Below, in pieces: positions 1 to 64,000 of a stretch of 64,000 nt of DNA. The notes below the pieces were generated by a model. The model worked only from the letters and a program-made list of their open reading frames with translations. It was not told the DNA's origin and made no database searches. The stretch covers positions 186,001-250,000 of the forward strand of contig NZ_LAJH01000021.1 of assembly GCF_001292625.1 (NCBI RefSeq). Reading direction: 5' to 3'. This DNA is from Shimia sp. SK013 (lineage in GTDB: Bacteria; Pseudomonadota; Alphaproteobacteria; Rhodobacterales; Rhodobacteraceae). The position numbers and the translations under genes were made by a program. Within the stretch, counting starts at the first letter, position 1. Every line of letters begins with the position of its first letter.

Positions 1-1563
1 CGCCTCGGCCAGCTGTGTCAGCGTTGCGCCACGCTCCAGTTTGCCTTCGGGGCCGACCTTCGCAAGGAATCCCGCGACGCTGCCTTCTTTGATTTGCACA
101 AAGGATTCGTTTTCTTGAACGCGGATCGCGCCAATGTCGTTTTTGTTGATGCCGCCAACGTCACAAAGCATCGGCAGGATGCGGCGCGGTTCTGCGCCGG
201 TTGCGCGGCCACCGGACACGGAGAACCAGACCGAAACGCCAAAATCCTCGCGTGGGGCGGGTTTGGTGTCGACATCGCTCAATTCTTCGGGCGCGGTGCG
301 CATTGTGCTCATGAGTCGCAAGAAGCCTGCAGCGATCTGTTCCGGCGTGAAGGCGTCCATGATCGAGGCGACGGTTTCCTGATCGCTTTCCGGCACGGGC
401 TCCAGCCAGGCGGGATCTGCAAACAGGCGCTCTTGGTCGCGTTTCTTGACCTCGTCTGCGGTTGGTGCGCCGCCCCATTCGGCCTGCAATTTGGCCATGC
501 CAAGAATGCGGCTGGCTTTCTTGTTGGACTTGCGGTTGATGATCAGCGCGCTGACACCTTTGCGTCCGGCGCGGCCGGTACGGCCAGAACGGTGCAACAG
601 GGTCTCGTGGTTGTTGGGCAATTCGGCATGCACCACCAGATCAAGGTTGGGCAGATCGATGCCGCGCGCGGCAACGTCGGTGGCCACACAAACTTGGGCG
701 CGGCCATCCCGCATCGCTTGCAGCGCGTGCGTGCGTTCAGACTGTGACAGCTCGCCGGACAAGGCCACAACGTTGAAGCCCCGATTGGACAGGCGGGTGG
801 TCAGGCGGTTCACCATGGCGCGGGTGTTGGCAAACACAATCGCGTTGGGCGCCTCATAAAAGCGCAGCGTGTTGATCACGGCGTTGTCGACGTCACGGTC
901 GGCGACGGTCATGGCACGATATTCGATGTCGGCGTGCTGGCCGTTTTCGGATTTGGCAATCACACGCTCTGCGTCACGCTGGTAGCTTTTGGCGAGGCCA
1001 AGGATTGCGTTGGGCACGGTGGCTGAAAACAGCAATGTCTGGCGATCATCGGGCGCTTCGCCAAGGATAAATTCGAGGTCTTCGCGGAAACCCAGATCAA
1101 GCATTTCGTCAGCTTCATCGAGCACCACAGCGCGCAGCACCGAAAGATCGATGGAGCCGCGTGAAATGTGGTCGCGCAAGCGGCCCGGAGTGGCCACAAC
1201 AATGTGCGCACCACGTGCCAGCGCGCGGCGTTCATCGCGCATGTCCATGCCACCCACACAGGAGGCCATCACGGCGCCTGCTTTGGCATAAAGCCATGCG
1301 AGTTCGCGTTTCACCTGCAGCGCAAGTTCACGTGTTGGCGCGATCACCAGCGCCATCGGGGCGGCTGCGGCTTCGAATTTTTCGGCGTCTTGCAGAATAG
1401 TGGGGGCAATGGCGAGGCCAAATCCCAACGTCTTGCCGGACCCGGTTTGCGCGGAAACCAAAAGGTCGCGGCCCGTCAGGTCGGGGTTCAGAACAGCGGT
1501 CTGAACAGGTGTCAGGGTTTCATATCCGCGCTCATCGAGCGCGTCTTGCAGGGCAGTTTTCAC
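1..1563 (-). CDS. deaD: DEAD-box ATP-dependent RNA helicase with DbpA-type RNA-binding C-terminus (3' end outside window)
   Basis: ATP-dependent RNA helicase expected to remodel structured RNA, for example in ribosome assembly or cold adaptation. The reading frame enters at a GTG (1563) preceded by AGAAGAG five bases upstream and stays open to the window edge (521 codons seen). Visible motifs: Q-motif region around residues 9-25, Walker A AQTGSGKT at 38-45, DEAD in LDEADEMLDLGF near residue 148, and motif VI HRSGRTGR. After the two RecA domains a linker leads to a stretch resembling the DbpA/CsdA RNA-binding fold (PMLCDVGGINKNDIGAIRV). This C-terminus points to the DeaD/CsdA group rather than RhlE. 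The exact subfamily is inferred and the stop codon is not in the window. Confidence 0.93.
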   Translation of the reverse strand, partial: MKTALQDALDERGYETLTPVQTAVLNPDLTGRDLLVSAQTGSGKTLGFGLAIAPTILQDAEKFEAAAAPMALVIAPTRELALQVKRELAWLYAKAGAVMASCVGGMDMRDERRALARGAHIVVATPGRLRDHISRGSIDLSVLRAVVLDEADEMLDLGFREDLEFILGEAPDDRQTLLFSATVPNAILGLAKSYQRDAERVIAKSENGQHADIEYRAMTVADRDVDNAVINTLRFYEAPNAIVFANTRAMVNRLTTRLSNRGFNVVALSGELSQSERTHALQAMRDGRAQVCVATDVAARGIDLPNLDLVVHAELPNNHETLLHRSGRTGRAGRKGVSALIINRKSNKKASRILGMAKLQAEWGGAPTADEVKKRDQERLFADPAWLEPVPESDQETVASIMDAFTPEQIAAGFLRLMSTMRTAPEELSDVDTKPAPREDFGVSVWFSVSGGRATGAEPRRILPMLCDVGGINKNDIGAIRVQENESFVQIKEGSVAGFLAKVGPEGKLERGATLTQLAEA

Positions 1564-1744
1564 AATGACTCTTCTTTATCTCTGGAGTGATGTCCTTTGG
1601 CAGGCATCCCTTGGCGCCACCAGTATGTGGGCCTCTCATGCGCGATAAAGAACAAGAAGCGGCCCGCTTAGACCATCCTTGCGCAGATGTATAGGGCTCA
1701 ACCGCTTTTGTCGGTCCGGCTTGGGGCGACAGGTTTCGAAAAAA

Positions 1745-1762
1745 ATGAACTGGTCAGTTCAT
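1745..1762. promoter_or_regulatory. Palindromic operator upstream of the marR-RND operon
   Basis: ATGAACTG-GT-CAGTTCAT: two perfect 8-base arms around a 2-base centre, 68 bases before the MarR-family start. The size suits a dimeric winged-helix repressor, so autoregulation by the adjacent MarR protein is the simplest reading. TetR-type repressors of efflux pumps use similar palindromes, so the binder is inferred. Confidence 0.6.
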
Positions 1763-1830
1763 TTTGGACTTGTAAGGACCATTTGAGGCTCTTAACTAAT
1801 TATTTCAATTTCTGAAGCAAGTGGGGACGG

Positions 1831-2316
1831 ATGACAGGGAACACCGAAGACACGCAGTTGCTTTTGCCACCGGATTTGCCGCCGGAGATGACAGCAGCGA
1901 TCGGGGCGTTTGCGCTGGTGCGACAGATGGAGACGCGTCTGGACGACGCCGCCTTTGATACGGATCTGACCAAACAGGAGCGCCGGATGGTGCTGTTTCT
2001 GGATCCGCCGCGTCGCATGGGGGTGATGGCGCAGATCATGGGCGCTTTGCCGTCCAGCGTGACCGCGATGGCGGATGCTTTGCAAGAGCGTGGTTTGGTT
2101 GTGCGGGAGCGTGATCCAAACGATGGACGTGCCTGGCAGTTGGCGCTGACGGCAACGGGCAAAGCCGCACGCGAAGAAACTATGACCAAAGTCGCGGAAC
2201 AGTTCCGTGACATATCCGGGATGACACCGGAGGAAATCGAGACATTCGGGAAGCTGGCCACCAAGGCGTTTCCCCTGTCGGTATTGGCTGGAATAGCCAT
2301 GGAGAGGGACACATGA
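1831..2316 (+). CDS. MarR-family transcriptional regulator of the RND pump operon
   Basis: 161-residue winged-helix protein. The centre (about residues 50-110) reads as a MarR DNA-binding domain: a helix-turn-helix stretch (MAQIMGALPSSVTAMADAL) followed by a wing with RERDPNDGRAWQL, matching the MarR D-x-R-D/N-x-R wing. The ATG at 1831 is used; no in-frame ATG or GTG lies just upstream, and GGGGA precedes it closely. Its TGA overlaps the ATG of the following membrane-fusion protein (ATGA), so it is the first gene of the efflux operon. It probably senses a pump substrate and represses from the palindrome at 1745-1762. The ligand is unknown. Confidence 0.85.
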   Translation: MTGNTEDTQLLLPPDLPPEMTAAIGAFALVRQMETRLDDAAFDTDLTKQERRMVLFLDPPRRMGVMAQIMGALPSSVTAMADALQERGLVVRERDPNDGRAWQLALTATGKAAREETMTKVAEQFRDISGMTPEEIETFGKLATKAFPLSVLAGIAMERDT

Positions 2317-3353
2317 AACTTTGGAACATAGTGGCGTTGGCCACATCGCTTTTGGCGTTTCCGGCCGTTGCCGAAACGCCGCTGAAACCGGTCAAGTTGA
2401 TGGAGATATCATCTGATCAAGCCGCGCTAGTGCGGCAGTTCTTTGGACAAGTCAAAGCCCGCCAGTCGGTGGATCTTGCGTTTCAAGTGGGTGGGCAGAT
2501 CATTGATTTCCCGGTGACCGAGGGGTTCCGCATCCCCAAAGGTGCGTTGATTGCCAGACTCGATCAGGAGCCGTTTGAGTTGCAGCTTGATCAGGCGCGG
2601 TTGCAAAAGGGTCAAGCCGACCGGACCGTTGCGCGGCTTGAGAAACTGAAGGGCAACACTGTCAGCCAAGTGACAATTGATGATGCGCAAACACAGGCGG
2701 GATTGTCAAAAATTTCGGTCAGCAACGCCGAATGGTCTTTGCGCCATGCCACATTGCGCGCGCCGTTTGATGCTCTGGTTTCCAGCCGCAATGTCGAGCT
2801 GTATTCCACCGTCGCCGCAGGCACACCCGTGGTGCGTATCCACGATCTGAGCGAATTGCGCATCGAGGTGGATGTGCCAGAGATCCTGTTTCAAAATACC
2901 GGCGACACCGGCGACAACGTTGAGATCACAGCACGTTTTCCGGGGTTGGACGGCAGCTATCCATTGGACATCCGTGAATATGACGCGGAAACCTCTGACG
3001 TTGGTCAGACATTCCGCATCACCTTTGGTCTTGAGCCGCCCAAGGAACGTGTGATCCTGCCGGGGTCGTCCGTCACAGTGACGGTGCGCGCAATCGAAGA
3101 ATCGCGCGTGATCGAGGTGCCGATGTCCGCCGTTGTCACAAACGACAAAGGCGAAACCGGGGTTATGAAGTTTGACCCCAAAGGCGGCGAAACAGGCCAT
3201 GTGCGGTTCGCGGTTGTGGACGTAGAGCCCTCTGAAACCGGTCAGGTGCGGGTGCTGTCGGGGCTGGCGGACGGTGAGGAAATCGTTGTCGCCGGAGGCA
3301 GCGCACTTGGCGAAGGCCAAGAAGTGCGTCGCTTTGTCGGCTTTGGCAACTGA
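2313..3353 (+). CDS. RND efflux periplasmic adaptor (membrane fusion protein)
   Basis: 346-residue HlyD/AcrA-family adaptor that would link the inner-membrane RND pump to an outer-membrane channel. It has an N-terminal signal peptide (hydrophobic run at about 5-20, then AVAE), a biotinyl-lipoyl-like half (QVGGQIIDFPVTEGFRIPKGALIARLD, split around the hairpin), a short alpha-helical hairpin (about residues 80-130), and beta-barrel and membrane-proximal domains ending in GLADGEEIVVAGG. No outer-membrane factor gene is adjacent, so a TolC-like partner elsewhere is expected. Translationally coupled to marR by a 4-base overlap; the pump gene follows after 11 bases. Confidence 0.92.
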   Translation: MKLWNIVALATSLLAFPAVAETPLKPVKLMEISSDQAALVRQFFGQVKARQSVDLAFQVGGQIIDFPVTEGFRIPKGALIARLDQEPFELQLDQARLQKGQADRTVARLEKLKGNTVSQVTIDDAQTQAGLSKISVSNAEWSLRHATLRAPFDALVSSRNVELYSTVAAGTPVVRIHDLSELRIEVDVPEILFQNTGDTGDNVEITARFPGLDGSYPLDIREYDAETSDVGQTFRITFGLEPPKERVILPGSSVTVTVRAIEESRVIEVPMSAVVTNDKGETGVMKFDPKGGETGHVRFAVVDVEPSETGQVRVLSGLADGEEIVVAGGSALGEGQEVRRFVGFGN

Positions 3354-3364
3354 GGTCGCGTGAC

Positions 3365-6300
3365 ATGAACATTGCACGTATGTCGATTGAAAAGCCGATT
3401 TACACTTGGCTGATCATTCTTGTGTTTCTCGGTGGTGGTATCATCGGGTTTCTCAACCTTGGCCGCCTCGAAGACCCGGCCTTTACGATCAAACAGGCGG
3501 TGGTGACCACATCTTATCCCGGCGCCACCGCGGAGCAGGTCGCGACCGAGGTCAGTGAACCGCTGGAGAGCGCCATCCAGAAGATGGGTGAAGTGGATCG
3601 GATCACGTCGATCAACAGCCCGGGCCAGTCGATGATCGAGGTACACATCAAGCCCACGGTGAACGGGGATGAGCTTCAGGAAATCTGGACCCGCTTGCGC
3701 GCAAGAATGCGCGATGCGGCCCGCGCGTTGCCACAAGGCGTTGGGCAGCCCTATGTGAATGACAGCTTTGGCGATGTGTTCGGGCTGTTTTATGCGATCA
3801 CTGCCGAAGGTTTCACGGATGCGGAGAAACACGAGCTGGCGACCTTTCTGCGGCGTGAGTTGCGCACGGTTGAGGGCGTGGCAGATGTTGAGGTCAAGGG
3901 TTTGCCGGAGGAGACAATCTATATCGAGCCGAACCTGGCGTTGTCGGTGAATCAGAATGTGTCGATCGCCGCGATTGCCAACGCGATTGCCACCTCAGAC
4001 AGCGTAACGCCCGCAGGCACGTTGACCACCGAGAGTGCGCGCACGCGGATCATGACGCCGGATGGATCGGACACGGTCGACGCCATTCAGGGCCTGTCGG
4101 TCGGCACGGACGGCAAAGTTGTCAATCTGGTCGACACCAGCAACGTGTACCGCGCCCGCAAGCCCAATCCGGGCCAGATCATTCGCCATAACGGCGTTGA
4201 GGCATTCACGCTGGGCGTGGCCGGATTGAGCACGGAAAACATCGTTGAAGTCGGACAGCGCGTTGACGCTCAGTTGGCTGCATTGCAGGACAATTTTCCG
4301 GCGGGTGTCGAGTTGCATCAGGTGTACCAGCAGCACGAAGTTGTGGACAAAGCGTCCACCGACTTTCTTGTGAACCTTGCGATGTCGGTGGCCATTGTTG
4401 TCGCTGTTTTGGCTGTGTTTATGGGCTGGCGCGCCGCGGTGGTTGTGGGTGTGACGCTGTTTTTGACAGTGATTGGCACCTTCCTGTTCATGTCGCTGTT
4501 TTCCATCGAAATGGAGCGGATCTCGCTTGGTGCGCTGATCATTGCGATGGGGATGTTGGTTGATAACGCCATCGTTGTCGCCGAGGGGATGCAGATGGCT
4601 ATGCTGCGCGGCAAGTCCTCCCGCGAGGGTGCGGACGAGGCGGCGGGCAAGACGCAGATCCCGCTGTTGGGTGCGACCGTCATTGGCATCATGGCGTTTG
4701 CCGGTATTGGTCTTAGCCCGGATGACACCGGCGAATTTCTGTTCTCGCTGTTTGCGGTGATTGGTATCTCGCTGTTGCTGAGCTGGCTGCTGGCCCTGAC
4801 GGTGACGCCGATGTTGGGACACCACTTGTTCAAAGTGGGCAAAGAGGACGACGGCGACGCTTATGGTGGTTGGATTTTCCGGATGTATGGCTGGAGCCTT
4901 GGACTGGCGCTTAAGCTGCGCTGGTTGGTGGTTGTTGGCCTGATCGGCGTAACCGCGCTGTGCTATGCAGGCTTTGCCCGCGTGGATCAGCAATTCTTCC
5001 CTGAAAGCAACACACCGCTGTTCTTTGTGCATTACAAGCTGCCGCAGGGCACGCCGATTGCCACAACATCCAAAGACATGGCCCGCATGGAAGCATGGCT
5101 CGACGCACGCGACGATGTTGTCAGCTATTCCACGTTTGTGGGTCAGGGCGCGACGCGGTTCATGCTGACGTATGAATCAGAAAAGCCAAACCCGAGCTAT
5201 GGCCACATCATTGTGCGAACGGCACAGATGCAGGACATCACCGCGCTTAGGGCGGATCTGAATGCCTTTGGGGCCGAAGCGTTTCCCGGCGGAGAATTCC
5301 GAACCAAACGGCTGGTGTTCGGGCCGGGCGGGGGCGATCCTATTCAGGTCCGCTTCTCGGGCTCCGATCCGGTGGTGTTACGACAGTTGGCCTCGCAGGC
5401 AGCGGAGGTGTTGGAAACCACGTCCGAAAACATCCGCGAAGTGCGCACCGATTGGCGCGAACAGGAGCTGGTGATCAAGCCGCTTTATGCCACAGAGCGT
5501 GCCCAGACCGCAGGCGTGAACCGGGACGATGTGGCGGACATGCTGAACTTCTCGACTGATGGCATCAGCGGGGGCTGGTTCCGCGAGAAAGACCGGTTGT
5601 TGCCAATTGTCATCCGCCGGTCCAGCGATCAGGGCTTTGGGCTTTTGGATCAGGTGGTCTATTCCGCCAACACCAAAAGCTTTTTGCCGCTTGAGCAAAT
5701 GGTGGACGGGTTTGCCTATGACACCCAGAACACGCTGTTTCACCGTCGCGACCGGGTGCCGACAATCACGGTAGGGGCCGACATCGCGCCGGGACTAAAC
5801 GCTGTGCAAGTTCAGGCCGAAGTGACCGCAGCGATCGAGGCGATGGAACTGCCGGTGGGGTACCGCATGGAATGGGGTGGCGAAAAAGAGAACTCCGCCA
5901 AGGCGCAAGAAAGCCTTGGAGGGCAGTTGCCGGTGACCATTCTGGTGATGGTGCTGATTTCGGTGCTGCTGTTCAACGCCGTTCGTGAGCCGATCATCAT
6001 CTGGCTTTTGGTGCCGATGTCTGTGAACGGTGTGGTGATCGGGCTGTTGGGCACAGGCCTGCCGTTTTCGTTCACCGCGCTTCTTGGTTTGCTGAGCCTG
6101 TCGGGCATGTTGATCAAGAACGGCATCGTCTTGGTCGAAGAGATCGACTTTGTGCGAGAAGAAGGCGGCCCGTTGCGCGAGTCGATCATCAAGGCCAGCG
6201 TGTCGCGTTTGCGGCCGGTGATGCTGGCGGCGGTGACCACGATTTTGGGGATGCTGCCGCTGTTGTCGGATGCATTCTTTAAGTCAATGGCCGTCACCAT

Positions 6301-6421
6301 TATGGGCGGGTTGGCTTTTGCCACCATTCTGACGCTGATCGCGGCACCGGTTTTGTACATGATCTTTTTTGATCGCGAAGACCGCCGGATCCGCGCAGCG
6401 GCCAAATCTGTGGCTGCTTGA
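3365..6421 (+). CDS. RND-family efflux pump, inner-membrane permease
   Basis: 1018-residue AcrB-type proton-driven exporter. The N-terminus (KPIYTWLIILVFLGGGIIGF) is TM1, followed by a large periplasmic porter domain (about 35-330), six TM segments (about 335-555), a second porter domain and a second TM bundle (about 850-1005). This is the usual 12-TM duplicated RND layout at normal length. The TM4 proton-relay segment reads MGMLVDNAIVVAEG: the first of the two aspartates of the AcrB DD pair is kept and the second is Asn, as in some HAE1-like subfamilies. Substrates cannot be read from sequence. Last gene of the marR operon; a strong hairpin follows. Confidence 0.94.
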   Translation: MNIARMSIEKPIYTWLIILVFLGGGIIGFLNLGRLEDPAFTIKQAVVTTSYPGATAEQVATEVSEPLESAIQKMGEVDRITSINSPGQSMIEVHIKPTVNGDELQEIWTRLRARMRDAARALPQGVGQPYVNDSFGDVFGLFYAITAEGFTDAEKHELATFLRRELRTVEGVADVEVKGLPEETIYIEPNLALSVNQNVSIAAIANAIATSDSVTPAGTLTTESARTRIMTPDGSDTVDAIQGLSVGTDGKVVNLVDTSNVYRARKPNPGQIIRHNGVEAFTLGVAGLSTENIVEVGQRVDAQLAALQDNFPAGVELHQVYQQHEVVDKASTDFLVNLAMSVAIVVAVLAVFMGWRAAVVVGVTLFLTVIGTFLFMSLFSIEMERISLGALIIAMGMLVDNAIVVAEGMQMAMLRGKSSREGADEAAGKTQIPLLGATVIGIMAFAGIGLSPDDTGEFLFSLFAVIGISLLLSWLLALTVTPMLGHHLFKVGKEDDGDAYGGWIFRMYGWSLGLALKLRWLVVVGLIGVTALCYAGFARVDQQFFPESNTPLFFVHYKLPQGTPIATTSKDMARMEAWLDARDDVVSYSTFVGQGATRFMLTYESEKPNPSYGHIIVRTAQMQDITALRADLNAFGAEAFPGGEFRTKRLVFGPGGGDPIQVRFSGSDPVVLRQLASQAAEVLETTSENIREVRTDWREQELVIKPLYATERAQTAGVNRDDVADMLNFSTDGISGGWFREKDRLLPIVIRRSSDQGFGLLDQVVYSANTKSFLPLEQMVDGFAYDTQNTLFHRRDRVPTITVGADIAPGLNAVQVQAEVTAAIEAMELPVGYRMEWGGEKENSAKAQESLGGQLPVTILVMVLISVLLFNAVREPIIIWLLVPMSVNGVVIGLLGTGLPFSFTALLGLLSLSGMLIKNGIVLVEEIDFVREEGGPLRESIIKASVSRLRPVMLAAVTTILGMLPLLSDAFFKSMAVTIMGGLAFATILTLIAAPVLYMIFFDREDRRIRAAAKSVAA

Positions 6422-6426
6422 TCTAC

Positions 6427-6457
6427 CGCTGCCCCAACTTCACAAGTTGGGGCAGCG
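6427..6457 (+). terminator. Hairpin terminator after the RND operon
   Basis: Perfect 14-bp stem (CGCTGCCCCAACTT with its complement) around a CAC loop, starting 6 bases after the RND stop. There is no clean U-tract (CAACCTTTCC follows), so termination may need help, but position and symmetry suit an operon end. Confidence 0.65.
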
Positions 6458-6592
6458 CAACCTTTCCCCAATCTTCGCGCTTTGCTAAGCTGCGGCGAAT
6501 GACCGGAAAATCCGGTGTCAGTTGCTGTGTTATTTGGGGGCCCATTTGTCAGCATTCAGCACGACAAATCAGCCTTTCTCAAAGAGGCATCG

Positions 6593-7732
6593 ATGCGGAT
6601 GCGCGGTCGCATGACGGGTGTGACCCCGCCCTTTCTGCGTGATGAGGACGCCGAGGTGCACGTTGGCGGCGCTTTGGTCACGGCGACGCTTTCCAGCATT
6701 GAGGCCGATTTTGACGCTCTGCCGTGGCGCGAAGGCAAGGTGACGCTGAATCTGGGGGCGTTGACCGCGTTTGACACTGGCGGTGCGTGGATGATTGCGA
6801 CGTTGAAATCCCGACTGTCACAGGCCGGAACCGAGGTCGAGGTCACCCAGGCACTGCCAGCTTATGTCGCGCTTTTGGCAAACGTCGAAGCAGCCACGCC
6901 CGAGCGTGACGAAGAGGTCAAGCAAGCGCGAAGCATCACTGGCATGCTGGACAGGTTTGGGCGCCAAGTGGCCGCCGCCTGGGATGCGGTGATCTCGTTC
7001 AACGGCTTTCTCGGCGAAACGTTGGTGTGTATTTTCAGGCTGGCATTGCGGCCTTGGCGGCTGCGTTGGGCGTCTTTGGTGACCCACATGCAAGATGCCG
7101 GATTAAACGCTGTGCCAATTGTCGCCCTGATGGGATTTCTGATCGGTATCGTTCTGGCTTTTCAGGGTGCGTCGCAATTGCAGCGCTTTGGCGCCGAGGT
7201 GTTTGTGGTCGAACTGATCTCGATCTCGGTATTGCGCGAGTTGGGCATTCTGTTGACCGCGATTATTGTGGCAGGTCGGTCCGGATCGGCCTTCACCGCG
7301 TCGGTCGGGTCAATGAAGGTGCAGGAGGAAATCGACGCCATGCGCACGTTGGGTCTTGATCCCATGGAAGTGCTGGTGGTGCCGCGCGTTCTGGCGTTGG
7401 TGCTGGTATTGCCGATCCTCGGGTTTGTGGCCAACCTTTGCGGCCTGTTTGGTGGCGCATTGATGAGCTGGATCGACCTTGGCGTCAGCCCCGGCATGTT
7501 CCTGACACGGCTTTATGAAAACACCGGTGTTTGGCATCTGGCGGTTGGCATGATCAAGGCGCCGTTCTTTGCGGTCGTGATCGGTGTGGTTGCCTGCTGG
7601 CAGGCGTTTCAAGTGCGCGGGTCTTCGACGAGTGTCGGGCAGCGCACCACTGCATCGGTGGTGCAGGGGATCTTTCTGGTGATCGTGCTGGATGCGCTGT
7701 TCTCGATCTTTTTTGCGCAGTTGGGGATTTGA
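6593..7732 (+). CDS. MlaE-family ABC transporter permease with N-terminal STAS-like domain
   Basis: Inner-membrane permease of an MCE (Mla-type) lipid transporter, 379 residues. The first ~110 residues form a soluble STAS-like segment (HVGGALVTATLSSIEADFDAL... AFDTGGAWMIATLKSRL), followed by the MlaE domain with about five TM helices and the conserved region ILRELGILLTAIIVAGRSG. Other family members carry the same STAS-permease fusion. I chose ATG 6593 because AAAGAGG lies five bases upstream; an in-frame GTG at 6515 would add 26 residues but lacks a comparable site. Its stop is two bases from the start of the ATPase gene. It probably moves phospholipid between the inner and outer membranes. 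Confidence 0.9.
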   Translation: MRMRGRMTGVTPPFLRDEDAEVHVGGALVTATLSSIEADFDALPWREGKVTLNLGALTAFDTGGAWMIATLKSRLSQAGTEVEVTQALPAYVALLANVEAATPERDEEVKQARSITGMLDRFGRQVAAAWDAVISFNGFLGETLVCIFRLALRPWRLRWASLVTHMQDAGLNAVPIVALMGFLIGIVLAFQGASQLQRFGAEVFVVELISISVLRELGILLTAIIVAGRSGSAFTASVGSMKVQEEIDAMRTLGLDPMEVLVVPRVLALVLVLPILGFVANLCGLFGGALMSWIDLGVSPGMFLTRLYENTGVWHLAVGMIKAPFFAVVIGVVACWQAFQVRGSSTSVGQRTTASVVQGIFLVIVLDALFSIFFAQLGI

Positions 7733-7734
7733 GC

Positions 7735-8544
7735 ATGACCCGGAATTCAGCGCGCGAGGCGGTGATCAAGGTGCGCGGATTGCGCAATCAATTTGGCCCT
7801 CAGGTGGTGCATGACAATCTGGATCTGGATGTCTGGCGCGGCGAAGTGTTGGGCATCGTTGGCGGATCGGGCACAGGCAAATCCGTTCTGTTGCGCACCA
7901 TCGTTGGATTGAACAAACCGGCGGCGGGCAGCATCGAGGTGCTGGGTGTCGACGTGTTGAACGCGCCCGTCGCGGAACGGCGGGAAGTCGAAACCCGCTG
8001 GGGTGTCGCGTTTCAGGACGGGGCCTTGTTTTCGTCTTTGACGGTGCTCAACAACGTCATGGCGCCGATGCGCGAGCATCTGAACCTCAGTCCCGCGTTG
8101 ATGCGCGCGTTGGGGGAGTTGAAAATCTCGTTGGTGGGCCTGCCCCCGCTGGCGTGTAGCAAGCTGCCGTCAGAGCTTTCGGGCGGCATGCGCAAACGTG
8201 CGGCGCTGGCCCGCGCCTTGGCACTGGACCCGCAGATCGTGTTTCTGGATGAACCAACGGCGGGGCTCGATCCCATTGGGGCCGCCGCCTATGACGATCT
8301 GATCGGAGAGTTGCAGCGCGCGCTGGGGCTGACGGTTTTCATGGTCACCCACGATCTGGACAGCCTTTATGCGATTTGTGACCGTATCGCGGTGCTTGCT
8401 GAAAAGCGGGTATTGGTGGATGGTCCCATTGAGGGGATGACCGAGGTGGATCATCCGTGGGTCAAAGAATACTTCACCGGTCCGCGTGCGCGCGCGGCGC
8501 AAGGCAAAGGTCAAAGCGAAGGCCAACGAGCGGGGACGACATAA
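7735..8544 (+). CDS. MlaF-family ABC transporter ATP-binding protein
   Basis: 269-residue cytoplasmic ATPase of the MCE transporter. Walker A is GGSGTGKS near residue 43, the signature is LSGGMRKRAALARAL, Walker B is IVFLDEPTAGLDP and the H-loop is MVTHD. The C-terminal tail after PWVKEYFTGPRARAAQ is short and charged, ending GKGQSEGQRAGTT. ATG 7735 lies two bases after the permease stop. The neighbours (MlaE-like permease before, MCE protein after) identify the system; the family normally assembles as two ATPases with two permeases and an MCE hexamer. Confidence 0.93.
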   Translation: MTRNSAREAVIKVRGLRNQFGPQVVHDNLDLDVWRGEVLGIVGGSGTGKSVLLRTIVGLNKPAAGSIEVLGVDVLNAPVAERREVETRWGVAFQDGALFSSLTVLNNVMAPMREHLNLSPALMRALGELKISLVGLPPLACSKLPSELSGGMRKRAALARALALDPQIVFLDEPTAGLDPIGAAAYDDLIGELQRALGLTVFMVTHDLDSLYAICDRIAVLAEKRVLVDGPIEGMTEVDHPWVKEYFTGPRARAAQGKGQSEGQRAGTT

Positions 8545-8547
8545 AGC

Positions 8548-10662
8548 ATGGAAACGCGTGCCAATTATGTGCTGATCGGGCTGTTTGCCATGATAGGCCT
8601 GATCGGGTCTTTTGCCTTTCTTTTGTGGTTGGCCAAGATCGATGTGGATCAGCGGTTTGCCTACTATGAAGTGACTTTCGACAGCGTGTCCGGCCTCGGT
8701 ATGGCGGGGGATGTACGCTACAACGGGTTGCCGGTTGGCCAAGTGGTTGACCTGAAGTTTGACGAAGTTGACCCCTCGCTGGTGCGGGTACGGCTGGAGG
8801 TTGACGCAGAAACGCCGGTTAAAACCGACACTGTTGCGCAACTCAACTCGATGGGCGTGACCGGGGTCAGCTTTGTGGCGCTCTCCGGTGGCTCGCCCGA
8901 TGCAGCGCTTTTGGCTTCGGGGGGCGAAATCCCGTCAGAGCGCAGCACCATTCAAACATTGCTGGAAGGCGCGCCGGAATTGCTGGAAGAGGCTGTGTCG
9001 CTGCTCGAAGACATCCGGTCCGTGGTGAGCGACGAAAACAAGGCTGCGGTGTCGGACCTGCTTGGCAATTTGGCCTCGGCCTCCGGCAAGCTGGACCGCA
9101 CGTTGGAAGATTTCGAAGGATTGTCCGCCGACCTTGGCGCCGCAGCCCGTGAGATTGCAGACTTCACCGATACGCTGGAAGATCTGTCTGACACAGCCGA
9201 GGTGACGTTGACCGAAGCCACGGACACGCTGGTGTCCATTCGCGGCGCGGCGGACCGCACGCAAGGCACATTGGAAAGCGCGCAGACAGCGTTTGACACG
9301 GCCAACGAGTTGGTGACCGGAGAACTGAAAGAGCTGATCACGCGCGGCGCGGACGCTGCTGCGGCGTTGGACACAATACTGGAAACAGTGGAGCCGTCGG
9401 CCATCGCCGCCTTTGACGCGGCGCAGGGGCTGATCTCTGAGCGGTTGCCGGGGCTGGTCGACCAGATCGAAAGCACGGCGCAAACCCTGGAAACAGAAGT
9501 GGCCTCGGTCAGTGGATCTGCGACCTCCTTGATGGATCGATATGAGGCGGTCGGCGAAGCTGTGCAGGCGCGGGTCAACGAATCCGAAGGGGCCATCGCA
9601 GCTTTGCGTACCGCAACAGATACGGCCAAAGACACGTTGACGGCCGTGCGCGACACTGCGGACACTGCAACACAACTGATGCAGGAAGACGTCGCCGTTT
9701 TGGCGCAGGAAGCCACAGCCGCGCTGGCCGAAACACGGGTTTTGGCGCAGGATCGACTGCCGGGTTTGATCGAAACAGCCAACAGCACTTTGGTCACCAT
9801 CGAGCGCGAGGCCGCGGAAGTGGGCAACTCGGCGAGCGAAATGATCGTGGTCGCAACCGCCCGCCTGAGCGAGGCACAAGAAACGCTGTCGGGTTTCAAG
9901 TCAGCTTTGGAAAGTTCCGACAAAATGCTGACCTCGCTGACCACCACGGCAGAAAGCGTGACCACCTTGGTTGAAGGCGACGCGACCACGTTTCTTGTTG
10001 ATGCCAGCGCCGCCGCCGAGGCCGCGCGCGAGGCGTTGGAAACCATCAATCAGTCAGTGGACGAAGAGCTGCCTGGCGTAATGGCCGATGTACGCGCCGC
10101 CGCCAAAGGCGCAAACGAGGTGATCGCCGCCGCAGGTACGGAGTTGACGGATCTGGGGGATCTGCTGGATGGGTTGTCTGCAGACGGTCGCGCCACGCTG
10201 GATGCGGCCACGGTGGCCTTTGGCAATGCCAACGAAACGCTGACCGCGATTAGCGCCGCGATGGACGCGGCAGAAACCACTTTGACCACTGCGGATCAGA
10301 CGTTTGTCGCTGCCAACGAAATCCTTGAGGGCGATGTGGACGCTATTATTGCTGACGTGCGGGGCGCGGTCTCGGCGTTCTCCGATATGGTTGTGAACGT
10401 ATCTGACGACATTGAGCTGGCCGGTGCCGAAGTGTTGAACGTCTCGCAGTCCGCGGCGCAGCTTGTTGGTACGGTTGATTCCATTGTGCAGGACAACGAA
10501 CGGCAAGTGTCGGATTTTTTGCGGGTCGGGCTGCCGCATCTTTTGCGATTTATCGAAGAAAGCCGCTATTTGGTGGGCAATCTGGATCGGTTGGTTGACC
10601 GCATCGAACGTGATCCAGCACGCTTCCTGCTTGGCACTCAAGGATCGGAGTTCAACCGATGA
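8548..10662 (+). CDS. Long MCE-domain (MlaD-family) protein with extended coiled coil
   Basis: 704 residues. N-terminal TM anchor (about 7-29, LIGLFAMIGLIGSFAFLLWL), then one MCE domain (about 38-125, including VSGLGMAGDVRYNGLPVGQV). The remaining ~550 residues are predicted helical, rich in Ala, Glu, Thr, Asp and Leu, with heptad spacing and recurring motifs such as VETANSTL and the repeated LPGL/LPGV segments. E. coli MlaD has about 180 residues, so most of this protein is an elongated periplasmic stalk; PqiB shows that MCE proteins can form needle-like tubes. Its 3' end overlaps the lipoprotein gene by 4 bases. Membership is certain; the structural role of the stalk is inferred. Confidence 0.9.
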   Translation: METRANYVLIGLFAMIGLIGSFAFLLWLAKIDVDQRFAYYEVTFDSVSGLGMAGDVRYNGLPVGQVVDLKFDEVDPSLVRVRLEVDAETPVKTDTVAQLNSMGVTGVSFVALSGGSPDAALLASGGEIPSERSTIQTLLEGAPELLEEAVSLLEDIRSVVSDENKAAVSDLLGNLASASGKLDRTLEDFEGLSADLGAAAREIADFTDTLEDLSDTAEVTLTEATDTLVSIRGAADRTQGTLESAQTAFDTANELVTGELKELITRGADAAAALDTILETVEPSAIAAFDAAQGLISERLPGLVDQIESTAQTLETEVASVSGSATSLMDRYEAVGEAVQARVNESEGAIAALRTATDTAKDTLTAVRDTADTATQLMQEDVAVLAQEATAALAETRVLAQDRLPGLIETANSTLVTIEREAAEVGNSASEMIVVATARLSEAQETLSGFKSALESSDKMLTSLTTTAESVTTLVEGDATTFLVDASAAAEAAREALETINQSVDEELPGVMADVRAAAKGANEVIAAAGTELTDLGDLLDGLSADGRATLDAATVAFGNANETLTAISAAMDAAETTLTTADQTFVAANEILEGDVDAIIADVRGAVSAFSDMVVNVSDDIELAGAEVLNVSQSAAQLVGTVDSIVQDNERQVSDFLRVGLPHLLRFIEESRYLVGNLDRLVDRIERDPARFLLGTQGSEFNR

Positions 10663-11321
10663 ACAGACTTTTGCCTGTAATCGCAGCGTTGGCGGCAGTG
10701 GGGCTGAGCGGCTGTGCCGGACTTGGCACAATCAACCGCGCCGCAACGCCGACGGATCTGTTTACTCTCACACCCAAAAGCACTTTTGCGTCTAACTTGC
10801 CTCGGTTGCGGCAACAGATTGTGATCGAGGAACCCACGGCGACCGCTGCGGTGGACACCGACCAGATCGCAGTGCATCCAACGCCCCTGCAGGTAGAATA
10901 CTTGCCCCGCGTGCGCTGGGTGGATCGTGCGCCGCTGATTGTGCAAGCGCTTATGATTGAGAGCTTTGAAAACAGTGGTAAGGTGGCTGCTGTTGGGCGC
11001 TCAACCGTCGGGTTGCGTCCGGACTATACAATCGTCACGGATGTGCGCGAGTTTCAGGCCAACCTGCCAGCGGCAGACGTTGAGGACGCGCCGTTGGAAA
11101 TTCACGTGCGGTTGAACCTGAAAATAATCGACAGCTTTAGCGACCACATCATCGGGTCAAACTCCTTTGGCGAGCAGGTGGTGGCGCAAAGCGATGAGAT
11201 GATCGATGTTGCCGCCGCTTTTGACACGGCGCTGGGCCGAGCGATGCGCAAATCGGTGGAGTGGAGCGTGCGCAAAATCCACGCGCATGCACAGGCCAAC
11301 CCGCGACCAACACTGCAATAG
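10659..11321 (+). CDS. ABC-type transport auxiliary lipoprotein (PqiC-like)
   Basis: 220 residues with a lipoprotein signal: MNRLLPVIAALAAVGLSGC, lipobox LSGC with Cys19, so lipidated and exported. The mature part resembles the ABC-transport auxiliary lipoproteins accompanying MCE systems (PqiC type): LFTLTPKSTF near the start, then a long beta-rich domain (YLPRVRWVDRAPLIVQALMIE, TIVTDVREFQ). It overlaps the MCE gene by 4 bases and closes the operon. The likely place is the inner face of the outer membrane, docking the end of the MCE tube; this is inferred from PqiC. Confidence 0.87.
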   Translation: MNRLLPVIAALAAVGLSGCAGLGTINRAATPTDLFTLTPKSTFASNLPRLRQQIVIEEPTATAAVDTDQIAVHPTPLQVEYLPRVRWVDRAPLIVQALMIESFENSGKVAAVGRSTVGLRPDYTIVTDVREFQANLPAADVEDAPLEIHVRLNLKIIDSFSDHIIGSNSFGEQVVAQSDEMIDVAAAFDTALGRAMRKSVEWSVRKIHAHAQANPRPTLQ

Positions 11322-11373
11322 GCAAAACAGCCCAAGTCGGTAACGCTGTGAAAACCAGCGGCCAGCCGTCGGG

Positions 11374-12318
11374 TTATTCGGTGTCGGACCGCCGCATGGC
11401 TTGGCTGACGCGGAAGCTTCCTGGGGAAATGCCGCGGGAACGTGTGCGCAGTACGGGGGTTTGCTGCGATGTCCCGCCACGGGCCTCGCGCGCGATGATG
11501 AACAGGCCGCTGGCAACAATTACACTGGCGCCCAAAAGGGTCATGCTGTCCGGCGTTTCGTTAAATACCAATATCCCAAAGATGGCCGCCCAGACGATCT
11601 GTGAGTATTGCATCGGGGCCACCAAAGCCGCCTCGGCGTTTGTGTAGGAATAGACCAGCAACAATGAAGCGACAAAGCTGAACAAGGCCACAGTGGCCAT
11701 GCCGCCCAGATCTGCCAATCCAACCGGTTGGTAGACAAATGTCATCGCCACGCCCATGACGCCGACGTTGATCAAAAGCGGATACAGCATCAGCACCACA
11801 CGCCGTTCTTCGCGGCCGATCTTGCGCAGCACCACCGATTGCAGAGCCACCGCAAATGCCGCCAAAAGGGCCGCAAAATGACCCATCTGAAGTTCGGTCA
11901 CACCGGGTCGAACAACGATGATGACGCCGCAAAGCCCCATCAGAACCGCTAGCATCCGCCAGATTCCGACTCTCTCTCCTAGGATCGGAATGGCCAAAAC
12001 AGTGATCAGCAACGGGGCCGCAAACAACAGCGCATAGACCTGCGCCAATGGCAGCACTGTGAAGGCAAAGAACGCCGCCGTGGGTGAGGTCACAACGCAC
12101 ACGGATCGCAGAGCCACCCACCACGGATGAACCGGTCGCAGATTGCCCTGACTGGGGTCACGTACCAGCATCAAAGTGATTAGTGGAAAGCTGAACAATC
12201 CGGAGAAGAACACGATCTGAAACGGCGAAAACGTTGCGCCGAGGAATTTCACGATCACATCGTGCGTCGAAAAGATCGCAAACGCCAAAAGCGCGGCCAA
12301 AACGGCTTTGAGGTTCAT
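11374..12318 (-). CDS. EamA/DMT-family transporter
   Basis: 314-residue inner-membrane protein with ten hydrophobic segments in two five-helix halves (EamA repeats), starting LKAVLAALLAFAIFSTHDVIVKFLGA and ending with a basic tail (SRGISPGSFRVSQAMRRSDTE). ATG 12318 was chosen because GGGAGA precedes it by five bases; the frame runs 64 codons further upstream but without TM character. Family members export amino acids, nucleotides or other small metabolites; the substrate here is unknown. Monocistronic, on the strand opposite the MCE operon. Confidence 0.88.
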   Translation of the reverse strand: MNLKAVLAALLAFAIFSTHDVIVKFLGATFSPFQIVFFSGLFSFPLITLMLVRDPSQGNLRPVHPWWVALRSVCVVTSPTAAFFAFTVLPLAQVYALLFAAPLLITVLAIPILGERVGIWRMLAVLMGLCGVIIVVRPGVTELQMGHFAALLAAFAVALQSVVLRKIGREERRVVLMLYPLLINVGVMGVAMTFVYQPVGLADLGGMATVALFSFVASLLLVYSYTNAEAALVAPMQYSQIVWAAIFGILVFNETPDSMTLLGASVIVASGLFIIAREARGGTSQQTPVLRTRSRGISPGSFRVSQAMRRSDTE

Positions 12319-12385
12319 GAGGGTCTCCCGACGGGTGCTGAATTTCGGGATGTTAGCGCAATCTAGGTGCGCGTGGTAGGAGCGC

Positions 12386-12417
12386 TGCAAAAGAAAAAGG
12401 CGCCCTAAGGCGCCTTT
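12386..12417 (-). terminator. Rho-independent terminator of leuB
   Basis: 9-bp stem AAAGGCGCC / GGCGCCTTT around a 4-base loop; on the minus strand it is followed by TTCTTTTG. It lies 22 bases after the leuB stop. Confidence 0.8.
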
Positions 12418-12439
12418 GAGACCGCGATTGGCCGATCTA

Positions 12440-13543
12440 TTACAGGCTGGCGTCCAGCGCCGCCAAAAGGGCATCGCCCATTTCTGTGGTCGATACGGGT
12501 GTGCCACCATCAGCTTGCATCAGATCGCCGGTGCGCACGCCGTCCGCCAGAACCTTTTCCACGGCCGCTTCCAAACGGTCCGCCTCGCCGCCTTCGCCGA
12601 AGGAATAGCGCAACGCCATAGCAAAGCTCAGCACGCATGCGCAGGGGTTGGCTTTGCCTTGGCCGGCAATATCAGGTGCGGAGCCATGTACGGGTTCGTA
12701 AAGCGCTTTGGGGCGGCCGTTGTCCATTGGCGCACCCAGTGACGCGGAGGGCAACATGCCCAGCGAGCCGGTCAGCATGGCAGCGCAATCCGAAAGGATA
12801 TCGCCAAACAGGTTGTCGGTGTAGATCACGTCAAACTGTTTTGGCGCACGCACCAGCTGCATCGCGCCGTTGTCGGCATACATGTGCGACAGCTCGACTT
12901 CGGGGTAGTCTTTGGACACTTCGGTCACAACTTGGCGCCACAGGATGCCGCTTTCCATGACGTTGGCTTTTTCCATCGAGCACAGACGTTTGTCGCGCTT
13001 CATGGCCAGATCGAAGGCTGCCCGTGCGCCGCGTTCGATTTCGCTCTCGGTATAGCGCTGCGTGTTGATGCCAACCCGCTCGTTGCCCTCTTCAAAGATG
13101 CCGCGCGGCTCACCGAAGTACACACCAGAGGTCAGTTCGCGCACGATCATGATGTCCAGACCGGCAACCAGTTCGGTTTTCAGCGACGAAAAATCCGACA
13201 GCGCGTCAAAACATTGCGCTGGGCGCAGGTTGGCAAAGAGGTCCATTTCTTTGCGCAAACGCAACAGGCCGCGTTCGGGTTTCACCGAGAAATCCAGATC
13301 GTCGTATTTCGGACCGCCCACGGCGCCAAGCAGAACCGCGTCCACTTCTTGGGCTTTGGCCATGGTGTCGTCATGCAGCGGAACGCCGTGTTTGTCATAG
13401 GCAGCACCGCCCACGAGGTCTTCGCTTACGTCAAAGTTCAGGCCGCGATTGTCGCCAAACCAGCCGATAACGCGCTGCACTTGGCTCATGACTTCGGGGC
13501 CGATGCCGTCGCCAGCGAGGATGAGAAGCGAGGGATTGCTCAT
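12440..13543 (-). CDS. leuB: 3-isopropylmalate dehydrogenase
   Basis: 367 residues, the normal LeuB length. Oxidises and decarboxylates 3-isopropylmalate to 2-oxoisocaproate in leucine synthesis, using NAD and a divalent metal. Visible: N-terminal [14 protein letters not shown], the substrate loop with [32 protein letters not shown], the catalytic region near [36 protein letters not shown] and the NAD-binding signature [19 protein letters not shown]. It lies on the same strand as leuCD but about 6 kb away with unrelated genes between, and has its own terminator. Confidence 0.97.
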
Positions 13544-13601
13544 GGGGTGTCGTCCTTGATCATATGGGTCGGCAATGGACTAGCGGTTGAGGTCGCAAAG
13601 A

Positions 13602-14498
13602 TCAAGAAACGAAGGGCTTCAATGCGCCCGCCAATAGATCCCAAATGCGGGAAATGCGCGGCGTGTGACGCAACGCCTCATGGGCCGTCAACCAAACCGG
13701 CAAGGTAGGAAGGGGGAAGTCGAGCGGCACCTCTTGGATGCCGGGCGTATTGCGGGCGATAATTGCTTGGCAAAATCCAAGGCCACAGCCCGCCTGAACG
13801 AGCTGCCAATAGGCGGTTTGATTGTCGCACCGCACCCCGAACCAATCCCGCGTGGCGGGGATGCCCATGCCGCGCATCTCGCGGATGATATCGTCGTTGG
13901 CGTCGTACCCTACCATGTCATGGTGGCGAAGATCATCGGCGTTCTGCGGCACCCCTTTGCGGTCCAGATAGCCGCGCGTCGCAAACATACCCAGCGTGAT
14001 GTCGCCAAGATGGCGGGTGACCATATCAAGCTGTTCAGGGCGGTACATGCGCACGGCAATATCAGCCTCGCGGAACAGCAGATTTTCGGATTGGTCGGAC
14101 GGCAAAAGGTCGATCCTGATGTTGGGTTCTGTCTGGCGGATTTTGGCGATGATGTCGGGCATCACGTGATGCGCCATAAACACTGAACACGCGATACGCA
14201 CGTCACCTTCGAGCTTGTTTTCGTGCCCCGCCGCCTGAAGCGACAAGTCCGCCATTGCCCGCGCCACGGCTCGGGCAGGGGACAGCAGTTCCTGTCCTTT
14301 GTCGGTCAATTCAAACCCGCGCGCCTGACGGTGAAACAACTCGAGCCCCAATTGATCTTCAAGTGTTCGAATATGGCGCCCTAGAGTCGGCTGCGACGCG
14401 TTTAGATGTCGCGCAGCAGCGGACAAAGAACCGGTTTCGGCTACGGCAACGAAAGACTGAACCAACGACCAGTCGAGGTTTGAGAGGGGTGTGTCCAT
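13602..14498 (-). CDS. LysR-family transcriptional regulator
   Basis: 298 residues. N-terminal winged helix (residues 8-65: LVQSFVAVAETGSLSAAARH and following ASQPTLGRHIRTLEDQLG), then a LysR substrate-binding domain (about 92-290). Divergent from the oxidoreductase gene at 14587, with 88 bases between starts containing an ATCA-N6-TGAT inverted repeat. By the usual LysR arrangement it probably controls that neighbour and itself. Effector unknown. Confidence 0.92.
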   Translation of the reverse strand: MDTPLSNLDWSLVQSFVAVAETGSLSAAARHLNASQPTLGRHIRTLEDQLGLELFHRQARGFELTDKGQELLSPARAVARAMADLSLQAAGHENKLEGDVRIACSVFMAHHVMPDIIAKIRQTEPNIRIDLLPSDQSENLLFREADIAVRMYRPEQLDMVTRHLGDITLGMFATRGYLDRKGVPQNADDLRHHDMVGYDANDDIIREMRGMGIPATRDWFGVRCDNQTAYWQLVQAGCGLGFCQAIIARNTPGIQEVPLDFPLPTLPVWLTAHEALRHTPRISRIWDLLAGALKPFVS

Positions 14499-14510
14499 TC
14501 ACAAATGAAT

Positions 14511-14524
14511 ATCACAGCTTTGAT
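14511..14524. promoter_or_regulatory. Possible LysR-type operator
   Basis: ATCA-CAGCTT-TGAT inverted repeat, extendable to a T-N11-A-like LysR box, 12 bases from the LysR start and 62 from the divergent oxidoreductase start. Short arms make this tentative. Confidence 0.4.
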
Positions 14525-14586
14525 TTTTGCCAATGATCAATTGAAAACGAATGTCTTATCTTGGGTGCAGAGATAGGAGAACGAAT

Positions 14587-15498
14587 ATGAGCAAGACAGT
14601 TTTGATCCTTGGCGCGTCTGGCCGATTTGGCCGCAACGCTGCAGAGCAATTTGACCGTGCGGGCTGGGTTGTGCGCAATTTTGATCGCAAATCAGATACC
14701 CTCCGTCAGGCGGTGCATGGCGTGCAGGTCATCGTGAACGCATGGAACCCCGAGTATTATGACTGGGAACAGCAAGTACCGGGCTTGCATGCCGAAGTTA
14801 TCGCCGCCGCCAAGACCGTGGATGCCACCGTCATCGTACCCGGCAATGTCTATGTTTATGGCGAGGGGCACGGTGGCACGTGGGACGTTACCACGCCACA
14901 TCGCGCAACGAACAAGCTGGGCCAAGTCCGCCGCAACATGGAGGCCGCCTACCGCGATAGCGGAGTGCAGACGATCATTCTGCGGGCCGGAGATTTCTTA
15001 GATACCGAGGCGTCGGGCAACTGGTTTGACATGATCATGGCGCCGAAGATGGCCAAGGGCAGGTTTGTTTATCCCGGTGCAACCGATGTTGACCACGCAT
15101 GGGCGTTTTTGCCGGACCTATGCCGCGCGGCTGTGATGCTGGCGGAGAAGCGCGACACATTGAACCGGTTTGAGGATGTGCCGTTTCCTGGCTACACGCT
15201 GACCGGCGCGCAAATGGCGGATCGGCTTGAGGCCGCCACTGGGCGGAGTGTGACGCTGAAAATGATGAACTGGCTGCCTATCCGTATCGCCCGCCCGTTC
15301 TGGAAACCCGCGCCATATATTCTTGAGATGCGCTATCTCTGGAATATGCCACATCGGCTCAGCGGTGCACGCCTTGAGGCATTGTTGCCGAATTTTGTGC
15401 ACACGCCAGTTGAGGCCGCACTTGCCCGCTCGGTGCCATCTGCCGCTTTGATGCACCCGTTGGATCAAAAACTGATGTCGACCCAAACCAGCCTGTGA
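14587..15498 (+). CDS. NAD(P)-binding epimerase/NmrA-like oxidoreductase
   Basis: 303 residues of the extended short-chain dehydrogenase type. The Rossmann glycine motif GASGRFG is at residues 9-15; a conserved strand ends VIVPGNVYVYGEG near residue 85. The C-terminal third (DRLEAATGRSVTLKMMNW) is the variable substrate lobe. A classical YxxxK pair is not obvious, so it may be a redox sensor or atypical dehydratase; the substrate is unknown. ATG 14587 has GGAGA six bases upstream. Probably regulated by the divergent LysR protein. Its 3' end overlaps the convergent endonuclease-fold gene by 34 bases. Confidence 0.82.
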   Translation: MSKTVLILGASGRFGRNAAEQFDRAGWVVRNFDRKSDTLRQAVHGVQVIVNAWNPEYYDWEQQVPGLHAEVIAAAKTVDATVIVPGNVYVYGEGHGGTWDVTTPHRATNKLGQVRRNMEAAYRDSGVQTIILRAGDFLDTEASGNWFDMIMAPKMAKGRFVYPGATDVDHAWAFLPDLCRAAVMLAEKRDTLNRFEDVPFPGYTLTGAQMADRLEAATGRSVTLKMMNWLPIRIARPFWKPAPYILEMRYLWNMPHRLSGARLEALLPNFVHTPVEAALARSVPSAALMHPLDQKLMSTQTSL

Positions 15499-16631
15499 CG
15501 GCTGGCGGCGACGTCTTTTATCGCAAGCAAGCCATGGTCCGGTGCACCTGCGTCGGGCCAAAACACGTCCGCGTCCAAAACCGCCCAGTCGATCGAAGGC
15601 AGCACATAGCTCACCCGCAGATCTCCGGGTTTTGGGTCTGTCCAGTCCACTGTGGGGCCCGTTTGGCGCAAGGGGTCTTGCAGGCGCGGGTCCGAAATCA
15701 GATCAGCAATGGCCTCGCGCCGTCCCTCGCCTGCGGTTGGGTCCAAGTTGGCATTGGCCGCGATTACATATCGACTTGTTGGTGCCTCACCAATTGCGCC
15801 GTCAAGGAACAGACGCCAGAAGCGGATCTCGTCGGCATTGCGCAATCCGTTGCGATCCTCAGGTCCGTCAAACACTGGTGGCCCCGCTGCAAACGTCAGT
15901 ATGGTCATTTGGCGCAAAGGATGCGCTATAGGCACGGCCCAATGCCCGACACTGGACAAGCGTTGAACGGATTGCGCCGCATCACTGGGAAAGGGAGCGC
16001 CATCGACTTTCGGCATCTTTGCCCCAGGCAGATCACGCCACAAAAGATGCGAAAAATCTTGTACGTTCTCTGTCAGGATTGGCCAGCGCGACAGAACGGC
16101 CATGCCATCAGCCCCGCGAAACCGGCCATAGCCTTGCGCATCTTCTGGCCCACCCAATCGCTCGTCGCCATTCAGGTCCAATCCTGTCTGCATCCCAGTG
16201 TTGGGTGCCAAAGCAAGGACGTGATCGTACCTCTGACCCGCCTCGGACATCACGTCCCGCAGGACGCTCAGAGCGCGCAGGTCCGCATCGTAGTCAACGC
16301 CCTGTAATACCAGAATGTCCGGCGCAACGTGGGCCACTATTTGCGCGACGGCGCGCGCCTGATCATCGCCGCGCAAAAGATCGCGCAACAACGTGCCCGG
16401 CCCTCGGCGGGACATCTCAACGTCATAAGTGGCAATCCGAATGGTGTCAGCAAAGGTGATGGAGGCAAAGCACAGCGCGACAAGCGCTGCGCAGATTACG
16501 CTGGCTGCACGCCCCGCGCTGCCGCATAGGCGCGGCGGCGGTTTTCGTTGATCATTGTTGCGACGCGCAGCATCGACATGCCTCGCATGATCATGCTGGC
16601 CGGAATAAAGGCCCATGCCGTAATTGTCCAA
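15465..16631 (-). CDS. Secreted endonuclease/exonuclease/phosphatase-fold protein with altered active-site motifs
   Basis: The mature part reads as an EEP-family fold (IRIATYDVEMSRRGPG early, DILVLQGVDYDADL, ADGMAVLSRWPIL, a late NANLDP, and APDHGLLAI near the end). An export signal (about residues 44-62, ICAALVALCFASITFA) precedes it. The metal-binding Glu of the usual LQE-V motif is Gly here (LQGVD), and the usual GDFN is AANANLD, so catalysis may differ or be lost. The start is uncertain: the furthest ATG (16631) gives 388 residues and a 136-base overlap with the upstream membrane gene, and no ATG, GTG or TTG lies just before the signal peptide. The 3' end overlaps the convergent oxidoreductase gene. 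Confidence 0.72.
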   Translation of the reverse strand: MDNYGMGLYSGQHDHARHVDAARRNNDQRKPPPRLCGSAGRAASVICAALVALCFASITFADTIRIATYDVEMSRRGPGTLLRDLLRGDDQARAVAQIVAHVAPDILVLQGVDYDADLRALSVLRDVMSEAGQRYDHVLALAPNTGMQTGLDLNGDERLGGPEDAQGYGRFRGADGMAVLSRWPILTENVQDFSHLLWRDLPGAKMPKVDGAPFPSDAAQSVQRLSSVGHWAVPIAHPLRQMTILTFAAGPPVFDGPEDRNGLRNADEIRFWRLFLDGAIGEAPTSRYVIAANANLDPTAGEGRREAIADLISDPRLQDPLRQTGPTVDWTDPKPGDLRVSYVLPSIDWAVLDADVFWPDAGAPDHGLLAIKDVAASRHRLVWVDISF

Positions 16632-17329
16632 ATCAATGTCAGCGGATCATCCAAATGAATAGGATCAATCAGGTCAGACATCATCTGCACAACCGCCGGG
16701 ATTAAGAATGGCATCAGAAATCCTAACGCAATGTTAAGACGTCCGTCCCGTTGCAGGCGCGGCAGCACATCGCCACCTGCGGTGGGGTCAAACAGCGGCA
16801 GGTTGACCCAGACATTGAACGCGCCGTTGCGGGCGGGCCAGCCCAGAATACGTACAAAGAAGTAGAAGATCGCCAGCGTACAAAGCGAAATCAAATAAGC
16901 CATGCCGGACGCCGTGCGCACTTCGGACAAAAGCTCGGCCGAGACGTTGTTGGGCAACATGATCACCATCAGACGCACGGGTGAATAAGGGAAGTCGATC
17001 GCGTCACCGACGATGTAGCCCAAAGCGTGCAAGAAGGAGGTGAACGCGTTGGGCGCTGCGTCGCCGCGCGCAATGACTGACAGGGTAAACACGGTCAAGA
17101 ACACCGCCAAAAAGCGCAACCGGTTGAACGGTGGCGCGTAGCGGAATTCGATGATCGAAGGATACGTAGAGACATACTCGATGAACACCAGCATCCCGGC
17201 GAACAGCGCGAACAGCAACATGATGTGAACCGCATCCGCGCTGATTGTCGGCATCAGAATGGCCGGCAATGCAAACAGCAATGCCACCAAGAGTGCCCGC
17301 GTCAACGCGCTGATAAATTTGCCAAACAC
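16496..17329 (-). CDS. Conserved integral membrane protein, function unknown
   Basis: 277 residues with about seven hydrophobic segments: ALLVALLFALPAILM, IMLLFALFAGMLVFI, FLAVFLTVFTLSVIA, LISLCTLAIFYFFVRILG and others. The C-terminal tail is basic (MINENRRRAYAAARG). I recognise no family signature. It sits directly upstream of, and overlaps, the secreted EEP-fold gene, so the two are probably one transcript. Any link to that protein's role is inference from position only. Confidence 0.7.
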   Translation of the reverse strand: MFGKFISALTRALLVALLFALPAILMPTISADAVHIMLLFALFAGMLVFIEYVSTYPSIIEFRYAPPFNRLRFLAVFLTVFTLSVIARGDAAPNAFTSFLHALGYIVGDAIDFPYSPVRLMVIMLPNNVSAELLSEVRTASGMAYLISLCTLAIFYFFVRILGWPARNGAFNVWVNLPLFDPTAGGDVLPRLQRDGRLNIALGFLMPFLIPAVVQMMSDLIDPIHLDDPLTLIWTITAWAFIPASMIMRGMSMLRVATMINENRRRAYAAARGVQPA

Positions 17330-17685
17330 TGCTCGTTTCCCTTCAAACTGGACGCCGCGATTCTATGGCCTTGGTTTATGGCCCACGATCTTTTTCCAAC
17401 TTGATCCCGCCAACATTGCGGCGGGGTGCCTCATTCTCGCCTTATTGTGGCATTCGTTCGTGTTGCTGCTCAAGGATTTGTTTCCGAGTTGGTAAATTTT
17501 TTGCTGACGGATTCGGGACTGGTGCGCGTTTGCATCAATTCATCGCCCCAAAAAACGGTGATTTCTCAGAAGGATACTAAATCTGGTGGCCAAAGGCGTG
17601 AGCTCCACAAGTATGACGCGCGTCGTGGCAAGGGCTTGCTTTAGCGTTGCCATATTCTTGCCTTAATTCAGAGCCGTCGCTTTAT
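17330..17685. other. Intergenic region without a recognisable gene
   Basis: About 356 bases between the divergent membrane-protein genes. Short open frames exist, but none has a ribosome-binding site or protein-like composition. A weak CCCGCC/GGCGGG hairpin lies near 17406-17425. The informative part is the promoter immediately to the right. Confidence 0.5.
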
Positions 17686-17699
17686 TTGATGTGAATCAA
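17686..17699. promoter_or_regulatory. FNR/FnrL-type box
   Basis: TTGAT-GTGA-ATCAA is a perfect match to the FNR consensus TTGAT-N4-ATCAA. Its centre is 41.5 bases before 17734, with a TATTCT hexamer at the matching -12 to -7 positions (17722-17727). This is the geometry of a class II FNR-activated promoter, so the gene at 17757 is probably induced under low oxygen. Confidence 0.8.
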
Positions 17700-17720
17700 G
17701 GTTCTCAAAAGCCGAAAAAC

Positions 17721-17740
17721 ATATTCTGTATTTAGAATAT
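17721..17740. promoter_or_regulatory. ATATTC-N8-GAATAT operator (SqrR/BigR-like) over the -10 element
   Basis: Perfect inverted repeat; with flanking bases the arms are CATATTCT/AGAATATG (17720-17741). It contains ATTC-N8-GAAT, the spacing I recall for persulfide-sensing ArsR-type repressors of the SqrR/BigR group. It covers the predicted -10 and transcription start, an ideal repression site. The regulator gene is not in the window. Confidence 0.6.
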
Positions 17741-17756
17741 GTATAGGAGCTTTGCC

Positions 17757-18968
17757 ATGTCACATCACCCCAACACACCGCGCGCGCCTTATTCGCCGCT
17801 CTACTTTCTTGCCACGCTCGGCGCCGGTGGCCTGATGGTCACGTTTTTCATGTATCTGATGTTCTGGGTGCCCCACCCGGGCCAGCCGGTTCCGATTTTT
17901 GAAGACATTCTTGCGGCCTTTCAAACCGGAGGTATCCCGCTAAAGGCCGCCATCATTGTTGCGGTCACAGGCATTGCGGGTTTGGCGTTTCTGATGATCC
18001 GCAGCCTGATCTGGAACCTGTCGCGCTTGTCGCAGTTCCGCAGGACCGACGCCTACACAGCCCTGCGCACATCCAACGCGGAAACACAGCTGATGGCCAT
18101 TCCGCTGGCGCTGGCAATGGTGGTGAACGGTGGTTTCATTATTGGTTTGGTGTTTGTACCCGGCCTTTGGGGTGTCGTTGAATTGCTGTTCCCGCTCGCA
18201 ATGATCGCATTCATCGCCATCGGCGCTTATGGCCTCATGATTATGCGCGACTTTTTCGGCCGCGTGATGGTCAAAGGCGGGTTTGATTGCGCCAAAAACA
18301 ACAGCTTTGCACAGGTGCTTCCGGCTTTTGCCTTTGCCATGGTGGGCGTGGGTCTTGCCGCCCCCGCCGCAATGAGCAGCCTGCCTGTGGTTGTCGGCCT
18401 GTCCTTTATCCTGTCGAGCTTCTTTATCGTTGTCGCGATCCTGTTGGCCTTTGCCAACGTGATCCTTGGTCTACGCTCGATGATGGAGCACGGTGCCACA
18501 GCCGAAAGCGCGCCAACGCTTCTGGTGATTGTGCCACTGATCACCGTGATCACCATCGCCTGGCTGCGGCAGAGCCACGGCATGCACGTGCATTTTGACG
18601 TGCACGGCGGCGCGGGCGCGACCTTCTCGATGCTGACAACCCTGCTGATGGTACAGCTTGCGGTGCTGGCTTTGGGTCTGACCGTTCTGCGCGGCTTCGG
18701 CTATGTCGGCACCTACATCACGGGTGACGCCAAATCTGCCGGATCATACGCGCTGGTCTGCCCCGGTGTGGCACTCTCGGTGATGCTGCACTTCTGGCTC
18801 AACAAAGGTCTGGTTGCGTCCGGTCTGGTCGACAAGTTCTCGCTGACTTATCTGGCGATTTCTGCGGTGGCGATTGGGTTGCAGGTCGCGATGATCTGGC
18901 TGGTGCTGAAGCTCAACGCCAAGCATATGGGCCGCGACGACTCCCATGTTGCGGTGCCTGCGGAGTAA
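17757..18968 (+). CDS. Polytopic membrane protein, possibly TsoY-like, under FNR and persulfide-type control
   Basis: 403 residues, about ten TM helices (for example FLATLGAGGLMVTFFMYLMF, PLALAMVVNGGFIIGLVFV, LPVVVGLSFILSSFFIVVAI). Conserved-looking polar positions include DCAKNNSFAQ and RQSHGMHVHFDVHGG, a His-rich loop. ATG 17757 is preceded by GGAGC; an upstream ATG at 17739 lies inside the operator. From memory, related roseobacter proteins are called TsoY family (seleno)protein; I could not verify this, and the fold also recalls TehA/SLAC-type channels. The overlapping FNR and ATTC-N8-GAAT sites argue for a role in anaerobic or sulfur metabolism. No in-frame TGA is present. Confidence 0.72.
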   Translation: MSHHPNTPRAPYSPLYFLATLGAGGLMVTFFMYLMFWVPHPGQPVPIFEDILAAFQTGGIPLKAAIIVAVTGIAGLAFLMIRSLIWNLSRLSQFRRTDAYTALRTSNAETQLMAIPLALAMVVNGGFIIGLVFVPGLWGVVELLFPLAMIAFIAIGAYGLMIMRDFFGRVMVKGGFDCAKNNSFAQVLPAFAFAMVGVGLAAPAAMSSLPVVVGLSFILSSFFIVVAILLAFANVILGLRSMMEHGATAESAPTLLVIVPLITVITIAWLRQSHGMHVHFDVHGGAGATFSMLTTLLMVQLAVLALGLTVLRGFGYVGTYITGDAKSAGSYALVCPGVALSVMLHFWLNKGLVASGLVDKFSLTYLAISAVAIGLQVAMIWLVLKLNAKHMGRDDSHVAVPAE

Positions 18969-18975
18969 ACAATTC

Positions 18976-19006
18976 GGGTCAGCGTGCATCTGCATCACGC
19001 TGGCCC
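18976..19006 (+). terminator. Hairpin after the 17757 membrane-protein gene
   Basis: 11-bp stem GGGTCAGCGTG / CACGCTGGCCC with one G-T pair and a 9-base loop, 8 bases after the stop. No U-tract, so efficiency is uncertain. Confidence 0.5.
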
Positions 19007-19016
19007 ACACCTGCGA

Positions 19017-19546
19017 CTAGTCCTCTCGATCCAGTCTCCAGAACTCGCAATCTTCGAACTGTTGTCGGGCGGGCGCCCACACAGGCTCGACACCACCTCG
19101 CGACATTCCCAGCTTTCTGATGAGTCCTAGCGATGCCGTATTTGTAACCTGTGCTCCGGCTTTGACGGTACGTAGGTCCAGGGTTTCAAAAGCAAATGCA
19201 ATCGCCCCGAGAGACAGCTCAAAGCATAACCTTTGCGTTGGTGGTTTTCGCCGATCCAATAGCCCAGTTCCGCTTCCGTGCCGTCGATGTTCAGCTTGCA
19301 CCATCCGATCACATCGCCGCAGTCGCGCCCAATGACCGTGGCGGCAAACGCAGTGCCGGCCTGGGTCGCCGCGATGGCGTCAGACAGTATCTGTTGCGTG
19401 TCTTGCAGGGTCAGGGGGGTTGGCCAAACGGCAACCCAAGCGCTGATCTCGGGCGTCATGAGCGAAGTCAAGGCTTCGGCGTCACCACGCTGACAACATC
19501 TGATCAAAAGACGCTTAGTTTCAAAAGATGCCGCTTATTGATCCAT
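19017..19546 (-). pseudogene. Broken GNAT-family N-acetyltransferase (RimJ/RimL type)
   Basis: Two lesions in one frame-restorable gene. From ATG 19546 (GGAG upstream) the frame reads M-D-Q then TAA (19535-19537), after which the typical family start ETKRLLIRCCQRGDAEAL follows. The body continues to AELGYWIGENHQRKGYA; there (about 19222-19226) the frame shifts, and homology continues in another frame as FELSLGAIAFAFETLDLRTV... NTASLGLIRKLGM to a TAG at 19017. One missing base explains the shift. A TTG at 19507 could still start a 126-residue truncated product, but it would lack the second half of the acetyl-CoA fold. Confidence 0.8.
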
Positions 19547-19572
19547 CTGCATCTCCTGAACAGTTGCGGCAC

Positions 19573-19590
19573 GGCCCCAAAAAAGGGGCC
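19573..19590 (-). terminator. Hairpin downstream of leuD
   Basis: GGCCCC / GGGGCC 6-bp stem with a homopolymeric loop (T6 on the minus strand), 24 bases after the leuD stop. No external U-tract; offered as a weak terminator. Confidence 0.4.
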
Positions 19591-19613
19591 ATGTGATTCG
19601 ATTTAGAAGGCTT

Positions 19614-20219
19614 TTAAACCCAAGGGCGCGCGGCGCCTGCTTTGGCTTCAAACGCGTCGATGGAGGTGACCTTTTCCATGGTTAGGCCGATGTCATCCAG
19701 ACCATTGATCAAGCACTGCTTTTTGAAAGCATCAACTTCAAACGGGATCACATCGCCATCCGATGACGTGATTTCCTGCGCTTCCAGATCAACGGTCATC
19801 CGCGCGTTGGCGCCTTTTTCAGCGTCTTTCATCAACAGGTCGACCTGTTCCTGCGGCAAGACAATCGGCAGGATGCCGTTCTTGAAGCAGTTGTTGAAGA
19901 AGATGTCGGCGAATGACGTGGAGATCACGCATTTGATGCCGAAATCCGCAATCGCCCAAGGCGCGTGCTCGCGCGAAGAGCCACAGCCAAAGTTATCACC
20001 CGCCACAAGGATTTGCGCCTCGCGATACTGCGGTTTGTTCAGCACAAAGTCTGCGATCTCGGTGCCGTCGCGGTTGAACCGCATCTCGTCAAACAGGTTC
20101 GCACCAAAGCCGGTGCGCTTGATCGACTTCAAGAACACCTTGGGGATGATCATGTCGGTGTCGATATTCACCAGTGGCATAGGCGCCGCAATGCCGGAGA
20201 GGGTTTCGAATTTTTCCAT
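19614..20219 (-). CDS. leuD: 3-isopropylmalate dehydratase small subunit
   Basis: 201 residues, usual LeuD length. Swivel domain of isopropylmalate isomerase, with LeuC converting 2- to 3-isopropylmalate. Visible: [19 protein letters not shown] at 15-33 and the substrate loop [17 protein letters not shown]. The ATG overlaps the last base of leuC, so translation is coupled and equal subunit supply is likely. Confidence 0.97.
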
Positions 20220-21625
20220 TACATCATCTCCCGAATGTCAGTCAGCTTGCCAGTCAGTGCAGCAGCGGCAGCCATCGCAGGCGACACAAGGTGGGTGCGG
20301 CCTTTGTAGCCCTGACGCCCTTCGAAGTTCCGGTTTGACGTTGCCGCGCAACGCTCGCCTTCGCTCAGCTGATCCGGGTTCATCGCCAGACACATCGAGC
20401 AACCTGCCAGACGCCATTCAAAGCCCGCCTCGCGGAAGATGTCCGCCAGACCTTCTTCTTCGGCTTGTGCCCGCACAAGGCCAGAGCCCGGAACGATCAT
20501 GGCCCGCATGCCGTCTTTGATCTTCTTGCCTTTGACCACGTCGGCCACAGCGCGGAAATCTTCGATACGGCCATTGGTGCAAGAGCCGATGAACACGGTG
20601 TCGATTTCAATGTCGGTCAGTTTCTGACCGGGTGTGAGACCCATGTAGTCAATCGACCGACGCGCCGCGTCGACTTTGCCGCCTTCGAAATCTTCGGGGT
20701 GCGGCACAACGCCGGTGATTGGCAGAACGTCTTCGGGCGACGTGCCCCAAGTCACAACCGGCTGGATGTCTTCACCCTTGAGCGTCACAACCTTGTCGAA
20801 ATGCGCGCCTTCGTCGGTGAAAAGCGTTTTCCAGTATTCCAGAGCCTGCTCAAACGCGCCAGCTTTGGGCGCATGAGGACGGCCTTTGACATAGTTGAAA
20901 GTGGTCTCGTCCGGCGCGATCAGGCCAGCGCGTGCGCCGCCCTCGATGGCCATGTTGCATACAGTCATACGGCCTTCCATCGACAGATCGCGGATTGCTT
21001 CGCCGCAATACTCGATGACATAGCCGGTGCCGCCGGCTGTTCCGGTCTCACCAATCACGGCCAGCGTGATGTCTTTGGCGGTCACACCGGGCATCAGCTT
21101 GCCGGTGATCTCGACCTTCATGTTTTTGGATTTCTTCTGGATCAGCGTTTGCGTCGCCAGAACATGTTCAACCTCGGATGTGCCGATGCCATGCGCCAGC
21201 GCACCAAAAGCACCGTGCGTCGCAGTGTGGCTGTCGCCGCACACAACGGTCATGCCGGGCAGGGTCCAGCCCTGTTCGGGGCCAACGATGTGCACGATGC
21301 CCTGACGCACGTCAGAGACGGGATAGTAATGCACGCCAAATTCGCGGGCATTTTTGTCGAGGGCTTCAACCTGAATGCGGCTCTCTTCGGTCATCTGACT
21401 GGGATCATCGCGACCTGCCGTGGTCGGCACGTTATGGTCCGGCACGGCGATGGTTTTTTCCGGCGCGCGCACCTTGCGACCTGCCATACGCAAACCTTCA
21501 AAGGCTTGCGGGCTGGTCACTTCGTGCACCAAGTGGCGGTCGATATAAAGCAGGCAGGTGCCATCGTCGGCTTCGTGGGCGACATGGGCATCCCAGATTT
21601 TGTCATAGAGCGTCTTGGGGGACAT
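20219..21625 (-). CDS. leuC: 3-isopropylmalate dehydratase large subunit
   Basis: 468 residues, aconitase family. Carries the [4Fe-4S] cluster: Cys in [13 protein letters not shown] and in the pair [13 protein letters not shown] near the C-terminus. Other signatures are [15 protein letters not shown] and [22 protein letters not shown] 21625 has GGAGAGGACC upstream. Divergent from the MscS gene with 262 bases between, where leu regulatory elements may lie; I could not define one. Confidence 0.97.
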
Positions 21626-21887
21626 AGGTCCTCTCCATTCTGTTGGGGTAGCTAGAAAGTATGGCTTTCAGAAAGGCACAGCTTTGCTGCGCCCCAAGCT
21701 CATAGCGCGGCGATTATTGACTTGGATTGACCAAAGAATCGCCAAGGCAAAAAGGCGTGGTCAGCAATATCGTAGATGCGTTTCATGCTTCTCCCCTACA
21801 CGGCTGCGCAGATTCCTTCAAGCGCATCCCGCATTTCTGCATTTTGAATTGGAGGTAAGTTGCCGAAAACACCTTTGGCGTGCCAAG

Positions 21888-23297
21888 ATGACACCAATGG
21901 AAGAAGACGCAATAGAAACCGACGGCGTTCAGACCTCGGAGCTGGACCGCATAGCGGGCGCCGAGCCGCACGTACAGTCCCAAGAGACAGTCGGGGAAAC
22001 GACAGAGATTGCTCTGACGATCTGGGATCAAGTGCAGCGGTTTCTCGAAGGCCTGATGCGCCCATGGGCGGCTTATCAGGTCGCCACAGCGCTGCTTCTT
22101 CTGTTGTTGGCCTTTGGCATTGCACATCTTTTGAAACCGCGGGTTTACGACTGGCTCAAGACCCGCGAGGGCTGGCCAAAATGGCGCTATCGCTATGCTA
22201 TGACGGTGCACCGCCGCATGAGCCTGATTGTGTTTGTTGCGTTGATCTGGATCACCGTCTGGATCCTGCGCGAGGTCACATGGCCAAGCCGATCTTATCT
22301 GTTGGTGATCATAGCCAATATCTCTCTGGCATGGTTGGTGGTGGTGATTGTGCTGCGGCTTGTGCACAACCAAACCCTGCGCGCGGTCCTGCGTATTGGT
22401 GCGTGGATTTGGATCACTCTGGTGTTGACCGGTCTGAACGAAGAAGCAGTGCAGTTGATGGACAGCCTCGCGCTGGAATTCGGCGAAACCCGCATCTCGC
22501 TTTGGATGATATTACAAGCGTTGGTGATGCTCGGCCTGACCTTTGCGTTCGCCCGTTTCTTCTCAAGCCAATCCTCCCGCCGCATCCGACGCAGCGAGGA
22601 TATCTCGCCATCGATGCAAGTCCTGTTCATCAAGGTTCTCCAAGTGGTGCTTTACGGCGCGGCCTTTTTCATTGGCCTGCGCATCATCGGCTTTGACCTT
22701 ACGGGGTTGGCCTTTATGTCCGGCTTTATCGGTGTGGGCCTTGGCTTTGGTTTGCAAAAAGTCGTGTCCAACCTTGTCTCCGGCGTGATCATCCTGATGG
22801 ACAAATCCATCAAGCCCGGCGACGTGATTTCACTGGGCGAAACCTTTGGCTGGATCAACGCGCTGGGCGCGCGGTACGTCAGTGTGGTCACGCGTGACGG
22901 CAAGGAGTTTCTGATCCCGAACGAAGACCTGATCACCAATCAGGTGGTGAACTGGTCGCACTCCGACAAATACGTGCGACTCGACATCTTTTTTGGCACG
23001 GCATACGGCGACGACCCGCATCTGGTGCGCAAAATTGCGGTTGAGGCCGCGCAATCTGTGGGCCGGGTGCTGTCCTACCCCAAAACCCCCGTCTGTCACA
23101 TCACCGGCTTTGGCGACAGCAGCGTGGACTATATCTTGCGATTCTGGATCGAGGATCCGACCGGTGGGCTGACCAATATTCGCGGCAATGTCTATTTGGC
23201 GCTTTGGGATGCTTTCAAGGCACACGGCATTTCGGTGCCGTTCCCGCAGCGCGAGGTGCGTCTGCTCACGGATGATGCACCATCGGCTGAAATGTGA
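21888..23297 (+). CDS. MscS-family mechanosensitive ion channel
   Basis: 469 residues. Acidic soluble N-terminus (about 1-55), four or five TM segments, then the MscS core: pore helix TM3 in MSGFIGVGLGFGLQKVVSNLVSG, followed by the beta domain (SIKPGDVISLGETFGWINALGARYVSVVTRDGKE, split by a helix) and the C-terminal alpha/beta domain. Longer than E. coli MscS (286), with extra N-terminal helices as in the YbdG/MscM groups. Releases solutes during hypo-osmotic shock. The start is uncertain: ATG 21888 lacks a good Shine-Dalgarno; ATG 21897 is an alternative. Confidence 0.88.
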   Translation: MTPMEEDAIETDGVQTSELDRIAGAEPHVQSQETVGETTEIALTIWDQVQRFLEGLMRPWAAYQVATALLLLLLAFGIAHLLKPRVYDWLKTREGWPKWRYRYAMTVHRRMSLIVFVALIWITVWILREVTWPSRSYLLVIIANISLAWLVVVIVLRLVHNQTLRAVLRIGAWIWITLVLTGLNEEAVQLMDSLALEFGETRISLWMILQALVMLGLTFAFARFFSSQSSRRIRRSEDISPSMQVLFIKVLQVVLYGAAFFIGLRIIGFDLTGLAFMSGFIGVGLGFGLQKVVSNLVSGVIILMDKSIKPGDVISLGETFGWINALGARYVSVVTRDGKEFLIPNEDLITNQVVNWSHSDKYVRLDIFFGTAYGDDPHLVRKIAVEAAQSVGRVLSYPKTPVCHITGFGDSSVDYILRFWIEDPTGGLTNIRGNVYLALWDAFKAHGISVPFPQREVRLLTDDAPSAEM

Positions 23298-23417
23298 TCA
23301 ATTTCTTGCCGACTCCCCTTGCCTTTCGTTGAGAATGCGGTCAGGGGGTGCTATTCTGAATTTACGCCCGGCACCGGGGCACTGCGGTGCGCAAACCAGG
23401 AGGGCAGAATTCTGTCT

Positions 23418-23813
23418 TTGAACACAGACGTGGCCAAGGCCGCTGAACCCCGTCCAACACCTGCTTTGGACCATACGGGTGCGACCAGCGATGCACTGCT
23501 GACCCGCATCCTCTCCTCTCTCGACGAAGACAAAGCCGAAGAGATCGTGCAGATTGATCTGCGCGGTAAAACGTCGATCGGTGATTACATGGTGATCTGT
23601 TCCGGGCGCTCATCGCGTCAGGTGATCGCGCTTGCCGAGAAACTGGTGGAACGCCTGAAATCCGAGTTTGGCCGCTTTGCCAAGGTCGAAGGCAAAGAAA
23701 CCGGCGACTGGGTGTTGATCGACACCGGCGATGTGATCGTGCATGTCTTCCGTCCCGAAGTTCGAGAGTTCTATCAGCTTGAGAAAATGTGGCTGCCTGC
23801 TGGCGCCGCGTGA
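23418..23813 (+). CDS. rsfS: Ribosomal silencing factor RsfS
   Basis: About 131 residues of the RsfS/Iojap family, which binds L14 and blocks subunit joining when nutrients are short. Diagnostic stretches: ILSSLDEDKAEEIVQIDL, GDYMVICSGRSSRQVIALA, GDWVLIDTGDVIVHVF and REFYQLEKMW. The start is not an ATG: AGGAGGG at 23398-23404 is followed by possible ATT (23409), CTG (23412, ideal spacing) and TTG (23418, 13 bases away). I list the TTG. It precedes rlmH, the usual pairing. Confidence 0.92.
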   Translation: MNTDVAKAAEPRPTPALDHTGATSDALLTRILSSLDEDKAEEIVQIDLRGKTSIGDYMVICSGRSSRQVIALAEKLVERLKSEFGRFAKVEGKETGDWVLIDTGDVIVHVFRPEVREFYQLEKMWLPAGAA

Positions 23814-23858
23814 TCGACTGACTGGCTGGCCGCCGCGAGGCGGCCGAGGAGAACGTGA

Positions 23859-24335
23859 ATGGCACTCAAGGTGCATATCTGCGCCGTAGGTCGGCTGCGG
23901 TCTGGTGCCGAGCGTGACCTTCTTGACGATTATCTGACTCGATTTGACCGCACGGGCCGTGCGCTGGGCCTCGGTCCGGTGGCGGTGCATGAAGTGGAAG
24001 ATCGCAAAGGCGGCGGCATGTCGATGGAAGCTCCCTTGTTGGAGGGAGTGATCCCGCGCGGTGCGGTGATCTGCGCCCTAGATGAGCGCGGCAAGTTGAT
24101 GAGTTCTCCCGAGTTCGCAAATATGCTGGGCGGATGGCGTGATGACGGGCGTGGGGACGTGGCATTTGTGATTGGCGGCGCGGATGGGATCGACCCAAGC
24201 CTGCGCGCGCAGGCGGATGCCAAGCTGAGTTTCGGTAAAATGGTTTGGCCACACATGTTGGCCCGGGTGATGCTGGGCGAACAGCTTTATCGTGCCGCCA
24301 GCATTCTGGCGGGCGCGCCGTATCATCGGGTGTAA
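23859..24335 (+). CDS. rlmH: 23S rRNA (pseudouridine1915-N3)-methyltransferase
   Basis: 158 residues of the SPOUT/RlmH family; methylates pseudouridine 1915 in helix 69 of 23S rRNA. Visible: VHEVEDRKGGG, the SAM-binding knot ALDERGKLMSSPEFAN and FVIGGADGIDPSLR, and the conserved tail AEQLYRA-type motif seen as GEQLYRAASILAGAPYHR. RBS GAGGAG before ATG 23859. Follows rsfS by 45 bases. Confidence 0.96.
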   Translation: MALKVHICAVGRLRSGAERDLLDDYLTRFDRTGRALGLGPVAVHEVEDRKGGGMSMEAPLLEGVIPRGAVICALDERGKLMSSPEFANMLGGWRDDGRGDVAFVIGGADGIDPSLRAQADAKLSFGKMVWPHMLARVMLGEQLYRAASILAGAPYHRV

Positions 24336-24391
24336 CGACAGGGGGCTGTGCCGCGCAGGCCGTCGGAATCACAGCTGAAAATGACACTGTC

Positions 24392-24424
24392 GCAATACCG
24401 ACGTGATACCGACGCGATACAGAC
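24392..24424 (-). repeat. 11-bp-period repeat array, copy A (three units)
   Basis: On the minus strand the units are GTCTGTATCGC, GTCGGTATCAC, GTCGGTATTGC, followed by GACAG. The same three-unit design recurs at 47076-47108 and, degenerate, at 34521-34564. It lies between the convergent rlmH and DUF599 genes. The period equals about one helical turn. Confidence 0.7.
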
Positions 24425-24432
24425 TGCAATTT

Positions 24433-25140
24433 TTAACGTGGTTCTTGCAGCAAAGCGGCGCGGCTTTGAGAGGCAAATTCCCGGCGTGCGAGCACAATAA
24501 CCGTGACCACAGAGGCAACAATGAGCGCCTGTGCGCCAAACAGCCAAGTCAGGCAGGCCATCGCAAAATAGACGGCCCTAAGCCCGCGGTTGAAGCTGCG
24601 CGAAGCGGTGATATTGACCGTCGCCGCCTTTTCGGCACGTGGCAGAGCTGTGGGATTTGACGCATCATTTGGCACGGCCGCCATCAGGATTGCGCAATAG
24701 CCAAACAGCCTGTGTGACCAGACAAATTTCAGGAAAGCGTTGGCCAGAAAAATCAGGATTACCGCCAGCTTAATCTCGATCTCCACCTGTGATTCTGGTG
24801 TTTGGGCGAGGTCCCGCGCAATGCCCGCCACGCGTTCGGGGTTGCCCATCAGGGCCAGCAAACCACCAATGGCGATCATCGATGTGGACGAGAAAAACGC
24901 TGTGCTTTGACGTAAGTTGGACACGATCTGCGCGTCAAAAACGCGCGTGTTGCGGTCCACCAAGTGCAGCATCCATTCCCGCCGGTAAAACGACATCATC
25001 TTGGACACAGAAGGGCGGTTTTTAGGTGGGTTTTCAATGATGTACCCAACGCCGAGCCAGCCGAACACGAGCATCGCCAGAGCCAGAGTATCCAGCGTGT
25101 CAAAATGGGAATTCAAGTGCGTCCACAACATGAATGGCAC
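24433..25140 (-). CDS. DUF599-family membrane protein
   Basis: 235 residues with four or five TM segments: LALAMLVFGWLGVGYII at the start, AFFSSTSMIAIGGLLALM, KLAVILIFLANAFLKFVWS and LRAVYFAMACLTWLFGAQAL. The pattern and the motif SFNRGLRAVYFAMA match the DUF599 family as I know it. Function unknown. It ends close to the repeat array and is convergent with rlmH. Confidence 0.8.
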   Translation of the reverse strand: MPFMLWTHLNSHFDTLDTLALAMLVFGWLGVGYIIENPPKNRPSVSKMMSFYRREWMLHLVDRNTRVFDAQIVSNLRQSTAFFSSTSMIAIGGLLALMGNPERVAGIARDLAQTPESQVEIEIKLAVILIFLANAFLKFVWSHRLFGYCAILMAAVPNDASNPTALPRAEKAATVNITASRSFNRGLRAVYFAMACLTWLFGAQALIVASVVTVIVLARREFASQSRAALLQEPR

Positions 25141-25175
25141 AGTAGCGGCAACGCAAAGGTCTTGCCAGTCGGGAA

Positions 25176-25200
25176 AATTGGTTATATTTATTTACCAATT
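25176..25200. promoter_or_regulatory. Split AATTGGT / ACCAATT inverted repeat before glcD
   Basis: Two perfect 7-base arms separated by 11 A/T-rich bases, ending 16 bases before the glcD start; a further ATTGG half site abuts. The half site equals that of GntR/FadR-type regulators (PdhR, GlcC, LldR), which normally use a 3-base spacer, so the wide spacing is unusual. It may bind a glycolate-responsive GntR protein; no such gene is adjacent. Confidence 0.4.
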
Positions 25201-25216
25201 ATTGGGAGGTTCCGTC

Positions 25217-26656
25217 ATGCAGATGCCAGACCCGGATCGCGCCATTCTGGCGCGCAAGGATAGGATTGTTGCTCGGCTGCGTCAGGTGTTGCCTGAGCAT
25301 GCGGTCATTTCCGACGAAGTTGAGACTCGTGCTTATGAGTGCGATGCGCTGACGGCGTATAGATGTCCACCTTTGGCGGTTGCCCTGCCCACCACAACTC
25401 AGGAAGTGTCGGAAATACTTAAGGTTTGTCACGCCGAAGGTGTGCCCGTTGTGCCGCGCGGTGCCGGAACATCACTGGCCGGCGGAGCAATGCCAACAGC
25501 CGATTCAGTCATTCTTGGCGTGGCGCGGATGAACGACGTGCTGGAAACCGACTATGACAACCGCTTCATTCGGGTGCAGACAGGGCGCACAAATCTGAGC
25601 GTGTCGGGGGCTGTTGAGGAAGACGGTTTCTTTTACGCGCCGGATCCTTCAAGCCAACTGGCCTGCGCCATCGCGGGCAACATCGCGATGAATTCCGGCG
25701 GTGCGCATTGTCTGAAGTACGGGGTGACCACCAACAATCTGATGGGCGTTACGATGGTCATGATGGATGGGGAAATTGTCGAAATCGGCGGGGCGCATCT
25801 GGACGCGGGCGGGCTTGATCTGCTCGGCGTGATCTGCGGCTCCGAAGGGCAATTGGGTGTCGTGACCGAAGCGACTTTGCGTATTTTGCACAAGCCTGAG
25901 GGCGCGCGTCCTGTGTTGATGGGTTTTGACAGCAATGAGGTGGCAGGCCAATGCGTCAGCGACATCATTAAATCCGGCATCCTGCCGGTGGCAATCGAGT
26001 TCATGGATCGTCCCTGCATTCGTGCAACTGAAGCCTTTGCCGGCGCTGGATATCCGGATTGTGAAGCCTTGCTGATTGTAGAAGTTGAAGGATCAGATGC
26101 CGAAATCGACGCGCAACTGGAGCGGATTTTGGCAATTGCGCGACGGCACAATCCGGTGGAGTTGCGGGAAAGCACAAGCGCCGAGGAAAGTGCACGGATC
26201 TGGTTGGGACGTAAGTCCGCCTTTGGAGCCATGGGGCAGATCAACGACTACATGTGTCTGGACGGCACCATTCCTGTTAGCCAGCTGCCGCACGTTCTAC
26301 GCCGGATTGGCGAACTGTCCAAAGAGTATGGGCTGGACGTAGGCAACGTGTTTCATGCAGGAGACGGCAACATGCATCCGCTTATTCTGTTTGATGCCAA
26401 CAAGCCGGGGGATTTGGAAAAATGTGAAGCCTTTGGCGCTGATATTTTGCGACTCTGCGTTGAGGTTGGCGGCTGTTTGACAGGTGAACATGGTGTCGGC
26501 ATCGAGAAACGCGATTTGATGGTGGATCAATACGCGCCGGAAGATCTGGAAATTCAGATGGCCGTCAAGGATGTGTTTGATCCGAAATGGCTTTTGAACC
26601 CTGCAAAGGTGTTTCCGCTGCGCAGTAGTGAGGCCCGACGGATGGCGGCCGAGTAA
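25217..26656 (+). CDS. glcD: Glycolate oxidase subunit GlcD (FAD-binding)
   Basis: 479 residues. FAD_binding_4 domain: PVVPRGAGTSLAGGAMP near residue 75, DPSSQLACAIAGNIAMNSGG, CGSEGQLGVVTEATLRI. FAD-oxidase C-terminal domain with NVFHAGDGNMHPLILFD and LTGEHGVGIEKRDLM. Oxidises glycolate to glyoxylate and passes electrons through GlcE/GlcF to the membrane. ATG 25217 has GGGAGG upstream; the open frame before it is not protein-like. First gene of the glc operon, 78 bases before glcE. D-lactate dehydrogenases share the fold, but the E and F partners settle the call. Confidence 0.94.
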   Translation: MQMPDPDRAILARKDRIVARLRQVLPEHAVISDEVETRAYECDALTAYRCPPLAVALPTTTQEVSEILKVCHAEGVPVVPRGAGTSLAGGAMPTADSVILGVARMNDVLETDYDNRFIRVQTGRTNLSVSGAVEEDGFFYAPDPSSQLACAIAGNIAMNSGGAHCLKYGVTTNNLMGVTMVMMDGEIVEIGGAHLDAGGLDLLGVICGSEGQLGVVTEATLRILHKPEGARPVLMGFDSNEVAGQCVSDIIKSGILPVAIEFMDRPCIRATEAFAGAGYPDCEALLIVEVEGSDAEIDAQLERILAIARRHNPVELRESTSAEESARIWLGRKSAFGAMGQINDYMCLDGTIPVSQLPHVLRRIGELSKEYGLDVGNVFHAGDGNMHPLILFDANKPGDLEKCEAFGADILRLCVEVGGCLTGEHGVGIEKRDLMVDQYAPEDLEIQMAVKDVFDPKWLLNPAKVFPLRSSEARRMAAE

Positions 26657-26734
26657 TGGATATGTGGGCCGGGACCTGTTTTGATCCCCAAGAACTGCCG
26701 CGAGCCTGCTGATGAATTTAGGACCAAGAACAAG

Positions 26735-27844
26735 ATGATGACTCCGACAAATGAGGCTGAGCTGGCCGGTTTAGTGGCTGGCGCCAAAGGCGCTTTGCGC
26801 ATTCAGGGCGGCGGCACGCGGGACATCGGCGCGCCGGTCGAGGGTGACGTTTTGCGGACTTCCGATCTTGGTGGTGTGACACTTTATGAGCCGGGGGCTC
26901 TGACCTTGGTGGCGCAGGCTGGGACGCCATTGCGGGACGTTGAGGCTGCGTTGGCTGCGGAGGGTCAGCGGTTGGCGTTTGAACCGATGGATCATCGCGG
27001 GCTACTGGGAACTAATGGGACATCGACGATTGGTGGCGTGGTGGCCGCAAATGTCAGCGGACCCCGGCGCATTCAAGTCGGAGCCTGTCGTGACAGCCTT
27101 TTGGGGGTGCGTTTTGTGGATGGCGCCGGGCGCGTTCTGAAGAACGGCGGGCGGGTGATGAAAAATGTCACCGGTTATGATCTTGTCAAACTGATGGCGG
27201 GCAGTTGGGGCACTTTGGGAGTTCTGACCGAAGTGAGCCTGAAAGTGCAGGCGATACCTGAGGCGGAGGCGACACTTGTGGCCGAGGGCCTGACTTCGGC
27301 GGAGGCCATCGCAGCCTTGTCCGCTGCGTTGGGGTCACCGTATGACGTAAGCGGTGCGGCCTATGTCAGCAAAGAAGGCAAGGCGTTGGTTCGCCTGGAG
27401 GGGTTGCACAGTTCCGTGCAATACCGGGTAAAGCAATTGCAGGATGGGGCTTGTGCTGGATGGTCCATTGCCGAAGGCGTAAAAAGTGCCAGCCTGTGGC
27501 ATGATGTGCGCGATGTGCGTGCTTTGGCTGACGCAGTTGGCGCAATCTGGCGGCTGTCGGTCAAACCCACGGATGCGCCCGCGGTGTTGGAGAAACTGGG
27601 CGAACCGGACGCGGTTTGCGACTGGGGTGGCGGGTTGATCTGGGTGGCTGTGCCTGAAGACCTGGATTTACGCGCGATTTTGTCAGCGGTTGGAGGGCAT
27701 GCCACGTTGGTCAAAGCCTCTGAGGATGTGCGCAGACATGTGCCGGTGTTTCCTCCGGAACCGGCAGCATTGGCCGCGATTTCCAGAGGACTGCGGGCAA
27801 AGTTTGACCCGCGCGGCATTCTTAATCCGGGAAAGATGGGATGA
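26735..27844 (+). CDS. glcE: Glycolate oxidase subunit GlcE (FAD-binding)
   Basis: 369 residues, a shorter FAD_binding_4 paralogue of GlcD. Motifs: LRIQGGGTRDIG, GTNGTSTIGGVVAANVSGPRR (split at the turn), GRVMKNVTGYDLVKLMAGSWG, and the C-terminal FDPRGILNPGKMG. ATG 26735 starts at MMTPTNEAELAGL, the usual family N-terminus; an in-frame TTG at 26681 would add 18 unlikely residues. Its TGA overlaps the start of the small CPCC gene (ATGA). Confidence 0.93.
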   Translation: MMTPTNEAELAGLVAGAKGALRIQGGGTRDIGAPVEGDVLRTSDLGGVTLYEPGALTLVAQAGTPLRDVEAALAAEGQRLAFEPMDHRGLLGTNGTSTIGGVVAANVSGPRRIQVGACRDSLLGVRFVDGAGRVLKNGGRVMKNVTGYDLVKLMAGSWGTLGVLTEVSLKVQAIPEAEATLVAEGLTSAEAIAALSAALGSPYDVSGAAYVSKEGKALVRLEGLHSSVQYRVKQLQDGACAGWSIAEGVKSASLWHDVRDVRALADAVGAIWRLSVKPTDAPAVLEKLGEPDAVCDWGGGLIWVAVPEDLDLRAILSAVGGHATLVKASEDVRRHVPVFPPEPAALAAISRGLRAKFDPRGILNPGKMG

Positions 27845-28080
27845 GTGCACAAGACCGGTTCGATTGTCCGTGTTGCGGTGAGATTGACGAATTCAAAGAG
27901 CCCGGCTGTTTTGAAATTTGCGAAATGTGCAACTGGCAAAATGATCCTGTCCAGTTGCGCGATCCCGGCATGAAAGGTGGCGCCAACGGGCTTTCTCTGA
28001 ACCAGGCGCGTCAGACCTACATTGTGCTTGGAGCAAGTGATCCCACTTCTCGCCCCCTGGACCCAAGAAGGTTGCCATAG
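27841..28080 (+). CDS. CPCC-family cysteine-rich small protein inside the glc operon
   Basis: 79 residues. Begins with the name-giving motif CPCC at residues 9-12, then Cys23 and a CxxC pair (27-30, CEMC), so a zinc- or iron-binding knuckle is likely; NWQNDP and GANGLSLNQAR follow as in the CPCC family I know. It overlaps glcE by 4 bases and stops 2 bases before glcF, so it is translated with the glycolate oxidase subunits. Function unknown; metal or Fe-S supply to GlcF is speculation from position. Confidence 0.85.
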   Translation: MSAQDRFDCPCCGEIDEFKEPGCFEICEMCNWQNDPVQLRDPGMKGGANGLSLNQARQTYIVLGASDPTSRPLDPRRLP

Positions 28081-28082
28081 AT

Positions 28083-29405
28083 ATGCAGACGACATTCACG
28101 GAAAAGCAGCTTGAAGATCCCGGCATTCAACGCGCCAACGAGATCTTGCGCGCCTGCGTACATTGCGGATTTTGCACGGCGACCTGTCCGACGTATCAGG
28201 TGTTGGGTGATGAGCTTGATAGCCCGCGCGGGCGGATCTATCAGATCAAGGATATGCTTGAGAACGAGCGTGTGCCGGATGCCAAAACGGTTATGCACAT
28301 AGACCGTTGCCTCAGTTGTTTGGCCTGTATGACGACCTGCCCGAGTGGGGTGCATTACATGCATCTGGTGGATCACGCGCGGGAGTACATAGAAGCCACA
28401 TACAAGCGGCCGTTTACTGATCGGATGTTACGCTGGTTGTTGGCGCGAATTTTGCCGTATCCGATGCGGTTTCGCTGGGCGTTGATTGGCGCCAAAATCG
28501 GGCGGCCTTTCCGGTTTTTGATGCCGGACGCGCGGTTGCGCGCGATGTTGGACATGGCGCCAAAATCCATTCCACCCGTCAGTCGCAACGATGATCCGCA
28601 AAGCTTTGCCCCCGACGGCGTGCGCAAAAAGAGGGTCGCTTTGATGACGGGGTGTGCGCAAAAGGCGCTAAACACCGACATCAATGACGCCACCATTCGG
28701 CTTCTGACACGGCTGGGGTGCGAGGTCGTGGTGGCCGAAGGTGCGGGGTGCTGCGGAGCATTGACCCATCATATGGGTAAGGTGAACGAAAGCCACGCAG
28801 CGGCGGCAAAAAACATTGCCGCCTGGTGTGCAGAAATTGATGGCGATGGGCTGGATGCGATTGTCATAAACACCTCGGGCTGCGGCACAACGGTCAAGGA
28901 TTATGGGCATATGTTCCGCAATGAGGCGCTGGCAGCAGATGCCGCGCGAGTCAGTGAGATCGCGATGGATGTGTCGGAGGTGTTGATGCAGCTTGATCTG
29001 CCAGAAGGCGCAAGCAAGGACACGGTGGTGGCCTATCATGCGGCTTGTTCGCTGCAGCATGGACAACAGATCAAGACGTTTCCCAAGGATTTGCTGAAAC
29101 GTGCGGGGTTCACGGTGGTGGAGCCCGCCGACAGCCATCTTTGTTGCGGCTCAGCGGGGACATATAACCTGATGCAGCCGGAGATTTCAGGTCAGCTCAA
29201 AGATCGCAAAGTGCAAACACTGGAGGCGAAAAACCCGAACATCATCGCTGCTGGCAACATAGGTTGTATGATGCAGATCGGATCGGGGACGGACGTGCCA
29301 ATAGTGCACACTGTTGAGCTTTTGGATTGGGCAACAGGTGGGCCGCAACCAAGAGCACTTACGGAACCGGGGAAAAGAGTGCCGGATATCCCGATACTGC
29401 GCTAG
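28083..29405 (+). CDS. glcF: Glycolate oxidase iron-sulfur subunit GlcF
   Basis: 440 residues. Two [4Fe-4S] ferredoxin motifs: CVHCGFCTATCPTY near residue 21 and CLSCLACMTTCPSG near 77. Two CCG domains follow, with GAGCCGALTHHMGK and HLCCGSAGTYNLMQPE, typical of GlcF and heterodisulfide-reductase-like subunits. Takes electrons from GlcD/E and probably reduces quinone. Last structural gene of the glc operon. Confidence 0.95.
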   Translation: MQTTFTEKQLEDPGIQRANEILRACVHCGFCTATCPTYQVLGDELDSPRGRIYQIKDMLENERVPDAKTVMHIDRCLSCLACMTTCPSGVHYMHLVDHAREYIEATYKRPFTDRMLRWLLARILPYPMRFRWALIGAKIGRPFRFLMPDARLRAMLDMAPKSIPPVSRNDDPQSFAPDGVRKKRVALMTGCAQKALNTDINDATIRLLTRLGCEVVVAEGAGCCGALTHHMGKVNESHAAAAKNIAAWCAEIDGDGLDAIVINTSGCGTTVKDYGHMFRNEALAADAARVSEIAMDVSEVLMQLDLPEGASKDTVVAYHAACSLQHGQQIKTFPKDLLKRAGFTVVEPADSHLCCGSAGTYNLMQPEISGQLKDRKVQTLEAKNPNIIAAGNIGCMMQIGSGTDVPIVHTVELLDWATGGPQPRALTEPGKRVPDIPILR

Positions 29406-29496
29406 TTTGACAAAGTGCCATGCGCGACAAGGTGCTGCCTCATTTCGGCCAAGAGGTGGCGGTAGTCCCATGGGACAGTTCAAACAGGAGCGCGCG

Positions 29497-30300
29497 GTGG
29501 CCCGGCTTTTTGCATCTTTACTGATCTTGTTTTTGGCGTCTTCTGTTTTGGCAGAAGACTCGGGTCTGCGCCGTCTGGACACAGGCGAAGCCAGCAAAGG
29601 CTGGGGCGCGGTTGGTCGGTTGGAATTTGACGGGCGCGGCTTTTGCACAGGCGCTTTGATTGCACCGGACAAGGTGTTGACTGCAGCGCATTGCCTGTTT
29701 GATCGCGACACCGGCGAGGCACGTGATCTGAGTGCGGTGGAATTCCGCGCTGGTTGGCGCAACGGACGCGCGGAGGCCTATCGCAAAGTGCGGCGTGCTG
29801 CTGTGCATCCAGACTATGTTTTTGGTCAGGACGAGCTGTTGACCCGAGCACAAAGCGACATTGCCTTGCTGGAATTGTACCACCCCATCCGCAACACCCA
29901 GATTATGCCATTTGAGACCGCTGGCCGGTTGCGAAAAGGTTCCAAAATCGGCGTGGTTTCTTATGCTGTGGGTCGTGACGCCGCGCCATCGTTTCAGGAA
30001 ACCTGTCGCGTGCTAGGGCGCCATCAGGGTGTCTATGTTTTGTCGTGTGACATTGATTTCGGCAGCAGCGGCGCTCCGGTTTTTGTGACCGAAAACGGGC
30101 AAACCCGTATCGCGTCGGTTGTGGCAGCCAAAGCAGAGTTCAACGGTGAAAAGGTTGCCTTGGGTACGGCGTTGGATTTCGCTCTGTCTGAGTTGCAAGC
30201 GGTTATGGCGCAAGAGCCCGTTGTGGTTGAACGGTCCAAGACCTCGCATGAGCATCGAAATAGCACCGGCGCGAAATTTGTGCGGCCCAACGGGGGTTGA
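29497..30300 (+). CDS. Secreted trypsin-like serine protease
   Basis: 267 residues from a GTG with AGGAG six bases upstream; an ATG nine codons earlier has no such site. Signal peptide LFASLLILFLASSVLAED. Chymotrypsin-fold triad visible: His65 in TAAHC, Asp121 in SDIALLEL, Ser191 in DFGSSGAPVF. The nucleophile motif is GSSGAP rather than GDSGGP, as in many bacterial V8/glutamyl-endopeptidase-like enzymes. Probably periplasmic. Separated from glcF by 91 bases, so it may be a separate unit. Confidence 0.87.
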   Translation: MARLFASLLILFLASSVLAEDSGLRRLDTGEASKGWGAVGRLEFDGRGFCTGALIAPDKVLTAAHCLFDRDTGEARDLSAVEFRAGWRNGRAEAYRKVRRAAVHPDYVFGQDELLTRAQSDIALLELYHPIRNTQIMPFETAGRLRKGSKIGVVSYAVGRDAAPSFQETCRVLGRHQGVYVLSCDIDFGSSGAPVFVTENGQTRIASVVAAKAEFNGEKVALGTALDFALSELQAVMAQEPVVVERSKTSHEHRNSTGAKFVRPNGG

Positions 30301-30420
30301 AACCCGGAAATCCTTTCCCAAATGACACTGTATCGGGACGCCAATGATGGGTCCCGTAACGAATTGCCTGTCCGTTTTGGAAGGCACATATCTGTTGTCG
30401 CTTATGTAAAGGATAACCCT

Positions 30421-30894
30421 ATGCGCACGTATGATTTTGCACCGCTGTACCGTTCGTCAGTTGGCTTTGACCAAATTGCAAACCTGATGGATCGGGTTCT
30501 GACCAACGACGTTTCACAGCCAAGCTACCCCCCCTACAACATCGAAAAAACCGCTGATGACGCCTATCGGATCTCGTTGGCTGTCGCCGGTTTTTCGTCT
30601 GACGACCTGAGCATCGAGGTCAAGGAAAACGCTCTGTTGGTGACCGCGAGCAAAGGCGCGGAAGGCACTGACAAGACTTTTCTCCACCGTGGCATCGCCA
30701 CCCGCGCGTTTGAGCGTCGCTTCCATCTGGCCGACCACGTACGTGTAACGGGCGCAAGCCACACCGACGGCATGCTGCACATCGACCTTCAACGCGAAAT
30801 TCCCGAAGCGCTGAAACCACGGCGGATCGAGATCGCCAATGGCGCGTCGACAGCCGTCGAGCAAGACGTGGTTGAGACTAAGGCCGTCAACTAG
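30421..30894 (+). CDS. Hsp20-family small heat-shock protein
   Basis: 157 residues. N-terminus MRTYDFAPLYRSSVGFDQI is the IbpA type; alpha-crystallin domain from about 37 to 135 (NIEKTADDAYRISLAVAGF, GFSSDDLSIEVKENALLVTA, RAFERRFHLADHV, LHIDLQREIPEALKPRRI). Holdase that binds unfolding proteins. AAGGA precedes ATG 30421 by seven bases. The leader has a CGGGAC / GTCCCG hairpin (30334-30356) that could matter for heat control, but I cannot assign a ROSE thermometer. A terminator follows. Confidence 0.94.
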   Translation: MRTYDFAPLYRSSVGFDQIANLMDRVLTNDVSQPSYPPYNIEKTADDAYRISLAVAGFSSDDLSIEVKENALLVTASKGAEGTDKTFLHRGIATRAFERRFHLADHVRVTGASHTDGMLHIDLQREIPEALKPRRIEIANGASTAVEQDVVETKAVN

Positions 30895-30935
30895 TCAAAA
30901 GGAAACTGACATAGCAAACCTCCCCTTGCAGTCAG

Positions 30936-30967
30936 GCGCGTGTCCCAACATTGGGGCGCGCGTTTTT
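30936..30967 (+). terminator. Rho-independent terminator after hsp20
   Basis: 12-bp stem with a few G-T pairs, core CCCA / TGGG, loop ACAT, followed by TTTTTGG. Confidence 0.7.
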
Positions 30968-31035
30968 GGTTTGTGGTGTTGCGGTTCGCGCGATCACGGG
31001 CCACTGTCGCGCCTCACTTGAAACAGGAGCCGCGC

Positions 31036-32247
31036 GTGAACCTCGGCGCTTTGAAATCCAATAATTTCCGCGCTTATGTGTTTGGCTCGGCCTTTGGTCT
31101 GATGGCTATCTGGATGCAGCGGATCACGGTGGGCTGGCTGGCGTGGGAGATGACGGAGTCAGCCACACTGGTGGGCGCGGTGGCTTTTTTCCTGTTTGCG
31201 CCGTCGATTGTGTTGTCGCCGCTCTTTGGTGTCTGGGTCGACCGGATGAACGTTAAACGCGCGGTCTTGGCGGTTCAAATCCTGAACGCGGGTCTGTCTG
31301 CGGCGCTTTGGGCCACAGTGGCATCGGGCACCGTGTCCCCGTATCTTTTGGTGCTGTTTTCGCTTTTGTTCGGGGTGGTGATGGCGGCCAATCATCCGGT
31401 GCGGATGTCATTGACGCCGCGACTGGTTCGGCGGGAATATGTCGGGTCCGTGGTCACCATTGTGGCGATCAATTTCAACATAGCACGTATGATTGGCCCC
31501 GCCGTAGGTGGCGTCTTGATTGCGCTTATAGGCGTCGCGCATACGCTGCTTGTTCAGTGGCTTTTGTTTCTTCCTTATATCTTTGTTCTAACACGCCTTT
31601 CCCTGCGCCCCCGGCGCGACACAGGCAGCGCACAGGAGCCGTTTTTTCAGGCTTTGGCAGCGGGTTTGCGGTATGTCTGGCGCACGATTTCGGTGCGCGA
31701 GGCGATGTTTGTTGCCGGAATTCTGGCGCTTGTGGCGCGTGGCGCGCTGGAGGTCTTGCCACCTTTGGCGGACGGAGTCTTTAACAAAGGCGCCAGCGGC
31801 CTTGGTATTCTAATGAGCGTCACGGGTGTCGGGGCCATCCTGGGCGGGTTTTCGCAAGCGTTGTTGCCTCCGCAAGAGCCCGGACGCCTGCCTTTGTCGA
31901 CGCGATTGGCAATCGTTTTGGGGCTTGCGTTGGTCGTCTGTCTTGGGTTCGCCCCAACTTGGGAAAGCGCGTTGGTGGTGGCGGCGGCGATGTCGTTTGT
32001 CACAACCGTCACTGCGATCTCGACGCAGACTGCCATTCAGCTTGATCTTGAGGATGACATGCGTGGTCGGGTCATGAGCCTGTGGGCTGTGATTGCGGCA
32101 GGCGGGTCGGCGTTGGGTGCGGGAATGATGGGGGTTTTGGCAGATGCGATTGGGCTTCAGTCGGCGCTGATCATCACTGGCGCGTCCTCCACGACACTTG
32201 TGGGCGGCTATCTAATGTTCATGCACATTCGGCGGATTGCCCAGTAA
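31036..32247 (+). CDS. MFS transporter (EntS/MFS_3-like)
   Basis: 403 residues, about 12 TM helices, starting at GTG 31036 with a perfect AGGAG six bases upstream. The loop between TM2 and TM3 reads FGVWVDRMNVKRAVLAVQI, the MFS D-R-x-x-R/K motif A. A long central loop (RLSLRPRRDTGSAQEP) separates the halves. The NHPVRMSLTPRLVRREYVGS motif suits the EntS-like exporter branch. Substrate unknown. Convergent with the phytase-like gene. Confidence 0.88.
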   Translation: MNLGALKSNNFRAYVFGSAFGLMAIWMQRITVGWLAWEMTESATLVGAVAFFLFAPSIVLSPLFGVWVDRMNVKRAVLAVQILNAGLSAALWATVASGTVSPYLLVLFSLLFGVVMAANHPVRMSLTPRLVRREYVGSVVTIVAINFNIARMIGPAVGGVLIALIGVAHTLLVQWLLFLPYIFVLTRLSLRPRRDTGSAQEPFFQALAAGLRYVWRTISVREAMFVAGILALVARGALEVLPPLADGVFNKGASGLGILMSVTGVGAILGGFSQALLPPQEPGRLPLSTRLAIVLGLALVVCLGFAPTWESALVVAAAMSFVTTVTAISTQTAIQLDLEDDMRGRVMSLWAVIAAGGSALGAGMMGVLADAIGLQSALIITGASSTTLVGGYLMFMHIRRIAQ

Positions 32248-32250
32248 AAA

Positions 32251-32274
32251 GCCCCGACGCGTGAACGTCGGGGC
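32251..32274 (-). terminator. Bidirectional hairpin between MFS and phytase-like genes
   Basis: 9-bp GC-rich stem GCCCCGACG / CGTCGGGGC; on the minus strand it is followed by TTTTTA, so it ends the phytase-like transcript and may also serve the MFS gene. Confidence 0.8.
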
Positions 32275-32298
32275 CATCTTGCGAGTACAACCCAACTA

Positions 32299-34488
32299 TT
32301 AGTTGGCAGCGGGTTCGATGTTGCCAAGGTTGAGGAAGATCGTCTCGCCAGAGTGATCGTCCACACCGTCGTTGTCGGTGACCATGAAGGCGGTCCCGTC
32401 TTCGGAGATGGCCAAACCTTCGACTTTGTCCAAGACATAGCCGCCGGTAGAGGTCAGGTCAGGCAACAGATCACGTACCAGAGATTTGCTGACAACTGGC
32501 AAGTCACCACCCAAAGGTGCAGGCACCATCTCGGAAGCCGGCACGCGGTAGATTTTCTTGGTCACTGCGCGGAAATCGTGCTGGTTGTCACGCTCAACGA
32601 TATAGACCCAATCACCGTGTGCGACGATTTCCGAGAGGCCAACCCAACCCGTGGCTGGTTCCGCTTTGGGATAATGCACCGCACCCCATTCTTTGGTTTC
32701 AAGGTTGTAGGACACCAGTTTGACGTGGTGCCTTGGATCGTCTTTCCATTCCCGTTGAACGGCCATCCAAAGGGTGTCGCCGATCTTGGTGATGCCTTCG
32801 AATCCAAAGCGTTTCTCGACCGCCATCAATTCTGCTGGCAGGCCGATCTCGCCCTTGCGGTCCTTGATCATACCTTTGGCAGACACGTGATAGATCGCAT
32901 GTGGGATCACCCGGTCGGTGCGGCCTTCGGAAGAGACGTAAAAGCCCCCCTGGCCGTCAAGCGTGATGCCTTCGAGATCCAGTTTCTGCGCTGGGTGGCC
33001 GTCCTGACGATGAATGCGGATTACGTCCACGATGCGCGCAGGAGTGTGGTTGGTGTCGATCTTGAAGATAGATGGCTGGAAGCCGTAAAAGCTGTCGTTG
33101 ACCGCCCAGAGGATGCCGTCCTTGTCAGCCACAAGACCAGACAATGCGCCCCAGCCGATCAGTTCGTCTGCGCCTGCGGATGTGAGGTGCGGGTAAGAGG
33201 CCGGCGCGGTCTGATATTCAAACAACATGACGTGCGCACGCGCGCCGTTGTCTTCGATCAGGTCTTTTTCGTTCGCGGAAATCAAGAGATTGCGCTCGGG
33301 GATTGCGACGTAGCCCTCAGGGCCGACACCCGACGGCAGCAGCTGTTTCAGCACCGGAGCAGCGGGGTCAGTGACGTCATAAACACCCACAATCGAGGCA
33401 CGTTCAGCACCGACAAAAAGGTAAGGTGTGTCGCCGAATTTGGCGAATGTCACGCTTTCAGGCTCAACGCCTTTGCTGTCGGAGCGTTTGTCAGGGTAGT
33501 GGCCGATTTCGATGATGGCTTTTTCAAACTCGGTGCCGTTTTCGTACACAACGGAGCCGTCCTTGTTAAAGATCGTCCAGCCGCGCGAACCACCTTCGTA
33601 GTCGCCTTCGTTTGCCGTGGCGAAGTGGGCATCGTCGATCCAAGTCACCGCATCAGGTTCGCGTTTGCGGCCCTCTTGGCTTTCGGTGAAGAGCAACGCG
33701 CCGCGCTCATCAGTCGCGTCAATGCCTTCCAGATCAACCGCACCGGCCGAGAAGTGATTTTGCACAGTGCCGTCTGTGGCAACAACCACAAGGTGGTTGT
33801 TTTCCTGAATGGTAACAATAGTTTCACCCAACGTGTTGATCGACACAAATTCGGGCTCGGGATCAGATGGAGCGATGTCAGCGAGGCCGGTAAGATCAAC
33901 TTTGGCCAATGTATCGCAGTCCAACTGCCCGTCTTTGGTCAGCTCGATCATCGCCAGAAAGCCGGCGGGGCCTTGTGGAATAATCCCGTCGTTAAGGTCT
34001 TCGTCACGTTCGTTTTCGATCGCTACAGACACAAAGCTGGCGTCGGGTGCCACGGCAACCGAATCCGGTTGGCCGCCAAGATCACAGCTGTTGGTGACGG
34101 TGCCGTCGGCGATGTTGATCGACTGCAACATGCCAGACGGCGCGGTATAGCTTTCGGAGGTGTTGACGCCGACGATGGCGAGGTCACCCACGATGCCCAC
34201 GGATGTCGGCTCACCAGTTAGGGCAATGTTGCCCAACGGCTTTGGGTTGGCGGGATCGGTGATGTCGATACGACCCAAGGCACCCAGCGGGCTATCTGTG
34301 TAGACCAGCGTCATGCCGTCTGCGGTGGCGGCGATGATTTCGGGCGAAGTTTCGCGGTTGGTGTCTTCGCCAGCGGCCATGTTTTTGACCACGGGAAAAG
34401 ACGCGATGCGGTTGAAGGTCATCTCGGCGGCGGCCTGAGAGGCAACCAACGCCACGACCGAAGTCAGGCAAAGGGTACGAAGCGACAT
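32299..34488 (-). CDS. Exported esterase-like/phytase-family beta-propeller protein
   Basis: 729 residues from ATG 34488 (AGGAGAAC upstream). Signal peptide LCLTSVVALVASQAAAEM. The N-terminal ~400 residues read as a beta-propeller built of repeated strands (TLVYTDSPLGALGRIDITD, VGIVGDLAIVGVNTSESY, YLFVGAERASIVGVYDVTD). The C-terminal ~300 carry the domain known as esterase-like activity of phytase (LDLEGITLDGQGGFYVSSEG, RFGFEGITKIGDTLWMAVQ, VEGLAISEDGTAFMVTDND). Likely periplasmic or secreted; phosphate-ester hydrolysis is suggested by family name only. A degenerate 11-bp repeat lies 33 bases upstream. Confidence 0.85.
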   Translation of the reverse strand: MSLRTLCLTSVVALVASQAAAEMTFNRIASFPVVKNMAAGEDTNRETSPEIIAATADGMTLVYTDSPLGALGRIDITDPANPKPLGNIALTGEPTSVGIVGDLAIVGVNTSESYTAPSGMLQSINIADGTVTNSCDLGGQPDSVAVAPDASFVSVAIENERDEDLNDGIIPQGPAGFLAMIELTKDGQLDCDTLAKVDLTGLADIAPSDPEPEFVSINTLGETIVTIQENNHLVVVATDGTVQNHFSAGAVDLEGIDATDERGALLFTESQEGRKREPDAVTWIDDAHFATANEGDYEGGSRGWTIFNKDGSVVYENGTEFEKAIIEIGHYPDKRSDSKGVEPESVTFAKFGDTPYLFVGAERASIVGVYDVTDPAAPVLKQLLPSGVGPEGYVAIPERNLLISANEKDLIEDNGARAHVMLFEYQTAPASYPHLTSAGADELIGWGALSGLVADKDGILWAVNDSFYGFQPSIFKIDTNHTPARIVDVIRIHRQDGHPAQKLDLEGITLDGQGGFYVSSEGRTDRVIPHAIYHVSAKGMIKDRKGEIGLPAELMAVEKRFGFEGITKIGDTLWMAVQREWKDDPRHHVKLVSYNLETKEWGAVHYPKAEPATGWVGLSEIVAHGDWVYIVERDNQHDFRAVTKKIYRVPASEMVPAPLGGDLPVVSKSLVRDLLPDLTSTGGYVLDKVEGLAISEDGTAFMVTDNDGVDDHSGETIFLNLGNIEPAAN

Positions 34489-34520
34489 CAAAGTTCTCCT
34501 TTTGGGATTGTCTTTGACGG

Positions 34521-34564
34521 TGCTACATCGCGTCTGCAAAACGTCGGTATCGCGTCGGTGACAA
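34521..34564 (+). repeat. 11-bp-period repeat array, degenerate copy C
   Basis: Four in-phase units: TGCTACATCGC, GTCTGCAAAAC, GTCGGTATCGC, GTCGGTGACAA. The third is identical to a unit of the copy at 47098-47108. It lies in the gap between the divergent phytase-like and alpha/beta-hydrolase genes, so it may sit in their promoters. Confidence 0.5.
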
Positions 34565-34675
34565 ATTTGTGAAAATCGCGTCCGGATTGTCCGGCCGGAG
34601 AGGGCCAAAGAAGGGTTTGTTATCTCCGTCCCAGTGCAGCATTCTGCGCAACAAATGAGAGATGGGGAGAGACAA

Positions 34676-35458
34676 ATGGATTGGGACGACGCCTATGCCA
34701 ACGCGGCCTATATTGAAGGCGCAGATGCCTATCCGGATCGTTGGGCCAAAGAGGCCGCAACCTATCGCAACGAGTCGGCGGCGCGGGTTGATGTGGCCTA
34801 TGGCACCGGTGCGCGGGAAGTCTATGATCTGATGCTGCCCGAAGGCACACCAAAGGGTCTGCTGGTTTTTGTGCATGGCGGCTATTGGCTGCGGTTTGAC
34901 AAGTCTTTCTGGAGCGCGTTCGCAAAGGGCGCACGCGCGCGTGGCTGGGCGGTGGCGATGCCATCATATGATCTGGCACCAGACGTGCGGATTTCAGAGA
35001 TCACGCAGCAAATTGCCGGGGCCATCACACATGCGGCGGGCGAGGTTGCGGGACCGATCGTTCTGGCGGGGCATTCTGCAGGCGGGCATCTTGTTGCGCG
35101 GGCTGTTTGTTCGGGTGTCTTGCCGGAGAATGTGGCGGCGCGGGTGGTGCGATCTGTGCCCATTTCCCCTGTGTCTGATCTACGCCCGTTATTGAAGACT
35201 TCGATGAATACCGACCTACAGTTGGACGAGGCAGAATGTCTTGCCGAGAGTCCGGCGCTATTGTCGCCGCGCGATGATGTGGAGGTCACGGTTGTGGTTG
35301 GGTCGGCTGAGCGGCCTGTTTTTCTCGATCAGGCCCAGTGGCTAAGCGAAGCTTGGGGCTGTGACCGGATTGTTGTGGGCGACAAACACCACTTTGATGT
35401 GATTGATGCGTTGGCGGATGCCGACAGCGATCTGTGCCGAATGCTGTTCGCTGGCTAA
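34676..35458 (+). CDS. Alpha/beta hydrolase (kynurenine formamidase/esterase-like)
   Basis: 260 residues from ATG 34676 (GGGGAGA upstream). Oxyanion-hole motif HGGYW at 67-71, nucleophile elbow GHSAGG at 132-137 (Ser134), a likely acid in the ADVxx region and His in DKHHFDVI near the C-terminus. The N-terminus (DWDDAYANAAYIEGADAY) and HGGYW resemble the KynB-like/carboxylesterase branch. No kynurenine genes are adjacent, so the substrate is open. Convergent with the P1 peptidase, stops 12 bases apart. Confidence 0.85.
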   Translation: MDWDDAYANAAYIEGADAYPDRWAKEAATYRNESAARVDVAYGTGAREVYDLMLPEGTPKGLLVFVHGGYWLRFDKSFWSAFAKGARARGWAVAMPSYDLAPDVRISEITQQIAGAITHAAGEVAGPIVLAGHSAGGHLVARAVCSGVLPENVAARVVRSVPISPVSDLRPLLKTSMNTDLQLDEAECLAESPALLSPRDDVEVTVVVGSAERPVFLDQAQWLSEAWGCDRIVVGDKHHFDVIDALADADSDLCRMLFAG

Positions 35459-35470
35459 GCAAGAGCGCGG

Positions 35471-36442
35471 TTAGGCGTTGAAGCAGGGGAGTGTGTCGCC
35501 GTCGGCCGGAGTGGCGGCCCAGACGCCCCGAGCAATTGCGCGGGCCAGACAGGTTGCGGCGGCGTGCCCGAGCATCAAGGCGTCGGTTGCGGGATCTGTC
35601 AGCGGTTTTGCATTGGTTGATGCCGCGAAGATCAGATCACCGTCCATCGGCGTGTGAGACGGCACCAGAGCGCGGGCCATACCGTCGTGCGCTGCGGTGG
35701 CAATGCGTGTGCAAACGGCTTGCGGGACATCTGCGTCGGTCGCAACGATTGCAATGGTGGTGTTGTGGCTGCTGAGTTTGGTTTTTGGCCATCCTCTGGG
35801 CGCGTGGGTCATAAGACCGCGATCGCCGAATTCGGAGTCGATTTCCCAAGGGGCGGCCCAGAAATGGGTGCCGTCCGGGCTGGCGTCACCTAAGGCGTTT
35901 ACAGCAACGAGAGCGCCAACCGTGTGACCGGAAGGCAGCACAACAGAGGCTGAGCCCAGCCCGCCTTTGTGGCTGGCGAGCGTGGCTCCGGTGCCAGCGC
36001 CCACAGAACCTAGGGTGAAATTCTCGGCGGCCGATTGCAGTGCGGCGGCGCCTAAGGCTTTGTATGGGTTTTCACTCCAGGCTTTGTCGCCGCCATTGAG
36101 CAGATCAAACAGGATCGCGCCGGGAACAATTGGCACATTCTGGTCGCCAACCGCAAAACCACGCCCCATTTGGCGCAGAAGGTCCGCCACGCCGGAAGAC
36201 GCATCAAGGCCAAAGGCCGAACCGCCCGACAGCGTCAGCGCGTCGACCTGTTGCACCGATTTGTCCGGCGCCAGGAGATCGGTTTCGCGTGTGCCGGGCG
36301 CGCCGCCCATGACCGAAACGCCGCAAGTAAAGGGCTTGTCCGCGACCAACACGGTGGAGCCGGTTTTGATGTGGCTGTCTTGCGCATTTCCGACCCGCAG
36401 GCCCGCAACATCGGTGATCAGGTTCTTGGGGCCGGTCTGCAT
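35471..36442 (-). CDS. P1-family peptidase (DmpA/BapA type)
   Basis: 323 residues from ATG 36442, preceded by AAGGAGATCCCC. N-terminal nucleophile-like fold: LITDVAGLRVGNAQDSHIKTGSTV start, CGVSVMGGAPGTRETDLL, LSGGSAFGLDASSGV, and the self-cleavage region ASHKGGLGSASVVLPSGHTVG, where Gly-Ser would give the N-terminal nucleophile of the small subunit. Members are beta-aminopeptidases or D-aminopeptidases acting on short or unusual peptides. Cytoplasmic; no signal. Confidence 0.88.
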   Translation of the reverse strand: MQTGPKNLITDVAGLRVGNAQDSHIKTGSTVLVADKPFTCGVSVMGGAPGTRETDLLAPDKSVQQVDALTLSGGSAFGLDASSGVADLLRQMGRGFAVGDQNVPIVPGAILFDLLNGGDKAWSENPYKALGAAALQSAAENFTLGSVGAGTGATLASHKGGLGSASVVLPSGHTVGALVAVNALGDASPDGTHFWAAPWEIDSEFGDRGLMTHAPRGWPKTKLSSHNTTIAIVATDADVPQAVCTRIATAAHDGMARALVPSHTPMDGDLIFAASTNAKPLTDPATDALMLGHAAATCLARAIARGVWAATPADGDTLPCFNA

Positions 36443-36490
36443 GGGGATCTCCTTTGGTTGGGTCCAGAGTAACGCCTTGATCCAAAGGAA

Positions 36491-36517
36491 CAAGGCCGCC
36501 CGTTTGAGGCGGCCTTG
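36491..36517 (-). terminator. Terminator hairpin of ohr
   Basis: 10-bp stem CAAGGCCGCC / GGCGGCCTTG with a 7-base loop just after the ohr stop; TTCCTTT follows on the minus strand. Confidence 0.65.
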
Positions 36518-36523
36518 ATTGGT

Positions 36524-36949
36524 TTATGCCAGCTCTGGTGTGATGCTCAGTGTACCTTTGGTAGCATGGCTGTAGGGGCAAGTCAGATGGGCAGTTTCCA
36601 TCAACTTTTGTGCCACGGCGGTCTCGACGCCGGGCAAGTCGATTTTCAAGCCAACCTCAAGGCCAAACCCGATGTCTTCGCGCGGTCCAATCCCGACGGT
36701 CGCGGTGACGGCTGCGTCTTGGGGCAGGGCGACCTTTTGCTGCATGGCGATGAATTTCATTGCCGACAGGAAACAGGCAGCATAGCCGGCGGCAAACAGT
36801 TGTTCGGGGTTGGTGCCGTCGCCGCCTGCGCCGCCAAGAGCCGTGGGTGTAGCGAGGGAGACTTCGAGGTTACCATCGTCGCTGATAGCGCGGCCTTCGC
36901 GGCCCCCGGTTGCGGTGGCGGATGTGGTGTAAAGTGTGGATTTGAGCAT
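36524..36949 (-). CDS. ohr: Organic hydroperoxide resistance protein Ohr
   Basis: 141 residues, standard Ohr/OsmC length. Thiol peroxidase reducing organic hydroperoxides with lipoamide-type reductants. The catalytic cysteines are Cys59 in GYAACF and Cys124 in LTCPYS; N-terminus KSTLYTTSATATGGREG is typical Ohr. ATG 36949 has GGAG six bases upstream; an ATG four codons earlier overlaps that site. Divergent from ohrR with duplicated operators between. Confidence 0.95.
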   Translation of the reverse strand: MLKSTLYTTSATATGGREGRAISDDGNLEVSLATPTALGGAGGDGTNPEQLFAAGYAACFLSAMKFIAMQQKVALPQDAAVTATVGIGPREDIGFGLEVGLKIDLPGVETAVAQKLMETAHLTCPYSHATKGTLSITPELA

Positions 36950-36973
36950 GGCTGTCTCCATTTGTATCGTGTA

Positions 36974-37000
36974 CGATTTAATTGAGAGCGATATAAATTG
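36974..37000. promoter_or_regulatory. OhrR-type operator, copy 1
   Basis: 27-base A/T-rich element beginning CGATTTAATTGAGAG and ending GATATAAATTG. An imperfect second copy starts 53 bases further (37027). It lies next to the ohr promoter. Confidence 0.6.
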
Positions 37001-37026
37001 ATGCGCCGCGATTCGTCAAGGGCTTG

Positions 37027-37053
37027 CGATTTAATCGCGGGCGATTTAATTTG
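37027..37053. promoter_or_regulatory. OhrR-type operator, copy 2
   Basis: 27-base element beginning CGATTTAATCGCGGG and ending GATTTAATTTG, directly before the ohrR ribosome-binding site. Matches copy 1 at most positions; the 53-base offset is about five helical turns. Confidence 0.6.
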
Positions 37054-37070
37054 ACCGGAAGGAGTCGCCC

Positions 37071-37523
37071 ATGTCTGAGATGTCAAAGTCTATCCTCGAC
37101 CAGATGCTGTGTTTCGAGGTCTACAGCACCGAACACGCTTTTTCGCGGTTGTACAAAACACTGCTGGCGCCCTTGGGGCTGACCTATCCGCAGTTTCTGG
37201 TGATGATCCTGTTGTGGGAAAATGACGATCAGACGGTGAATGGCATTGGAGGGCAGTTGGGGCTGGAGAGCAGCACATTGACGCCACTCTTGAAGCGGAT
37301 GGAAAAGTCCGGATTTGTTCGGCGGCAGCGCGACGCCGAGGATGAACGCCGCGTGCGGGTGTCTTTAACCGAGACAGGCGACGCGTTGCGTCATGAAGCC
37401 AAGGGCATCGGCACCTGCGTCGCGGACGCGACCGGTATGCCTGGAGCTGAATTGAAAGCGTTGTTGTTGGAGTTGCGCAAGCTGCGCAACGGATTGGCGA
37501 CGCACAATTTGGCAGCCGAATAA
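37071..37523 (+). CDS. ohrR: OhrR, MarR-family organic-peroxide sensor
   Basis: 150 residues. Peroxidatic Cys14 sits in the family motif LCFEVYS; a second Cys at 116 (GTCVAD) suggests the 2-Cys OhrR type that forms an intersubunit disulfide. MarR winged helix in the middle: GIGGQLGLESSTLTPLLKRME and wing DAEDERRVRV. Represses ohr and itself until oxidised. ATG 37071 has GGAAGGAG upstream. Confidence 0.94.
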   Translation: MSEMSKSILDQMLCFEVYSTEHAFSRLYKTLLAPLGLTYPQFLVMILLWENDDQTVNGIGGQLGLESSTLTPLLKRMEKSGFVRRQRDAEDERRVRVSLTETGDALRHEAKGIGTCVADATGMPGAELKALLLELRKLRNGLATHNLAAE

Positions 37524-37671
37524 TCCACTCATCTTTGCGATGAATTCGCCTGCGGACTTTCATTTGCCGTGCGCATTTGCAACACTTCGCCCAAATAGAA
37601 GCGAGGCGTGATGTAAATGTGCGTAACATTACCCATATCAGCCTCAAGGATTTGAAAAGAGGGAGTGTTTC

Positions 37672-38748
37672 ATGGCGAATTTTGACGCGCAGGTGCGGGA
37701 ATCTCAGGCACAGGTTGAGGAAACACAGGCAAAGATTGCCGAACTGACAGGCCGGATCGATGCGGCGCGCAGTAAGATGAAGACGGGCGAAGATGTCGCC
37801 ATCGACATTGAAAACGCGACTTTGGACGATGTGCACGCGCATACAGAGGTGATGAACGCCAATATTGCCGAGCTGATTATGGGGCTTGATGATGTGACGG
37901 CTGCGTTTTCAAAAGATTTTGATCAGATGCGGGACAAGACGGGCTGGGAAAGCTTTGTCGGCATCTTTAGCCGTGGCAAATCAGAAAGCCTTCGGGCGGA
38001 GCGCATTAAGACCGCCAATATCGACGACAAATTACAGGATCTGATTGCGAAGTCGGACGTGATCACCCAGCTCTTGCAGGGTCAACTTTCGGTATTGGAA
38101 GAGCAGAAAGTCAAGGTTGAGACCAACCTGACTGAGACGCTGGATGAGCGGGAATTTACGGTGGGGGAACTGGAAACCTTGCGGGCTGAGATTTTGGCTA
38201 TGGACCCCAATATTATAGCGGTCGAGAACAAGATTGCGGTAGAACAGGACGCAGCAGCGCGTACCAAGCTTGAGACCGAGTTGGCGGACCTGAACAAGGC
38301 CTACAATGAGTTGGTGCAGCAGGAGCAGGTCAAACTGGCGAAGTCGCAAACGCTGGAGCGCTATATCGAGAAGGGTAAGACCTGGGTCGATTCACTGCAG
38401 AACCAGGCGGCGACGCAGATGGTGCTGATCAACAAGCTGCAGACAGACACCAAACAGCGTGTGGTGCTTTATGATGCGCTGACGAAATCTTTGAAAACCG
38501 CGCAGCAACAGGACATCGCGCACCGGATCAACGAGATTGGTGTGGAGACGGATAAGGAAGCGCAAGCGTCGATGGCGGCGATTGGCACGGCGACGAACCA
38601 GAAGATGGCGGACATGATGGAAGCCCATGAGGAGCACATGGTGTTTGCGCGCGATGTACTGGAGGCGAAGGCCAAGGCGGATGAGCGTTTTGCACGGCGT
38701 TTTGCCAAGATCGTCGAGAAGCACGATAAGAACTTGTATGGGGCGTAG
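37672..38748 (+). CDS. Coiled-coil protein, first gene of the uncharacterised AAA+ cluster
   Basis: 358 residues, soluble, almost wholly helical, rich in Glu, Lys, Ala and Gln. Heptad-like stretches at about 5-35, 110-250 and 285-345; a hydrophobic patch GWESFVGIFSRGK lies near residue 92. The arrangement (long helices, late segment AATQMVLINKLQTDTKQRVVL) recalls TelA/toxic-anion-resistance proteins, but I see no decisive motif and offer that only as a lead. RBS AGAGGGAG six bases before ATG 37672. Probable scaffold or adaptor for the downstream ATPase; two bases separate it from the next gene. Confidence 0.75.
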   Translation: MANFDAQVRESQAQVEETQAKIAELTGRIDAARSKMKTGEDVAIDIENATLDDVHAHTEVMNANIAELIMGLDDVTAAFSKDFDQMRDKTGWESFVGIFSRGKSESLRAERIKTANIDDKLQDLIAKSDVITQLLQGQLSVLEEQKVKVETNLTETLDEREFTVGELETLRAEILAMDPNIIAVENKIAVEQDAAARTKLETELADLNKAYNELVQQEQVKLAKSQTLERYIEKGKTWVDSLQNQAATQMVLINKLQTDTKQRVVLYDALTKSLKTAQQQDIAHRINEIGVETDKEAQASMAAIGTATNQKMADMMEAHEEHMVFARDVLEAKAKADERFARRFAKIVEKHDKNLYGA

Positions 38749-38750
38749 CT

Positions 38751-39110
38751 TTGGAACACCTCAGAAAGGACTGGCTGCCGTTGTTCAGGGCACCCCCGGC
38801 CTATCTGGCGAGGGGAGCCATTTTGCGGTTTCAGGAACCTGACAGACGGGCGGGCGTGTTGAGCTATGCCCAAGCCATCGGAAAGGAAACCTCAGGAGTA
38901 ATTAGTTTTTTTGGTGTGGACGGTCGTCCGTGGGGCTACGGGCGTAGCGATCTTCCGAAGGAATCTCTGTTTGAGGGGCGACCATACACCGTTTGCACGA
39001 AGTGGCTGCGGAATAACTTTATTCACATAGTGGAAATCAGTGACTTTGATTCTGTGTTTTTTGCCCGTCAATTCGAGCCCAATCCTGTTGATCGGAGTAG
39101 CTCAGTATGA
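38751..39110 (+). CDS. Hypothetical protein of the AAA+ cluster (119 residues, non-ATG start)
   Basis: No family recognised. Soluble, aromatic-rich (WLPLFRAP, GVISFFGVDGRPWGYGRSD, YTVCTKWLRNNFIHIVEI). No internal Met, so the start must be TTG: 38751, two bases after the preceding stop, or 38823, which has GGGGAG five bases upstream and would give 95 residues. Its TGA overlaps the ATG of the next gene (ATGA), supporting translation. Codon use looks less biased to G/C than its neighbours. Confidence 0.6.
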   Translation: MEHLRKDWLPLFRAPPAYLARGAILRFQEPDRRAGVLSYAQAIGKETSGVISFFGVDGRPWGYGRSDLPKESLFEGRPYTVCTKWLRNNFIHIVEISDFDSVFFARQFEPNPVDRSSSV

Positions 39111-40228
39111 CGACGTCAACCAAAGACCACACCGCTTTGATGGAGACCCGCGCGTCGCGGCGGTATTTCCAGAAGTTTGAGCGCATCACCGAGCATCTGA
39201 CGCAGGTCGCGGCGGCGCGGGCGGCCGAGGGTGCGATCGGGGAGGCTGAGGTTAAGGTTCTGACCCGCTATCTGTTGGCGATTGGCTATACCTTCAAAGC
39301 CCTGAGCATGAAGTACCTGCTGGTGGGCCGCGAGACGGGGCATTTTTTCGGCAGTCTGGCGATGGATGCGGTGGAGAGCGGCTTTCCAGTGTTCAATGAG
39401 TTGCTGGTCATGGCGAATGACGCGCAGCAGGCCGAGAGCCATTTGCGCAATATGCCGGACACAGAAACGCTCAAAGATGAGATGCTGCGGGTGATCGTGG
39501 GCGAACAGGAGATCCCTACAAGGCTGCAATTCGCGCTTAGCCAGCGGCTTTATTACGAAGAATTGCTGAAGGGGCATTTGTTCTGGGCGCAGAACCATCC
39601 TGAGGTGCAATGGCAGGGCAGTCTGTCAGAGCGGCGGCGGCAATATTTGATCCATTGGGCGGTTTATGACAGCCAGAACAACCTGCCGACGATCTATCTG
39701 ATGGATGTGGAGGACACCGGACGGCGGGCCTTGCCCAAGGATGAGCGACGCTGGCCTGAGGTGCAGGCGCACCTCATGGCACAGGCAGTAGGCGGGCTGA
39801 AGCTTGTGACCATTGCCAAGGGATTTGACGAGAGTTTTGACGATCTGCATCCCAAGCGGCTGCGGCGAATTCATGTAGGGCCGATGTATTCAAGCGCTTT
39901 CACTCGTCAGACGGGGCCGATCCGCGAGGTGTTGGAGGCCGCGCGGTCGCCTGAAGGTGAAGACTGGGCGCTGGCCTGGACCACCGAGGATTTGCACTCC
40001 GAGCAGGTTAAGGACGAGCGGTCCGGCTGGTTTGGTACCGTGGAGCGGCAGGTGTTTGCGCTTGATCCATTCTCGGGGCGGGGCGCGGATTTGGGGGCAA
40101 CCAGCATGGAGCGATCCCTGATCCTGCCGCAGCGACCGTTTCAGGCGTTGGAAGAATTGAACCCGCCGGGGTTTGGCAGCGTGACGAAATATGTGGTGAG
40201 CCCGCAGGGGCGGGTGTTGAGGTATTAA
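39107..40228 (+). CDS. Conserved hypothetical protein of the AAA+ cluster (373 residues)
   Basis: No domain recognised. Soluble; the first half is helical (YFQKFERITEHLTQVAAARAAEG, VKVLTRYLLAIGYTFKALSMKYL), the second mixed alpha/beta (NLPTIYLMDVEDTGRRAL, GLKLVTIAKGFDESFDDLH, RIHVGPMYSSAFTRQ). No signal peptide or membrane segment. Overlaps the preceding gene by 4 bases and is followed after 83 bases by the AAA+ ATPase, so it is probably its functional partner. Length and composition give no enzymatic hint. Confidence 0.72.
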   Translation: MTTSTKDHTALMETRASRRYFQKFERITEHLTQVAAARAAEGAIGEAEVKVLTRYLLAIGYTFKALSMKYLLVGRETGHFFGSLAMDAVESGFPVFNELLVMANDAQQAESHLRNMPDTETLKDEMLRVIVGEQEIPTRLQFALSQRLYYEELLKGHLFWAQNHPEVQWQGSLSERRRQYLIHWAVYDSQNNLPTIYLMDVEDTGRRALPKDERRWPEVQAHLMAQAVGGLKLVTIAKGFDESFDDLHPKRLRRIHVGPMYSSAFTRQTGPIREVLEAARSPEGEDWALAWTTEDLHSEQVKDERSGWFGTVERQVFALDPFSGRGADLGATSMERSLILPQRPFQALEELNPPGFGSVTKYVVSPQGRVLRY

Positions 40229-40271
40229 GTCGGCTGCAAGTGATCGGCCCCCTGGGCCAAGCCTGCGGCGC

Positions 40272-40294
40272 GGATATCTGAGGCAAGAGGAAAA
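40272..40294 (+). repeat. Intergenic dispersed repeat GGATATCT..GGCAAGAGGAAA, copy 1
   Basis: 23 bases just before the AAA+ gene; 19 of 23 identical to 47178-47200 in the soeA-soeB gap. Similar GATATTT...AAGA elements after GC-rich hairpins are, from memory, common between genes in Rhodobacteraceae. Confidence 0.5.
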
Positions 40295-40311
40295 TTGAGG
40301 GTGTGGAATAG

Positions 40312-42249
40312 ATGAGCGTGACCGGTGATTTGATGGAGCTGCGCGAAGAGGATATTCGCAAGCATTATGAGGCGGCTGTTGGGATGCTCGACGGCTTTGA
40401 TCATACGCCTCGGATTGCGAAAGGGCGAGAGGTCGCCGCGGCGCCGGGACGGTCCAGCGGGATTGGCACGCGGAGGCGGTTTCGGTCTACCACGCCGGGT
40501 TTGGTGACACGCTCGACTGCGCGGCCTGAAGGCGTGCATCTGGTGGAGCGCATTGAGGGCGCGGGCGGAGAAGATCCCTTGGTGTCGCCCACGCAGGCCA
40601 ACGTGCAGCATGGGTTGCGGCGGTCGCTGGCGATTGCGCTGGCGGTGGGTGAGAATTTCGCCGAGGCGTCGGGATTGGCCGCGTTGAAGCGGGACAATCT
40701 GGCGGGCGCGCTGGGCGCGGATAAAAAGGCGGCGTTTTCCGAGCTGTTGGCGGCTGAGGCTTTGGCTGTGAGCTATGTCTTTGCCAATGCCACGTCGTTT
40801 CTGTTGGCGCCTTTGTTGGGCGAGACACAGGTTGAGGTTGGCGAAGTCGAGGAAGTCTTGACGGACAATGCGCAGCTTGCGTTGCATGGCGCGCTTTGGG
40901 AGTTGGATCAGGACATCGCCGCGTTGGTGACGGACGAGGATCGGCTTGTGGCTTGCGTTTGTGCCTTTGCCGAGCAGTTGATGGAGAAGGTGGCTTTGCG
41001 GGCGCAGAATGCGCCGCAGTTGGCGGCATTTGTGGGCGCGAGTTGGAAGGTTCAGGCGGATGATCTGACGATCAATGGTTTTACGCCGGCGCGGGCGGCG
41101 AAGGGCAGCAAGCTGACGATGACCTTCAAGAAACCCAACGAGGTTGTGGGCAATCACATCGCCAAATATCAGGCGATGAAGCTCGCCAAGATGCTGATGG
41201 CCTATGACTTTGATCGGCGGCTCAACCCGTTTGCCGAGTTGGGTGGGTTCATCTTTACCTTCATGGGGGATGGCGCGCCGGGGACGGGGAAAACCACGCT
41301 TATTCAGATGATGGCGGGCTTGGTGAATGACTACTGTCAGGTGGCGGGTTATCCGTTCCGGTATCAGAACTTTGGCGTCGACAATATCGACAGCTATCAA
41401 GGTAAATCAGGGCAGAATGCCAAGGCTTTTGTGCAGAATGTTCTGGATCCGCAGGTGATCGGTTTTGGCACAATTGATGACATCGACCAGATCGCAGGCA
41501 AGCGCGGGGATCGGCAATCGAGCGCGGGTCAACAGGAGGTTACGGCGGTCTTTATGGAGGCTTTTGCGGGCGCCAACACGGTGGTGCGCGGCAACTGTAC
41601 GTTCGGGATGTTTTCCAACTATCCCGAGAACGTGGACGACGCGCTGCGCCAGCGGGCCGGGGCGCGGTTCTTGGTGGATGGGCCGCAGACGCGGGAGGAT
41701 TATATCGACATCCTTGCGCTGTTGATGGGCAAGAACCACGACATCGCGCTGGGGGCGCATGAGCTGTTTGAAGCGCAGATGATCCAGAAGGCCGTGGCGG
41801 CCTCGTTTGAAAGCCACAACAAGCCGCATGAGGAGGGGTTGCTCAACGTGTTTGATCGCGTGCATGGACAGGTCGGGGATCTGGACACCATTGCCAAGAT
41901 GGGTACGTACCTGAAGGCCATTCAGGAGGCTGATCCCCGGTTCACGGGGCGGGCGATCAAGAACATCACGGATGCCGTGAAGGTGCGGGCGATGGACTTT
42001 GAATTGCCGGACGCATGGATGGCGCAGCCAGAGCTGTTTTTGACGAAGGATTACGACACCAAAAAAGACATGATTGGTGAGCTTCGGGTGCCGATCACCA
42101 CCGAGATGGTGGTGCAGGAGATCAACCGTTATGCGGATTCTGAGTTCCGCTATGCCGATAAGTCGGATGAGGTGGCGATTGAGAATATGGTCCGCGATAT
42201 GCAGCGGAGCGAGGCGGCGAAGCGGCGGTATCTGGAGGGGAAGGCGTAA
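40312..42249 (+). CDS. AAA+ ATPase, core of the uncharacterised cluster
   Basis: 645 residues. N-terminal ~300-residue domain of unknown fold with a basic, probably disordered stretch at about 40-75. AAA+ domain: Walker A GDGAPGTGKTT near 319-329, Walker B GFGTIDDIDQIAGKR near 384-398, Asn-containing sensor-1 FGMFSNYPENVDD and an arginine-finger candidate RQRAGARF near 445-452. C-terminal ~190 residues are helical. Cytoplasmic, no TM. The classical AAA+ pattern suggests a hexameric remodelling motor rather than a MoxR protein with a vWA partner: no vWA gene is adjacent. The RBS is weak, and the preceding 83 bases contain a dispersed repeat. Confidence 0.85.
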   Translation: MSVTGDLMELREEDIRKHYEAAVGMLDGFDHTPRIAKGREVAAAPGRSSGIGTRRRFRSTTPGLVTRSTARPEGVHLVERIEGAGGEDPLVSPTQANVQHGLRRSLAIALAVGENFAEASGLAALKRDNLAGALGADKKAAFSELLAAEALAVSYVFANATSFLLAPLLGETQVEVGEVEEVLTDNAQLALHGALWELDQDIAALVTDEDRLVACVCAFAEQLMEKVALRAQNAPQLAAFVGASWKVQADDLTINGFTPARAAKGSKLTMTFKKPNEVVGNHIAKYQAMKLAKMLMAYDFDRRLNPFAELGGFIFTFMGDGAPGTGKTTLIQMMAGLVNDYCQVAGYPFRYQNFGVDNIDSYQGKSGQNAKAFVQNVLDPQVIGFGTIDDIDQIAGKRGDRQSSAGQQEVTAVFMEAFAGANTVVRGNCTFGMFSNYPENVDDALRQRAGARFLVDGPQTREDYIDILALLMGKNHDIALGAHELFEAQMIQKAVAASFESHNKPHEEGLLNVFDRVHGQVGDLDTIAKMGTYLKAIQEADPRFTGRAIKNITDAVKVRAMDFELPDAWMAQPELFLTKDYDTKKDMIGELRVPITTEMVVQEINRYADSEFRYADKSDEVAIENMVRDMQRSEAAKRRYLEGKA

Positions 42250-42630
42250 GTGTTTGTGCTCGACAGCATTGGGTTTGTGAACACGGGGTTACCGTTGATT
42301 GTGCTTGGCGTGCTTGCGATGCTGATCCCGCGTTTTGTGGTGGATCACGAGACGCGGTCCCATCACAAAGTGATGCTGGGGATTGCTGTGTCGGCGGTGA
42401 TCCTGTTTGGCGTCGGCTACGGGATCTCCGTGGTTTTGACCAACGCACGCGGTGTGCACGCTATGACGCTTGGGTCGAGGCCGGAGCTTGGAACAGCACT
42501 TTGGATGCATTCACGGCTGTCTTTGATGGCGGCGATTGTCTGGGCGCCGATCTTGGGATTGGTCTGGTTTGGCCAAGCGCAGGGCGTGGAAGCGCGGCGC
42601 GGGCAGGAAATGGCGCAGGAGGGGCAGTGA
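42250..42630 (+). CDS. Small membrane protein of the AAA+ cluster (126 residues)
   Basis: GTG 42250 follows the ATPase stop directly, with GGAGGGG upstream inside that gene. Three TM helices: FVNTGLPLIVLGVLAMLIP, VMLGIAVSAVILFGVGYGI and LSLMAAIVWAPILGLVWFG. C-terminal tail charged. Family unknown. Position suggests a membrane anchor or target for the ATPase. Confidence 0.72.
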   Translation: MFVLDSIGFVNTGLPLIVLGVLAMLIPRFVVDHETRSHHKVMLGIAVSAVILFGVGYGISVVLTNARGVHAMTLGSRPELGTALWMHSRLSLMAAIVWAPILGLVWFGQAQGVEARRGQEMAQEGQ

Positions 42631-42836
42631 TGACAGCGATGAGGGTCGCGCCCGACCTGGTGGGCGCTTTGGATTGCTTTGGAATTGGCGATTTGGTGCA
42701 AGGAGCGCAGGTGTTGGTGTGTGTGATTGACGGTGCAAACGCGCCCTCCGGGGGGAGGTCGGGCGCGGCCCGGCTAAAGTCCGGGCGGAAGAAAACTGGA
42801 AGTCTTGGAGATCAACATGGCGCTTTCATACTTTGA
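42630..42836 (+). CDS. Possible small protein (68 residues) between cluster membrane genes
   Basis: ATG 42630 shares its A with the preceding TGA and has a strong AGGAGGGG five bases upstream, so it would be translated by coupling. The product begins MTAMRVAPDLVGALDCFGIG and has a basic Gly/Ser/Arg-rich second half. It overlaps the next gene by 20 bases. Composition is not clearly protein-like, so it may be a leader or spurious. Confidence 0.4.
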   Translation: MTAMRVAPDLVGALDCFGIGDLVQGAQVLVCVIDGANAPSGGRSGAARLKSGRKKTGSLGDQHGAFIL

Positions 42837-43146
42837 GTACGCGACCTTGGCGGTTGGGGGCCTAATGGCCGTTGCCGCTGTTGCCGGAGTTTATCTCAGT
42901 GTGCGAATGCTGCGGCCATTTTCATGGCCCAAATTATTGATTCCGCTCGCGGTGCTGTTCGCGCTCTATATTGTTTATAACTTGCTTGTCGTGGCCTTTC
43001 TGATTTTCGCAGGTGCGGCGGCACCGAATACGGAGCCGCTCGCGCAATGGGTTGAGGTGTTTGGCTTATACCTCTGGCCTTTCGTGTATTTGATCGGGAT
43101 GCTTGTCGTAGCCTTGACGACATCTCAGGGAGGGGCGGATGCATAG
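42817..43146 (+). CDS. Small membrane protein of the AAA+ cluster (109 residues)
   Basis: ATG 42817 with GGAG six bases upstream. Three TM helices: YATLAVGGLMAVAAVAGVYL, LLIPLAVLFALYIVYNLLVV with FLIFAGAAA, and VFGLYLWPFVYLIGMLVVAL. Short C-terminal tail overlaps the start of the 449-residue gene by 8 bases. No family recognised; base composition is somewhat more A/T-rich than its neighbours. Confidence 0.7.
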   Translation: MALSYFEYATLAVGGLMAVAAVAGVYLSVRMLRPFSWPKLLIPLAVLFALYIVYNLLVVAFLIFAGAAAPNTEPLAQWVEVFGLYLWPFVYLIGMLVVALTTSQGGADA

Positions 43147-44488
43147 ACTGATCCAACGTGGCCTGATGTTTGGCAACCTGATCGAGGTGGCCTCGCCCAT
43201 TCTGGTCGAGCGCTATAATCGTGCGCTGAAACACCTGACGGGCAAAACCACCGACCTCACCGATTTTCACATCGATGTTTCGGGCTATTCCCCCGAGGTG
43301 GGCGATGCGCTGGGGGATCATCTGTACCTCAACCAAGGGGGCTGTAACCGGCAGTTCATCTTGTTGACCACGGATCAGAAAACCGCGCCGCTGCTGAATG
43401 CGAAGTTCTCTAACAGCCGCGATATTTTGCGCCATTTCATTGAAGAGAACGAGCCGCAGCTATTTGCCTTAACCGCGCGTGATTCTGTGGCCGGTGAGTT
43501 GGTGAATTCGGTGTTTTCCGTGAGCGATCCAGTGCGGTTATTTGATATTCGCAAGGTCACGGTTGAGGCCGACACGACTGAGGGCACGCTGCGCGATGCG
43601 GAGAAGTTGGGGGCACTGGCGGAACGGTTCAAACAGGATGAGGATGGATGGTTTGACGACGTGCTGATTGCCGACATGATCACGCTGGCGAAACGCACGG
43701 GGGATGTGACGCGTAATCCGGTGACTTTGCGCCATATGGCGTTTGATCAGGAGGATTTCTGGACGGCGCATTTTGGTGGGGTTTATTTCTTTCGCGGCGT
43801 TGGGCATCCGGCGGCGATCACCAGTGGGATCAAGGGCGATTTGGGCAAGCTGCCGATCAAATACACGTTTGATTTTAAAGACAGAAACCAGATTGCGAAG
43901 TTCTTTGACTACAACGATCTGGTGGAGCCGATTGTGAAGGCACGGGGCATCGATGCGAGTGCGATCCTGCGGCAGAAGATGGATTTCATTGTGGTCGATG
44001 CAGCGCAGAATGCGGGTGTTGACCTGACGGGGGCAACTCGGCGGGATATCCGCCGGTTGGCGCGAAATCACGCGGATCATTTGCCACCGGAATATCACGG
44101 GCTGCGCGAGATGGTGGATTGGGCGGAAAACGAAGGCAAATGGCCTCGGATTTCCAGCGACCATCCGGCATATTTCTATACGCTGCGCGCCACAGACACG
44201 GATCAGGCGGATTTGGTGAATATGCTGTTGGCGGAACTGGCGCCCAAAGACATCCGGCAGTTGTTCATTTGCCACAAGGAGGTGTTTTACCGCCTCTATC
44301 AGGGCTGGACTGACACCAAAAAGAGCTTTGTTGCGGATTTCCTTGAGCGGGAATACCAAGTGGATAAGGCGGGAGCGCGGGCGGCGTTGTTCGGCCATGA
44401 TGCACCTTTGGAAATGCCACGGGTGCGCCGGAGGGCAAGTGACGATATGATCGACCGCGTGGGACCTTGGGGCGCGGTGAGGAGATAG
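43139..44488 (+). CDS. Conserved protein of the AAA+ cluster (449 residues; DUF6638-like from memory)
   Basis: Soluble, mixed alpha/beta. Notable stretches: LIQRGLMFGNLIEVASPILV at the start, TDFHIDVSGYSPEVGDALGD, HFGGVYFFRGVGHPAAITSG, RGIDASAILRQKMDFIVVDA and the C-terminal DRVGPWGAVRR. I recall a roseobacter family named DUF6638 with this appearance, unverified. No nucleotide-binding or catalytic motif found. It overlaps the preceding membrane gene by 8 bases and is 2 bases from the next, so it belongs to the cluster. Large and well-formed, hence a probable main component. Confidence 0.78.
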   Translation: MHRLIQRGLMFGNLIEVASPILVERYNRALKHLTGKTTDLTDFHIDVSGYSPEVGDALGDHLYLNQGGCNRQFILLTTDQKTAPLLNAKFSNSRDILRHFIEENEPQLFALTARDSVAGELVNSVFSVSDPVRLFDIRKVTVEADTTEGTLRDAEKLGALAERFKQDEDGWFDDVLIADMITLAKRTGDVTRNPVTLRHMAFDQEDFWTAHFGGVYFFRGVGHPAAITSGIKGDLGKLPIKYTFDFKDRNQIAKFFDYNDLVEPIVKARGIDASAILRQKMDFIVVDAAQNAGVDLTGATRRDIRRLARNHADHLPPEYHGLREMVDWAENEGKWPRISSDHPAYFYTLRATDTDQADLVNMLLAELAPKDIRQLFICHKEVFYRLYQGWTDTKKSFVADFLEREYQVDKAGARAALFGHDAPLEMPRVRRRASDDMIDRVGPWGAVRR

Positions 44489-44490
44489 CG

Positions 44491-44757
44491 ATGTTTGCAC
44501 TGGGAAGATTGGCCGTTGTCGGCTTTGTGGTTCTGACCATCATCTACTTTTGTTTGTCGTGGTATTCGCGCGGTGTGCGGCGTGACAAGCTGGAAGCTGA
44601 GTGGGACGAAGAAGGCATGACGGGAGATCGTGAAGCCTTTGTCGACGAAGGTTTGCGCGATTATGACGGCAGCTTGCGTCGCAAGTTGATCTGGGGTGTC
44701 TATATCATTCCGGTGACAGCGGTTATCACGCTGATCTACTTTATGAATTTCCACTAG
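44491..44757 (+). CDS. Small membrane protein of the AAA+ cluster (88 residues)
   Basis: ATG 44491, RBS GAGGAG six bases upstream. Two TM helices (LAVVGFVVLTIIYFCLSWY and WGVYIIPVTAVITLIYFM) flank an acidic loop of about 40 residues (LEAEWDEEGMTGDREAFVDEG). No family recognised. Confidence 0.72.
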   Translation: MFALGRLAVVGFVVLTIIYFCLSWYSRGVRRDKLEAEWDEEGMTGDREAFVDEGLRDYDGSLRRKLIWGVYIIPVTAVITLIYFMNFH

Positions 44758-44770
44758 GGGGACCCGAGAG

Positions 44771-45421
44771 ATGGTCTATGTAAAATGGGGTTTCTGGGGG
44801 CTGTTCTGGCTGCTGGTGGCGGCGTTCTTTCACTATACATTGCCGCAGAATGACATTGTGCGTGTCACGGATACCTATGAAAAGCGGATCGATTTTGGCG
44901 AGAACTCGATTTTTTGGGCCAAGTCGGATGCAGGTAATGCGGAAACGACTGTGAACCGCGACATATTTTTCATTCAGACCAAGTTTCCGAACGACAAGGT
45001 AATGGTCTATCGCAATGAAGACACGTCGGCGGGTTGGCCGCCCTATTTTAAGTTCGATACGTCGAACCTGCAGGCCGAGGCCGCGGATCTGAAATCCAGC
45101 GCCGATGCACCGCAATGGGTCGCCATCAAGCATTATGGCTGGCGCAACGAGTTCTTGTCGATTTATCCCAATGCGGTTGGCGTTAAAGCTGTGGACAGCC
45201 CGGATGTGACGTTCATACCGTGGCTCAATATCGCCATCCTGATTGTGTTTTTTGCATTTGTCTGGGCCATTTGGGTGCGATGGAGGCGGTTCCGCGAAGC
45301 CCGTATTGATCCGGTTCTTGAGGACATGGGCGACAGTTTTGAGGCGGCCGGTGACAACATCGCCGAAAAGCGCGGACGGTTCCGCGCTTGGCTTGATACG
45401 TTCAGAGGCCAGGCGCGGTAA
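44771..45421 (+). CDS. Membrane-anchored protein with periplasmic domain, last gene of the AAA+ cluster
   Basis: 216 residues. N-terminal TM (WGFWGLFWLLVAAFFHYTLP), about 120 extracytoplasmic residues (beta-rich; includes DIVRVTDTYEKRIDFGENSI and KFPNDKVMVYRNEDTSAGW), then a second TM (WLNIAILIVFFAFVWAIWVRW) and a cytoplasmic charged tail. The DIVRVTDTY-type periplasmic region recalls DUF1523-like proteins, which I cannot confirm. RBS weak. Convergent with soeC, whose stop is the next base. Confidence 0.75.
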   Translation: MVYVKWGFWGLFWLLVAAFFHYTLPQNDIVRVTDTYEKRIDFGENSIFWAKSDAGNAETTVNRDIFFIQTKFPNDKVMVYRNEDTSAGWPPYFKFDTSNLQAEAADLKSSADAPQWVAIKHYGWRNEFLSIYPNAVGVKAVDSPDVTFIPWLNIAILIVFFAFVWAIWVRWRRFREARIDPVLEDMGDSFEAAGDNIAEKRGRFRAWLDTFRGQAR

Positions 45422-46294
45422 TCAGCGCATGCCGTAGTAGAGGCCGACCACGTGTTCGGCCTCTGCGAAAAACAGCCAGCGCGAGGTTGCGACGCCTGCG
45501 ATATGGCTGAGCACCGCCAAGGCCGCGAAGATGTGGCTAAAGGGCAGAAGCAGCAGGATCAGCGGCAGCGCGAAGGTTAGGCCAAAGGCAATAACGCGCA
45601 ATTTCATCGCGTGTTTGCGGCCGATCACATAGACGAATTCTTTCATCAGATAGTTGGGCGATGTGTGTGGATGCGCCATGGACCGGACCGTGCCTCTCTC
45701 GCCCAAACCCGTGGCTGTTCCAAGGTCTGTTCCGCTGTTTGCGAACGCCTTGTCTCCGCGTTGCCACCACGCCAGTTGTACGGCGGCGGCAAAGAACAGG
45801 AGCGCGATTGCAATTGTCGTGCGACCTGACAAAAGGGCACCACCAGCGATGGAAAATGTTAGGTAAAGTGCTGGAGTCAAAGGGGTTTTCCAGCGCGGCA
45901 CAGTGGCGAGTTGGCCATAGATCATCGATGTGGTGAAGACAGTTGCCACCGATAACGCCGCGCCGATCCAGCCCAGAATGGCGATGTGGATGTTCAAAAA
46001 GATGAGGGCGGCGGCGTAGAGGCCAAGGATGCAAAGCGCGCCGACGGCGCAGACACCTTCGCGCGATAGCCAACTTGTGCGCCATTGGCTGAAGGCGCGC
46101 CAGGCGCGTTCGGGATGGCCAAGGTGGAATGTGGAAGACAAGAGGCCCCCGACCGCGAGGGCAAAGGCAATGGCAAAGAAGATGAATCCGGTCATGCCTG
46201 TTGGCGGCGTTGGGTCAATGCCGAGCCAAAAGAGCAGCCCAAAGCCGAGGCCTGAGAGGGTCGAAAAGATGATAACTGACGGGGCGGGATGCAT
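45422..46294 (-). CDS. soeC: Membrane anchor subunit, DmsC/SoeC type
   Basis: 290 residues, eight or nine TM helices, DmsC family: STLSGLGFGLLFWLGI start, STFHLGHPERAWRAF, WRTSWLSREGV, SRWLFFAEAEHVVGLYYG end. Quinone-interacting anchor of a cytoplasm-facing molybdoenzyme complex. ATG overlaps the soeB stop, so translation is coupled. The xsc/pta context identifies the complex as SoeABC rather than DMSO reductase. Confidence 0.87.
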   Translation of the reverse strand: MHPAPSVIIFSTLSGLGFGLLFWLGIDPTPPTGMTGFIFFAIAFALAVGGLLSSTFHLGHPERAWRAFSQWRTSWLSREGVCAVGALCILGLYAAALIFLNIHIAILGWIGAALSVATVFTTSMIYGQLATVPRWKTPLTPALYLTFSIAGGALLSGRTTIAIALLFFAAAVQLAWWQRGDKAFANSGTDLGTATGLGERGTVRSMAHPHTSPNYLMKEFVYVIGRKHAMKLRVIAFGLTFALPLILLLLPFSHIFAALAVLSHIAGVATSRWLFFAEAEHVVGLYYGMR

Positions 46295-47055
46295 CAGGCG
46301 GACCCTCCGGGAATTTTGTCCAGCGTTTTGTCGAGCCAGCTGAGGAAGCCGCGCGGTTCGTCGGCGACGGGGGCCAGCATCGGCGCCAGAAGGGATTGAT
46401 CATCCCATGAATCCTTGAGGCGCGGCGGAAGGTATTTGTTCACCGGCTTGGTGCCCATTTCCGGCATCAGGTCAAAACCGCCTCTGGATTCAACCAGTTG
46501 GCTGACGTCTGAGTTGGGATCACCCAGGTCGCCAAAGTGCCGGGCACCTGCGGGACAGGTGCGTACGCAAGAGGGGATCTGATCTTCTTCGGGCAGGTTT
46601 TCGTTGTAGATGCGATCGACGCAAAGGGTGCATTTCTTCATCACGCCTTCGGCTTGATCCATCTCACGCGCACCGTAGGGACAGGCCCATGCGCAGAGGC
46701 CGCAGCCGATGCAGCTGTCCTCATTGACCAAGACAATGCCATCCTCGACCCGCTTGTAGCTGGCGCCGGTGGGGCAGACGGTGACGCAAGGGGCGTCCTC
46801 GCAGTGCAGGCAGGATTTGGGGAAGTGCACGGTTTGGGCGGAGCCTGCTTCGGGTTGCACTTCGTAGCTGTGCACGCGGTTGAGGAAGGTGCCCATGGGT
46901 TCGGTGCCATAGGGGCGTTGGTCCGACAGGGGCGCGCCGTAGTTTTCGGTGTTCCAGCCTTTGCAGGAGATCACGCAGGCGTGGCAGCCGACACAGGTAT
47001 CAAGGTCGATCACAAGGCCGAGTTTGCGGTCGGTGGAGGTGGGAAGCGTGGTCAT
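46294..47055 (-). CDS. soeB: Four-cluster ferredoxin subunit, SoeB type
   Basis: 254 residues from ATG 47055 (GGAGG upstream). Cysteine groups for four [4Fe-4S] clusters: CVGCHACVISC at 21-31, CLHCEDAPCVTVCP, CIGCGLCAWACP and KCTLCVD with a late CVRTCP. Passes electrons from SoeA to SoeC. The C-terminal tail (PVADEPRGFLSWLDKTLDKI) is longer than in DmsB. Separated from soeA by 151 bases of repeats and hairpins. Confidence 0.9.
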   Translation of the reverse strand: MTTLPTSTDRKLGLVIDLDTCVGCHACVISCKGWNTENYGAPLSDQRPYGTEPMGTFLNRVHSYEVQPEAGSAQTVHFPKSCLHCEDAPCVTVCPTGASYKRVEDGIVLVNEDSCIGCGLCAWACPYGAREMDQAEGVMKKCTLCVDRIYNENLPEEDQIPSCVRTCPAGARHFGDLGDPNSDVSQLVESRGGFDLMPEMGTKPVNKYLPPRLKDSWDDQSLLAPMLAPVADEPRGFLSWLDKTLDKIPGGSA

Positions 47056-47075
47056 GAGTGGGCCTCCAGATGGGG

Positions 47076-47108
47076 GGCTGTATCGCGTTGGTATCGCGTC
47101 GGTATCGC
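47076..47108 (+). repeat. 11-bp-period repeat array, copy B (three units)
   Basis: GGCTGTATCGC, GTTGGTATCGC, GTCGGTATCGC, then GACTG. Nearly the same as copy A (24392-24424, minus strand), including the GAC-x-G end. Lies between soeA and soeB, 21 bases before the soeB start on the minus strand. Confidence 0.75.
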
Positions 47109-47177
47109 GACTGCGCGGTTTTTGGGTCCTGGCATGGGGGCGCTGCCCCTTGCCGCAGCACAGCTGCGGCCTCCCCG

Positions 47178-47200
47178 GGATATTTTGGGCAAGAGGAAAG
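47178..47200 (+). repeat. Intergenic dispersed repeat, copy 2, with adjacent hairpins
   Basis: GGATATTTTGGGCAAGAGGAAAG, 19 of 23 bases shared with 40272-40294. Next to it are hairpins GGGGC/GCCCC (about 47136-47149) and GCCGCAG/CTGCGGC (47152-47170). It begins 6 bases after the soeA stop. Confidence 0.55.
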
Positions 47201-47206
47201 TGTGTG

Positions 47207-50032
47207 TCATTTGCCCACCTTCCATTTGAGATCTGACGGTCCTTGGGCGACCGGAGATTGGATCGGGTCAAAGGTCGGTTGGCTTTCGGAAGGCGCGACC
47301 ACTTTTTCGAGTTTCACGCGCAGGTCGAACCATGCGGCTTGGCCCGTTATGGGATCGGAGTTGGCCCAACGTAGTCCGTCGCCTTTGGGAGGCAGCAGCT
47401 CGTGGATCAGGTGATTGAGCAGAAAGCCTTTGTTGGATTCTGGTGCGTCCTCGGAGAGGGCCCAGGTGCCTTTGCGTTTGCCGATGGCGTTCCATGTCCA
47501 GACGGTGTTTTCGTTGAGAGCCGCCTGATGCGCGACCGGCACGGTGATTTCACCATGCACGGAGGTCACGCGGGCCCAGTCGCCTTCGGCAAAGCCGTGT
47601 TTCTGCCAGAGCTTGGTGGGCAGATAGAGGGGGTTTTCGCCGTGCAACTGACGCAGCCATGCGTTTTGGGTGCCCCAGCTGTGATACATCGCCATCGGGC
47701 GTTGCGTTAAGGCGTGCACGTCGAATTCTTCGGGGTCGATGCTGGCGTCCTCTAGTGGCGGATACCAGATCGGCAAGGGGTCCATGACCTCCTTGAGGCG
47801 ATCGCGCAGGTGTTCGGGTGGTTGGCGATCCCCGTGGCCTTCGGCGGCCCGTTGAAATTTGCGCATTGGTTCCACGTAGAGTTGGAACAGGAAGGGTTGC
47901 GGCGCATCAAACAGGCCGATTTTTACTGCCCAGTCCTGATAGTCCATGTTCCACGGTTTCATGTAGCGGGCGGCGTCTGGCACATGTTGGATCGCGAAAC
48001 CGCCATTTTCGATGTAGCGGTCCAACTGACCCGGGTTGACCTCGCCACGTCCGAACTGGTCACCGTCCTCGCCGCGGAAACCGGCCAGAGGGCCCACACC
48101 AGGGCGGCGTTCGTGGTTCACGATGTAGTCGGCGTAGTCTTTCCATTTGGGCGTGCCGTCCTCATTGAGGAAACCCGGCAGGCCGATGCGCGCGCCCAAT
48201 TCAACCAGCACAGATTGGAAGCCGCGCACGTCGCGGTCGGGTTCCACCACGGGCCAGCGGATTGCATCGGCGGCACCGTCGGCCTCGCAGATGGGGCGGT
48301 CTAGCAGCGAGATACAATCGTGGCGTTCCAGATAGGTGGTGTCTGGCAGGATCAGGTCGGCGTAGGCGACCATCTCGGAGCTATAGGCATCCGAATAGAT
48401 GATGCGCGGGATCTTGTAGCGGCCATCCTCGTTGCGGTCGGTCAACATCTTGATCACGCCCGAGGTGTTCATGGACGAGTTCCACGACATGTTGGCCATG
48501 TACATGAATAGGGTGTCGATCGGATAAGGATCACCGGCGTGGGCGTTGGAGATCACCATATGCATGAGGCCGTGCACGGACATGGGGTTTTCCCAGGTGA
48601 AGGCCTTGTCGATGCGGCACGCTGTGCCGTCGTCATTGATTTGCAGGTCTTCGGGACCACGCGGGAAGCCGAGGTGGGGACCGGCCAGCGGTTTGCCGGG
48701 GCGGCCAACGCCATGCGGGGTTGGGTGGGCCTCTACCGGTTTGGGATAAGGCGGTTTGAAGCGGAAGCCGCCGGGGACCTCGACGGTGCCCAGCAGGATT
48801 TGCAGCACATGCAGTGCGCGGCAGGTCTGAAAGCCGTTGGAGTGGGCCGAGATGCCACGCATGGCGTGAAAGCTGACGGGGCGGCCGGTCATGGTTTTGT
48901 GGGTCTCGCCGCGGAAATCGGTCCATTCCTGATCAAGCTCGAAGGCTTCGTCAAAGGCGACGCGCGCAAGTTCAGCTGCGATGGTTTTGATTTTCTGGGC
49001 GGAGATGCCAGTGCGCTCGGCGACGTTTTCGGGTGCATATTGCGGGTCGAGGTATTTCTCGGCCATCAGGTGCATGACGGTTTTGTGGGTCACGCCTGCG
49101 TGGCGATATTGCGCGGAGAGGTCGGGCTGCACGCCTTTCTGGTCAAACGGTGTGAGCTTGCCGGTGGTGCGGTCGATGACCAGTTGTTTGCCGTCGTCGT
49201 CGCGCATCAGCAAGCCGGTTTCGCCGTCTATTAGCACGGGCGCGTTGGTGTATTGTGCGAGATAGTGCAGGTCGATTTTGCCGGCCTTCATCAATTCATG
49301 CACCAGCGCGAGCACAAACAACCCATCGGTGCCCGGTGTGATGCCGACCCATTCATCCGCCACGGCGTTGTAGCCAGATCGTACGGGGTTCACACCAATG
49401 ACCTTGGCACCGCGCGCTTTGATCTTGCCGATGCCCGCTTTGATGGGGTTGCTGTCGTGATCCTCGGCGACGCCAAAAATCATAAAGAGTTTGGTGTGAT
49501 CCCAGTCGGGCTGACCAAACTCCCAGAATGCGCCGCCCATAGTATATATGCCCGCCGCCGCCATGTTCACCGAGCAAAAGCCGCCGTGGGCTGCGTAGTT
49601 AGGGGTGCCAAAGTGTTGCGCCCAGAAAGATGTGAAGGACTGCGACTGGTCGCGTCCGGTGAAGAAGGCGAGTTTATGCGGTGCGGTTTCGTGCAGTTCT
49701 GTCAGCCAGCCAACGGCCGTTGACAGGGCTTCCTCCCACTCGATTTCCACATACTCGCCAGAGCCGCGCGGGCCGACGCGTTTGAGAGGCTTTTTCAGGC
49801 GAGAGGGCGCGTTGACCTGCATGATGCCTGCTGAGCCTTTGGCGCAAAGCACACCTTTGTTGACCGGATGATCTCGGTTGCCCTCGATATAGGCGACCTC
49901 TTTCTTGCCGTCGGGACCGTCCTTCATGTGCACGTTGATGCCGCATCGGCAGGCGCACATATAGCAGGTGGTCTGGCGCACCTCGTCAGAGACTTTGGGC
50001 GAGGTGTCGAGCTTGGGCTGCTGAAAGGTCAT
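47207..50032 (-). CDS. soeA: Molybdopterin sulfite dehydrogenase catalytic subunit, SoeA type
   Basis: 941 residues, DMSO-reductase superfamily. No Tat signal: the N-terminus is plain cytoplasmic (MTFQQPKLDTSPKV). [4Fe-4S] ligands Cys23, 26, 30 and 63; probable Mo-ligand Cys153 in HGGFCSVNM. MGD-binding regions include GVNPVRSGYNAVADEWVGI and YSDAYSSEMVAYADLILPDT. The cytoplasmic location, gene order A-B-C and the neighbouring xsc-pta match SoeABC, which oxidises sulfite to sulfate and removes the product of Xsc. Polysulfide or DMSO reductase is the alternative by family alone, but those carry Tat signals and other contexts. Confidence 0.87.
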   Translation of the reverse strand: MTFQQPKLDTSPKVSDEVRQTTCYMCACRCGINVHMKDGPDGKKEVAYIEGNRDHPVNKGVLCAKGSAGIMQVNAPSRLKKPLKRVGPRGSGEYVEIEWEEALSTAVGWLTELHETAPHKLAFFTGRDQSQSFTSFWAQHFGTPNYAAHGGFCSVNMAAAGIYTMGGAFWEFGQPDWDHTKLFMIFGVAEDHDSNPIKAGIGKIKARGAKVIGVNPVRSGYNAVADEWVGITPGTDGLFVLALVHELMKAGKIDLHYLAQYTNAPVLIDGETGLLMRDDDGKQLVIDRTTGKLTPFDQKGVQPDLSAQYRHAGVTHKTVMHLMAEKYLDPQYAPENVAERTGISAQKIKTIAAELARVAFDEAFELDQEWTDFRGETHKTMTGRPVSFHAMRGISAHSNGFQTCRALHVLQILLGTVEVPGGFRFKPPYPKPVEAHPTPHGVGRPGKPLAGPHLGFPRGPEDLQINDDGTACRIDKAFTWENPMSVHGLMHMVISNAHAGDPYPIDTLFMYMANMSWNSSMNTSGVIKMLTDRNEDGRYKIPRIIYSDAYSSEMVAYADLILPDTTYLERHDCISLLDRPICEADGAADAIRWPVVEPDRDVRGFQSVLVELGARIGLPGFLNEDGTPKWKDYADYIVNHERRPGVGPLAGFRGEDGDQFGRGEVNPGQLDRYIENGGFAIQHVPDAARYMKPWNMDYQDWAVKIGLFDAPQPFLFQLYVEPMRKFQRAAEGHGDRQPPEHLRDRLKEVMDPLPIWYPPLEDASIDPEEFDVHALTQRPMAMYHSWGTQNAWLRQLHGENPLYLPTKLWQKHGFAEGDWARVTSVHGEITVPVAHQAALNENTVWTWNAIGKRKGTWALSEDAPESNKGFLLNHLIHELLPPKGDGLRWANSDPITGQAAWFDLRVKLEKVVAPSESQPTFDPIQSPVAQGPSDLKWKVGK

Positions 50033-50113
50033 GCGGGGTCTTTCGGTCAGAGTGTTCCGGAACTGATACCTTTGCGGGAATTGTGTTCCAGAGCAAAGGA
50101 AATTCGCGGGATG

Positions 50114-51247
50114 TTATCGGTCGTGCAGCGCTGTGTAGGGGCGCATGTCGGGGCCGTTGTAGAGGGTCAGCGGGCGGATCAGGATGTTACTGTCTTGTTG
50201 GTCCATGCATTGGATGATCCAGCCGGGCATGCGGCCAATGGCAAAGATCGGCACATAGAGATCCATCGGAATGCCGTGGAGTTGATAGATCACGCCGGAA
50301 TAGAAATCGACGTTCACGTTCAGGCCATGACGGGCGTAGGGCTGCATCGCTGCGACGACGCCTTGCAGGATTTCGTACCACTCCGGCGCACCCATTTCGT
50401 CGCCGAGTTTCTTGACGCCGTCGCGCATGTGGCGGGCGCGGGGATCTTCGGCGCGGTAGACGCGGTGGCCAAAGCCGGTCACCGCCTCGCGGTTCTTACG
50501 CTTGGCTTTGACATAAGCGGCTGCGTTGTCGGGCGTGCCGATTTCGGTAACCATTTTCATGACGTCCTCGGCGGCGCCGCCATGCGCCGGACCTGCGAGT
50601 GTCGACAGGGCCGTCACAATGCCGCCGTGCAGGTTGGTGTCGGTTCCGATGGTGACGCGGGCGGCAAAAGAGGATGCGTTGGCGCCGTGTTCGGCGTGCA
50701 GGATGAAATCGACGTCGGCAAGGCGCGCGGCGTCTTCGGAGGGTTTTTCGCCTTTGAGCATCCAGAGCCAGTTGGCGGCGTGGCTGAGCGTTTTGTCGGC
50801 AAGTACCGGATCGCGGCCATTGCGGATGTGTTCATGCGCCGCGATGATCATCGGCACTTGTGAGGTCAGACGCAGACCGTTGGCGAGGAAAGCGTCTTGG
50901 CCGGTGTTCTGGCTGTCGGTCTCAAGCGCTGCGAGGGCGGAGACCGCGGTGCGCAGCACGTCCATCGGGTGGCCGTCTTTGGTGGCGCTGATGATGTCAT
51001 AGACCTGATCGGGCAATTCACGTGCGGCTTTGAGCGTTGCGTCAAAAGCGGCGAGTTCGTCTTCTGTTGGCAAGTCGCCGTGGATAAGCAGAAAACAGAC
51101 CTCTTCGAAGGTCGATTTGGTTGCGAGATCGTGGATCGAATAGCCACGGTAGGACAGCTCACCTTTGGCTCCGTCGATGTGGCTGACGCCGGAACGTTCG
51201 AAATAAATGCCCTTAAGGCCGCGGTTGATCTTGACGTTTTCGGTCAC
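50114..51247 (-). CDS. Citrate/2-methylcitrate synthase within the taurine cluster
   Basis: 377 residues, the short type-II citrate synthase form (E. coli GltA has 427). Catalytic set visible: His in LHGGIVTALSTLAGPAHGG, His in GFGHRVYRAEDPRA and Asp in NVNVDFYSGVIY. Condenses acetyl-CoA (or propionyl-CoA) with oxaloacetate. Set between soeA and the pta genes on the same strand, it is placed to use the acetyl-CoA released by Xsc/Pta. No prp genes are near, so citrate rather than methylcitrate is favoured by context. Confidence 0.88.
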   Translation of the reverse strand: MTENVKINRGLKGIYFERSGVSHIDGAKGELSYRGYSIHDLATKSTFEEVCFLLIHGDLPTEDELAAFDATLKAARELPDQVYDIISATKDGHPMDVLRTAVSALAALETDSQNTGQDAFLANGLRLTSQVPMIIAAHEHIRNGRDPVLADKTLSHAANWLWMLKGEKPSEDAARLADVDFILHAEHGANASSFAARVTIGTDTNLHGGIVTALSTLAGPAHGGAAEDVMKMVTEIGTPDNAAAYVKAKRKNREAVTGFGHRVYRAEDPRARHMRDGVKKLGDEMGAPEWYEILQGVVAAMQPYARHGLNVNVDFYSGVIYQLHGIPMDLYVPIFAIGRMPGWIIQCMDQQDSNILIRPLTLYNGPDMRPYTALHDR

Positions 51248-51279
51248 GGATGGCTCCTGTTGCGTATACGGAGGTATAC

Positions 51280-52131
51280 ATGAAGTTTATGAATGCGCTG
51301 TCGGCCAAGGTGGCGACGAAGAACGCACGTGTTGTGTTTCCCGAGCACAAGGAACCGCGCACGGCGGAGGCCATGCGGGCGCTGGATCGGGACGGTTTGT
51401 GTCGGCCGATGACCCTTGGGGATAGCACCGACAGATATGTGCAGGCGCTGATTGAAACGCGCGGCATGAAAGAAGGTATTGCCCGCAGGTTGATTGGCAA
51501 GCCACTTTACCGGGCTGCGGCGATGGTTGCTGCGGGTGAAGCGGACGCGATGGTGGCCGGAGCAGTGGCGCCCACGCGACGGGTCATTGAGGCGGCGTCC
51601 ATGGCGATTGGTCTGGCAGAGGGTGTCAGTATTCCGTCGAGTTTTTTCCTGATGAATTTTGCCGATGACCGGTCTCTGATCTTTGCCGACTGCGGATTGA
51701 CTGTTGATCCGGACGCCGAAACGCTGGCGGCGATTGCGCGGGCATCGGCGCGCAGCGGAGACGCTTTGCTGGGGGATGCGCGGGTGGCGTTGCTGTCGTT
51801 TTCTACTGGCACCAGCGGCGCGGGAGCGAGCGTGGACAAGGTGCGTGAAGCCGCCGAAATCAGTGGCTTTGCCGGTCCGATACAGGGTGACGCGGCGCTG
51901 ATCCCTGAGGTCGCGGCCCGCAAGGACGCGGGTGCGGGGAATGCCAATGTGTTGATCTTTCCTAATCTGGACGCGGGCAACATCGCCTACAAGTTGGCAG
52001 TCGCTTTGGGCGGCGCACAGGCGTTGGGGCCGATTTTGCAGGGGTTTCGCAGGCCGGTATGCGATTTGAGTCGCGGGGCCAGCGCACAGGATATTGTCGC
52101 GGCCACGGTGGTTACACTGGCGTTGGATTGA
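51280..52131 (+). CDS. Short phosphate acyltransferase-like protein (Pta/Ptb family)
   Basis: 283 residues from ATG 51280 (GGAGG upstream). It matches the Pta core of the neighbour at 52146: IFADCGLTVDPDAETLA, ALLSFSTGTSG, ALIPEVAARKDAG, NVLIFPNLDAGNIAYKLA and RPVCDLSRGASAQDIV. It lacks about 65 residues, mainly in the N-terminal part (no counterpart of the region up to the mid-domain), so the first Rossmann lobe is shortened. Divergent from citrate synthase (32 bases) and convergent with pta (14 bases). It may be a second acyltransferase of other specificity, a regulator subunit or a decaying duplicate. Confidence 0.8.
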   Translation: MKFMNALSAKVATKNARVVFPEHKEPRTAEAMRALDRDGLCRPMTLGDSTDRYVQALIETRGMKEGIARRLIGKPLYRAAAMVAAGEADAMVAGAVAPTRRVIEAASMAIGLAEGVSIPSSFFLMNFADDRSLIFADCGLTVDPDAETLAAIARASARSGDALLGDARVALLSFSTGTSGAGASVDKVREAAEISGFAGPIQGDAALIPEVAARKDAGAGNANVLIFPNLDAGNIAYKLAVALGGAQALGPILQGFRRPVCDLSRGASAQDIVAATVVTLALD

Positions 52132-52145
52132 CGTCGGCACAGGGG

Positions 52146-53192
52146 TCATGTCGTGACCCCTAAACCCGCCATGCGGGTTCGATCAAGCGCGTCGGATTGG
52201 GCCACAGTGACGGCAGCCATGTGCAAGATATCCTCGGCGGTGCAACCGCGAGACAGGTCATTGGCCGGTTTCGCGAGACCTTGCAGAACGGGACCGATGG
52301 CGGTTGCACCACCGACGCGTTGCGCGATTTTGTAACCTAGATTTCCAGCGTTCAGACTTGGAAAGACAAAGACATTGGCTGCGCCGCCGAGAGATGACTC
52401 GCTGGCCTTGGAGGCAGCGACTTCTGGCACGAAGGCCGCGTCAAATTGCAATTCGCCATCGATAATCAAGTCCGGATCGGCCGCTTTGGCGCGTTGCGTA
52501 GCTTCGACCACTTTGGACACTTTCGGATGGTCGGCACTTCCGGCGGTGGAAAAAGACAGCATGGCAACGCGGGCGGTGTCGCCGGTCAGGGCGCTGTAGG
52601 AGGCGGCGGAGGCGCGGGCGATTTCGGCCAATTCGCGGGCGTCAGGGTCCACCACAAGGCCGCAATCCGCAAAAATATGCGCACCTTTTACGGTGTGGTG
52701 CTCCTTGCAATAGAGCATGAAAAAGAAAGACGAAACCATCGCTGCGCCAGGCGCCTTGCCGATAATCTGAAGGGCGGTTCGCACGGTGTCGGATGTGGTT
52801 TCAACCGAGCCGCCCACAGTGCCGTCGGCGCGGCCGGTCTGCACAAGCAGCGCAGCAAATGTCAGCCGTTGGCGCACCTGAGTGGTGGCCTGTTCCGGCG
52901 TCATGCCTTTGTGGGCGCGTAAGTCGACAAGTGTGTCGCGAAATTCGTCCAACAGAGGGCTGTTGGCGGGGTCGTGAATGTCGATTTGTCCGGTGAGGTC
53001 AATGGGGGAGGTGCCGTGCGCGGCCATATGCGTTGTGATGATCTCCGGATTCCCCACAAGTATGACACGGGCCACAGATTCGTCGCGGATCATCAGCGCG
53101 GCCTCGACATTGCGGGGATCATCGCCCTCGGCGAGGGCGATGATTTTGTCAGAGCCGCTGGCGGCACCAAGTATTTGGCGGAGCGGCTGCAA
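52146..53192 (-). CDS. pta: Phosphate acetyltransferase
   Basis: 348 residues, the compact Pta form without the N-terminal DRTGG domain. Converts acetyl phosphate and CoA to acetyl-CoA. Family stretches: ALAEGDDPRNVEAAL start, FADCGLVVDPDARELAEIA, AMLSFSTAGSA, NVFVFPSLNAGNLGYKIAQR and PANDLSRGCTAEDI. The start lies four bases after the xsc stop, the usual xsc-pta pairing, so its acetyl phosphate comes from sulfoacetaldehyde. Confidence 0.94.
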   Translation of the reverse strand: MQPLRQILGAASGSDKIIALAEGDDPRNVEAALMIRDESVARVILVGNPEIITTHMAAHGTSPIDLTGQIDIHDPANSPLLDEFRDTLVDLRAHKGMTPEQATTQVRQRLTFAALLVQTGRADGTVGGSVETTSDTVRTALQIIGKAPGAAMVSSFFFMLYCKEHHTVKGAHIFADCGLVVDPDARELAEIARASAASYSALTGDTARVAMLSFSTAGSADHPKVSKVVEATQRAKAADPDLIIDGELQFDAAFVPEVAASKASESSLGGAANVFVFPSLNAGNLGYKIAQRVGGATAIGPVLQGLAKPANDLSRGCTAEDILHMAAVTVAQSDALDRTRMAGLGVTT

Positions 53193-53196
53193 TCCG

Positions 53197-54978
53197 TCAG
53201 CTTCCGGTCTGCGGGACCATGTCGGCAGGATCGATACCCGCGACAGCCACCGGTTTTTTCATCGCGTCACGGCGGAACGGCTCGCCCAGTTCCTGATTGA
53301 TCATCGCCTCAATCAAGGTGGTTTTGCCGTGGTTCATCTGATCGTCGATCGCTTTGTTCAGCGCCGCGGTCAACTCTTCCATGGTGCGCGCGACTATGCC
53401 TTGCAGACCACAGGCTTGGGCGATGCCAGCGTAAGACACAGAGGTGTCCAGTTCCGTGCCAACGAAGTTGTCGTCAAACCAGAGCGTGGAGTTCCGTTTT
53501 TCGGCGCCCCATTGGTAATTGCGGAAGACGATCTGCGTGACCGCTGGCCATTCGCCGCGACCAATGGCGGTCAGCTCGTTCACCGCGATGCCGAACGCAC
53601 CGTCGCCTGCAAAGCCGCAGACCGGCACGTCCGGTTGGCCGATCTTGGCGCCGACGATGGCAGGCAAGCCATATCCGCAGGGGCCAAATAGGCCCGGTGC
53701 GAGGTACTTGCGGCCCTCTTCGAACGACGGGTAGGCGTTGCCGATGGCGCAGTTGTTGCCGATGTCGGAGCTGATGATTGCATCGCGCGGCAGGGCGGAT
53801 TGAATGGCGCGCCACGCCATGCGGGGGCTCATCCAATCGGGTTTGTCAGAGCGGGCGCGTTCGTTCCAGCTGGTGCCGGGATCGTCGTCTTCGTGGTCCA
53901 TTGACGACAGTTGCTGTGCCCATGCAGATTTGGTTTTCGAGATGTTGGCTTTGCGGTCGGCGCGCCCGGCGTCACCCGCGTCGTCACTGAGTTGGTCAAG
54001 GATGCCAGTGGCAACTTTGGCGGCGTCACCAACGATGCCAACTTCTACCTTCTTGGTCAGGCCGATGCGGTTCGGGTTGATGTCGACTTGAATGATTTTC
54101 GCATCCGCGGGCCAGTAGTCCATGCCATAGCCCGGCAGGGTGGAGAATGGGTTGAGGCGCGTGCCAAGTGCCAAAACGACGTCGGCATTTTTGATCAATT
54201 CCATGCCTGCTTTGGAGCCGTTGTAACCCAAAGGTCCGGCAAATAGCGGGTGGTTTCCGGGGAACGCATCGTTGTGCTGATAGCCAACGCACACAGGCGC
54301 ATCGAGGCGTTCTGCAAGTGCGATGGAGGCGGGAATGCCGCCCTCGGACAAGACCGTGCCCGCGCCGTTCAGGATGACAGGGTTTTTGGCCGCTGACAAA
54401 AGCGCCGCAGCGTCGGCCACAGAGGAGGTGCCACCGGAGGAAGCCTCAAATTCGATGGGGTCGGGGATCTCGATGTCGACGACTTGAGTCCAGAAATCGC
54501 GTGGGATGTTGATTTGGGCCGGGCCGCAGAGGCGCTTGGCTTGGGAGATCACGCGAGTGAGGACTTCGGCGACGCGGGAGGGGTCGCGGACCTCTTCCTG
54601 ATAGGCAACCATGTCTTGAAACAGGGCCATCTGTTCGACTTCCTGAAAGCCGCCCTGACCGATGGTTTTGTTGGCAGCTTGCGGTGTCACCAGCAAAAGC
54701 GGTGTGTGGTTCCAGTAGGCTGTTTTGACGGCGGTCACAAAGTTTGTGATGCCGGGGCCGTTTTGCGCGATCATCATCGACATTTTGCCGGTGGCGCGGG
54801 TGTAGCCGTCGCTCATCATGCCGGCAGACCCCTCGTGGGCGCAGTCCCAGAACATGACGCCCGCTTTGGGGAAGAGGTCAGAGATAGGCATCATGGCGGA
54901 GCCAATAATGCCAAAGGCGTGTTCGATGCCTTGGCGTTGCAGTACTTTTACGAACGCCTCTTCGGTGGTCATTTTCAT
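53197..54978 (-). CDS. xsc: Sulfoacetaldehyde acetyltransferase
   Basis: 593 residues, ThDP-dependent. Cleaves sulfoacetaldehyde with phosphate into acetyl phosphate and sulfite. N-terminal TTEEAFVKVLQRQGIEHAFG with the catalytic Glu region AHEGSAGMMSDGY; ThDP/Mg motif GDGAFGIAVNELTAIGRG followed by FRNYQWGAEKRN, a typical Xsc signature. ATG 54978 has AGGAG six bases upstream. Cytoplasmic. Confidence 0.96.
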   Translation of the reverse strand: MKMTTEEAFVKVLQRQGIEHAFGIIGSAMMPISDLFPKAGVMFWDCAHEGSAGMMSDGYTRATGKMSMMIAQNGPGITNFVTAVKTAYWNHTPLLLVTPQAANKTIGQGGFQEVEQMALFQDMVAYQEEVRDPSRVAEVLTRVISQAKRLCGPAQINIPRDFWTQVVDIEIPDPIEFEASSGGTSSVADAAALLSAAKNPVILNGAGTVLSEGGIPASIALAERLDAPVCVGYQHNDAFPGNHPLFAGPLGYNGSKAGMELIKNADVVLALGTRLNPFSTLPGYGMDYWPADAKIIQVDINPNRIGLTKKVEVGIVGDAAKVATGILDQLSDDAGDAGRADRKANISKTKSAWAQQLSSMDHEDDDPGTSWNERARSDKPDWMSPRMAWRAIQSALPRDAIISSDIGNNCAIGNAYPSFEEGRKYLAPGLFGPCGYGLPAIVGAKIGQPDVPVCGFAGDGAFGIAVNELTAIGRGEWPAVTQIVFRNYQWGAEKRNSTLWFDDNFVGTELDTSVSYAGIAQACGLQGIVARTMEELTAALNKAIDDQMNHGKTTLIEAMINQELGEPFRRDAMKKPVAVAGIDPADMVPQTGS

Positions 54979-55091
54979 CGGGAATCTCCTGAGTCGCCAA
55001 AAGCGCACGTCGCGCGCGCGGGGTTGACGCGAAATTACGGGTCATACGTTAAAGGCGTTAGGGCCAAATATTCCGGCCGCTTAATGCCAGT

Positions 55092-56552
55092 TCAGAGGGA
55101 TTTTTCAATTTTGGCTATACGAGCGATGCCTTCGGGGATGCGCTCGGCCGGAATGGAGGAATACCCAAGGCGGTAGAAATTCCGCGGTGGGTTGGCCGTG
55201 GCGAAGAATGACTGACCAGGTTCGATCAATACGCTTTCGTTTTGCAATCTTGAGGCGAGCTCGTGTGAGTCTAGGTTCCGATTTGATTGCATCCAGAAAG
55301 ACGAGCCGCCGAAAGCGTCGGCGCCTGCGATGGTCAGGCCGTGATCCTGAATGGCTTGTTTCATCACCGAACGCCGGTGTTTGAGAGTTTTGCGAAGCCG
55401 CCGGATCAAAGCGTCGTAGTGGCCAAGTGACAGAAAATAGGCGGCGGTGCGTTGGATGTGACCCGGGGGGTGGCGCAGCACGGAGGCGCGCAGGGCGCGG
55501 GCTTCGCGGATGAAGGCTTCTGATCCGACCAGATAGCCGAGCCGCAGGCCCGGAAAGAGGGACTTGGAAAAGCTGCCGACGTAGATCACGCGGCCTTCGG
55601 TGTCGAGGGATTTGAGGGCTGGAGAGGGGGAGTCGGCGAAGGACATCTCGAACTCGTAGTCGTCCTCGACAATGAGCGCGTCAATGTCACGGGCGCGCGC
55701 GAGTAACAACTTGCGACGCGCAATCGGCATAGTGGAAGTGGTCGGACACTGGTGGCTGGGGGTGGTAAAAATCACGTCGGTTTCAGCCGGTATGTTTGCC
55801 GGATCAAGGCCGCCGTCATCAACGTTTACGGGTTCTACGTGACACCGGGACTGGTTCAGAATGTCGCGTAGAGCGTGGTAGCAGGGGTTTTCAATAGTGG
55901 CGGTGCGCCGCTGAGTCAGCAGGATCTGGGCGGCTATCCAGAGCGCGTTCTGAGCGCCTAGCGTGATCAGGATTTCTTCGGGGCGGGCGATTATGCCACG
56001 GCGGGGCAACGTATTGCGCGCGATGAATTCCACCAGACGCGGGTCGTCCTGGTCGTAGTAGTCCGAGGTCAGAGCGGTGAAATCTTTTTGTCCCAATGCC
56101 TGAAGCGCGCACAAGCGCCAGTTGGCGTGGTCAAACAGCGATGGGTCAGTTTGGCCGTAAACAAAAGGGAAGCGATAGGACGCCCAATCTTGAGGCTTTT
56201 CCGGTGTGTCGCCGCCAGTGAAACGGCGGCCAAGTGCACGGGTCCAGTCGATGCTGTCCTCGCGGTGTTTGGGCGGGGAGAATCGGGGCGGTACAGGAGC
56301 ATTGTCAGAGACGTAGTAGCCGGAGCGGCCGCGCGAAGTGAGGTAATCGTTCGCAAGGAGTTCTGTGTAGGCGAGCGTCACGGTAATGCGGCTGACGTTG
56401 AGGTGGGTTGCGAGCTTGCGTGAGGAGGGCAGTTTCTCGCCACGTCTGAAGCGACCGGAAAGAATGCCTTCGGCAATGAGTTGTTGAATTTGGGCTTGCA
56501 GGGTGCCCTGAGAGTCCGGAGACAGAAAGAAGGTTTGAACTGAAATCGCCAT
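55092..56552 (-). CDS. tauR: TauR, MocR/GntR-family taurine regulator
   Basis: 486 residues. N-terminal GntR winged helix (about 10-75: LIAEGILSGRFRRGEKLPSS, LNVSRITVTLAYTELLANDY) fused to an aminotransferase-like domain (VEDDYEFEMSF, YVGSFSKSLFPGLRLGYLVG with the probable PLP lysine SK). MocR proteins of this place in the cluster activate taurine genes in Rhodobacter. Start 56552 has no strong Shine-Dalgarno. CTGGACTT direct repeats lie just upstream. Confidence 0.93.
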   Translation of the reverse strand: MAISVQTFFLSPDSQGTLQAQIQQLIAEGILSGRFRRGEKLPSSRKLATHLNVSRITVTLAYTELLANDYLTSRGRSGYYVSDNAPVPPRFSPPKHREDSIDWTRALGRRFTGGDTPEKPQDWASYRFPFVYGQTDPSLFDHANWRLCALQALGQKDFTALTSDYYDQDDPRLVEFIARNTLPRRGIIARPEEILITLGAQNALWIAAQILLTQRRTATIENPCYHALRDILNQSRCHVEPVNVDDGGLDPANIPAETDVIFTTPSHQCPTTSTMPIARRKLLLARARDIDALIVEDDYEFEMSFADSPSPALKSLDTEGRVIYVGSFSKSLFPGLRLGYLVGSEAFIREARALRASVLRHPPGHIQRTAAYFLSLGHYDALIRRLRKTLKHRRSVMKQAIQDHGLTIAGADAFGGSSFWMQSNRNLDSHELASRLQNESVLIEPGQSFFATANPPRNFYRLGYSSIPAERIPEGIARIAKIEKSL

Positions 56553-56567
56553 GATCAAAACCGTATA

Positions 56568-56599
56568 CTGGACTTATCGCGAGCGCAAACTGGACTTTT
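56568..56599. promoter_or_regulatory. CTGGACTT direct repeat (TauR-type sites) before tauR
   Basis: CTGGACTTAT at 56568-56577 and CTGGACTTTT at 56590-56599, 22 bases apart (two helical turns). They resemble the CTGGAC-type direct repeats I recall for R. capsulatus TauR. Autoregulation of tauR-xsc-pta is likely. Confidence 0.6.
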
Positions 56600-56619
56600 G
56601 AGAGTCCTCGTTTAGGGCC

Positions 56620-57192
56620 TTATGACGTCAGCTTGTGTGTCAGGTTCGCGCGCACGGCGGGCCATTCGTGCTGGCAGATCGAATAGACGGCGGTGTCACG
56701 CAAGGTGCCGTTTGCCATGATCATATGATTGCGCAGAACACCGTCGAATTTTGCGCCCAGCCGTTCAATGGCGGCGCGGGATTTGTGGTTCATGAAGTGA
56801 GTGCGAAATTCAACGGCGATGCAGTCCAGTGTTTCGAACGCGTGGGCCAGCATCAGCAGTTTACATTGCGTGTTAAGTGGGCCGCGTTGCACGGATTTTC
56901 GATACCAGGTGGAGCCGATTTCGACGCGTCGGTTTGTTTGGTCGGCGTTCATAAACGTGGTCATACCCACGGCTTTGCCTGTTGGATCCAGCACGGCAAA
57001 AGGAGTCATGCCAAGGGTTGCGTTGCGCGCGTCAATGTTGGCCACGATGTCTTCGGGGCGGGGCACCATCGTGTACCAAAGTGCCTGTAGATTGCCGTCG
57101 TCAGAGGCCTCGGAAAGGTCAGTCGCGTGATCCTGCGAGAGCGGAACAAGGCTGGCGTGGGGGCCTGTCAGGGTTGTGGGTTCTGGCCACAT
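56620..57192 (-). CDS. GNAT-family N-acetyltransferase (RimJ/RimL type) in the taurine cluster
   Basis: 190 residues from ATG 57192 (AAGGAAA upstream). Family features: GMTTFMNADQTNRRVEIGST, WYRKSVQRGPLNTQCKLLML and NHKSRAAIERLGAKFDGVLR, the last being the acetyl-CoA-binding/C-terminal pattern of the YdaF/RimJ branch. It lies between tpa and tauR on the same strand. Acetylation of an amine such as taurine is possible from context but unproven. Confidence 0.87.
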   Translation of the reverse strand: MWPEPTTLTGPHASLVPLSQDHATDLSEASDDGNLQALWYTMVPRPEDIVANIDARNATLGMTPFAVLDPTGKAVGMTTFMNADQTNRRVEIGSTWYRKSVQRGPLNTQCKLLMLAHAFETLDCIAVEFRTHFMNHKSRAAIERLGAKFDGVLRNHMIMANGTLRDTAVYSICQHEWPAVRANLTHKLTS

Positions 57193-57213
57193 GAAATTTC
57201 CTTTCAAACCGCG

Positions 57214-57250
57214 CGAAGCGCCCGCCCCCGCGGAGGGGGCGGGCGCTTCG
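57214..57250 (-). terminator. 16-bp perfect GC-rich hairpin after tpa
   Basis: CGAAGCGCCCGCCCCC pairs fully with its complement around a 5-base loop. It lies 41 bases after the tpa stop and 22 bases before the GNAT start on the minus strand. No U-tract; may reduce read-through or protect the tpa mRNA end. Confidence 0.55.
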
Positions 57251-57290
57251 GGAGAGGGGCTTCGCCCATCTCCGTCCGCTTCTGCCGGTG

Positions 57291-58691
57291 TTACCCGAAG
57301 ACTTTGGTCAAGGCATTGTCGACCGCAGTGGTGATAGCGTCGATATCGGCTGCGGTGACAATCAATGCGGGAGAAAAGGCAATCACGTTGTTGCGACCGG
57401 GAACGGAGCGGTTGGCCGCGCCGATGATCACACCCTGAGCGCCACAATCTGCAACCACGGCGCCAATGTCGGCTTCGTCCACCGGTTCTTTGGTGGTGCG
57501 ATCTTTGACCAGTTCGCAGCCAATAAACAGACCTTTGCCGCGCACGTCGCCGATGACGTCATGTTTTTCCATAAGGGCATTGAGATTGTCCATCATGCGC
57601 GCGCCCATGGCGGTGCAGTTTTCAAGCAACCCTTCTTCTTCGATGATCGCCATGTTTTCCAGCGCTGCTGTCGGACCTGCGGTGCAGCCGCCGAACGTGG
57701 AGATGTCGCGGAAATGGTCGAGCTTGTCTGACGCATTGGCTTTGAACAGGTCAAAGACCTCTTCGGTGGTGACCATGCAGGCAATCGCGGCGTAACCAGA
57801 GGCCACACCTTTGGCCATGGTCACAAAGTCGGGTTTGATGCCGTAGTGTTGGTAGCCAAACCATTCAGTGCCGGTACGGCCAACGCCGCAGACGACTTCG
57901 TCGATGTGCAGCAGAATGTTATATTGGGTGCAGATTTCCTGAACGCGTTCCCAATAGCCTTCGGGCGGGGTGATAACGCCGCCGCCGGCGGTGACCGGTT
58001 CAAGGCACAGGCTGCCAACGGTCTCGGGGCCTTCGCGCAGAATCACGTCTTCGATCTGGTTGGCGGCCGCAATGCCGAAGTCGCGGCCGGACAGGTGCCC
58101 AAGGCCAAGCTCGTCTTTGCGGTATTCCATACAATGCGGCACGCGAACAAAGTCCGGCGCGAAGGGGCCGTATTGCATGTTGCGCTCGTCCTGACCGCCC
58201 GCAGACATCGCGGCAAGAGTTGAGCCGTGATAATCGCGGTCGCGGTAAAGGATCTTGGTTTTCTTGCCGTCATATTTTTTGTGCGCGATCTGGCGCACCA
58301 TTTTGAAGGCCTTCTCGTTCGCCTCAGATCCCGAATTCGTGTAATATACACGGCTCATGCCGGGCATCTTTTCGATCAGTTTTTCGGCATAAAGCGCACC
58401 GGGAATAGAGCCAGCAGCCTGTGCGAAATAAGGCATCTGGATCAGTTGGTCACGCACGGCGTTGGCGATACGTTCGCGGCCATAGCCGACGTTTACGGTC
58501 CAGACTGCGCCAGACACCGCGTCGATGTATTCTTTGCCGTTTTGATCCCAGACACGCATGCCTTTGCCTTCGATAATGATGCGGGGATCACTAGATTCGA
58601 AGGATTTGTGCTGCACCAGGTGGTGCCAAACGTGGGCCTTGTCGGCGCTCACCACGTGGCTCAGGTCGTTTTCTTTCAATGTGCCGTCCAT
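57291..58691 (-). CDS. tpa: Taurine-pyruvate aminotransferase
   Basis: 466 residues, class-III PLP aminotransferase. Moves the amino group of taurine to pyruvate, giving sulfoacetaldehyde and alanine. Family stretches: YIDAVSGAVWTVNVGYGRE, YYTNSGSEANEKAFKMVRQ, DYHGSTLAAMSAGGQ, LHIDEVVCGVGRTG, and PLP lysine near 290 in MAKGVASGY. The C-terminal domain is of normal length. First gene on the minus strand, divergent from tauA. Confidence 0.95.
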   Translation of the reverse strand: MDGTLKENDLSHVVSADKAHVWHHLVQHKSFESSDPRIIIEGKGMRVWDQNGKEYIDAVSGAVWTVNVGYGRERIANAVRDQLIQMPYFAQAAGSIPGALYAEKLIEKMPGMSRVYYTNSGSEANEKAFKMVRQIAHKKYDGKKTKILYRDRDYHGSTLAAMSAGGQDERNMQYGPFAPDFVRVPHCMEYRKDELGLGHLSGRDFGIAAANQIEDVILREGPETVGSLCLEPVTAGGGVITPPEGYWERVQEICTQYNILLHIDEVVCGVGRTGTEWFGYQHYGIKPDFVTMAKGVASGYAAIACMVTTEEVFDLFKANASDKLDHFRDISTFGGCTAGPTAALENMAIIEEEGLLENCTAMGARMMDNLNALMEKHDVIGDVRGKGLFIGCELVKDRTTKEPVDEADIGAVVADCGAQGVIIGAANRSVPGRNNVIAFSPALIVTAADIDAITTAVDNALTKVFG

Positions 58692-59096
58692 GGCGGACCT
58701 CCCTTTATTCTTATTTGCGGAGACGTTGGAAGTATCGGACAGCGCAAGCGAAGTCCGAACATTAGTTGCCGTTTATCCTCGCGAGATTTTCGCGCAGGTT
58801 TATAGGGCCAGTTGTTTTGGCAGTGTAAGTCCAAAAAAGAGGTTTCGATGTCAGGATGCCCATCACAATTGTTTCTAACCAATTGATTAAAAAATAAAAA
58901 ATGTTAGCATAGGGCAAGGTTGCTGCGACTTTGGGCAGTAAAATAACTGTGACAAAGCTACAAAAAAACATTGATCGGTGGTGCGATTTCCGCTCGGATT
59001 AAAGGCGGCGCGTTGGGACGGACTGATTGAACTGGGCAAAACGACCCAGACAGCCAGTTCCAGACGACACCAAAATGACAACGGGAGAATTGAAAC
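58692..59096. other. tpa-tauA divergent control region
   Basis: 405 bases without a gene. A/T-rich middle (58861-58920), purine-rich RBS before both genes. It should hold both taurine promoters; the best candidate sites are listed separately. Confidence 0.7.
58802..58834 (-). promoter_or_regulatory. Possible TauR half sites upstream of tpa
   Basis: On the minus strand TTGGACTTAC (58825-58834) and CTGGCCCTAT (58802-58811), 23 bases apart, resembling the CTGGACTT pair before tauR. Another GGACTT lies at 58751-58756. The second half site is weak. Confidence 0.4.
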
Positions 59097-60092
59097 ATGA
59101 CTTTGAAACAGACTCTGACTGGTGCTGTTGCAGCAGCGGCAATGATGGCCGGCGCTCAAGCGGCGCATGCGGATATCACAGTGGCCTATTTCCTCGAGTG
59201 GCCAATGCCATTCCAATACGCCAAGCAGATGGGCACATATGAAGAAGCCCTCGGCACCAAGATCAACTGGGTCAGCTTTGACACTGGAACCGCAATGAGC
59301 GCGGCAATGGCGTCGGGTGACGTACACATTTCAGTGAGCCAAGGTGTGCCACCGTTCGTGGTTGCAGCGTCCGCAGGCCAGGACATCCAGATCGTCGACG
59401 TGGCTGTGAGCTACTCCGACAACGACAACTGTGTTGTCGCATCCGGTCTTGAGATCGACAAAATGAGTGCTGGCGAGTTGGCCGGTAAGAAAGTTGCTGT
59501 GCCGCTGGGCACTGCGGCGCACTATGGTTTTCTGAGCCAGATGAACCACTTTGGTGTGGACGTCGCGAGCATGGAAGTTGTGGACATGGCCCCGGCAGAA
59601 GGCGCAGCAGCGCTGGCACAGGGTTCGCTGGACATGGCTTGTGGCTGGGGTGGCGCGCTGCGTCGCATGACGGAGCACGGCAACATCCTTTTGACCGGTG
59701 CGGAAAAAGAAGAGTTGGGCATTCTGGTGTTTGACGCCACAACCGCCCCTGCGTCGTTCATCGCTGAAGAAGGCGACATGCTGGCGAAGTTCCTGAAGGT
59801 GACTGCGGATGCCAACGCGATGTGGGCAGATGAAGCCAACCACGCGAAAATGCTGCCAGTGATCGCCAAGGACGCAGGCATGGACGAAGAAGGCACAGCT
59901 GCAACGCTGGCGACCTTTAAGTTCCCGACCATTGACGAACAGCTGAGCGGCGCCTGGTTTGGCGGCACAGCACAAGAGTTCATGGGCGGTGTAGCTGGCG
60001 TATTTGTAGGCGCGGGTTCGATCCCGAGCGCGCTGGACAGCTATGACGGTGCTGTGAACACAGGTCCGCTGGAATCTGCAAAAGGCATGTAA
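59097..60092 (+). CDS. tauA: Taurine ABC transporter substrate-binding protein
   Basis: 331 residues. Signal peptide ending AQAAHA-D near residue 23. Periplasmic type-II binding protein of the TauA/SsuA class: ITVAYFLEWPMPFQYAKQ, GTAMSAAMASGDVHISVSQG, LAGKKVAVPLGTAAHYGFL, AAALAQGSLDMACGWGG. Delivers taurine to TauBC. Followed by an intrinsic terminator before tauB. Confidence 0.94.
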   Translation: MTLKQTLTGAVAAAAMMAGAQAAHADITVAYFLEWPMPFQYAKQMGTYEEALGTKINWVSFDTGTAMSAAMASGDVHISVSQGVPPFVVAASAGQDIQIVDVAVSYSDNDNCVVASGLEIDKMSAGELAGKKVAVPLGTAAHYGFLSQMNHFGVDVASMEVVDMAPAEGAAALAQGSLDMACGWGGALRRMTEHGNILLTGAEKEELGILVFDATTAPASFIAEEGDMLAKFLKVTADANAMWADEANHAKMLPVIAKDAGMDEEGTAATLATFKFPTIDEQLSGAWFGGTAQEFMGGVAGVFVGAGSIPSALDSYDGAVNTGPLESAKGM

Positions 60093-60110
60093 GTGCTGCG
60101 ATGAGAGTTG

Positions 60111-60143
60111 GGCCGGGCGCGTTCGACGTGCCCGGCCTTTTTT
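60111..60143 (+). terminator. Intrinsic terminator between tauA and tauB
   Basis: Stem GGCCGGGC...GCCCGGCC, extendable to 12 bp with a TCG loop, followed by TTTTTT. It starts 19 bases after the tauA stop. Confidence 0.88.
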
Positions 60144-60215
60144 GAAATCAATCCAGAAGAACAGGCGGGCAAACCGTCGCGCCCGCAGAATTGGGCGGAA
60201 AGACCGATAGGGACC

Positions 60216-61022
60216 ATGACCGGATTAACCATAGAAAGCCTGTCCATGCGATTTGATTTGCCCGGTGGCGGGCATGTTCAAGCGCTCAAGGATGTGAGCC
60301 TCGATTTGAAACAGGGTGAGTTGCTAAGTGTGCTGGGGCCATCGGGCTGCGGTAAGACGACGCTGCTTAATATTGTTGCGGGATTTCTTGCGCCCACCGA
60401 AGGCCAGATTGAAATGAACGGTCATACGGTGCAGGGACCGGATGCCGAACGCGGCATGGTGTTCCAGCAAGGGGCGCTGTTTGAATGGATGAGCGTGCGA
60501 GAGAACGTGAGTTTCGGTCCCGATATGAAGGGCATGCCCAAGTCCGAGAGTGCAGAGATCGTGGATCACCTGCTGGATGTGGTGGGTTTGCAGGACTTCA
60601 AAGAAAAGATGGTTTACGAACTGTCAGGCGGGATGCAACAGCGCGTGGCTTTGGCCCGCTGTTTGGCAAATGATCCTGACGTGATTTTGATGGATGAGCC
60701 GCTGGGGGCGCTGGATGCGTTGACGCGGGAAAAGATGCAGAGCCTTGTTCTGAAGCTTTGGAAAGAGACCGGCAAGACGATCATTCTGATCACGCACTCG
60801 GTCGAAGAAGCGTTGTTGCTGGGTGAGCGGTTGATCGTGATGGCGCCACGTCCGGGGCGTATCCACAAGGAATACCGTTTGCCATTTGCCGATCTGGGCG
60901 TGGGCGCGGATTTGCGGGAGGTGAAGAAACACCCCGATTATGCGCCGACCCGCGAAGAGATCCTCAATATGATCTGGAACATGGAAGAAGAGATCATGGG
61001 CCGCACCGAGGAGACCGCATAA
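60216..61022 (+). CDS. tauB: Taurine ABC transporter ATP-binding protein
   Basis: 268 residues. Walker A GPSGCGKT near 44, Q-loop MVFQQGALFEWMSV, signature LSGGMQQRVALARCL, Walker B VILMDEPLGALDALTREKM, H-loop LITHSVEEALLL. Nitrate/sulfonate/taurine subfamily. ATG 60216 has AGGGA close upstream; the open frame before it runs through the terminator. Two bases before tauC. Confidence 0.94.
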   Translation: MTGLTIESLSMRFDLPGGGHVQALKDVSLDLKQGELLSVLGPSGCGKTTLLNIVAGFLAPTEGQIEMNGHTVQGPDAERGMVFQQGALFEWMSVRENVSFGPDMKGMPKSESAEIVDHLLDVVGLQDFKEKMVYELSGGMQQRVALARCLANDPDVILMDEPLGALDALTREKMQSLVLKLWKETGKTIILITHSVEEALLLGERLIVMAPRPGRIHKEYRLPFADLGVGADLREVKKHPDYAPTREEILNMIWNMEEEIMGRTEETA

Positions 61023-61023
61023 G

Positions 61024-62361
61024 ATGGGACAGACTTTTGCAGATCTTGGGGGTGAGTTGCTCACTCTGGTGATCGCGGTGATTTCGGCTTTGCCGTTTCT
61101 GGCGATCTATATCGGCGTCATTCTGGGTGCCTTTTTCATTTTTCATCTGATCAAACGCCGGTTGACGCCGGTGCATGACTACACATCGCTCAAGACGGTG
61201 ACGTTTGGTGATGAGAGCGCCGTTGTTTCCAACAAGGCCGCTTCGGTGATTTCTATTGTGCTTATCTTTGTGTTCTGGGGCAGTTTTACCGGATCGGAAT
61301 GGTTGCCGCGTTTTCTGCATGCGCCAGGGCCGTTTGTCGGCGAGGCAAGCTTTACCTATACGCTGGAAACCGAGGACGGCGCGACGGACGATGCAACTGT
61401 CAGCGTTGTTGTGCATGAGGCCGGGCAAAAGCCGGACACGCCGGAAATTGCGCCCGGAGAGGGTTTGGCCAAAGACGACGTGATCGTTGTGCAGGCCTAT
61501 CGCAGCAAGTTGTTGCGGTGGGACAGCAATGACGAGGCGACCCGTAGCGAAGGGGCCAAAGTTATTGCTGTGGAAGGGAAGCCGCTTACCCGAGAGGCAA
61601 AAGTTGACGTTGGCTTTGGTTCTGTTGCGCTGACCGACAAAGGCACATTGAACTTTGCGCCAGCGACCGGAATGCAGATGGAAGATATCTGGCTGCCGGC
61701 ACCGGAAAGCGTGTGGCGACGCCTGATTTCTGTAAGCCGCGAAGGCTATCAGAATGTGAAGCTGTCCGAGCACCTGAGCTTTTCTCTGTTTCGGGTGATC
61801 ATCGGTTTCGCGCTGGGTGCGATGGTGGGCATTCCTTTGGGCTATGCCATGGGGCTGAGCGATTGGGCCCGCGGTTGGTTTGATCCGATCGTTGAGTTCA
61901 TGCGGCCTGTACCACCTTTGGCGTTGATCCCGCTGGTGATTATCTGGGCCGGCATCGGCGAGCAGGGTAAGATCATCCTGCTGTTCCTTGCGGCCTTGTG
62001 GATTATGGCGATTGGCGCGCGATCCGGTGTGTCGGGCGTGAACATCACCAAGGTGCATGCGGCCTATTCCTTGGGCGCCAGCAAGCGGCAGATCCTGCGC
62101 CATGTGATTATTCCGAACTCGTTGCCTGAGATATTCACTGCTGCGCGGGTGGCGATGGGCGTCTGTTGGGGCACCGTTGTGGCCGCCGAACTTGTGGCCG
62201 CTGAAAAGGGTGTCGGTAAGATGATCGTGGCCGCATCCAAGTTTCAGGACACGGATATTGTTTTGATGGGGATCATCCTGATCGGCATCATCGGCTTTGG
62301 CATCGACATGCTGATGCGCTGGGTCGAGAAGTATCTGGTGCCTTGGAAAGGCAAAAGCTAA
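61024..62361 (+). CDS. tauC: Taurine ABC transporter permease with extra N-terminal domain
   Basis: 445 residues against about 275 in E. coli TauC. The C-terminal ~230 are the usual permease (LFRVIIGFALGAMVGIPLGYAMGL, EAA-loop YSLGASKRQILRHVIIPNSLPE). The N-terminal extension has two TM helices (about 15-45 and 70-95) and then ~110 residues predicted outside the cytoplasm (GEASFTYTLETEDGATDDATVS, split by the turn; FGSVALTDKGTLNFAPATGM). One continuous frame, no sign of a fusion artefact. The role of the extra domain, perhaps docking TauA, is inferred. Confidence 0.9.
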   Translation: MGQTFADLGGELLTLVIAVISALPFLAIYIGVILGAFFIFHLIKRRLTPVHDYTSLKTVTFGDESAVVSNKAASVISIVLIFVFWGSFTGSEWLPRFLHAPGPFVGEASFTYTLETEDGATDDATVSVVVHEAGQKPDTPEIAPGEGLAKDDVIVVQAYRSKLLRWDSNDEATRSEGAKVIAVEGKPLTREAKVDVGFGSVALTDKGTLNFAPATGMQMEDIWLPAPESVWRRLISVSREGYQNVKLSEHLSFSLFRVIIGFALGAMVGIPLGYAMGLSDWARGWFDPIVEFMRPVPPLALIPLVIIWAGIGEQGKIILLFLAALWIMAIGARSGVSGVNITKVHAAYSLGASKRQILRHVIIPNSLPEIFTAARVAMGVCWGTVVAAELVAAEKGVGKMIVAASKFQDTDIVLMGIILIGIIGFGIDMLMRWVEKYLVPWKGKS

Positions 62362-62467
62362 GGCCGCATGGGTATCGGGGAAAAAAACGCCGGGGGATTG
62401 CCGCAGCCATTCACTTTACGTGTGACAAAGCGGTAAACCGCCGGCGAACATGCGCCAGATTTCTAAG

Positions 62468-62508
62468 CAGTGTCAGGCAGGTATCTGTCTGACACTGTTT
62501 GTTTTTAT
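62468..62508 (+). terminator. Rho-independent terminator after tauC
   Basis: 13-bp stem CAGTGTCAGGCAG / CTGTCTGACACTG (one G-T pair), loop GTAT, then TTTGTTTTTA. Confidence 0.88.
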
Positions 62509-62526
62509 AGCGAGGGTTTTGTTGGC

Positions 62527-62904
62527 ATGGCGGCGAAAGTCCGCTTTGAGCCCTTATTGACCATCGCGAACTTTGAGCGCAATGATCAGGTCGATTGTCA
62601 GACTAGATCATTCCGAAGAGTCGAAACCCTGAGAAACGTAGATCACATAGTTGGAGAGCTTCGATTTCAGGTGCTGTATCCGCCTGAAGGGAGCACTTCT
62701 GTTCTTGAGGTGACCGAAAGCGGTTTAGGGCCACTCCTCCATGTCTCGCTGAGAGAAGACGGTGATCTGACCTATGAATTCTTTGCCAAATCGTCGCTTT
62801 TGATTACAGAAAAGCAATTCCGAGAGATTGATGAAATGGCGCGGAAAAAATTGTCTTGGACAGACTTATCGGCATTTGGCTTGGAAAGCTTTGACGAGGA
62901 CTAG
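62527..62904 (+). CDS. Hypothetical protein (125 residues)
   Basis: No family recognised. ATG 62527; weak RBS (GAGGG about ten bases upstream). Soluble, mixed alpha/beta (RFEPLLTIANFERNDQVD, HIVGELRFQVLYPPEGSTSV, KQFREIDEMARKKLSW), acidic C-terminus. It lies after the tau terminator and is followed by 260 bases without a gene. Codon use is less G/C-biased than its neighbours, which may mean recent acquisition. Confidence 0.6.
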   Translation: MAAKVRFEPLLTIANFERNDQVDCQTRSFRRVETLRNVDHIVGELRFQVLYPPEGSTSVLEVTESGLGPLLHVSLREDGDLTYEFFAKSSLLITEKQFREIDEMARKKLSWTDLSAFGLESFDED

Positions 62905-63164
62905 TTCGAATTTTCGCTCAAATTTGAATGGCAACAAAGTCCGCCAAGCTGCCTGTGAAGCGGGCTTTTCCGTCCGCATCGCGGACAGTTGTTTCGCCGC
63001 TTAATGCGGTCCCAGGAAGTGCATTTCGTTGCAGCGTCGTCAAGTTTTTGTAGCTGCTAATTGCCGCAACGAGAAAGTGCCTCCGAACAACTATCGGAGG
63101 CACAAATTTAGGGGACGATTGGGGATATTCCCCCGATGTTGTTCGGGTTTCAAAGCCTGTGGCG

Positions 63165-64000
63165 TCAGCCCATCGGCACGCCGGAGATCGATTTGACTTC
63201 GCAGAATTCGTCCAGACCCCAAGTGCCGCCTTCGCGGCCGTTGCCGGATTGGCCGTAGCCGCCAAACGGCGAGCCGTTCACGCGGCTGACGCCGTTGGTT
63301 TCCACCATGCCGGAGCGCAGCTGACGGGCGACGCGCAGGCGTTTCTCGTCGTCTTGCGTTTGCACATAGTTGGTCAGGCCGTAGACGGTATCGTTGGCCA
63401 TCTCGACGGCCTGATCTTCGGTTTCAAACGGGGTGATCGCCAGCACGGGGCCGAAGATTTCTTCGCGGTAGATGGTCATGTCGGGCGTCACATCCGCAAA
63501 CACAGTCGGGCGCACGTAGAAGCCTTTGTTCATGCCTTCTGGGCGGCCGAGTCCACCGGCGACAAGCGTGGCGCCTTCTTTGATGCCGGTTTCGATAAGG
63601 CCCTGAATTTTGTTGAATTGCAGTTCGCTGACTACAGGGCCGATGTGGCGGCCGGATTCGGTTGTCGCGCCGACCTGAGTGGCCTCAGCAGTGGCTTTGG
63701 CTTGATCCACGGCGTCGGCATAGCGGTCGCTTTCGACCATCATACGGGTAGGGGCGTTGCAGGATTGGCCGGAGTTCTGCATGCAGTGGATCACGCCGCG
63801 TTTTACGGCCTTTTCGTCCGCATCAGCAAAGATCAGGTTCGCGCCTTTGCCGCCAAGTTCGAGGCTGACACGTTTGAGCGAGTCGGCCGCCGCTTTGGAA
63901 ATTGCGATGCCTGCGCGAGTGGAACCGGTGAAGGACACCATGTCCACGTCAGGATGCGCTGACAGCTGCGAACCCACGCCAACACCATCGCCGTTGACCA
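63165..64000 (-). CDS. Aldehyde dehydrogenase family protein (5' end outside window)
   Basis: C-terminal 278 residues of an NAD(P)-dependent aldehyde dehydrogenase. Visible: VSFTGSTRAG, catalytic Glu in LELGGKGANLIF, catalytic Cys in NSGQSCNAPTRM, EEIFGPVLAI and the tail PFGGYGQSGNGREGGTWGLDEF. The frame is open to the window edge. Near the taurine genes, but separated by the hypothetical gene and convergent with it, so a pathway role is not shown. Confidence 0.93.
   Translation of the reverse strand, partial: VNGDGVGVGSQLSAHPDVDMVSFTGSTRAGIAISKAAADSLKRVSLELGGKGANLIFADADEKAVKRGVIHCMQNSGQSCNAPTRMMVESDRYADAVDQAKATAEATQVGATTESGRHIGPVVSELQFNKIQGLIETGIKEGATLVAGGLGRPEGMNKGFYVRPTVFADVTPDMTIYREEIFGPVLAITPFETEDQAVEMANDTVYGLTNYVQTQDDEKRLRVARQLRSGMVETNGVSRVNGSPFGGYGQSGNGREGGTWGLDEFCEVKSISGVPMG

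Follow-up and report, generated by a model that had tools for sequence, protein, structure and literature searches.

The window, by which we mean the whole stretch of 64,000 nucleotides analysed here (C21:186001-250000 of the 4.05 Mb host genome G000), carries a gene for a membrane protein of the TsoY family, directly preceded by a promoter region in which an FNR/FnrL box and a putative operator of the SqrR/BigR type stand in close succession (Table 1). Judged by TsoY, the closest named relative is Shimia sp. Alg240-R146 with 96% protein identity, which places the host in Shimia or very close to it.

Table 1. Features of the tsoY locus and the two candidate repressor genes of the host genome (positions in the window unless a contig is named)
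Feature	Position	Strand	Remark
FNR/FnrL box TTGATGTGAATCAA	17686..17699	+	perfect TTGAT-N4-ATCAA, centre 17692.5
Candidate -35 AGGTTC	17699-17704		17 bp before the -10; poor match
Putative SqrR/BigR-type operator ACATATTC-N8-GAATATGT	17719..17742	no strand	spans the -10 and the inferred start
Palindrome ATATTCTGTATTTAGAATAT	17721-17740		sequence
-10 hexamer TATTCT	17722..17727	+	22 bp from the FNR box; part of the operator's left arm
Predicted transcription start	17734	+	deduced from the -10 and a box centre at -41.5
Ribosome binding site AGGAG	17745..17749	+	sequence
tsoY, 403-aa TsoY-family membrane protein	17757..18968	+	starts with ATG; NF047644; predicted SLAC1/TehA fold
Cys335 codon TGC	18759..18761	+	conserved in 119/119 aligned orthologues
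SqrR/BigR-type ArsR gene 1	C9:624612 region		inside the sox cluster
SqrR/BigR-type ArsR gene 2	C26:75100-75429		standing alone

An earlier note on this DNA had placed TTGAT-N4-ATCAA exactly 41.5 bases before a predicted start and ATATTC-N8-GAATAT over the -10 element and the start site. Both placements could be confirmed from the coordinates: with a start at position 17734, the centre of the FNR box falls at -41.5 and the operator covers -15 to +9, and the palindrome turned out to be even longer than noted, extending to ACATATTCT-N6-AGAATATGT with perfect arms of 9 bp. In class II FNR promoters, a TTGAT-N4-ATCAA box is centred at -41.5 and the -35 element is poor. The tsoY promoter has the same box, the same register and a poor -35, as expected where a promoter depends on an activator, and it differs from these promoters by the putative persulfide-sensor operator over the -10 and the start, an arrangement for which we predict an AND gate.

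The class II geometry, deduced from one sequence, finds independent support in further tsoY promoters. From 46 FNR-bearing tsoY promoters, a set that adds 80 loci partly repeating already sampled genomes, 35 distinct ones were used. In 18 of these 35, a TAnnnT -10 follows the FNR box at a distance of 21–22 bp, the other spacings between 10 and 35 bp accounting for 0–4 cases each, and the distance from the FNR centre to the ATG amounts to 59–80 in 34 of the 35 promoters.

Conservation of the two sites upstream of tsoY

For the comparison of promoters we took the region of 120 bp before each of 119 tsoY genes, 16 from Shimia (window included) and 103 from other genera, where the latter leave out the fragmentary or interrupted tsoY genes of G171, G239, G404 and G413 as well as the host genome, which is counted under its genus; likewise not included are the promoters of L363, L365 and L366, which encode TsoY relatives from outside the family. 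ATTC-N8-GAAT is found in 81 of the 119 promoters, with each other spacer from N3 to N13 yielding only 0–1, and TTGA-N6-TCAA in 26, with 0–2 for each other spacer from N2 to N10. The perfect TTGAT-N4-ATCAA is present in 12 of the 119. After mononucleotide shuffling, ATTC-N8-GAAT averaged 0.26 and the perfect FNR box 0.01.

Taken within the window alone, the sites are not striking: the FNR pattern at one mismatch has four matches with 2.1 expected, and the palindrome at two mismatches has three with 0.7 expected. The case against chance is made by the exactness, the position and the conservation of the sites. Genome-wide (4.05 Mb), there are nine perfect copies of the FNR box and 35 matches to ATTC-N8-GAAT; ACATATTC-N8-GAATATGT is found 13 times with up to three mismatches, the copy at tsoY being the sole perfect one, and TTGA-N6-TCAA followed after 8 to 38 bp by ATTC-N8-GAAT occurs once. 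A chance origin of the sites is rejected on the spacer controls, the shuffles, the uniqueness in the genome and the conservation, and the reading given in the earlier note is on the whole supported.

The earlier note had also set conservation upstream of orthologues as a point on which its reading would stand or fall, and here the two sites part ways. The operator is conserved (81/119), the FNR box only lineage-wise: it is kept as TTGA-N6-TCAA in all eight genomes of the close Shimia clade (80–100% identity), occurs in none of the eight distant Shimia tsoY promoters (55–57% identity) and is found in 18 of the 103 promoters from other genera, being missing from the remaining 85. The FNR half of the tsoY promoter is lineage-specific, not general. 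In the close Shimia clade, the operator at the start is strict in six of eight promoters and one mismatch off in the other two; the eight distant Shimia genes mostly have a pair of operator-like sites separated by about 25 bp. Six of the eight close Shimia promoters (L027-L032) contain a further ATTC-N8-GAAT before the FNR box, at -79 to -81 relative to tsoY; the promoter of the window and that of its closest relative do not have it. Possibly, such a second SqrR-type site flanking the FNR box could serve in looping or in the exclusion of FnrL.

Among the other genera, a perfect operator without any FNR box is present in 57 of the 103 promoters (65 at up to one mismatch), from which we conclude that the operator is independent of the FNR promoter. 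Four designs can be distinguished in this wider set, namely a single operator over the start, two operators 23–26 bp apart, an FNR box with an operator, and others. The operator is absent at up to one mismatch from 26 of the 103 promoters, of which ten have neither site, six have the FNR box only and ten carry GTGAC-N3-GTCAC. These last ten (L133, L163, L165, L175, L177, L178, L180, L182, L185 and L189) contain the motif in perfect form in five cases and with one mismatch in five, the shuffle means being 0.01 and 0.29, respectively; in these promoters the usual pair seems to have given way to another regulator.

The site pair before other genes and its candidate regulators

Across 394 genomes of the family, sampled at nearly one per genus, there are 76 instances of TTGA-N6-TCAA followed within 8–38 bp by ATTC-N8-GAAT, spread over 64 genomes; the reversed pattern, a control that differs in base composition, occurs once in the same genomes. 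Eight of the 76 occurrences are tsoY by position. Thirty pair loci were taken, 25 were matched and seven had their genes named, five by profile search (L337, L341, L351, L356, L358) and two by reading alone (L333, L345). The pair precedes two SQR-like genes with profile scores under the curated cut-off (L337, L358), soxX (L356; TIGR04485 above cut-off) and a YeeE-type Sulf_transp gene (L351), and in the Shimia genome G007 it stands before a further SQR-like gene (L324).

About twelve of the pair occurrences (L341, L345 and some ten more) display a distinct 58-bp layout, in which the FNR box is followed by CATTCTA(G/A)AA..GAAT ahead of a gene for cytochrome oxidase subunit I (L341 is COX1 by Pfam, L345 the same by reading). 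The ATTC-N8-GAAT match, which is the right half of this oxidase layout, may merely be a conserved -10 that is unrelated to the operator. In the sox cluster of the host genome (C9, L054), which contains a SqrR/SoxR-type ArsR gene, ATTC-N8-GAAT is found at 8296 and 10600, just upstream of apparent soxB and soxX genes. The second-best copies of the 24-bp operator in the host genome (L042, C9:610690, and L043, C16:51356) precede a metallo-hydrolase gene, which matches lactonase models below cut-off, and a hydroxylase-like gene with an OlsE match, likewise below cut-off.

Both kinds of regulator that the promoter would call for are encoded in the genome. FnrL is recognised by NF045989 with 447 bits (cut-off 300, E 1e-134) and has its N-terminal cysteines clustered. 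Ten proteins match PF01022 (ArsR), two of which show the SqrR/BigR cysteine pair (Table 1); the gene on C26 adjoins no recognisable sulfur genes. For both proteins the closest solved chains are 6o8k-6o8o, with both cysteines aligning with those of that chain. These entries, for which the structure table gives the ArsR family only, we take to be R. capsulatus SqrR. In the C26 protein and its orthologues at 29 other loci, 30 of 30 in all, a pair of cysteines is separated by 66 residues. On the BigR equivalog NF040642 the two repressors score 105.6 and 96.4 bits, under the cut-off of 155 bits, and we therefore name them SqrR/BigR-type rather than BigR. Either of them could act at tsoY in the host genome.

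A SqrR-like ArsR protein is encoded in 107 of 108 tsoY genomes and in 228 of 286 others (Fisher 5e-8), an association confounded by phylogeny. The sole tsoY genome without one (G321) has a tsoY promoter (L194) that is also without the operator. Among genomes with other-genus promoters, a close orthologue of the C26 protein, from a set of 85 genomes at at least 66% identity, is present in 33 of 37 with the tandem operator and in 11 of 66 with other designs (Fisher 3e-13, with phylogeny again confounding). Autoregulation of the sqrR orthologue was considered and dismissed, as ATTC-N8-GAAT occurs within 300 bp upstream in none of the 30 orthologous genes.

The palindrome might instead be bound by another ArsR-type or an unrelated repressor with a similar half-site, for instance a metal or peroxide sensor, in which case the signal would not be reactive sulfur. 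ArsR paralogues often have AT-rich operators in common, and the ten PF01022 matches of the genome together with the missing autoregulatory site (0/30) speak for such a repressor. We nevertheless regard this as quite improbable, since the tandem operator tracks the close SqrR orthologue (33/37 versus 11/66), the pair is found before SQR-like, soxX and sulfur-transport genes, the motif stands in two sox-cluster promoters of the host genome, and it is identical to the published site. The earlier note was right to give ATTC-N8-GAAT as the SqrR/BigR form, since PMC9774250 has ATTC-N8-GAAT as the deduced RcSqrR site.

If tsoY were a plain FnrL gene with a genuine FNR box, the operator would overlap the promoter only because the -10 region is AT-rich. 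In favour of this, the operator includes a -10 (TATTCN) as its left arm, and an FNR box without an operator (at up to one mismatch) is seen in six of the 103 promoters from other genera. This reading appears very improbable in view of the 57 other-genus promoters that carry a perfect operator without an FNR box, the 0–1 occurrences of each other spacer, and the additional operator copy that six of eight close Shimia promoters carry before the FNR box, at a distance from the -10. That the start lies elsewhere and FnrL represses, for example from an upstream promoter, is scarcely credible either: FNR sites can repress, yet the class II spacing is kept in 18 of 35 promoters and the FNR-centre-to-ATG distance stays at 59–80 in 34 of 35.

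TsoY and the proposed mechanism

The gene product is a member of the TsoY family (NF047644, 506 bits, cut-off 150, E 5.2e-152) and matched no Pfam family at E 1. It is related to the selenoprotein model NF047643, though not that equivalog, with 42.8 bits at E 5e-11 and a cut-off of 250; position 335 is encoded by a cysteine codon, with no in-frame Sec codon there. Within the genus, tsoY is present in 16 of 25 genomes, and in the family in 108 of 394. An AlphaFold2 model built with 60 orthologues reached a pLDDT of 88 and a pTM of 0.87. The best Foldseek matches of the model are the anion channels TehA and SLAC1 (probability 1.00, E ~6e-3), and in VIA the best rows are all of TehA/SLAC1 type with Z 27-29 and rmsd 3.1-3.7 over about 300 residues, the next unrelated row standing at 14.4. 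Neither a single-sequence nor an alignment-profile search (the latter at E 10) against solved chains gave a match. A SLAC1/TehA fold is accordingly predicted from the model; kinship by sequence profile was sought and not found, the likeness appearing in the fold search only. Compared with TehA/SLAC1 (TDT family), TsoY shares the predicted fold and differs in its low identity (10–14%), the lack of a Pfam match and an invariant cysteine.

This cysteine, Cys335, is conserved in all aligned orthologues and lies near the start of the helix 328–353, and 118 of 119 TsoY proteins contain a single CxxV motif. According to a review (PMC13188914), selenoprotein TsoY has UxxV as its Sec motif. CxxV at Cys335 would correspond to this motif, with cysteine in place of selenocysteine in a protein related to the selenoprotein by profile (NF047643, PMC13188914). 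Sec-type TsoY with NF047643 above cut-off was found in none of 398 genomes of the phylum, and the equation of Cys335 with Sec consequently draws on the printed UxxV and on the single CxxV in 118 of 119 proteins. The neighbourhood of tsoY was discarded as a clue to function: a same-strand gene lies within 80 bp downstream in just 24 of 104 loci, the gene mostly standing alone, and the recurrent neighbours read as housekeeping genes that do not hint at a function.

We propose a model in which reduced [4Fe-4S] FnrL, active without oxygen, would bind the box at 17686-17699 and contact the polymerase from -41.5 in class II fashion, while an ArsR persulfide sensor of the SqrR/BigR/SoxR type would sit on 17719-17742 and exclude the polymerase from the -10 and the start. 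As described for SqrR (PMC9995734) and SoxR (PMC10451225) in the parts of these papers available, persulfides bridge the cysteines and the repressor lets go; here, persulfides or polysulfides would likewise bridge the two cysteines of the repressor and release it. With FnrL at -41.5 and the repressor over the start, an AND gate is predicted, in which transcription of tsoY would require both low oxygen and reactive sulfur. Since the FNR box is missing outside some lineages, this low-oxygen and reactive-sulfur reading is limited to the FNR-bearing lineage. TsoY, with its predicted SLAC1/TehA fold and near-invariant CxxV cysteine, would then move a sulfur anion across the membrane.

Taken as a whole, an FnrL-activated, persulfide-sensor-gated tsoY promoter with AND logic, with TsoY as the proposed mover of a sulfur anion, is in our judgement probable, given the sites, their spacing and conservation, both regulators, the family and the predicted fold. 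Counting against it are the 26 of 103 other-genus promoters without the operator, the 85 of 103 without the FNR box, the 0/30 autoregulatory sites of sqrR, the position of the C26 repressor gene away from recognisable sulfur genes, the scores of both repressors under the BigR cut-off and the confounding of the co-occurrence counts by phylogeny. The E. coli SqrR homologue YgaV also counts against it, as just 8 of its 142 target genes are common with FNR or ArcAB according to the available text of PMC9774250.

The SqrR-repressed sqr and rcc01557 promoters of R. capsulatus (PMC9995734, PMC9774250) are alike in the ATTC-N8-GAAT site, the two-cysteine ArsR sensor, the release by persulfide and the sulfur-related targets; in contrast, the target here is tsoY and a class II FNR box lies upstream, and the available text of these papers reports neither tsoY nor joint control by FnrL and SqrR. 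BigR of Xylella and Agrobacterium and SoxR/sHdrR of Hyphomicrobium (PMC5823870, PMC10451225, PMC12423496) are sulfane-sulfur repressors linked, as here, to low-oxygen metabolism, with other target genes and, in the text available, no in-register FNR box described. In the literature searched, SqrR and FnrL were not found treated together, the matches listed included no paper on the tsoY promoter, and TsoY was found only as a name in the selenoprotein table of PMC13188914, as far as that source was available. The parts are known; their combination and the link to TsoY look new within the literature searched.

From its regulation and its predicted anion-channel fold we propose that TsoY, as a channel or exporter, may transport a sulfur anion (sulfite, thiosulfate or (per)sulfide), which we hold to be a real possibility that falls clearly short of even. 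More doubtful still is a more specific idea, which we put forward tentatively: TsoY could be a thiol- or selenol-bearing sulfur-anion channel of SLAC1 fold, whose CxxV cysteine (Sec elsewhere) would react with the persulfide or sulfite carried, and the FnrL/SqrR AND gate would open sulfur export or import only when sulfide accumulates without oxygen to oxidise it. Should this thiol/selenol channel reading hold, the promoter would provide the entire TsoY (seleno)protein family with its first assigned function.

The sulfur operator recurs before tsoY in most related genera and, together with the FNR box in some lineages, links a widespread protein family to reactive sulfur under low oxygen, a first clue to its role that opens TsoY to functional tests in culturable bacteria, Shimia marina for example. 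One predicted design, FnrL activation gated by a SqrR-type repressor, recurs before SQR-like, soxX and sulfur-transport genes as well as tsoY; in marine bacteria it would tie the oxygen signal to the sulfide signal.

Follow-up and report, generated by a model that had tools for sequence, protein, structure and literature searches.

We found nine co-directional genes and one inverted-repeat element between positions 37672 and 45421 of the window, the whole 64,000-nucleotide stretch of Shimia sp. SK013 DNA that was analysed:

g1, 37672..38748, + strand: 358-aa helical/coiled-coil protein, core gene
g2, 38751..39110, + strand: 119-aa ORF with a TTG start; variable cargo, slot 1 (g1–g3 join)
g3, 39107..40228, + strand: 373-aa soluble protein, core gene
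g4, 40312..42249, + strand: classical AAA+ ATPase, 645 aa, core gene
g5, 42250..42630, + strand: 126-aa membrane protein with three transmembrane (TM) segments and a GTG start; optional subunit, start of slot 2
Inverted-repeat (REPIN-like) element, 42643..42771, no strand: between g5 and g6
g6, 42817..43146, + strand: 3-TM membrane protein of about 109 aa; variable cargo, slot 2 (AAA–DUF6638 join)
g7, 43139..44488, + strand: DUF6638 protein, 449 aa, core gene
g8, 44491..44757, + strand: small membrane protein of 88 aa, two hydrophobic segments; Rhodobacteraceae membrane module
g9, 44771..45421, + strand: DUF1523 membrane protein, 216 aa

An earlier note on this DNA had counted nine to ten co-directional genes, of which nine stand; the tenth, a 68-codon ORF at 42630–42836, is probably not a gene because it lies across the 129-bp inverted-repeat element, and what had been described as a gene overlap at 42630 is the opening of this ORF. 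The remaining junctions are present as described: the 3′ end of g2 overlaps the start of g3 via ATGA at 39107, the GTG start of g5 at 42250 directly abuts the ATPase stop, the 3′ end of g6 overlaps the DUF6638 start at 43139, and a gap of two bases precedes g8 at 44491. The start of g6 was placed at an ATG with GGAG upstream, a TTG at 42805 being a less likely alternative.

Four of these genes, g1, g3, the AAA+ ATPase and DUF6638, form a core of fixed order. In a search of 398 proteobacterial genomes, g1, g3 and DUF6638 shared the same 26 genomes, with g1 alone giving five additional, weaker matches, and across 114 loci order and strand did not vary for any of the genes present. The examined loci that keep this arrangement come from Rhodobacteraceae, Rhizobiaceae, Halomonas and the megaplasmids of Vibrio, and S. 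meliloti keeps it as well. Homologues of the core partners thus stay together far beyond chance and do not disperse in other genomes, which agrees with the earlier view that the genes belong together. The core was present in 24 of 25 genomes of the window's genus, where the chromosome flanking the cassette is also conserved, pointing to vertical stability. Marine Rhodobacteraceae commonly carry this four-gene AAA+ module, which is stable over a range that spans two proteobacterial classes; our literature search found no paper on it.

The ATPase matches PF00004 in Pfam (E 1.5e-11, 45.3 bits against a cut-off of 21.2) and has a unique N-terminal part of about 300 aa. Over 34 loci plus Vibrio, invariant features were a Walker A motif (GDGxPGTGKT), a pore-loop-type YQGKS, a Walker B motif (GFGTIDD), the sensor-1 Asn N436 and the arginines R446, R448 and R452. 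The Walker A motif, the pore-loop aromatic, the sensor 1 Asn and paired arginines near the second region of homology are shared with the classical AAA ATPases (i-AAA/FtsH, Vps4, katanin, fidgetin-like 1, Pex6 and Msp1), from which g4 differs in having its own N-terminal part, in lacking a protease domain, an MIT domain or any other known domain, and in the second acidic residue of Walker B, which is Asp instead of Glu in all members (DD, not DE), so ATP hydrolysis is not assured. The nearest solved chains in a single-sequence phmmer search were those of i-AAA protease, fidgetin-like 1, Pex6, Vps4 and katanin, and a profile search of the PDB gave no match at E 1e-5. The cassette does not belong with Vps4–ESCRT-III, as neither g4 nor any of 33 g1 members matched MIT or Snf7 and the partners of g4 are unrelated to ESCRT-III by sequence.

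No Pfam family was assigned to g1, which is 72–98% identical within Rhodobacteraceae and Halomonas, 41% in Rhizobiaceae and 35% in Vibrio, its most conserved part being central to C-terminal (residues 218–305). The g3 protein is helical in its N part and beta-rich in its C part, where the arrangement may weakly resemble a T-fold; its AlphaFold2 model (pLDDT 86.4) best matched fructose bisphosphatase (VIA Z 4.8, rmsd 4.9, 142 aligned), followed by several T-fold enzymes (VIA Z 3.6–4.7), all g3 Z scores being below 5. The DUF6638 protein is a direct member of PF20343 by Pfam score (E 8.5e-248, 822.8 bits against a cut-off of 27) and carries a disordered tail ending in VGPWGAVRR, residues 421–449 of which have a pLDDT under 50 in an AlphaFold2 model that averages 84.8. 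When this model was searched by fold against the PDB and viral models, nothing reached an E below 0.001 and the highest VIA Z was 4.0; as single domains may go unseen in a model of 449 residues, we do not claim a new fold. Sequence searches of the PDB with the g1, g3 and DUF6638 profiles gave no convincing match, and g3 and DUF6638 were rejected as relatives of one another (hhalign probability 0.1%).

Downstream of the core in Rhodobacteraceae are two membrane genes, g8 and then DUF1523. The DUF1523 protein is a direct member of PF07509 (E 2.9e-68) and, as read from its sequence, is laid out as TM, periplasmic domain, TM and cytosolic tail. Across 99 loci, the DUF6638–g8 gap had a median of 1 bp (maximum 188 bp) and the g8–DUF1523 gap a median of 11 bp (maximum 31 bp), and neither held a gene-sized insert. 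We did not find g8 in Rhizobiaceae and Vibrio; the position equivalent to that of DUF1523 is occupied in Rhizobiaceae by DUF2333, again a direct family member (PF10095), and Vibrio has neither DUF1523 with g8 nor DUF2333. The membrane-tied AAA+ machine proposed earlier survives as a conserved AAA+ machine with the obligate soluble partners g1, g3 and DUF6638 and with dedicated membrane genes in most loci, but its membrane genes depend on lineage. DUF6638 and DUF1523 are named Pfam families without assigned function; the literature search found no paper on DUF6638 and passing mentions only of DUF1523 and DUF2333. Mentions of DUF1523 in connection with phages come from tables, in one case for a weak match, and are uninformative; DUF2333 appears only in a list of genes close to a T6SS locus.

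The earlier note had assigned the full set of nine or ten genes to a single machine; we found instead that g2, g5 and g6 sit in variable slots, and that the AAA–DUF6638 and g1–g3 joins are exchangeable cargo slots that were previously unreported. The AAA–DUF6638 gap was at least 250 bp in 89 of 110 loci and under 60 bp in nine; the slot was empty in many cores, and neither Vibrio nor Halomonas carried slot cargo. The largest ORF in this slot was co-directional with the core in 75 of 85 cases, and among 63 single-ORF slots it overlapped the ATPase stop by four bases at its start in about 26 and the DUF6638 start by four bases at its end in about 36. Such overlaps are of the ATGA type, and cargo is often coupled in this way to both neighbours. 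We distinguished 43 cargo classes, and the tree of ATPases from 110 loci requires 75 or more changes between them. Of 34 locus pairs with occupied slots and an ATPase identity of 95% or more, 27 carried unrelated cargo. In the closest relative, with an ATPase 98.1% identical (locus L083), an unrelated 168-aa ORF takes the place of g2 and a 333-aa putAbiC/AbiP-like protein that of g6, and unrelated genes likewise replace g2- and g6-type genes in other genomes. The g2 protein had no match in Pfam, NCBIfam or PADLOC. Among g2, g5 and g6, the sole recurrent cassette-specific family is the membrane subunit g5, for which 14 of 15 strong matches in 60 genomes adjoin DUF6638. Raised divergence of core sequence at the slot borders, a sign of co-exchange, was not seen at the DNA level.

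Small proteins with two or three TM segments are frequent in the cargo, including 16 of g5 type and 14 two-TM coiled-coil proteins with GDTLAG. The recognised families are Mrr, Fic, putAbiC, AbiJ_NTD4, DUF2971, DUF559 and HNH, mostly of conflict type, whereas flanking control ORFs carry metabolic families. PADLOC includes a category of phage defence candidates. PADLOC matches were modestly enriched in cargo (at least 8 of 70) over control ORFs (at most 3 of 69), and two cargo proteins match PDC-S31, PDC standing for phage defence candidate (PMC11514479). The rhizobial DUF559 cargo is surrounded by DNA that resembles repeats and could be a mobile gene in its own right.

Payne and colleagues have reportedly described genes embedded in BREX and type I restriction operons. 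The cassette resembles such operons in having conserved core genes and, at a set position inside the operon, unrelated and often coupled genes of defence-like type: the genes at this join have no relation to each other, turn over between closely related genomes and include defence-type families, the defence share of the cargo being partial against control ORFs. It differs from them in a core that is vertically stable and matches no known defence system: the core proteins matched no PADLOC system model, and their only PADLOC matches below E 0.01 were those of the ATPase to TRIP13 (5e-5, weak) and IetA (0.0076). That weak TRIP13 match recalls CBASS with HORMA/TRIP13, which likewise has an AAA+ regulator in the operon and swappable effectors, but the cassette proteins include no CD-NTase, which excludes CBASS membership, and no HORMA protein. 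A viral origin of the cassette was rejected, as a pattern scan of IMG/VR found relatives of neither the ATPase nor DUF6638, and phage records contained no DUF6638. The earlier note had also set the locus apart from TelA-type stress systems, which it loosely recalls, and an identity as a tellurite or stress system of the TerY/TelA type is extremely improbable: the outline is similar (helical protein, ATPase, membrane genes), but none of the nine proteins matches TelA (PF05816), TerD, vWA or kinase families, g1 compared with the TelA profile gave a probability of 0.1%, and a true TelA gene lies elsewhere in the same genome.

The best reading of these results, which we hold tentatively and at somewhat less than an even chance, is a membrane-tied, threading AAA+ complex within a conflict or defence module that has swappable accessory effectors. 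The four core genes would encode an ATP-driven protein-remodelling complex. In it the classical AAA+ ATPase would form a ring and pull on a substrate protein via the central pore, while g1, which is helical and may be polymeric, would join g3 and DUF6638 as putative obligate subunits acting as substrate, adaptor or regulator. We infer that the complex may be tied to the inner membrane by g8 and DUF1523 in Rhodobacteraceae and by DUF2333 in Rhizobiaceae. Cargo in the AAA–DUF6638 slot, with its very fast turnover, would be made in step with the core via translational coupling, and the core may work with or restrain these effectors and could also act without them. The most likely role of the whole module would be in cellular conflict, anti-phage or similar, because the recognisable slot cargo consists mostly of nucleases, Abi-type, DUF2971, HEPN-like and membrane proteins. 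Arguing against this reading are core proteins that match no defence family apart from the weak TRIP13 match, vertical stability within the genus, unlike most defence systems, the modest PADLOC enrichment, the many empty slots, those of Vibrio and Halomonas included, and the Asp in Walker B; Mrr, DUF2971 and similar cargo might also function on their own, and the rhizobial DUF559 gene may be mobile. It is rather unlikely that the cassette is a new modular proteobacterial immune or conflict system, in which a four-protein AAA+ core from uncharacterised families acts as sensor or executor, and effectors of differing function (nuclease, HEPN-like, Abi or membrane) enter a single slot under translational coupling and are swapped between strains with an otherwise near-identical core.

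A close rival, possible but with the balance against it, sees in the core an AAA+ machine for housekeeping or envelope stress that plays no part in conflict, its operon offering a safe landing place for independent, hitchhiking defence and ORFan genes. Such a machine would suit a vertical, chromosomally syntenic core and cargo that is optional and includes Mrr and Fic, families known to act alone, yet the cargo is confined to specific joins and absent from the equally tight DUF6638–g8–DUF1523 joins, precise coupling at both ends persists after exchange, and g5 at the same place is cassette-specific. The frequency of small membrane proteins in the cargo, along with membrane-protein extractors and disassembly ATPases among the nearest AAA relatives, would also fit variable genes that are substrates or membrane targets of an AAA+ quality-control or disassembly device and that diversify for non-phage reasons such as envelope variation; much of the cargo, however, is soluble, with nucleases and Abi-type domains, making this improbable. 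The operon provides a natural experiment in which the core is constant and the gene in one slot varies at strain level. Cooperation between core and cargo would make it a new effector-swapping conflict system with a catalogue of new effectors, and independence of the two would make it a defence hotspot in an ordinary operon, the slot being a simple, alignable handle for new defence genes.

We consider it very improbable that the slots arose without selection, as a by-product of inverted repeats that lie between the genes and are prone to insertion. REPIN-like repeats are indeed enriched in the slots, with 27 matches across the three core gaps compared with 5 for downstream flanks, but these repeats also occur elsewhere in other genomes, and most cargo ORFs abut core genes without repeats and with translational coupling kept. 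The arms of the 129-bp element in the window (42643–42658 and 42756–42771) are 94% complementary, with an RNA fold z of -2.8. We do not claim the inverted repeat as a dedicated recombination site for cargo, as other copies and variants lie elsewhere, the REPIN-like family being dispersed in other genera. The exact repeat motif has one copy in the whole genome, at the cassette, and one repeat variant is found only at the cassette within the window's genus.

We found support for nine co-directional genes within 37672-45421, in a Rhodobacteraceae genome of 4.05 Mb whose best matches place it close to Shimia; genes lying inside the two slots are termed cargo:

37672-38748, + strand: g1, core gene
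38751-39110, + strand: g2, in slot 1 (the gap between g1 and g3)
39107-40228, + strand: g3, core gene
40312-42249, + strand: AAA ATPase, core gene
42250-42630, + strand: g5, in slot 2 (the gap between the ATPase and DUF6638)
42643-42771: REPIN-like inverted repeat of 129 bp (GCGCCCGACC...GGTCGGGCGC), between g5 and g6
42817-43146, + strand: g6, in slot 2
43139-44488, + strand: DUF6638 protein, core gene
44491-44757, + strand: g8
44771-45421, + strand: DUF1523 protein

The junctions listed in the earlier note are present in the sequence, but the ORF opening at 42630 was rejected as a gene, as it spans the inverted repeat. DUF6638 and DUF1523 are members of Pfam families without function, and no family assignment was found for the remaining cassette genes besides the ATPase. 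By eye, a MarR/OhrR-type regulator lies just upstream (37071-37523) and a three-gene set of membrane anchor, Fe-S protein and molybdopterin oxidoreductase type converges on the cassette from downstream (45422-50032); both flanks are syntenic across the genus. A true TelA gene (PF05816) lies outside the cassette in the same genome (G000:C14:57630-58619).

DUF6638 was present in 26 of 398 proteobacterial genomes, g3 in exactly the same 26, and g1 in these plus five weaker matches. The order g1-g3-AAA-DUF6638 on a single strand was kept wherever the genes were present (33 regions fetched from these genomes and their relatives, and 80 named genomes), and DUF6638 was missing from the fetched stretch in 4/114 loci: L136, L161, L152, where the stretch stops at a contig edge, and L168, where the ATPase alone was seen. 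The four core genes alone, adjoining mfd, were found on plasmids of about 0.9 Mb in Vibrio parahaemolyticus and V. vulnificus, with ATPases 37-38% identical; three Vibrio plasmids of this size with the bare core (L184, L185, L187) have an mfd of their own and a gene of the RNase H family. Halomonas carries a cassette like that of Rhodobacteraceae, g8 and DUF1523 included; its ATPase is 75% identical, suggesting transfer.

In Rhodobacteraceae, the genes after DUF6638 are g8, at a median distance of 1 bp, and DUF1523, a median of 11 bp beyond g8 (99 loci). DUF2333 takes the position after DUF6638 in Rhizobiaceae, where tdk lies upstream, so the membrane partner is usual but replaceable; in Vibrio none adjoins the core. 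A few Rhizobiaceae loci (L179, L180, L181, L182) retain tdk, a distant g1 homologue and DUF2333 without AAA, g3 or DUF6638; it seems that either g1 can work with DUF2333 alone or these loci are reduced remnants.

The AAA domain of the ATPase scored above the Pfam cut-off, and its nearest solved chains were an i-AAA protease and fidgetin-like 1, followed by Pex6, Vps4 and katanin. No change between the window and Vibrio was seen in Walker A, sensor 1, the arginine pair or the aromatic residue at the pore-loop-1 position (Y362 in YQGKS); these are the motifs with which a threading ring is equipped, and we infer that the ATPase would form a hexamer and thread. An unusual feature is Walker B (GFGTIDD), which has DD for DE (D390): its second acidic residue is Asp in all members, Rhodobacteraceae through to Vibrio. 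DUF6638 and g3 were well predicted (pLDDT 84.8 and 86.4), and no clear match to any solved structure was found for either model; the C-terminal half of g3 gave Z scores of 3.6-4.7 with several T-fold enzymes, too low to be of use. In most Rhodobacteraceae the disordered C-terminal tail of DUF6638 (44403-44488) terminates in a conserved GPWG sequence, a possible docking motif, which is doubled in some (L062, L063) and absent from Rhizobiaceae, Vibrio and Halomonas.

Slot 2 measured at least 250 bp in 89 of 110 loci; another 12 loci had 60-250 bp and nine had less than 60 bp. Slot 1 is smaller, and the g3-AAA gap is seldom occupied; the DUF6638-g8 and g8-DUF1523 joins (maxima 188 and 31 bp, 99 loci) serve as an internal control. 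The largest slot-2 ORF was co-directional with the core in 75/85 loci. Among 63 slots with a single ORF filling at least 60% of the slot, about 26 showed a 4-base overlap with the ATPase stop and about 36 with the DUF6638 start, so coupling is re-established each time cargo is exchanged. One exact motif of the 42643-42771 repeat occurs in at most one copy per genome in the window's genus, always at the cassette (6/6 genomes), and relatives of the repeat are dispersed in other genera.

The 70 slot ORFs yielded Pfam matches to Mrr restriction endonuclease, Fic, putAbiC, AbiJ_NTD4, DUF3825, HATPase, DUF4145, DUF2971 (two) and DUF559 (four, clearest in rhizobial loci), and PADLOC added an HNH type IV enzyme and candidate families, whereas 69 flanking control ORFs gave mostly metabolic Pfam families and three single PADLOC matches. 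Counted conservatively, PADLOC matched at least 8/70 slot ORFs and at most 3/69 controls, a modest contrast; the qualitative contrast is clear. The majority of cargo is uncharacterised. Across 60 genomes, 14/15 strong matches to g5 adjoin DUF6638, so g5 looks like an optional subunit, not a passenger. The best five matches to the 2-TM GDTLAG class lie at the cassette, with weaker ones elsewhere.

Cargo was unrelated in 27 of 34 locus pairs with ATPases at least 95% identical and both slots occupied. On the ATPase tree of 110 loci, 43 cargo classes (29 singletons) required at least 75 changes, and the GDTLAG class, with 14 members, needs 14 changes; these figures are approximate, as some counted ORFs may be spurious. 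L083, the closest relative (ATPase 98.1% identical), has g5 in common with the window, but the contents of slot 1 are different and so is the second slot-2 gene: g6 in the window, a 333-aa putAbiC/AbiP-like protein in L083. The flanking chromosome is unchanged across the genus: an inherited core with mobile cargo.

The earlier note had proposed a membrane-tied AAA+ machine. Our preferred reading, at somewhat short of an even chance, is a threading AAA+ complex that is tied to the membrane and would form part of a conflict module whose accessory effectors can be swapped. The main alternative, a housekeeping machine in whose operon defence genes hitchhike, is only slightly less likely: it is favoured by the vertical stability of the core and by the many empty slots, whereas the position-specific, coupled and cassette-specific elements favour a joint function of core and cargo. 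No earlier description of the core, or of the core combined with such a slot, was found in the literature searched. The principle of such a slot has precedent, since Payne and colleagues have reportedly described defence genes embedded in operons.

Two further kinds of slot-2 cargo were observed. L107:9929-10966 and L104:9952-10986 combine a weak HATPase-type domain with weak DrmA similarity, and a soluble family of 254-266 aa, with no Pfam family, occurs in five scattered genomes (L076, L111, L157, L159, L163).
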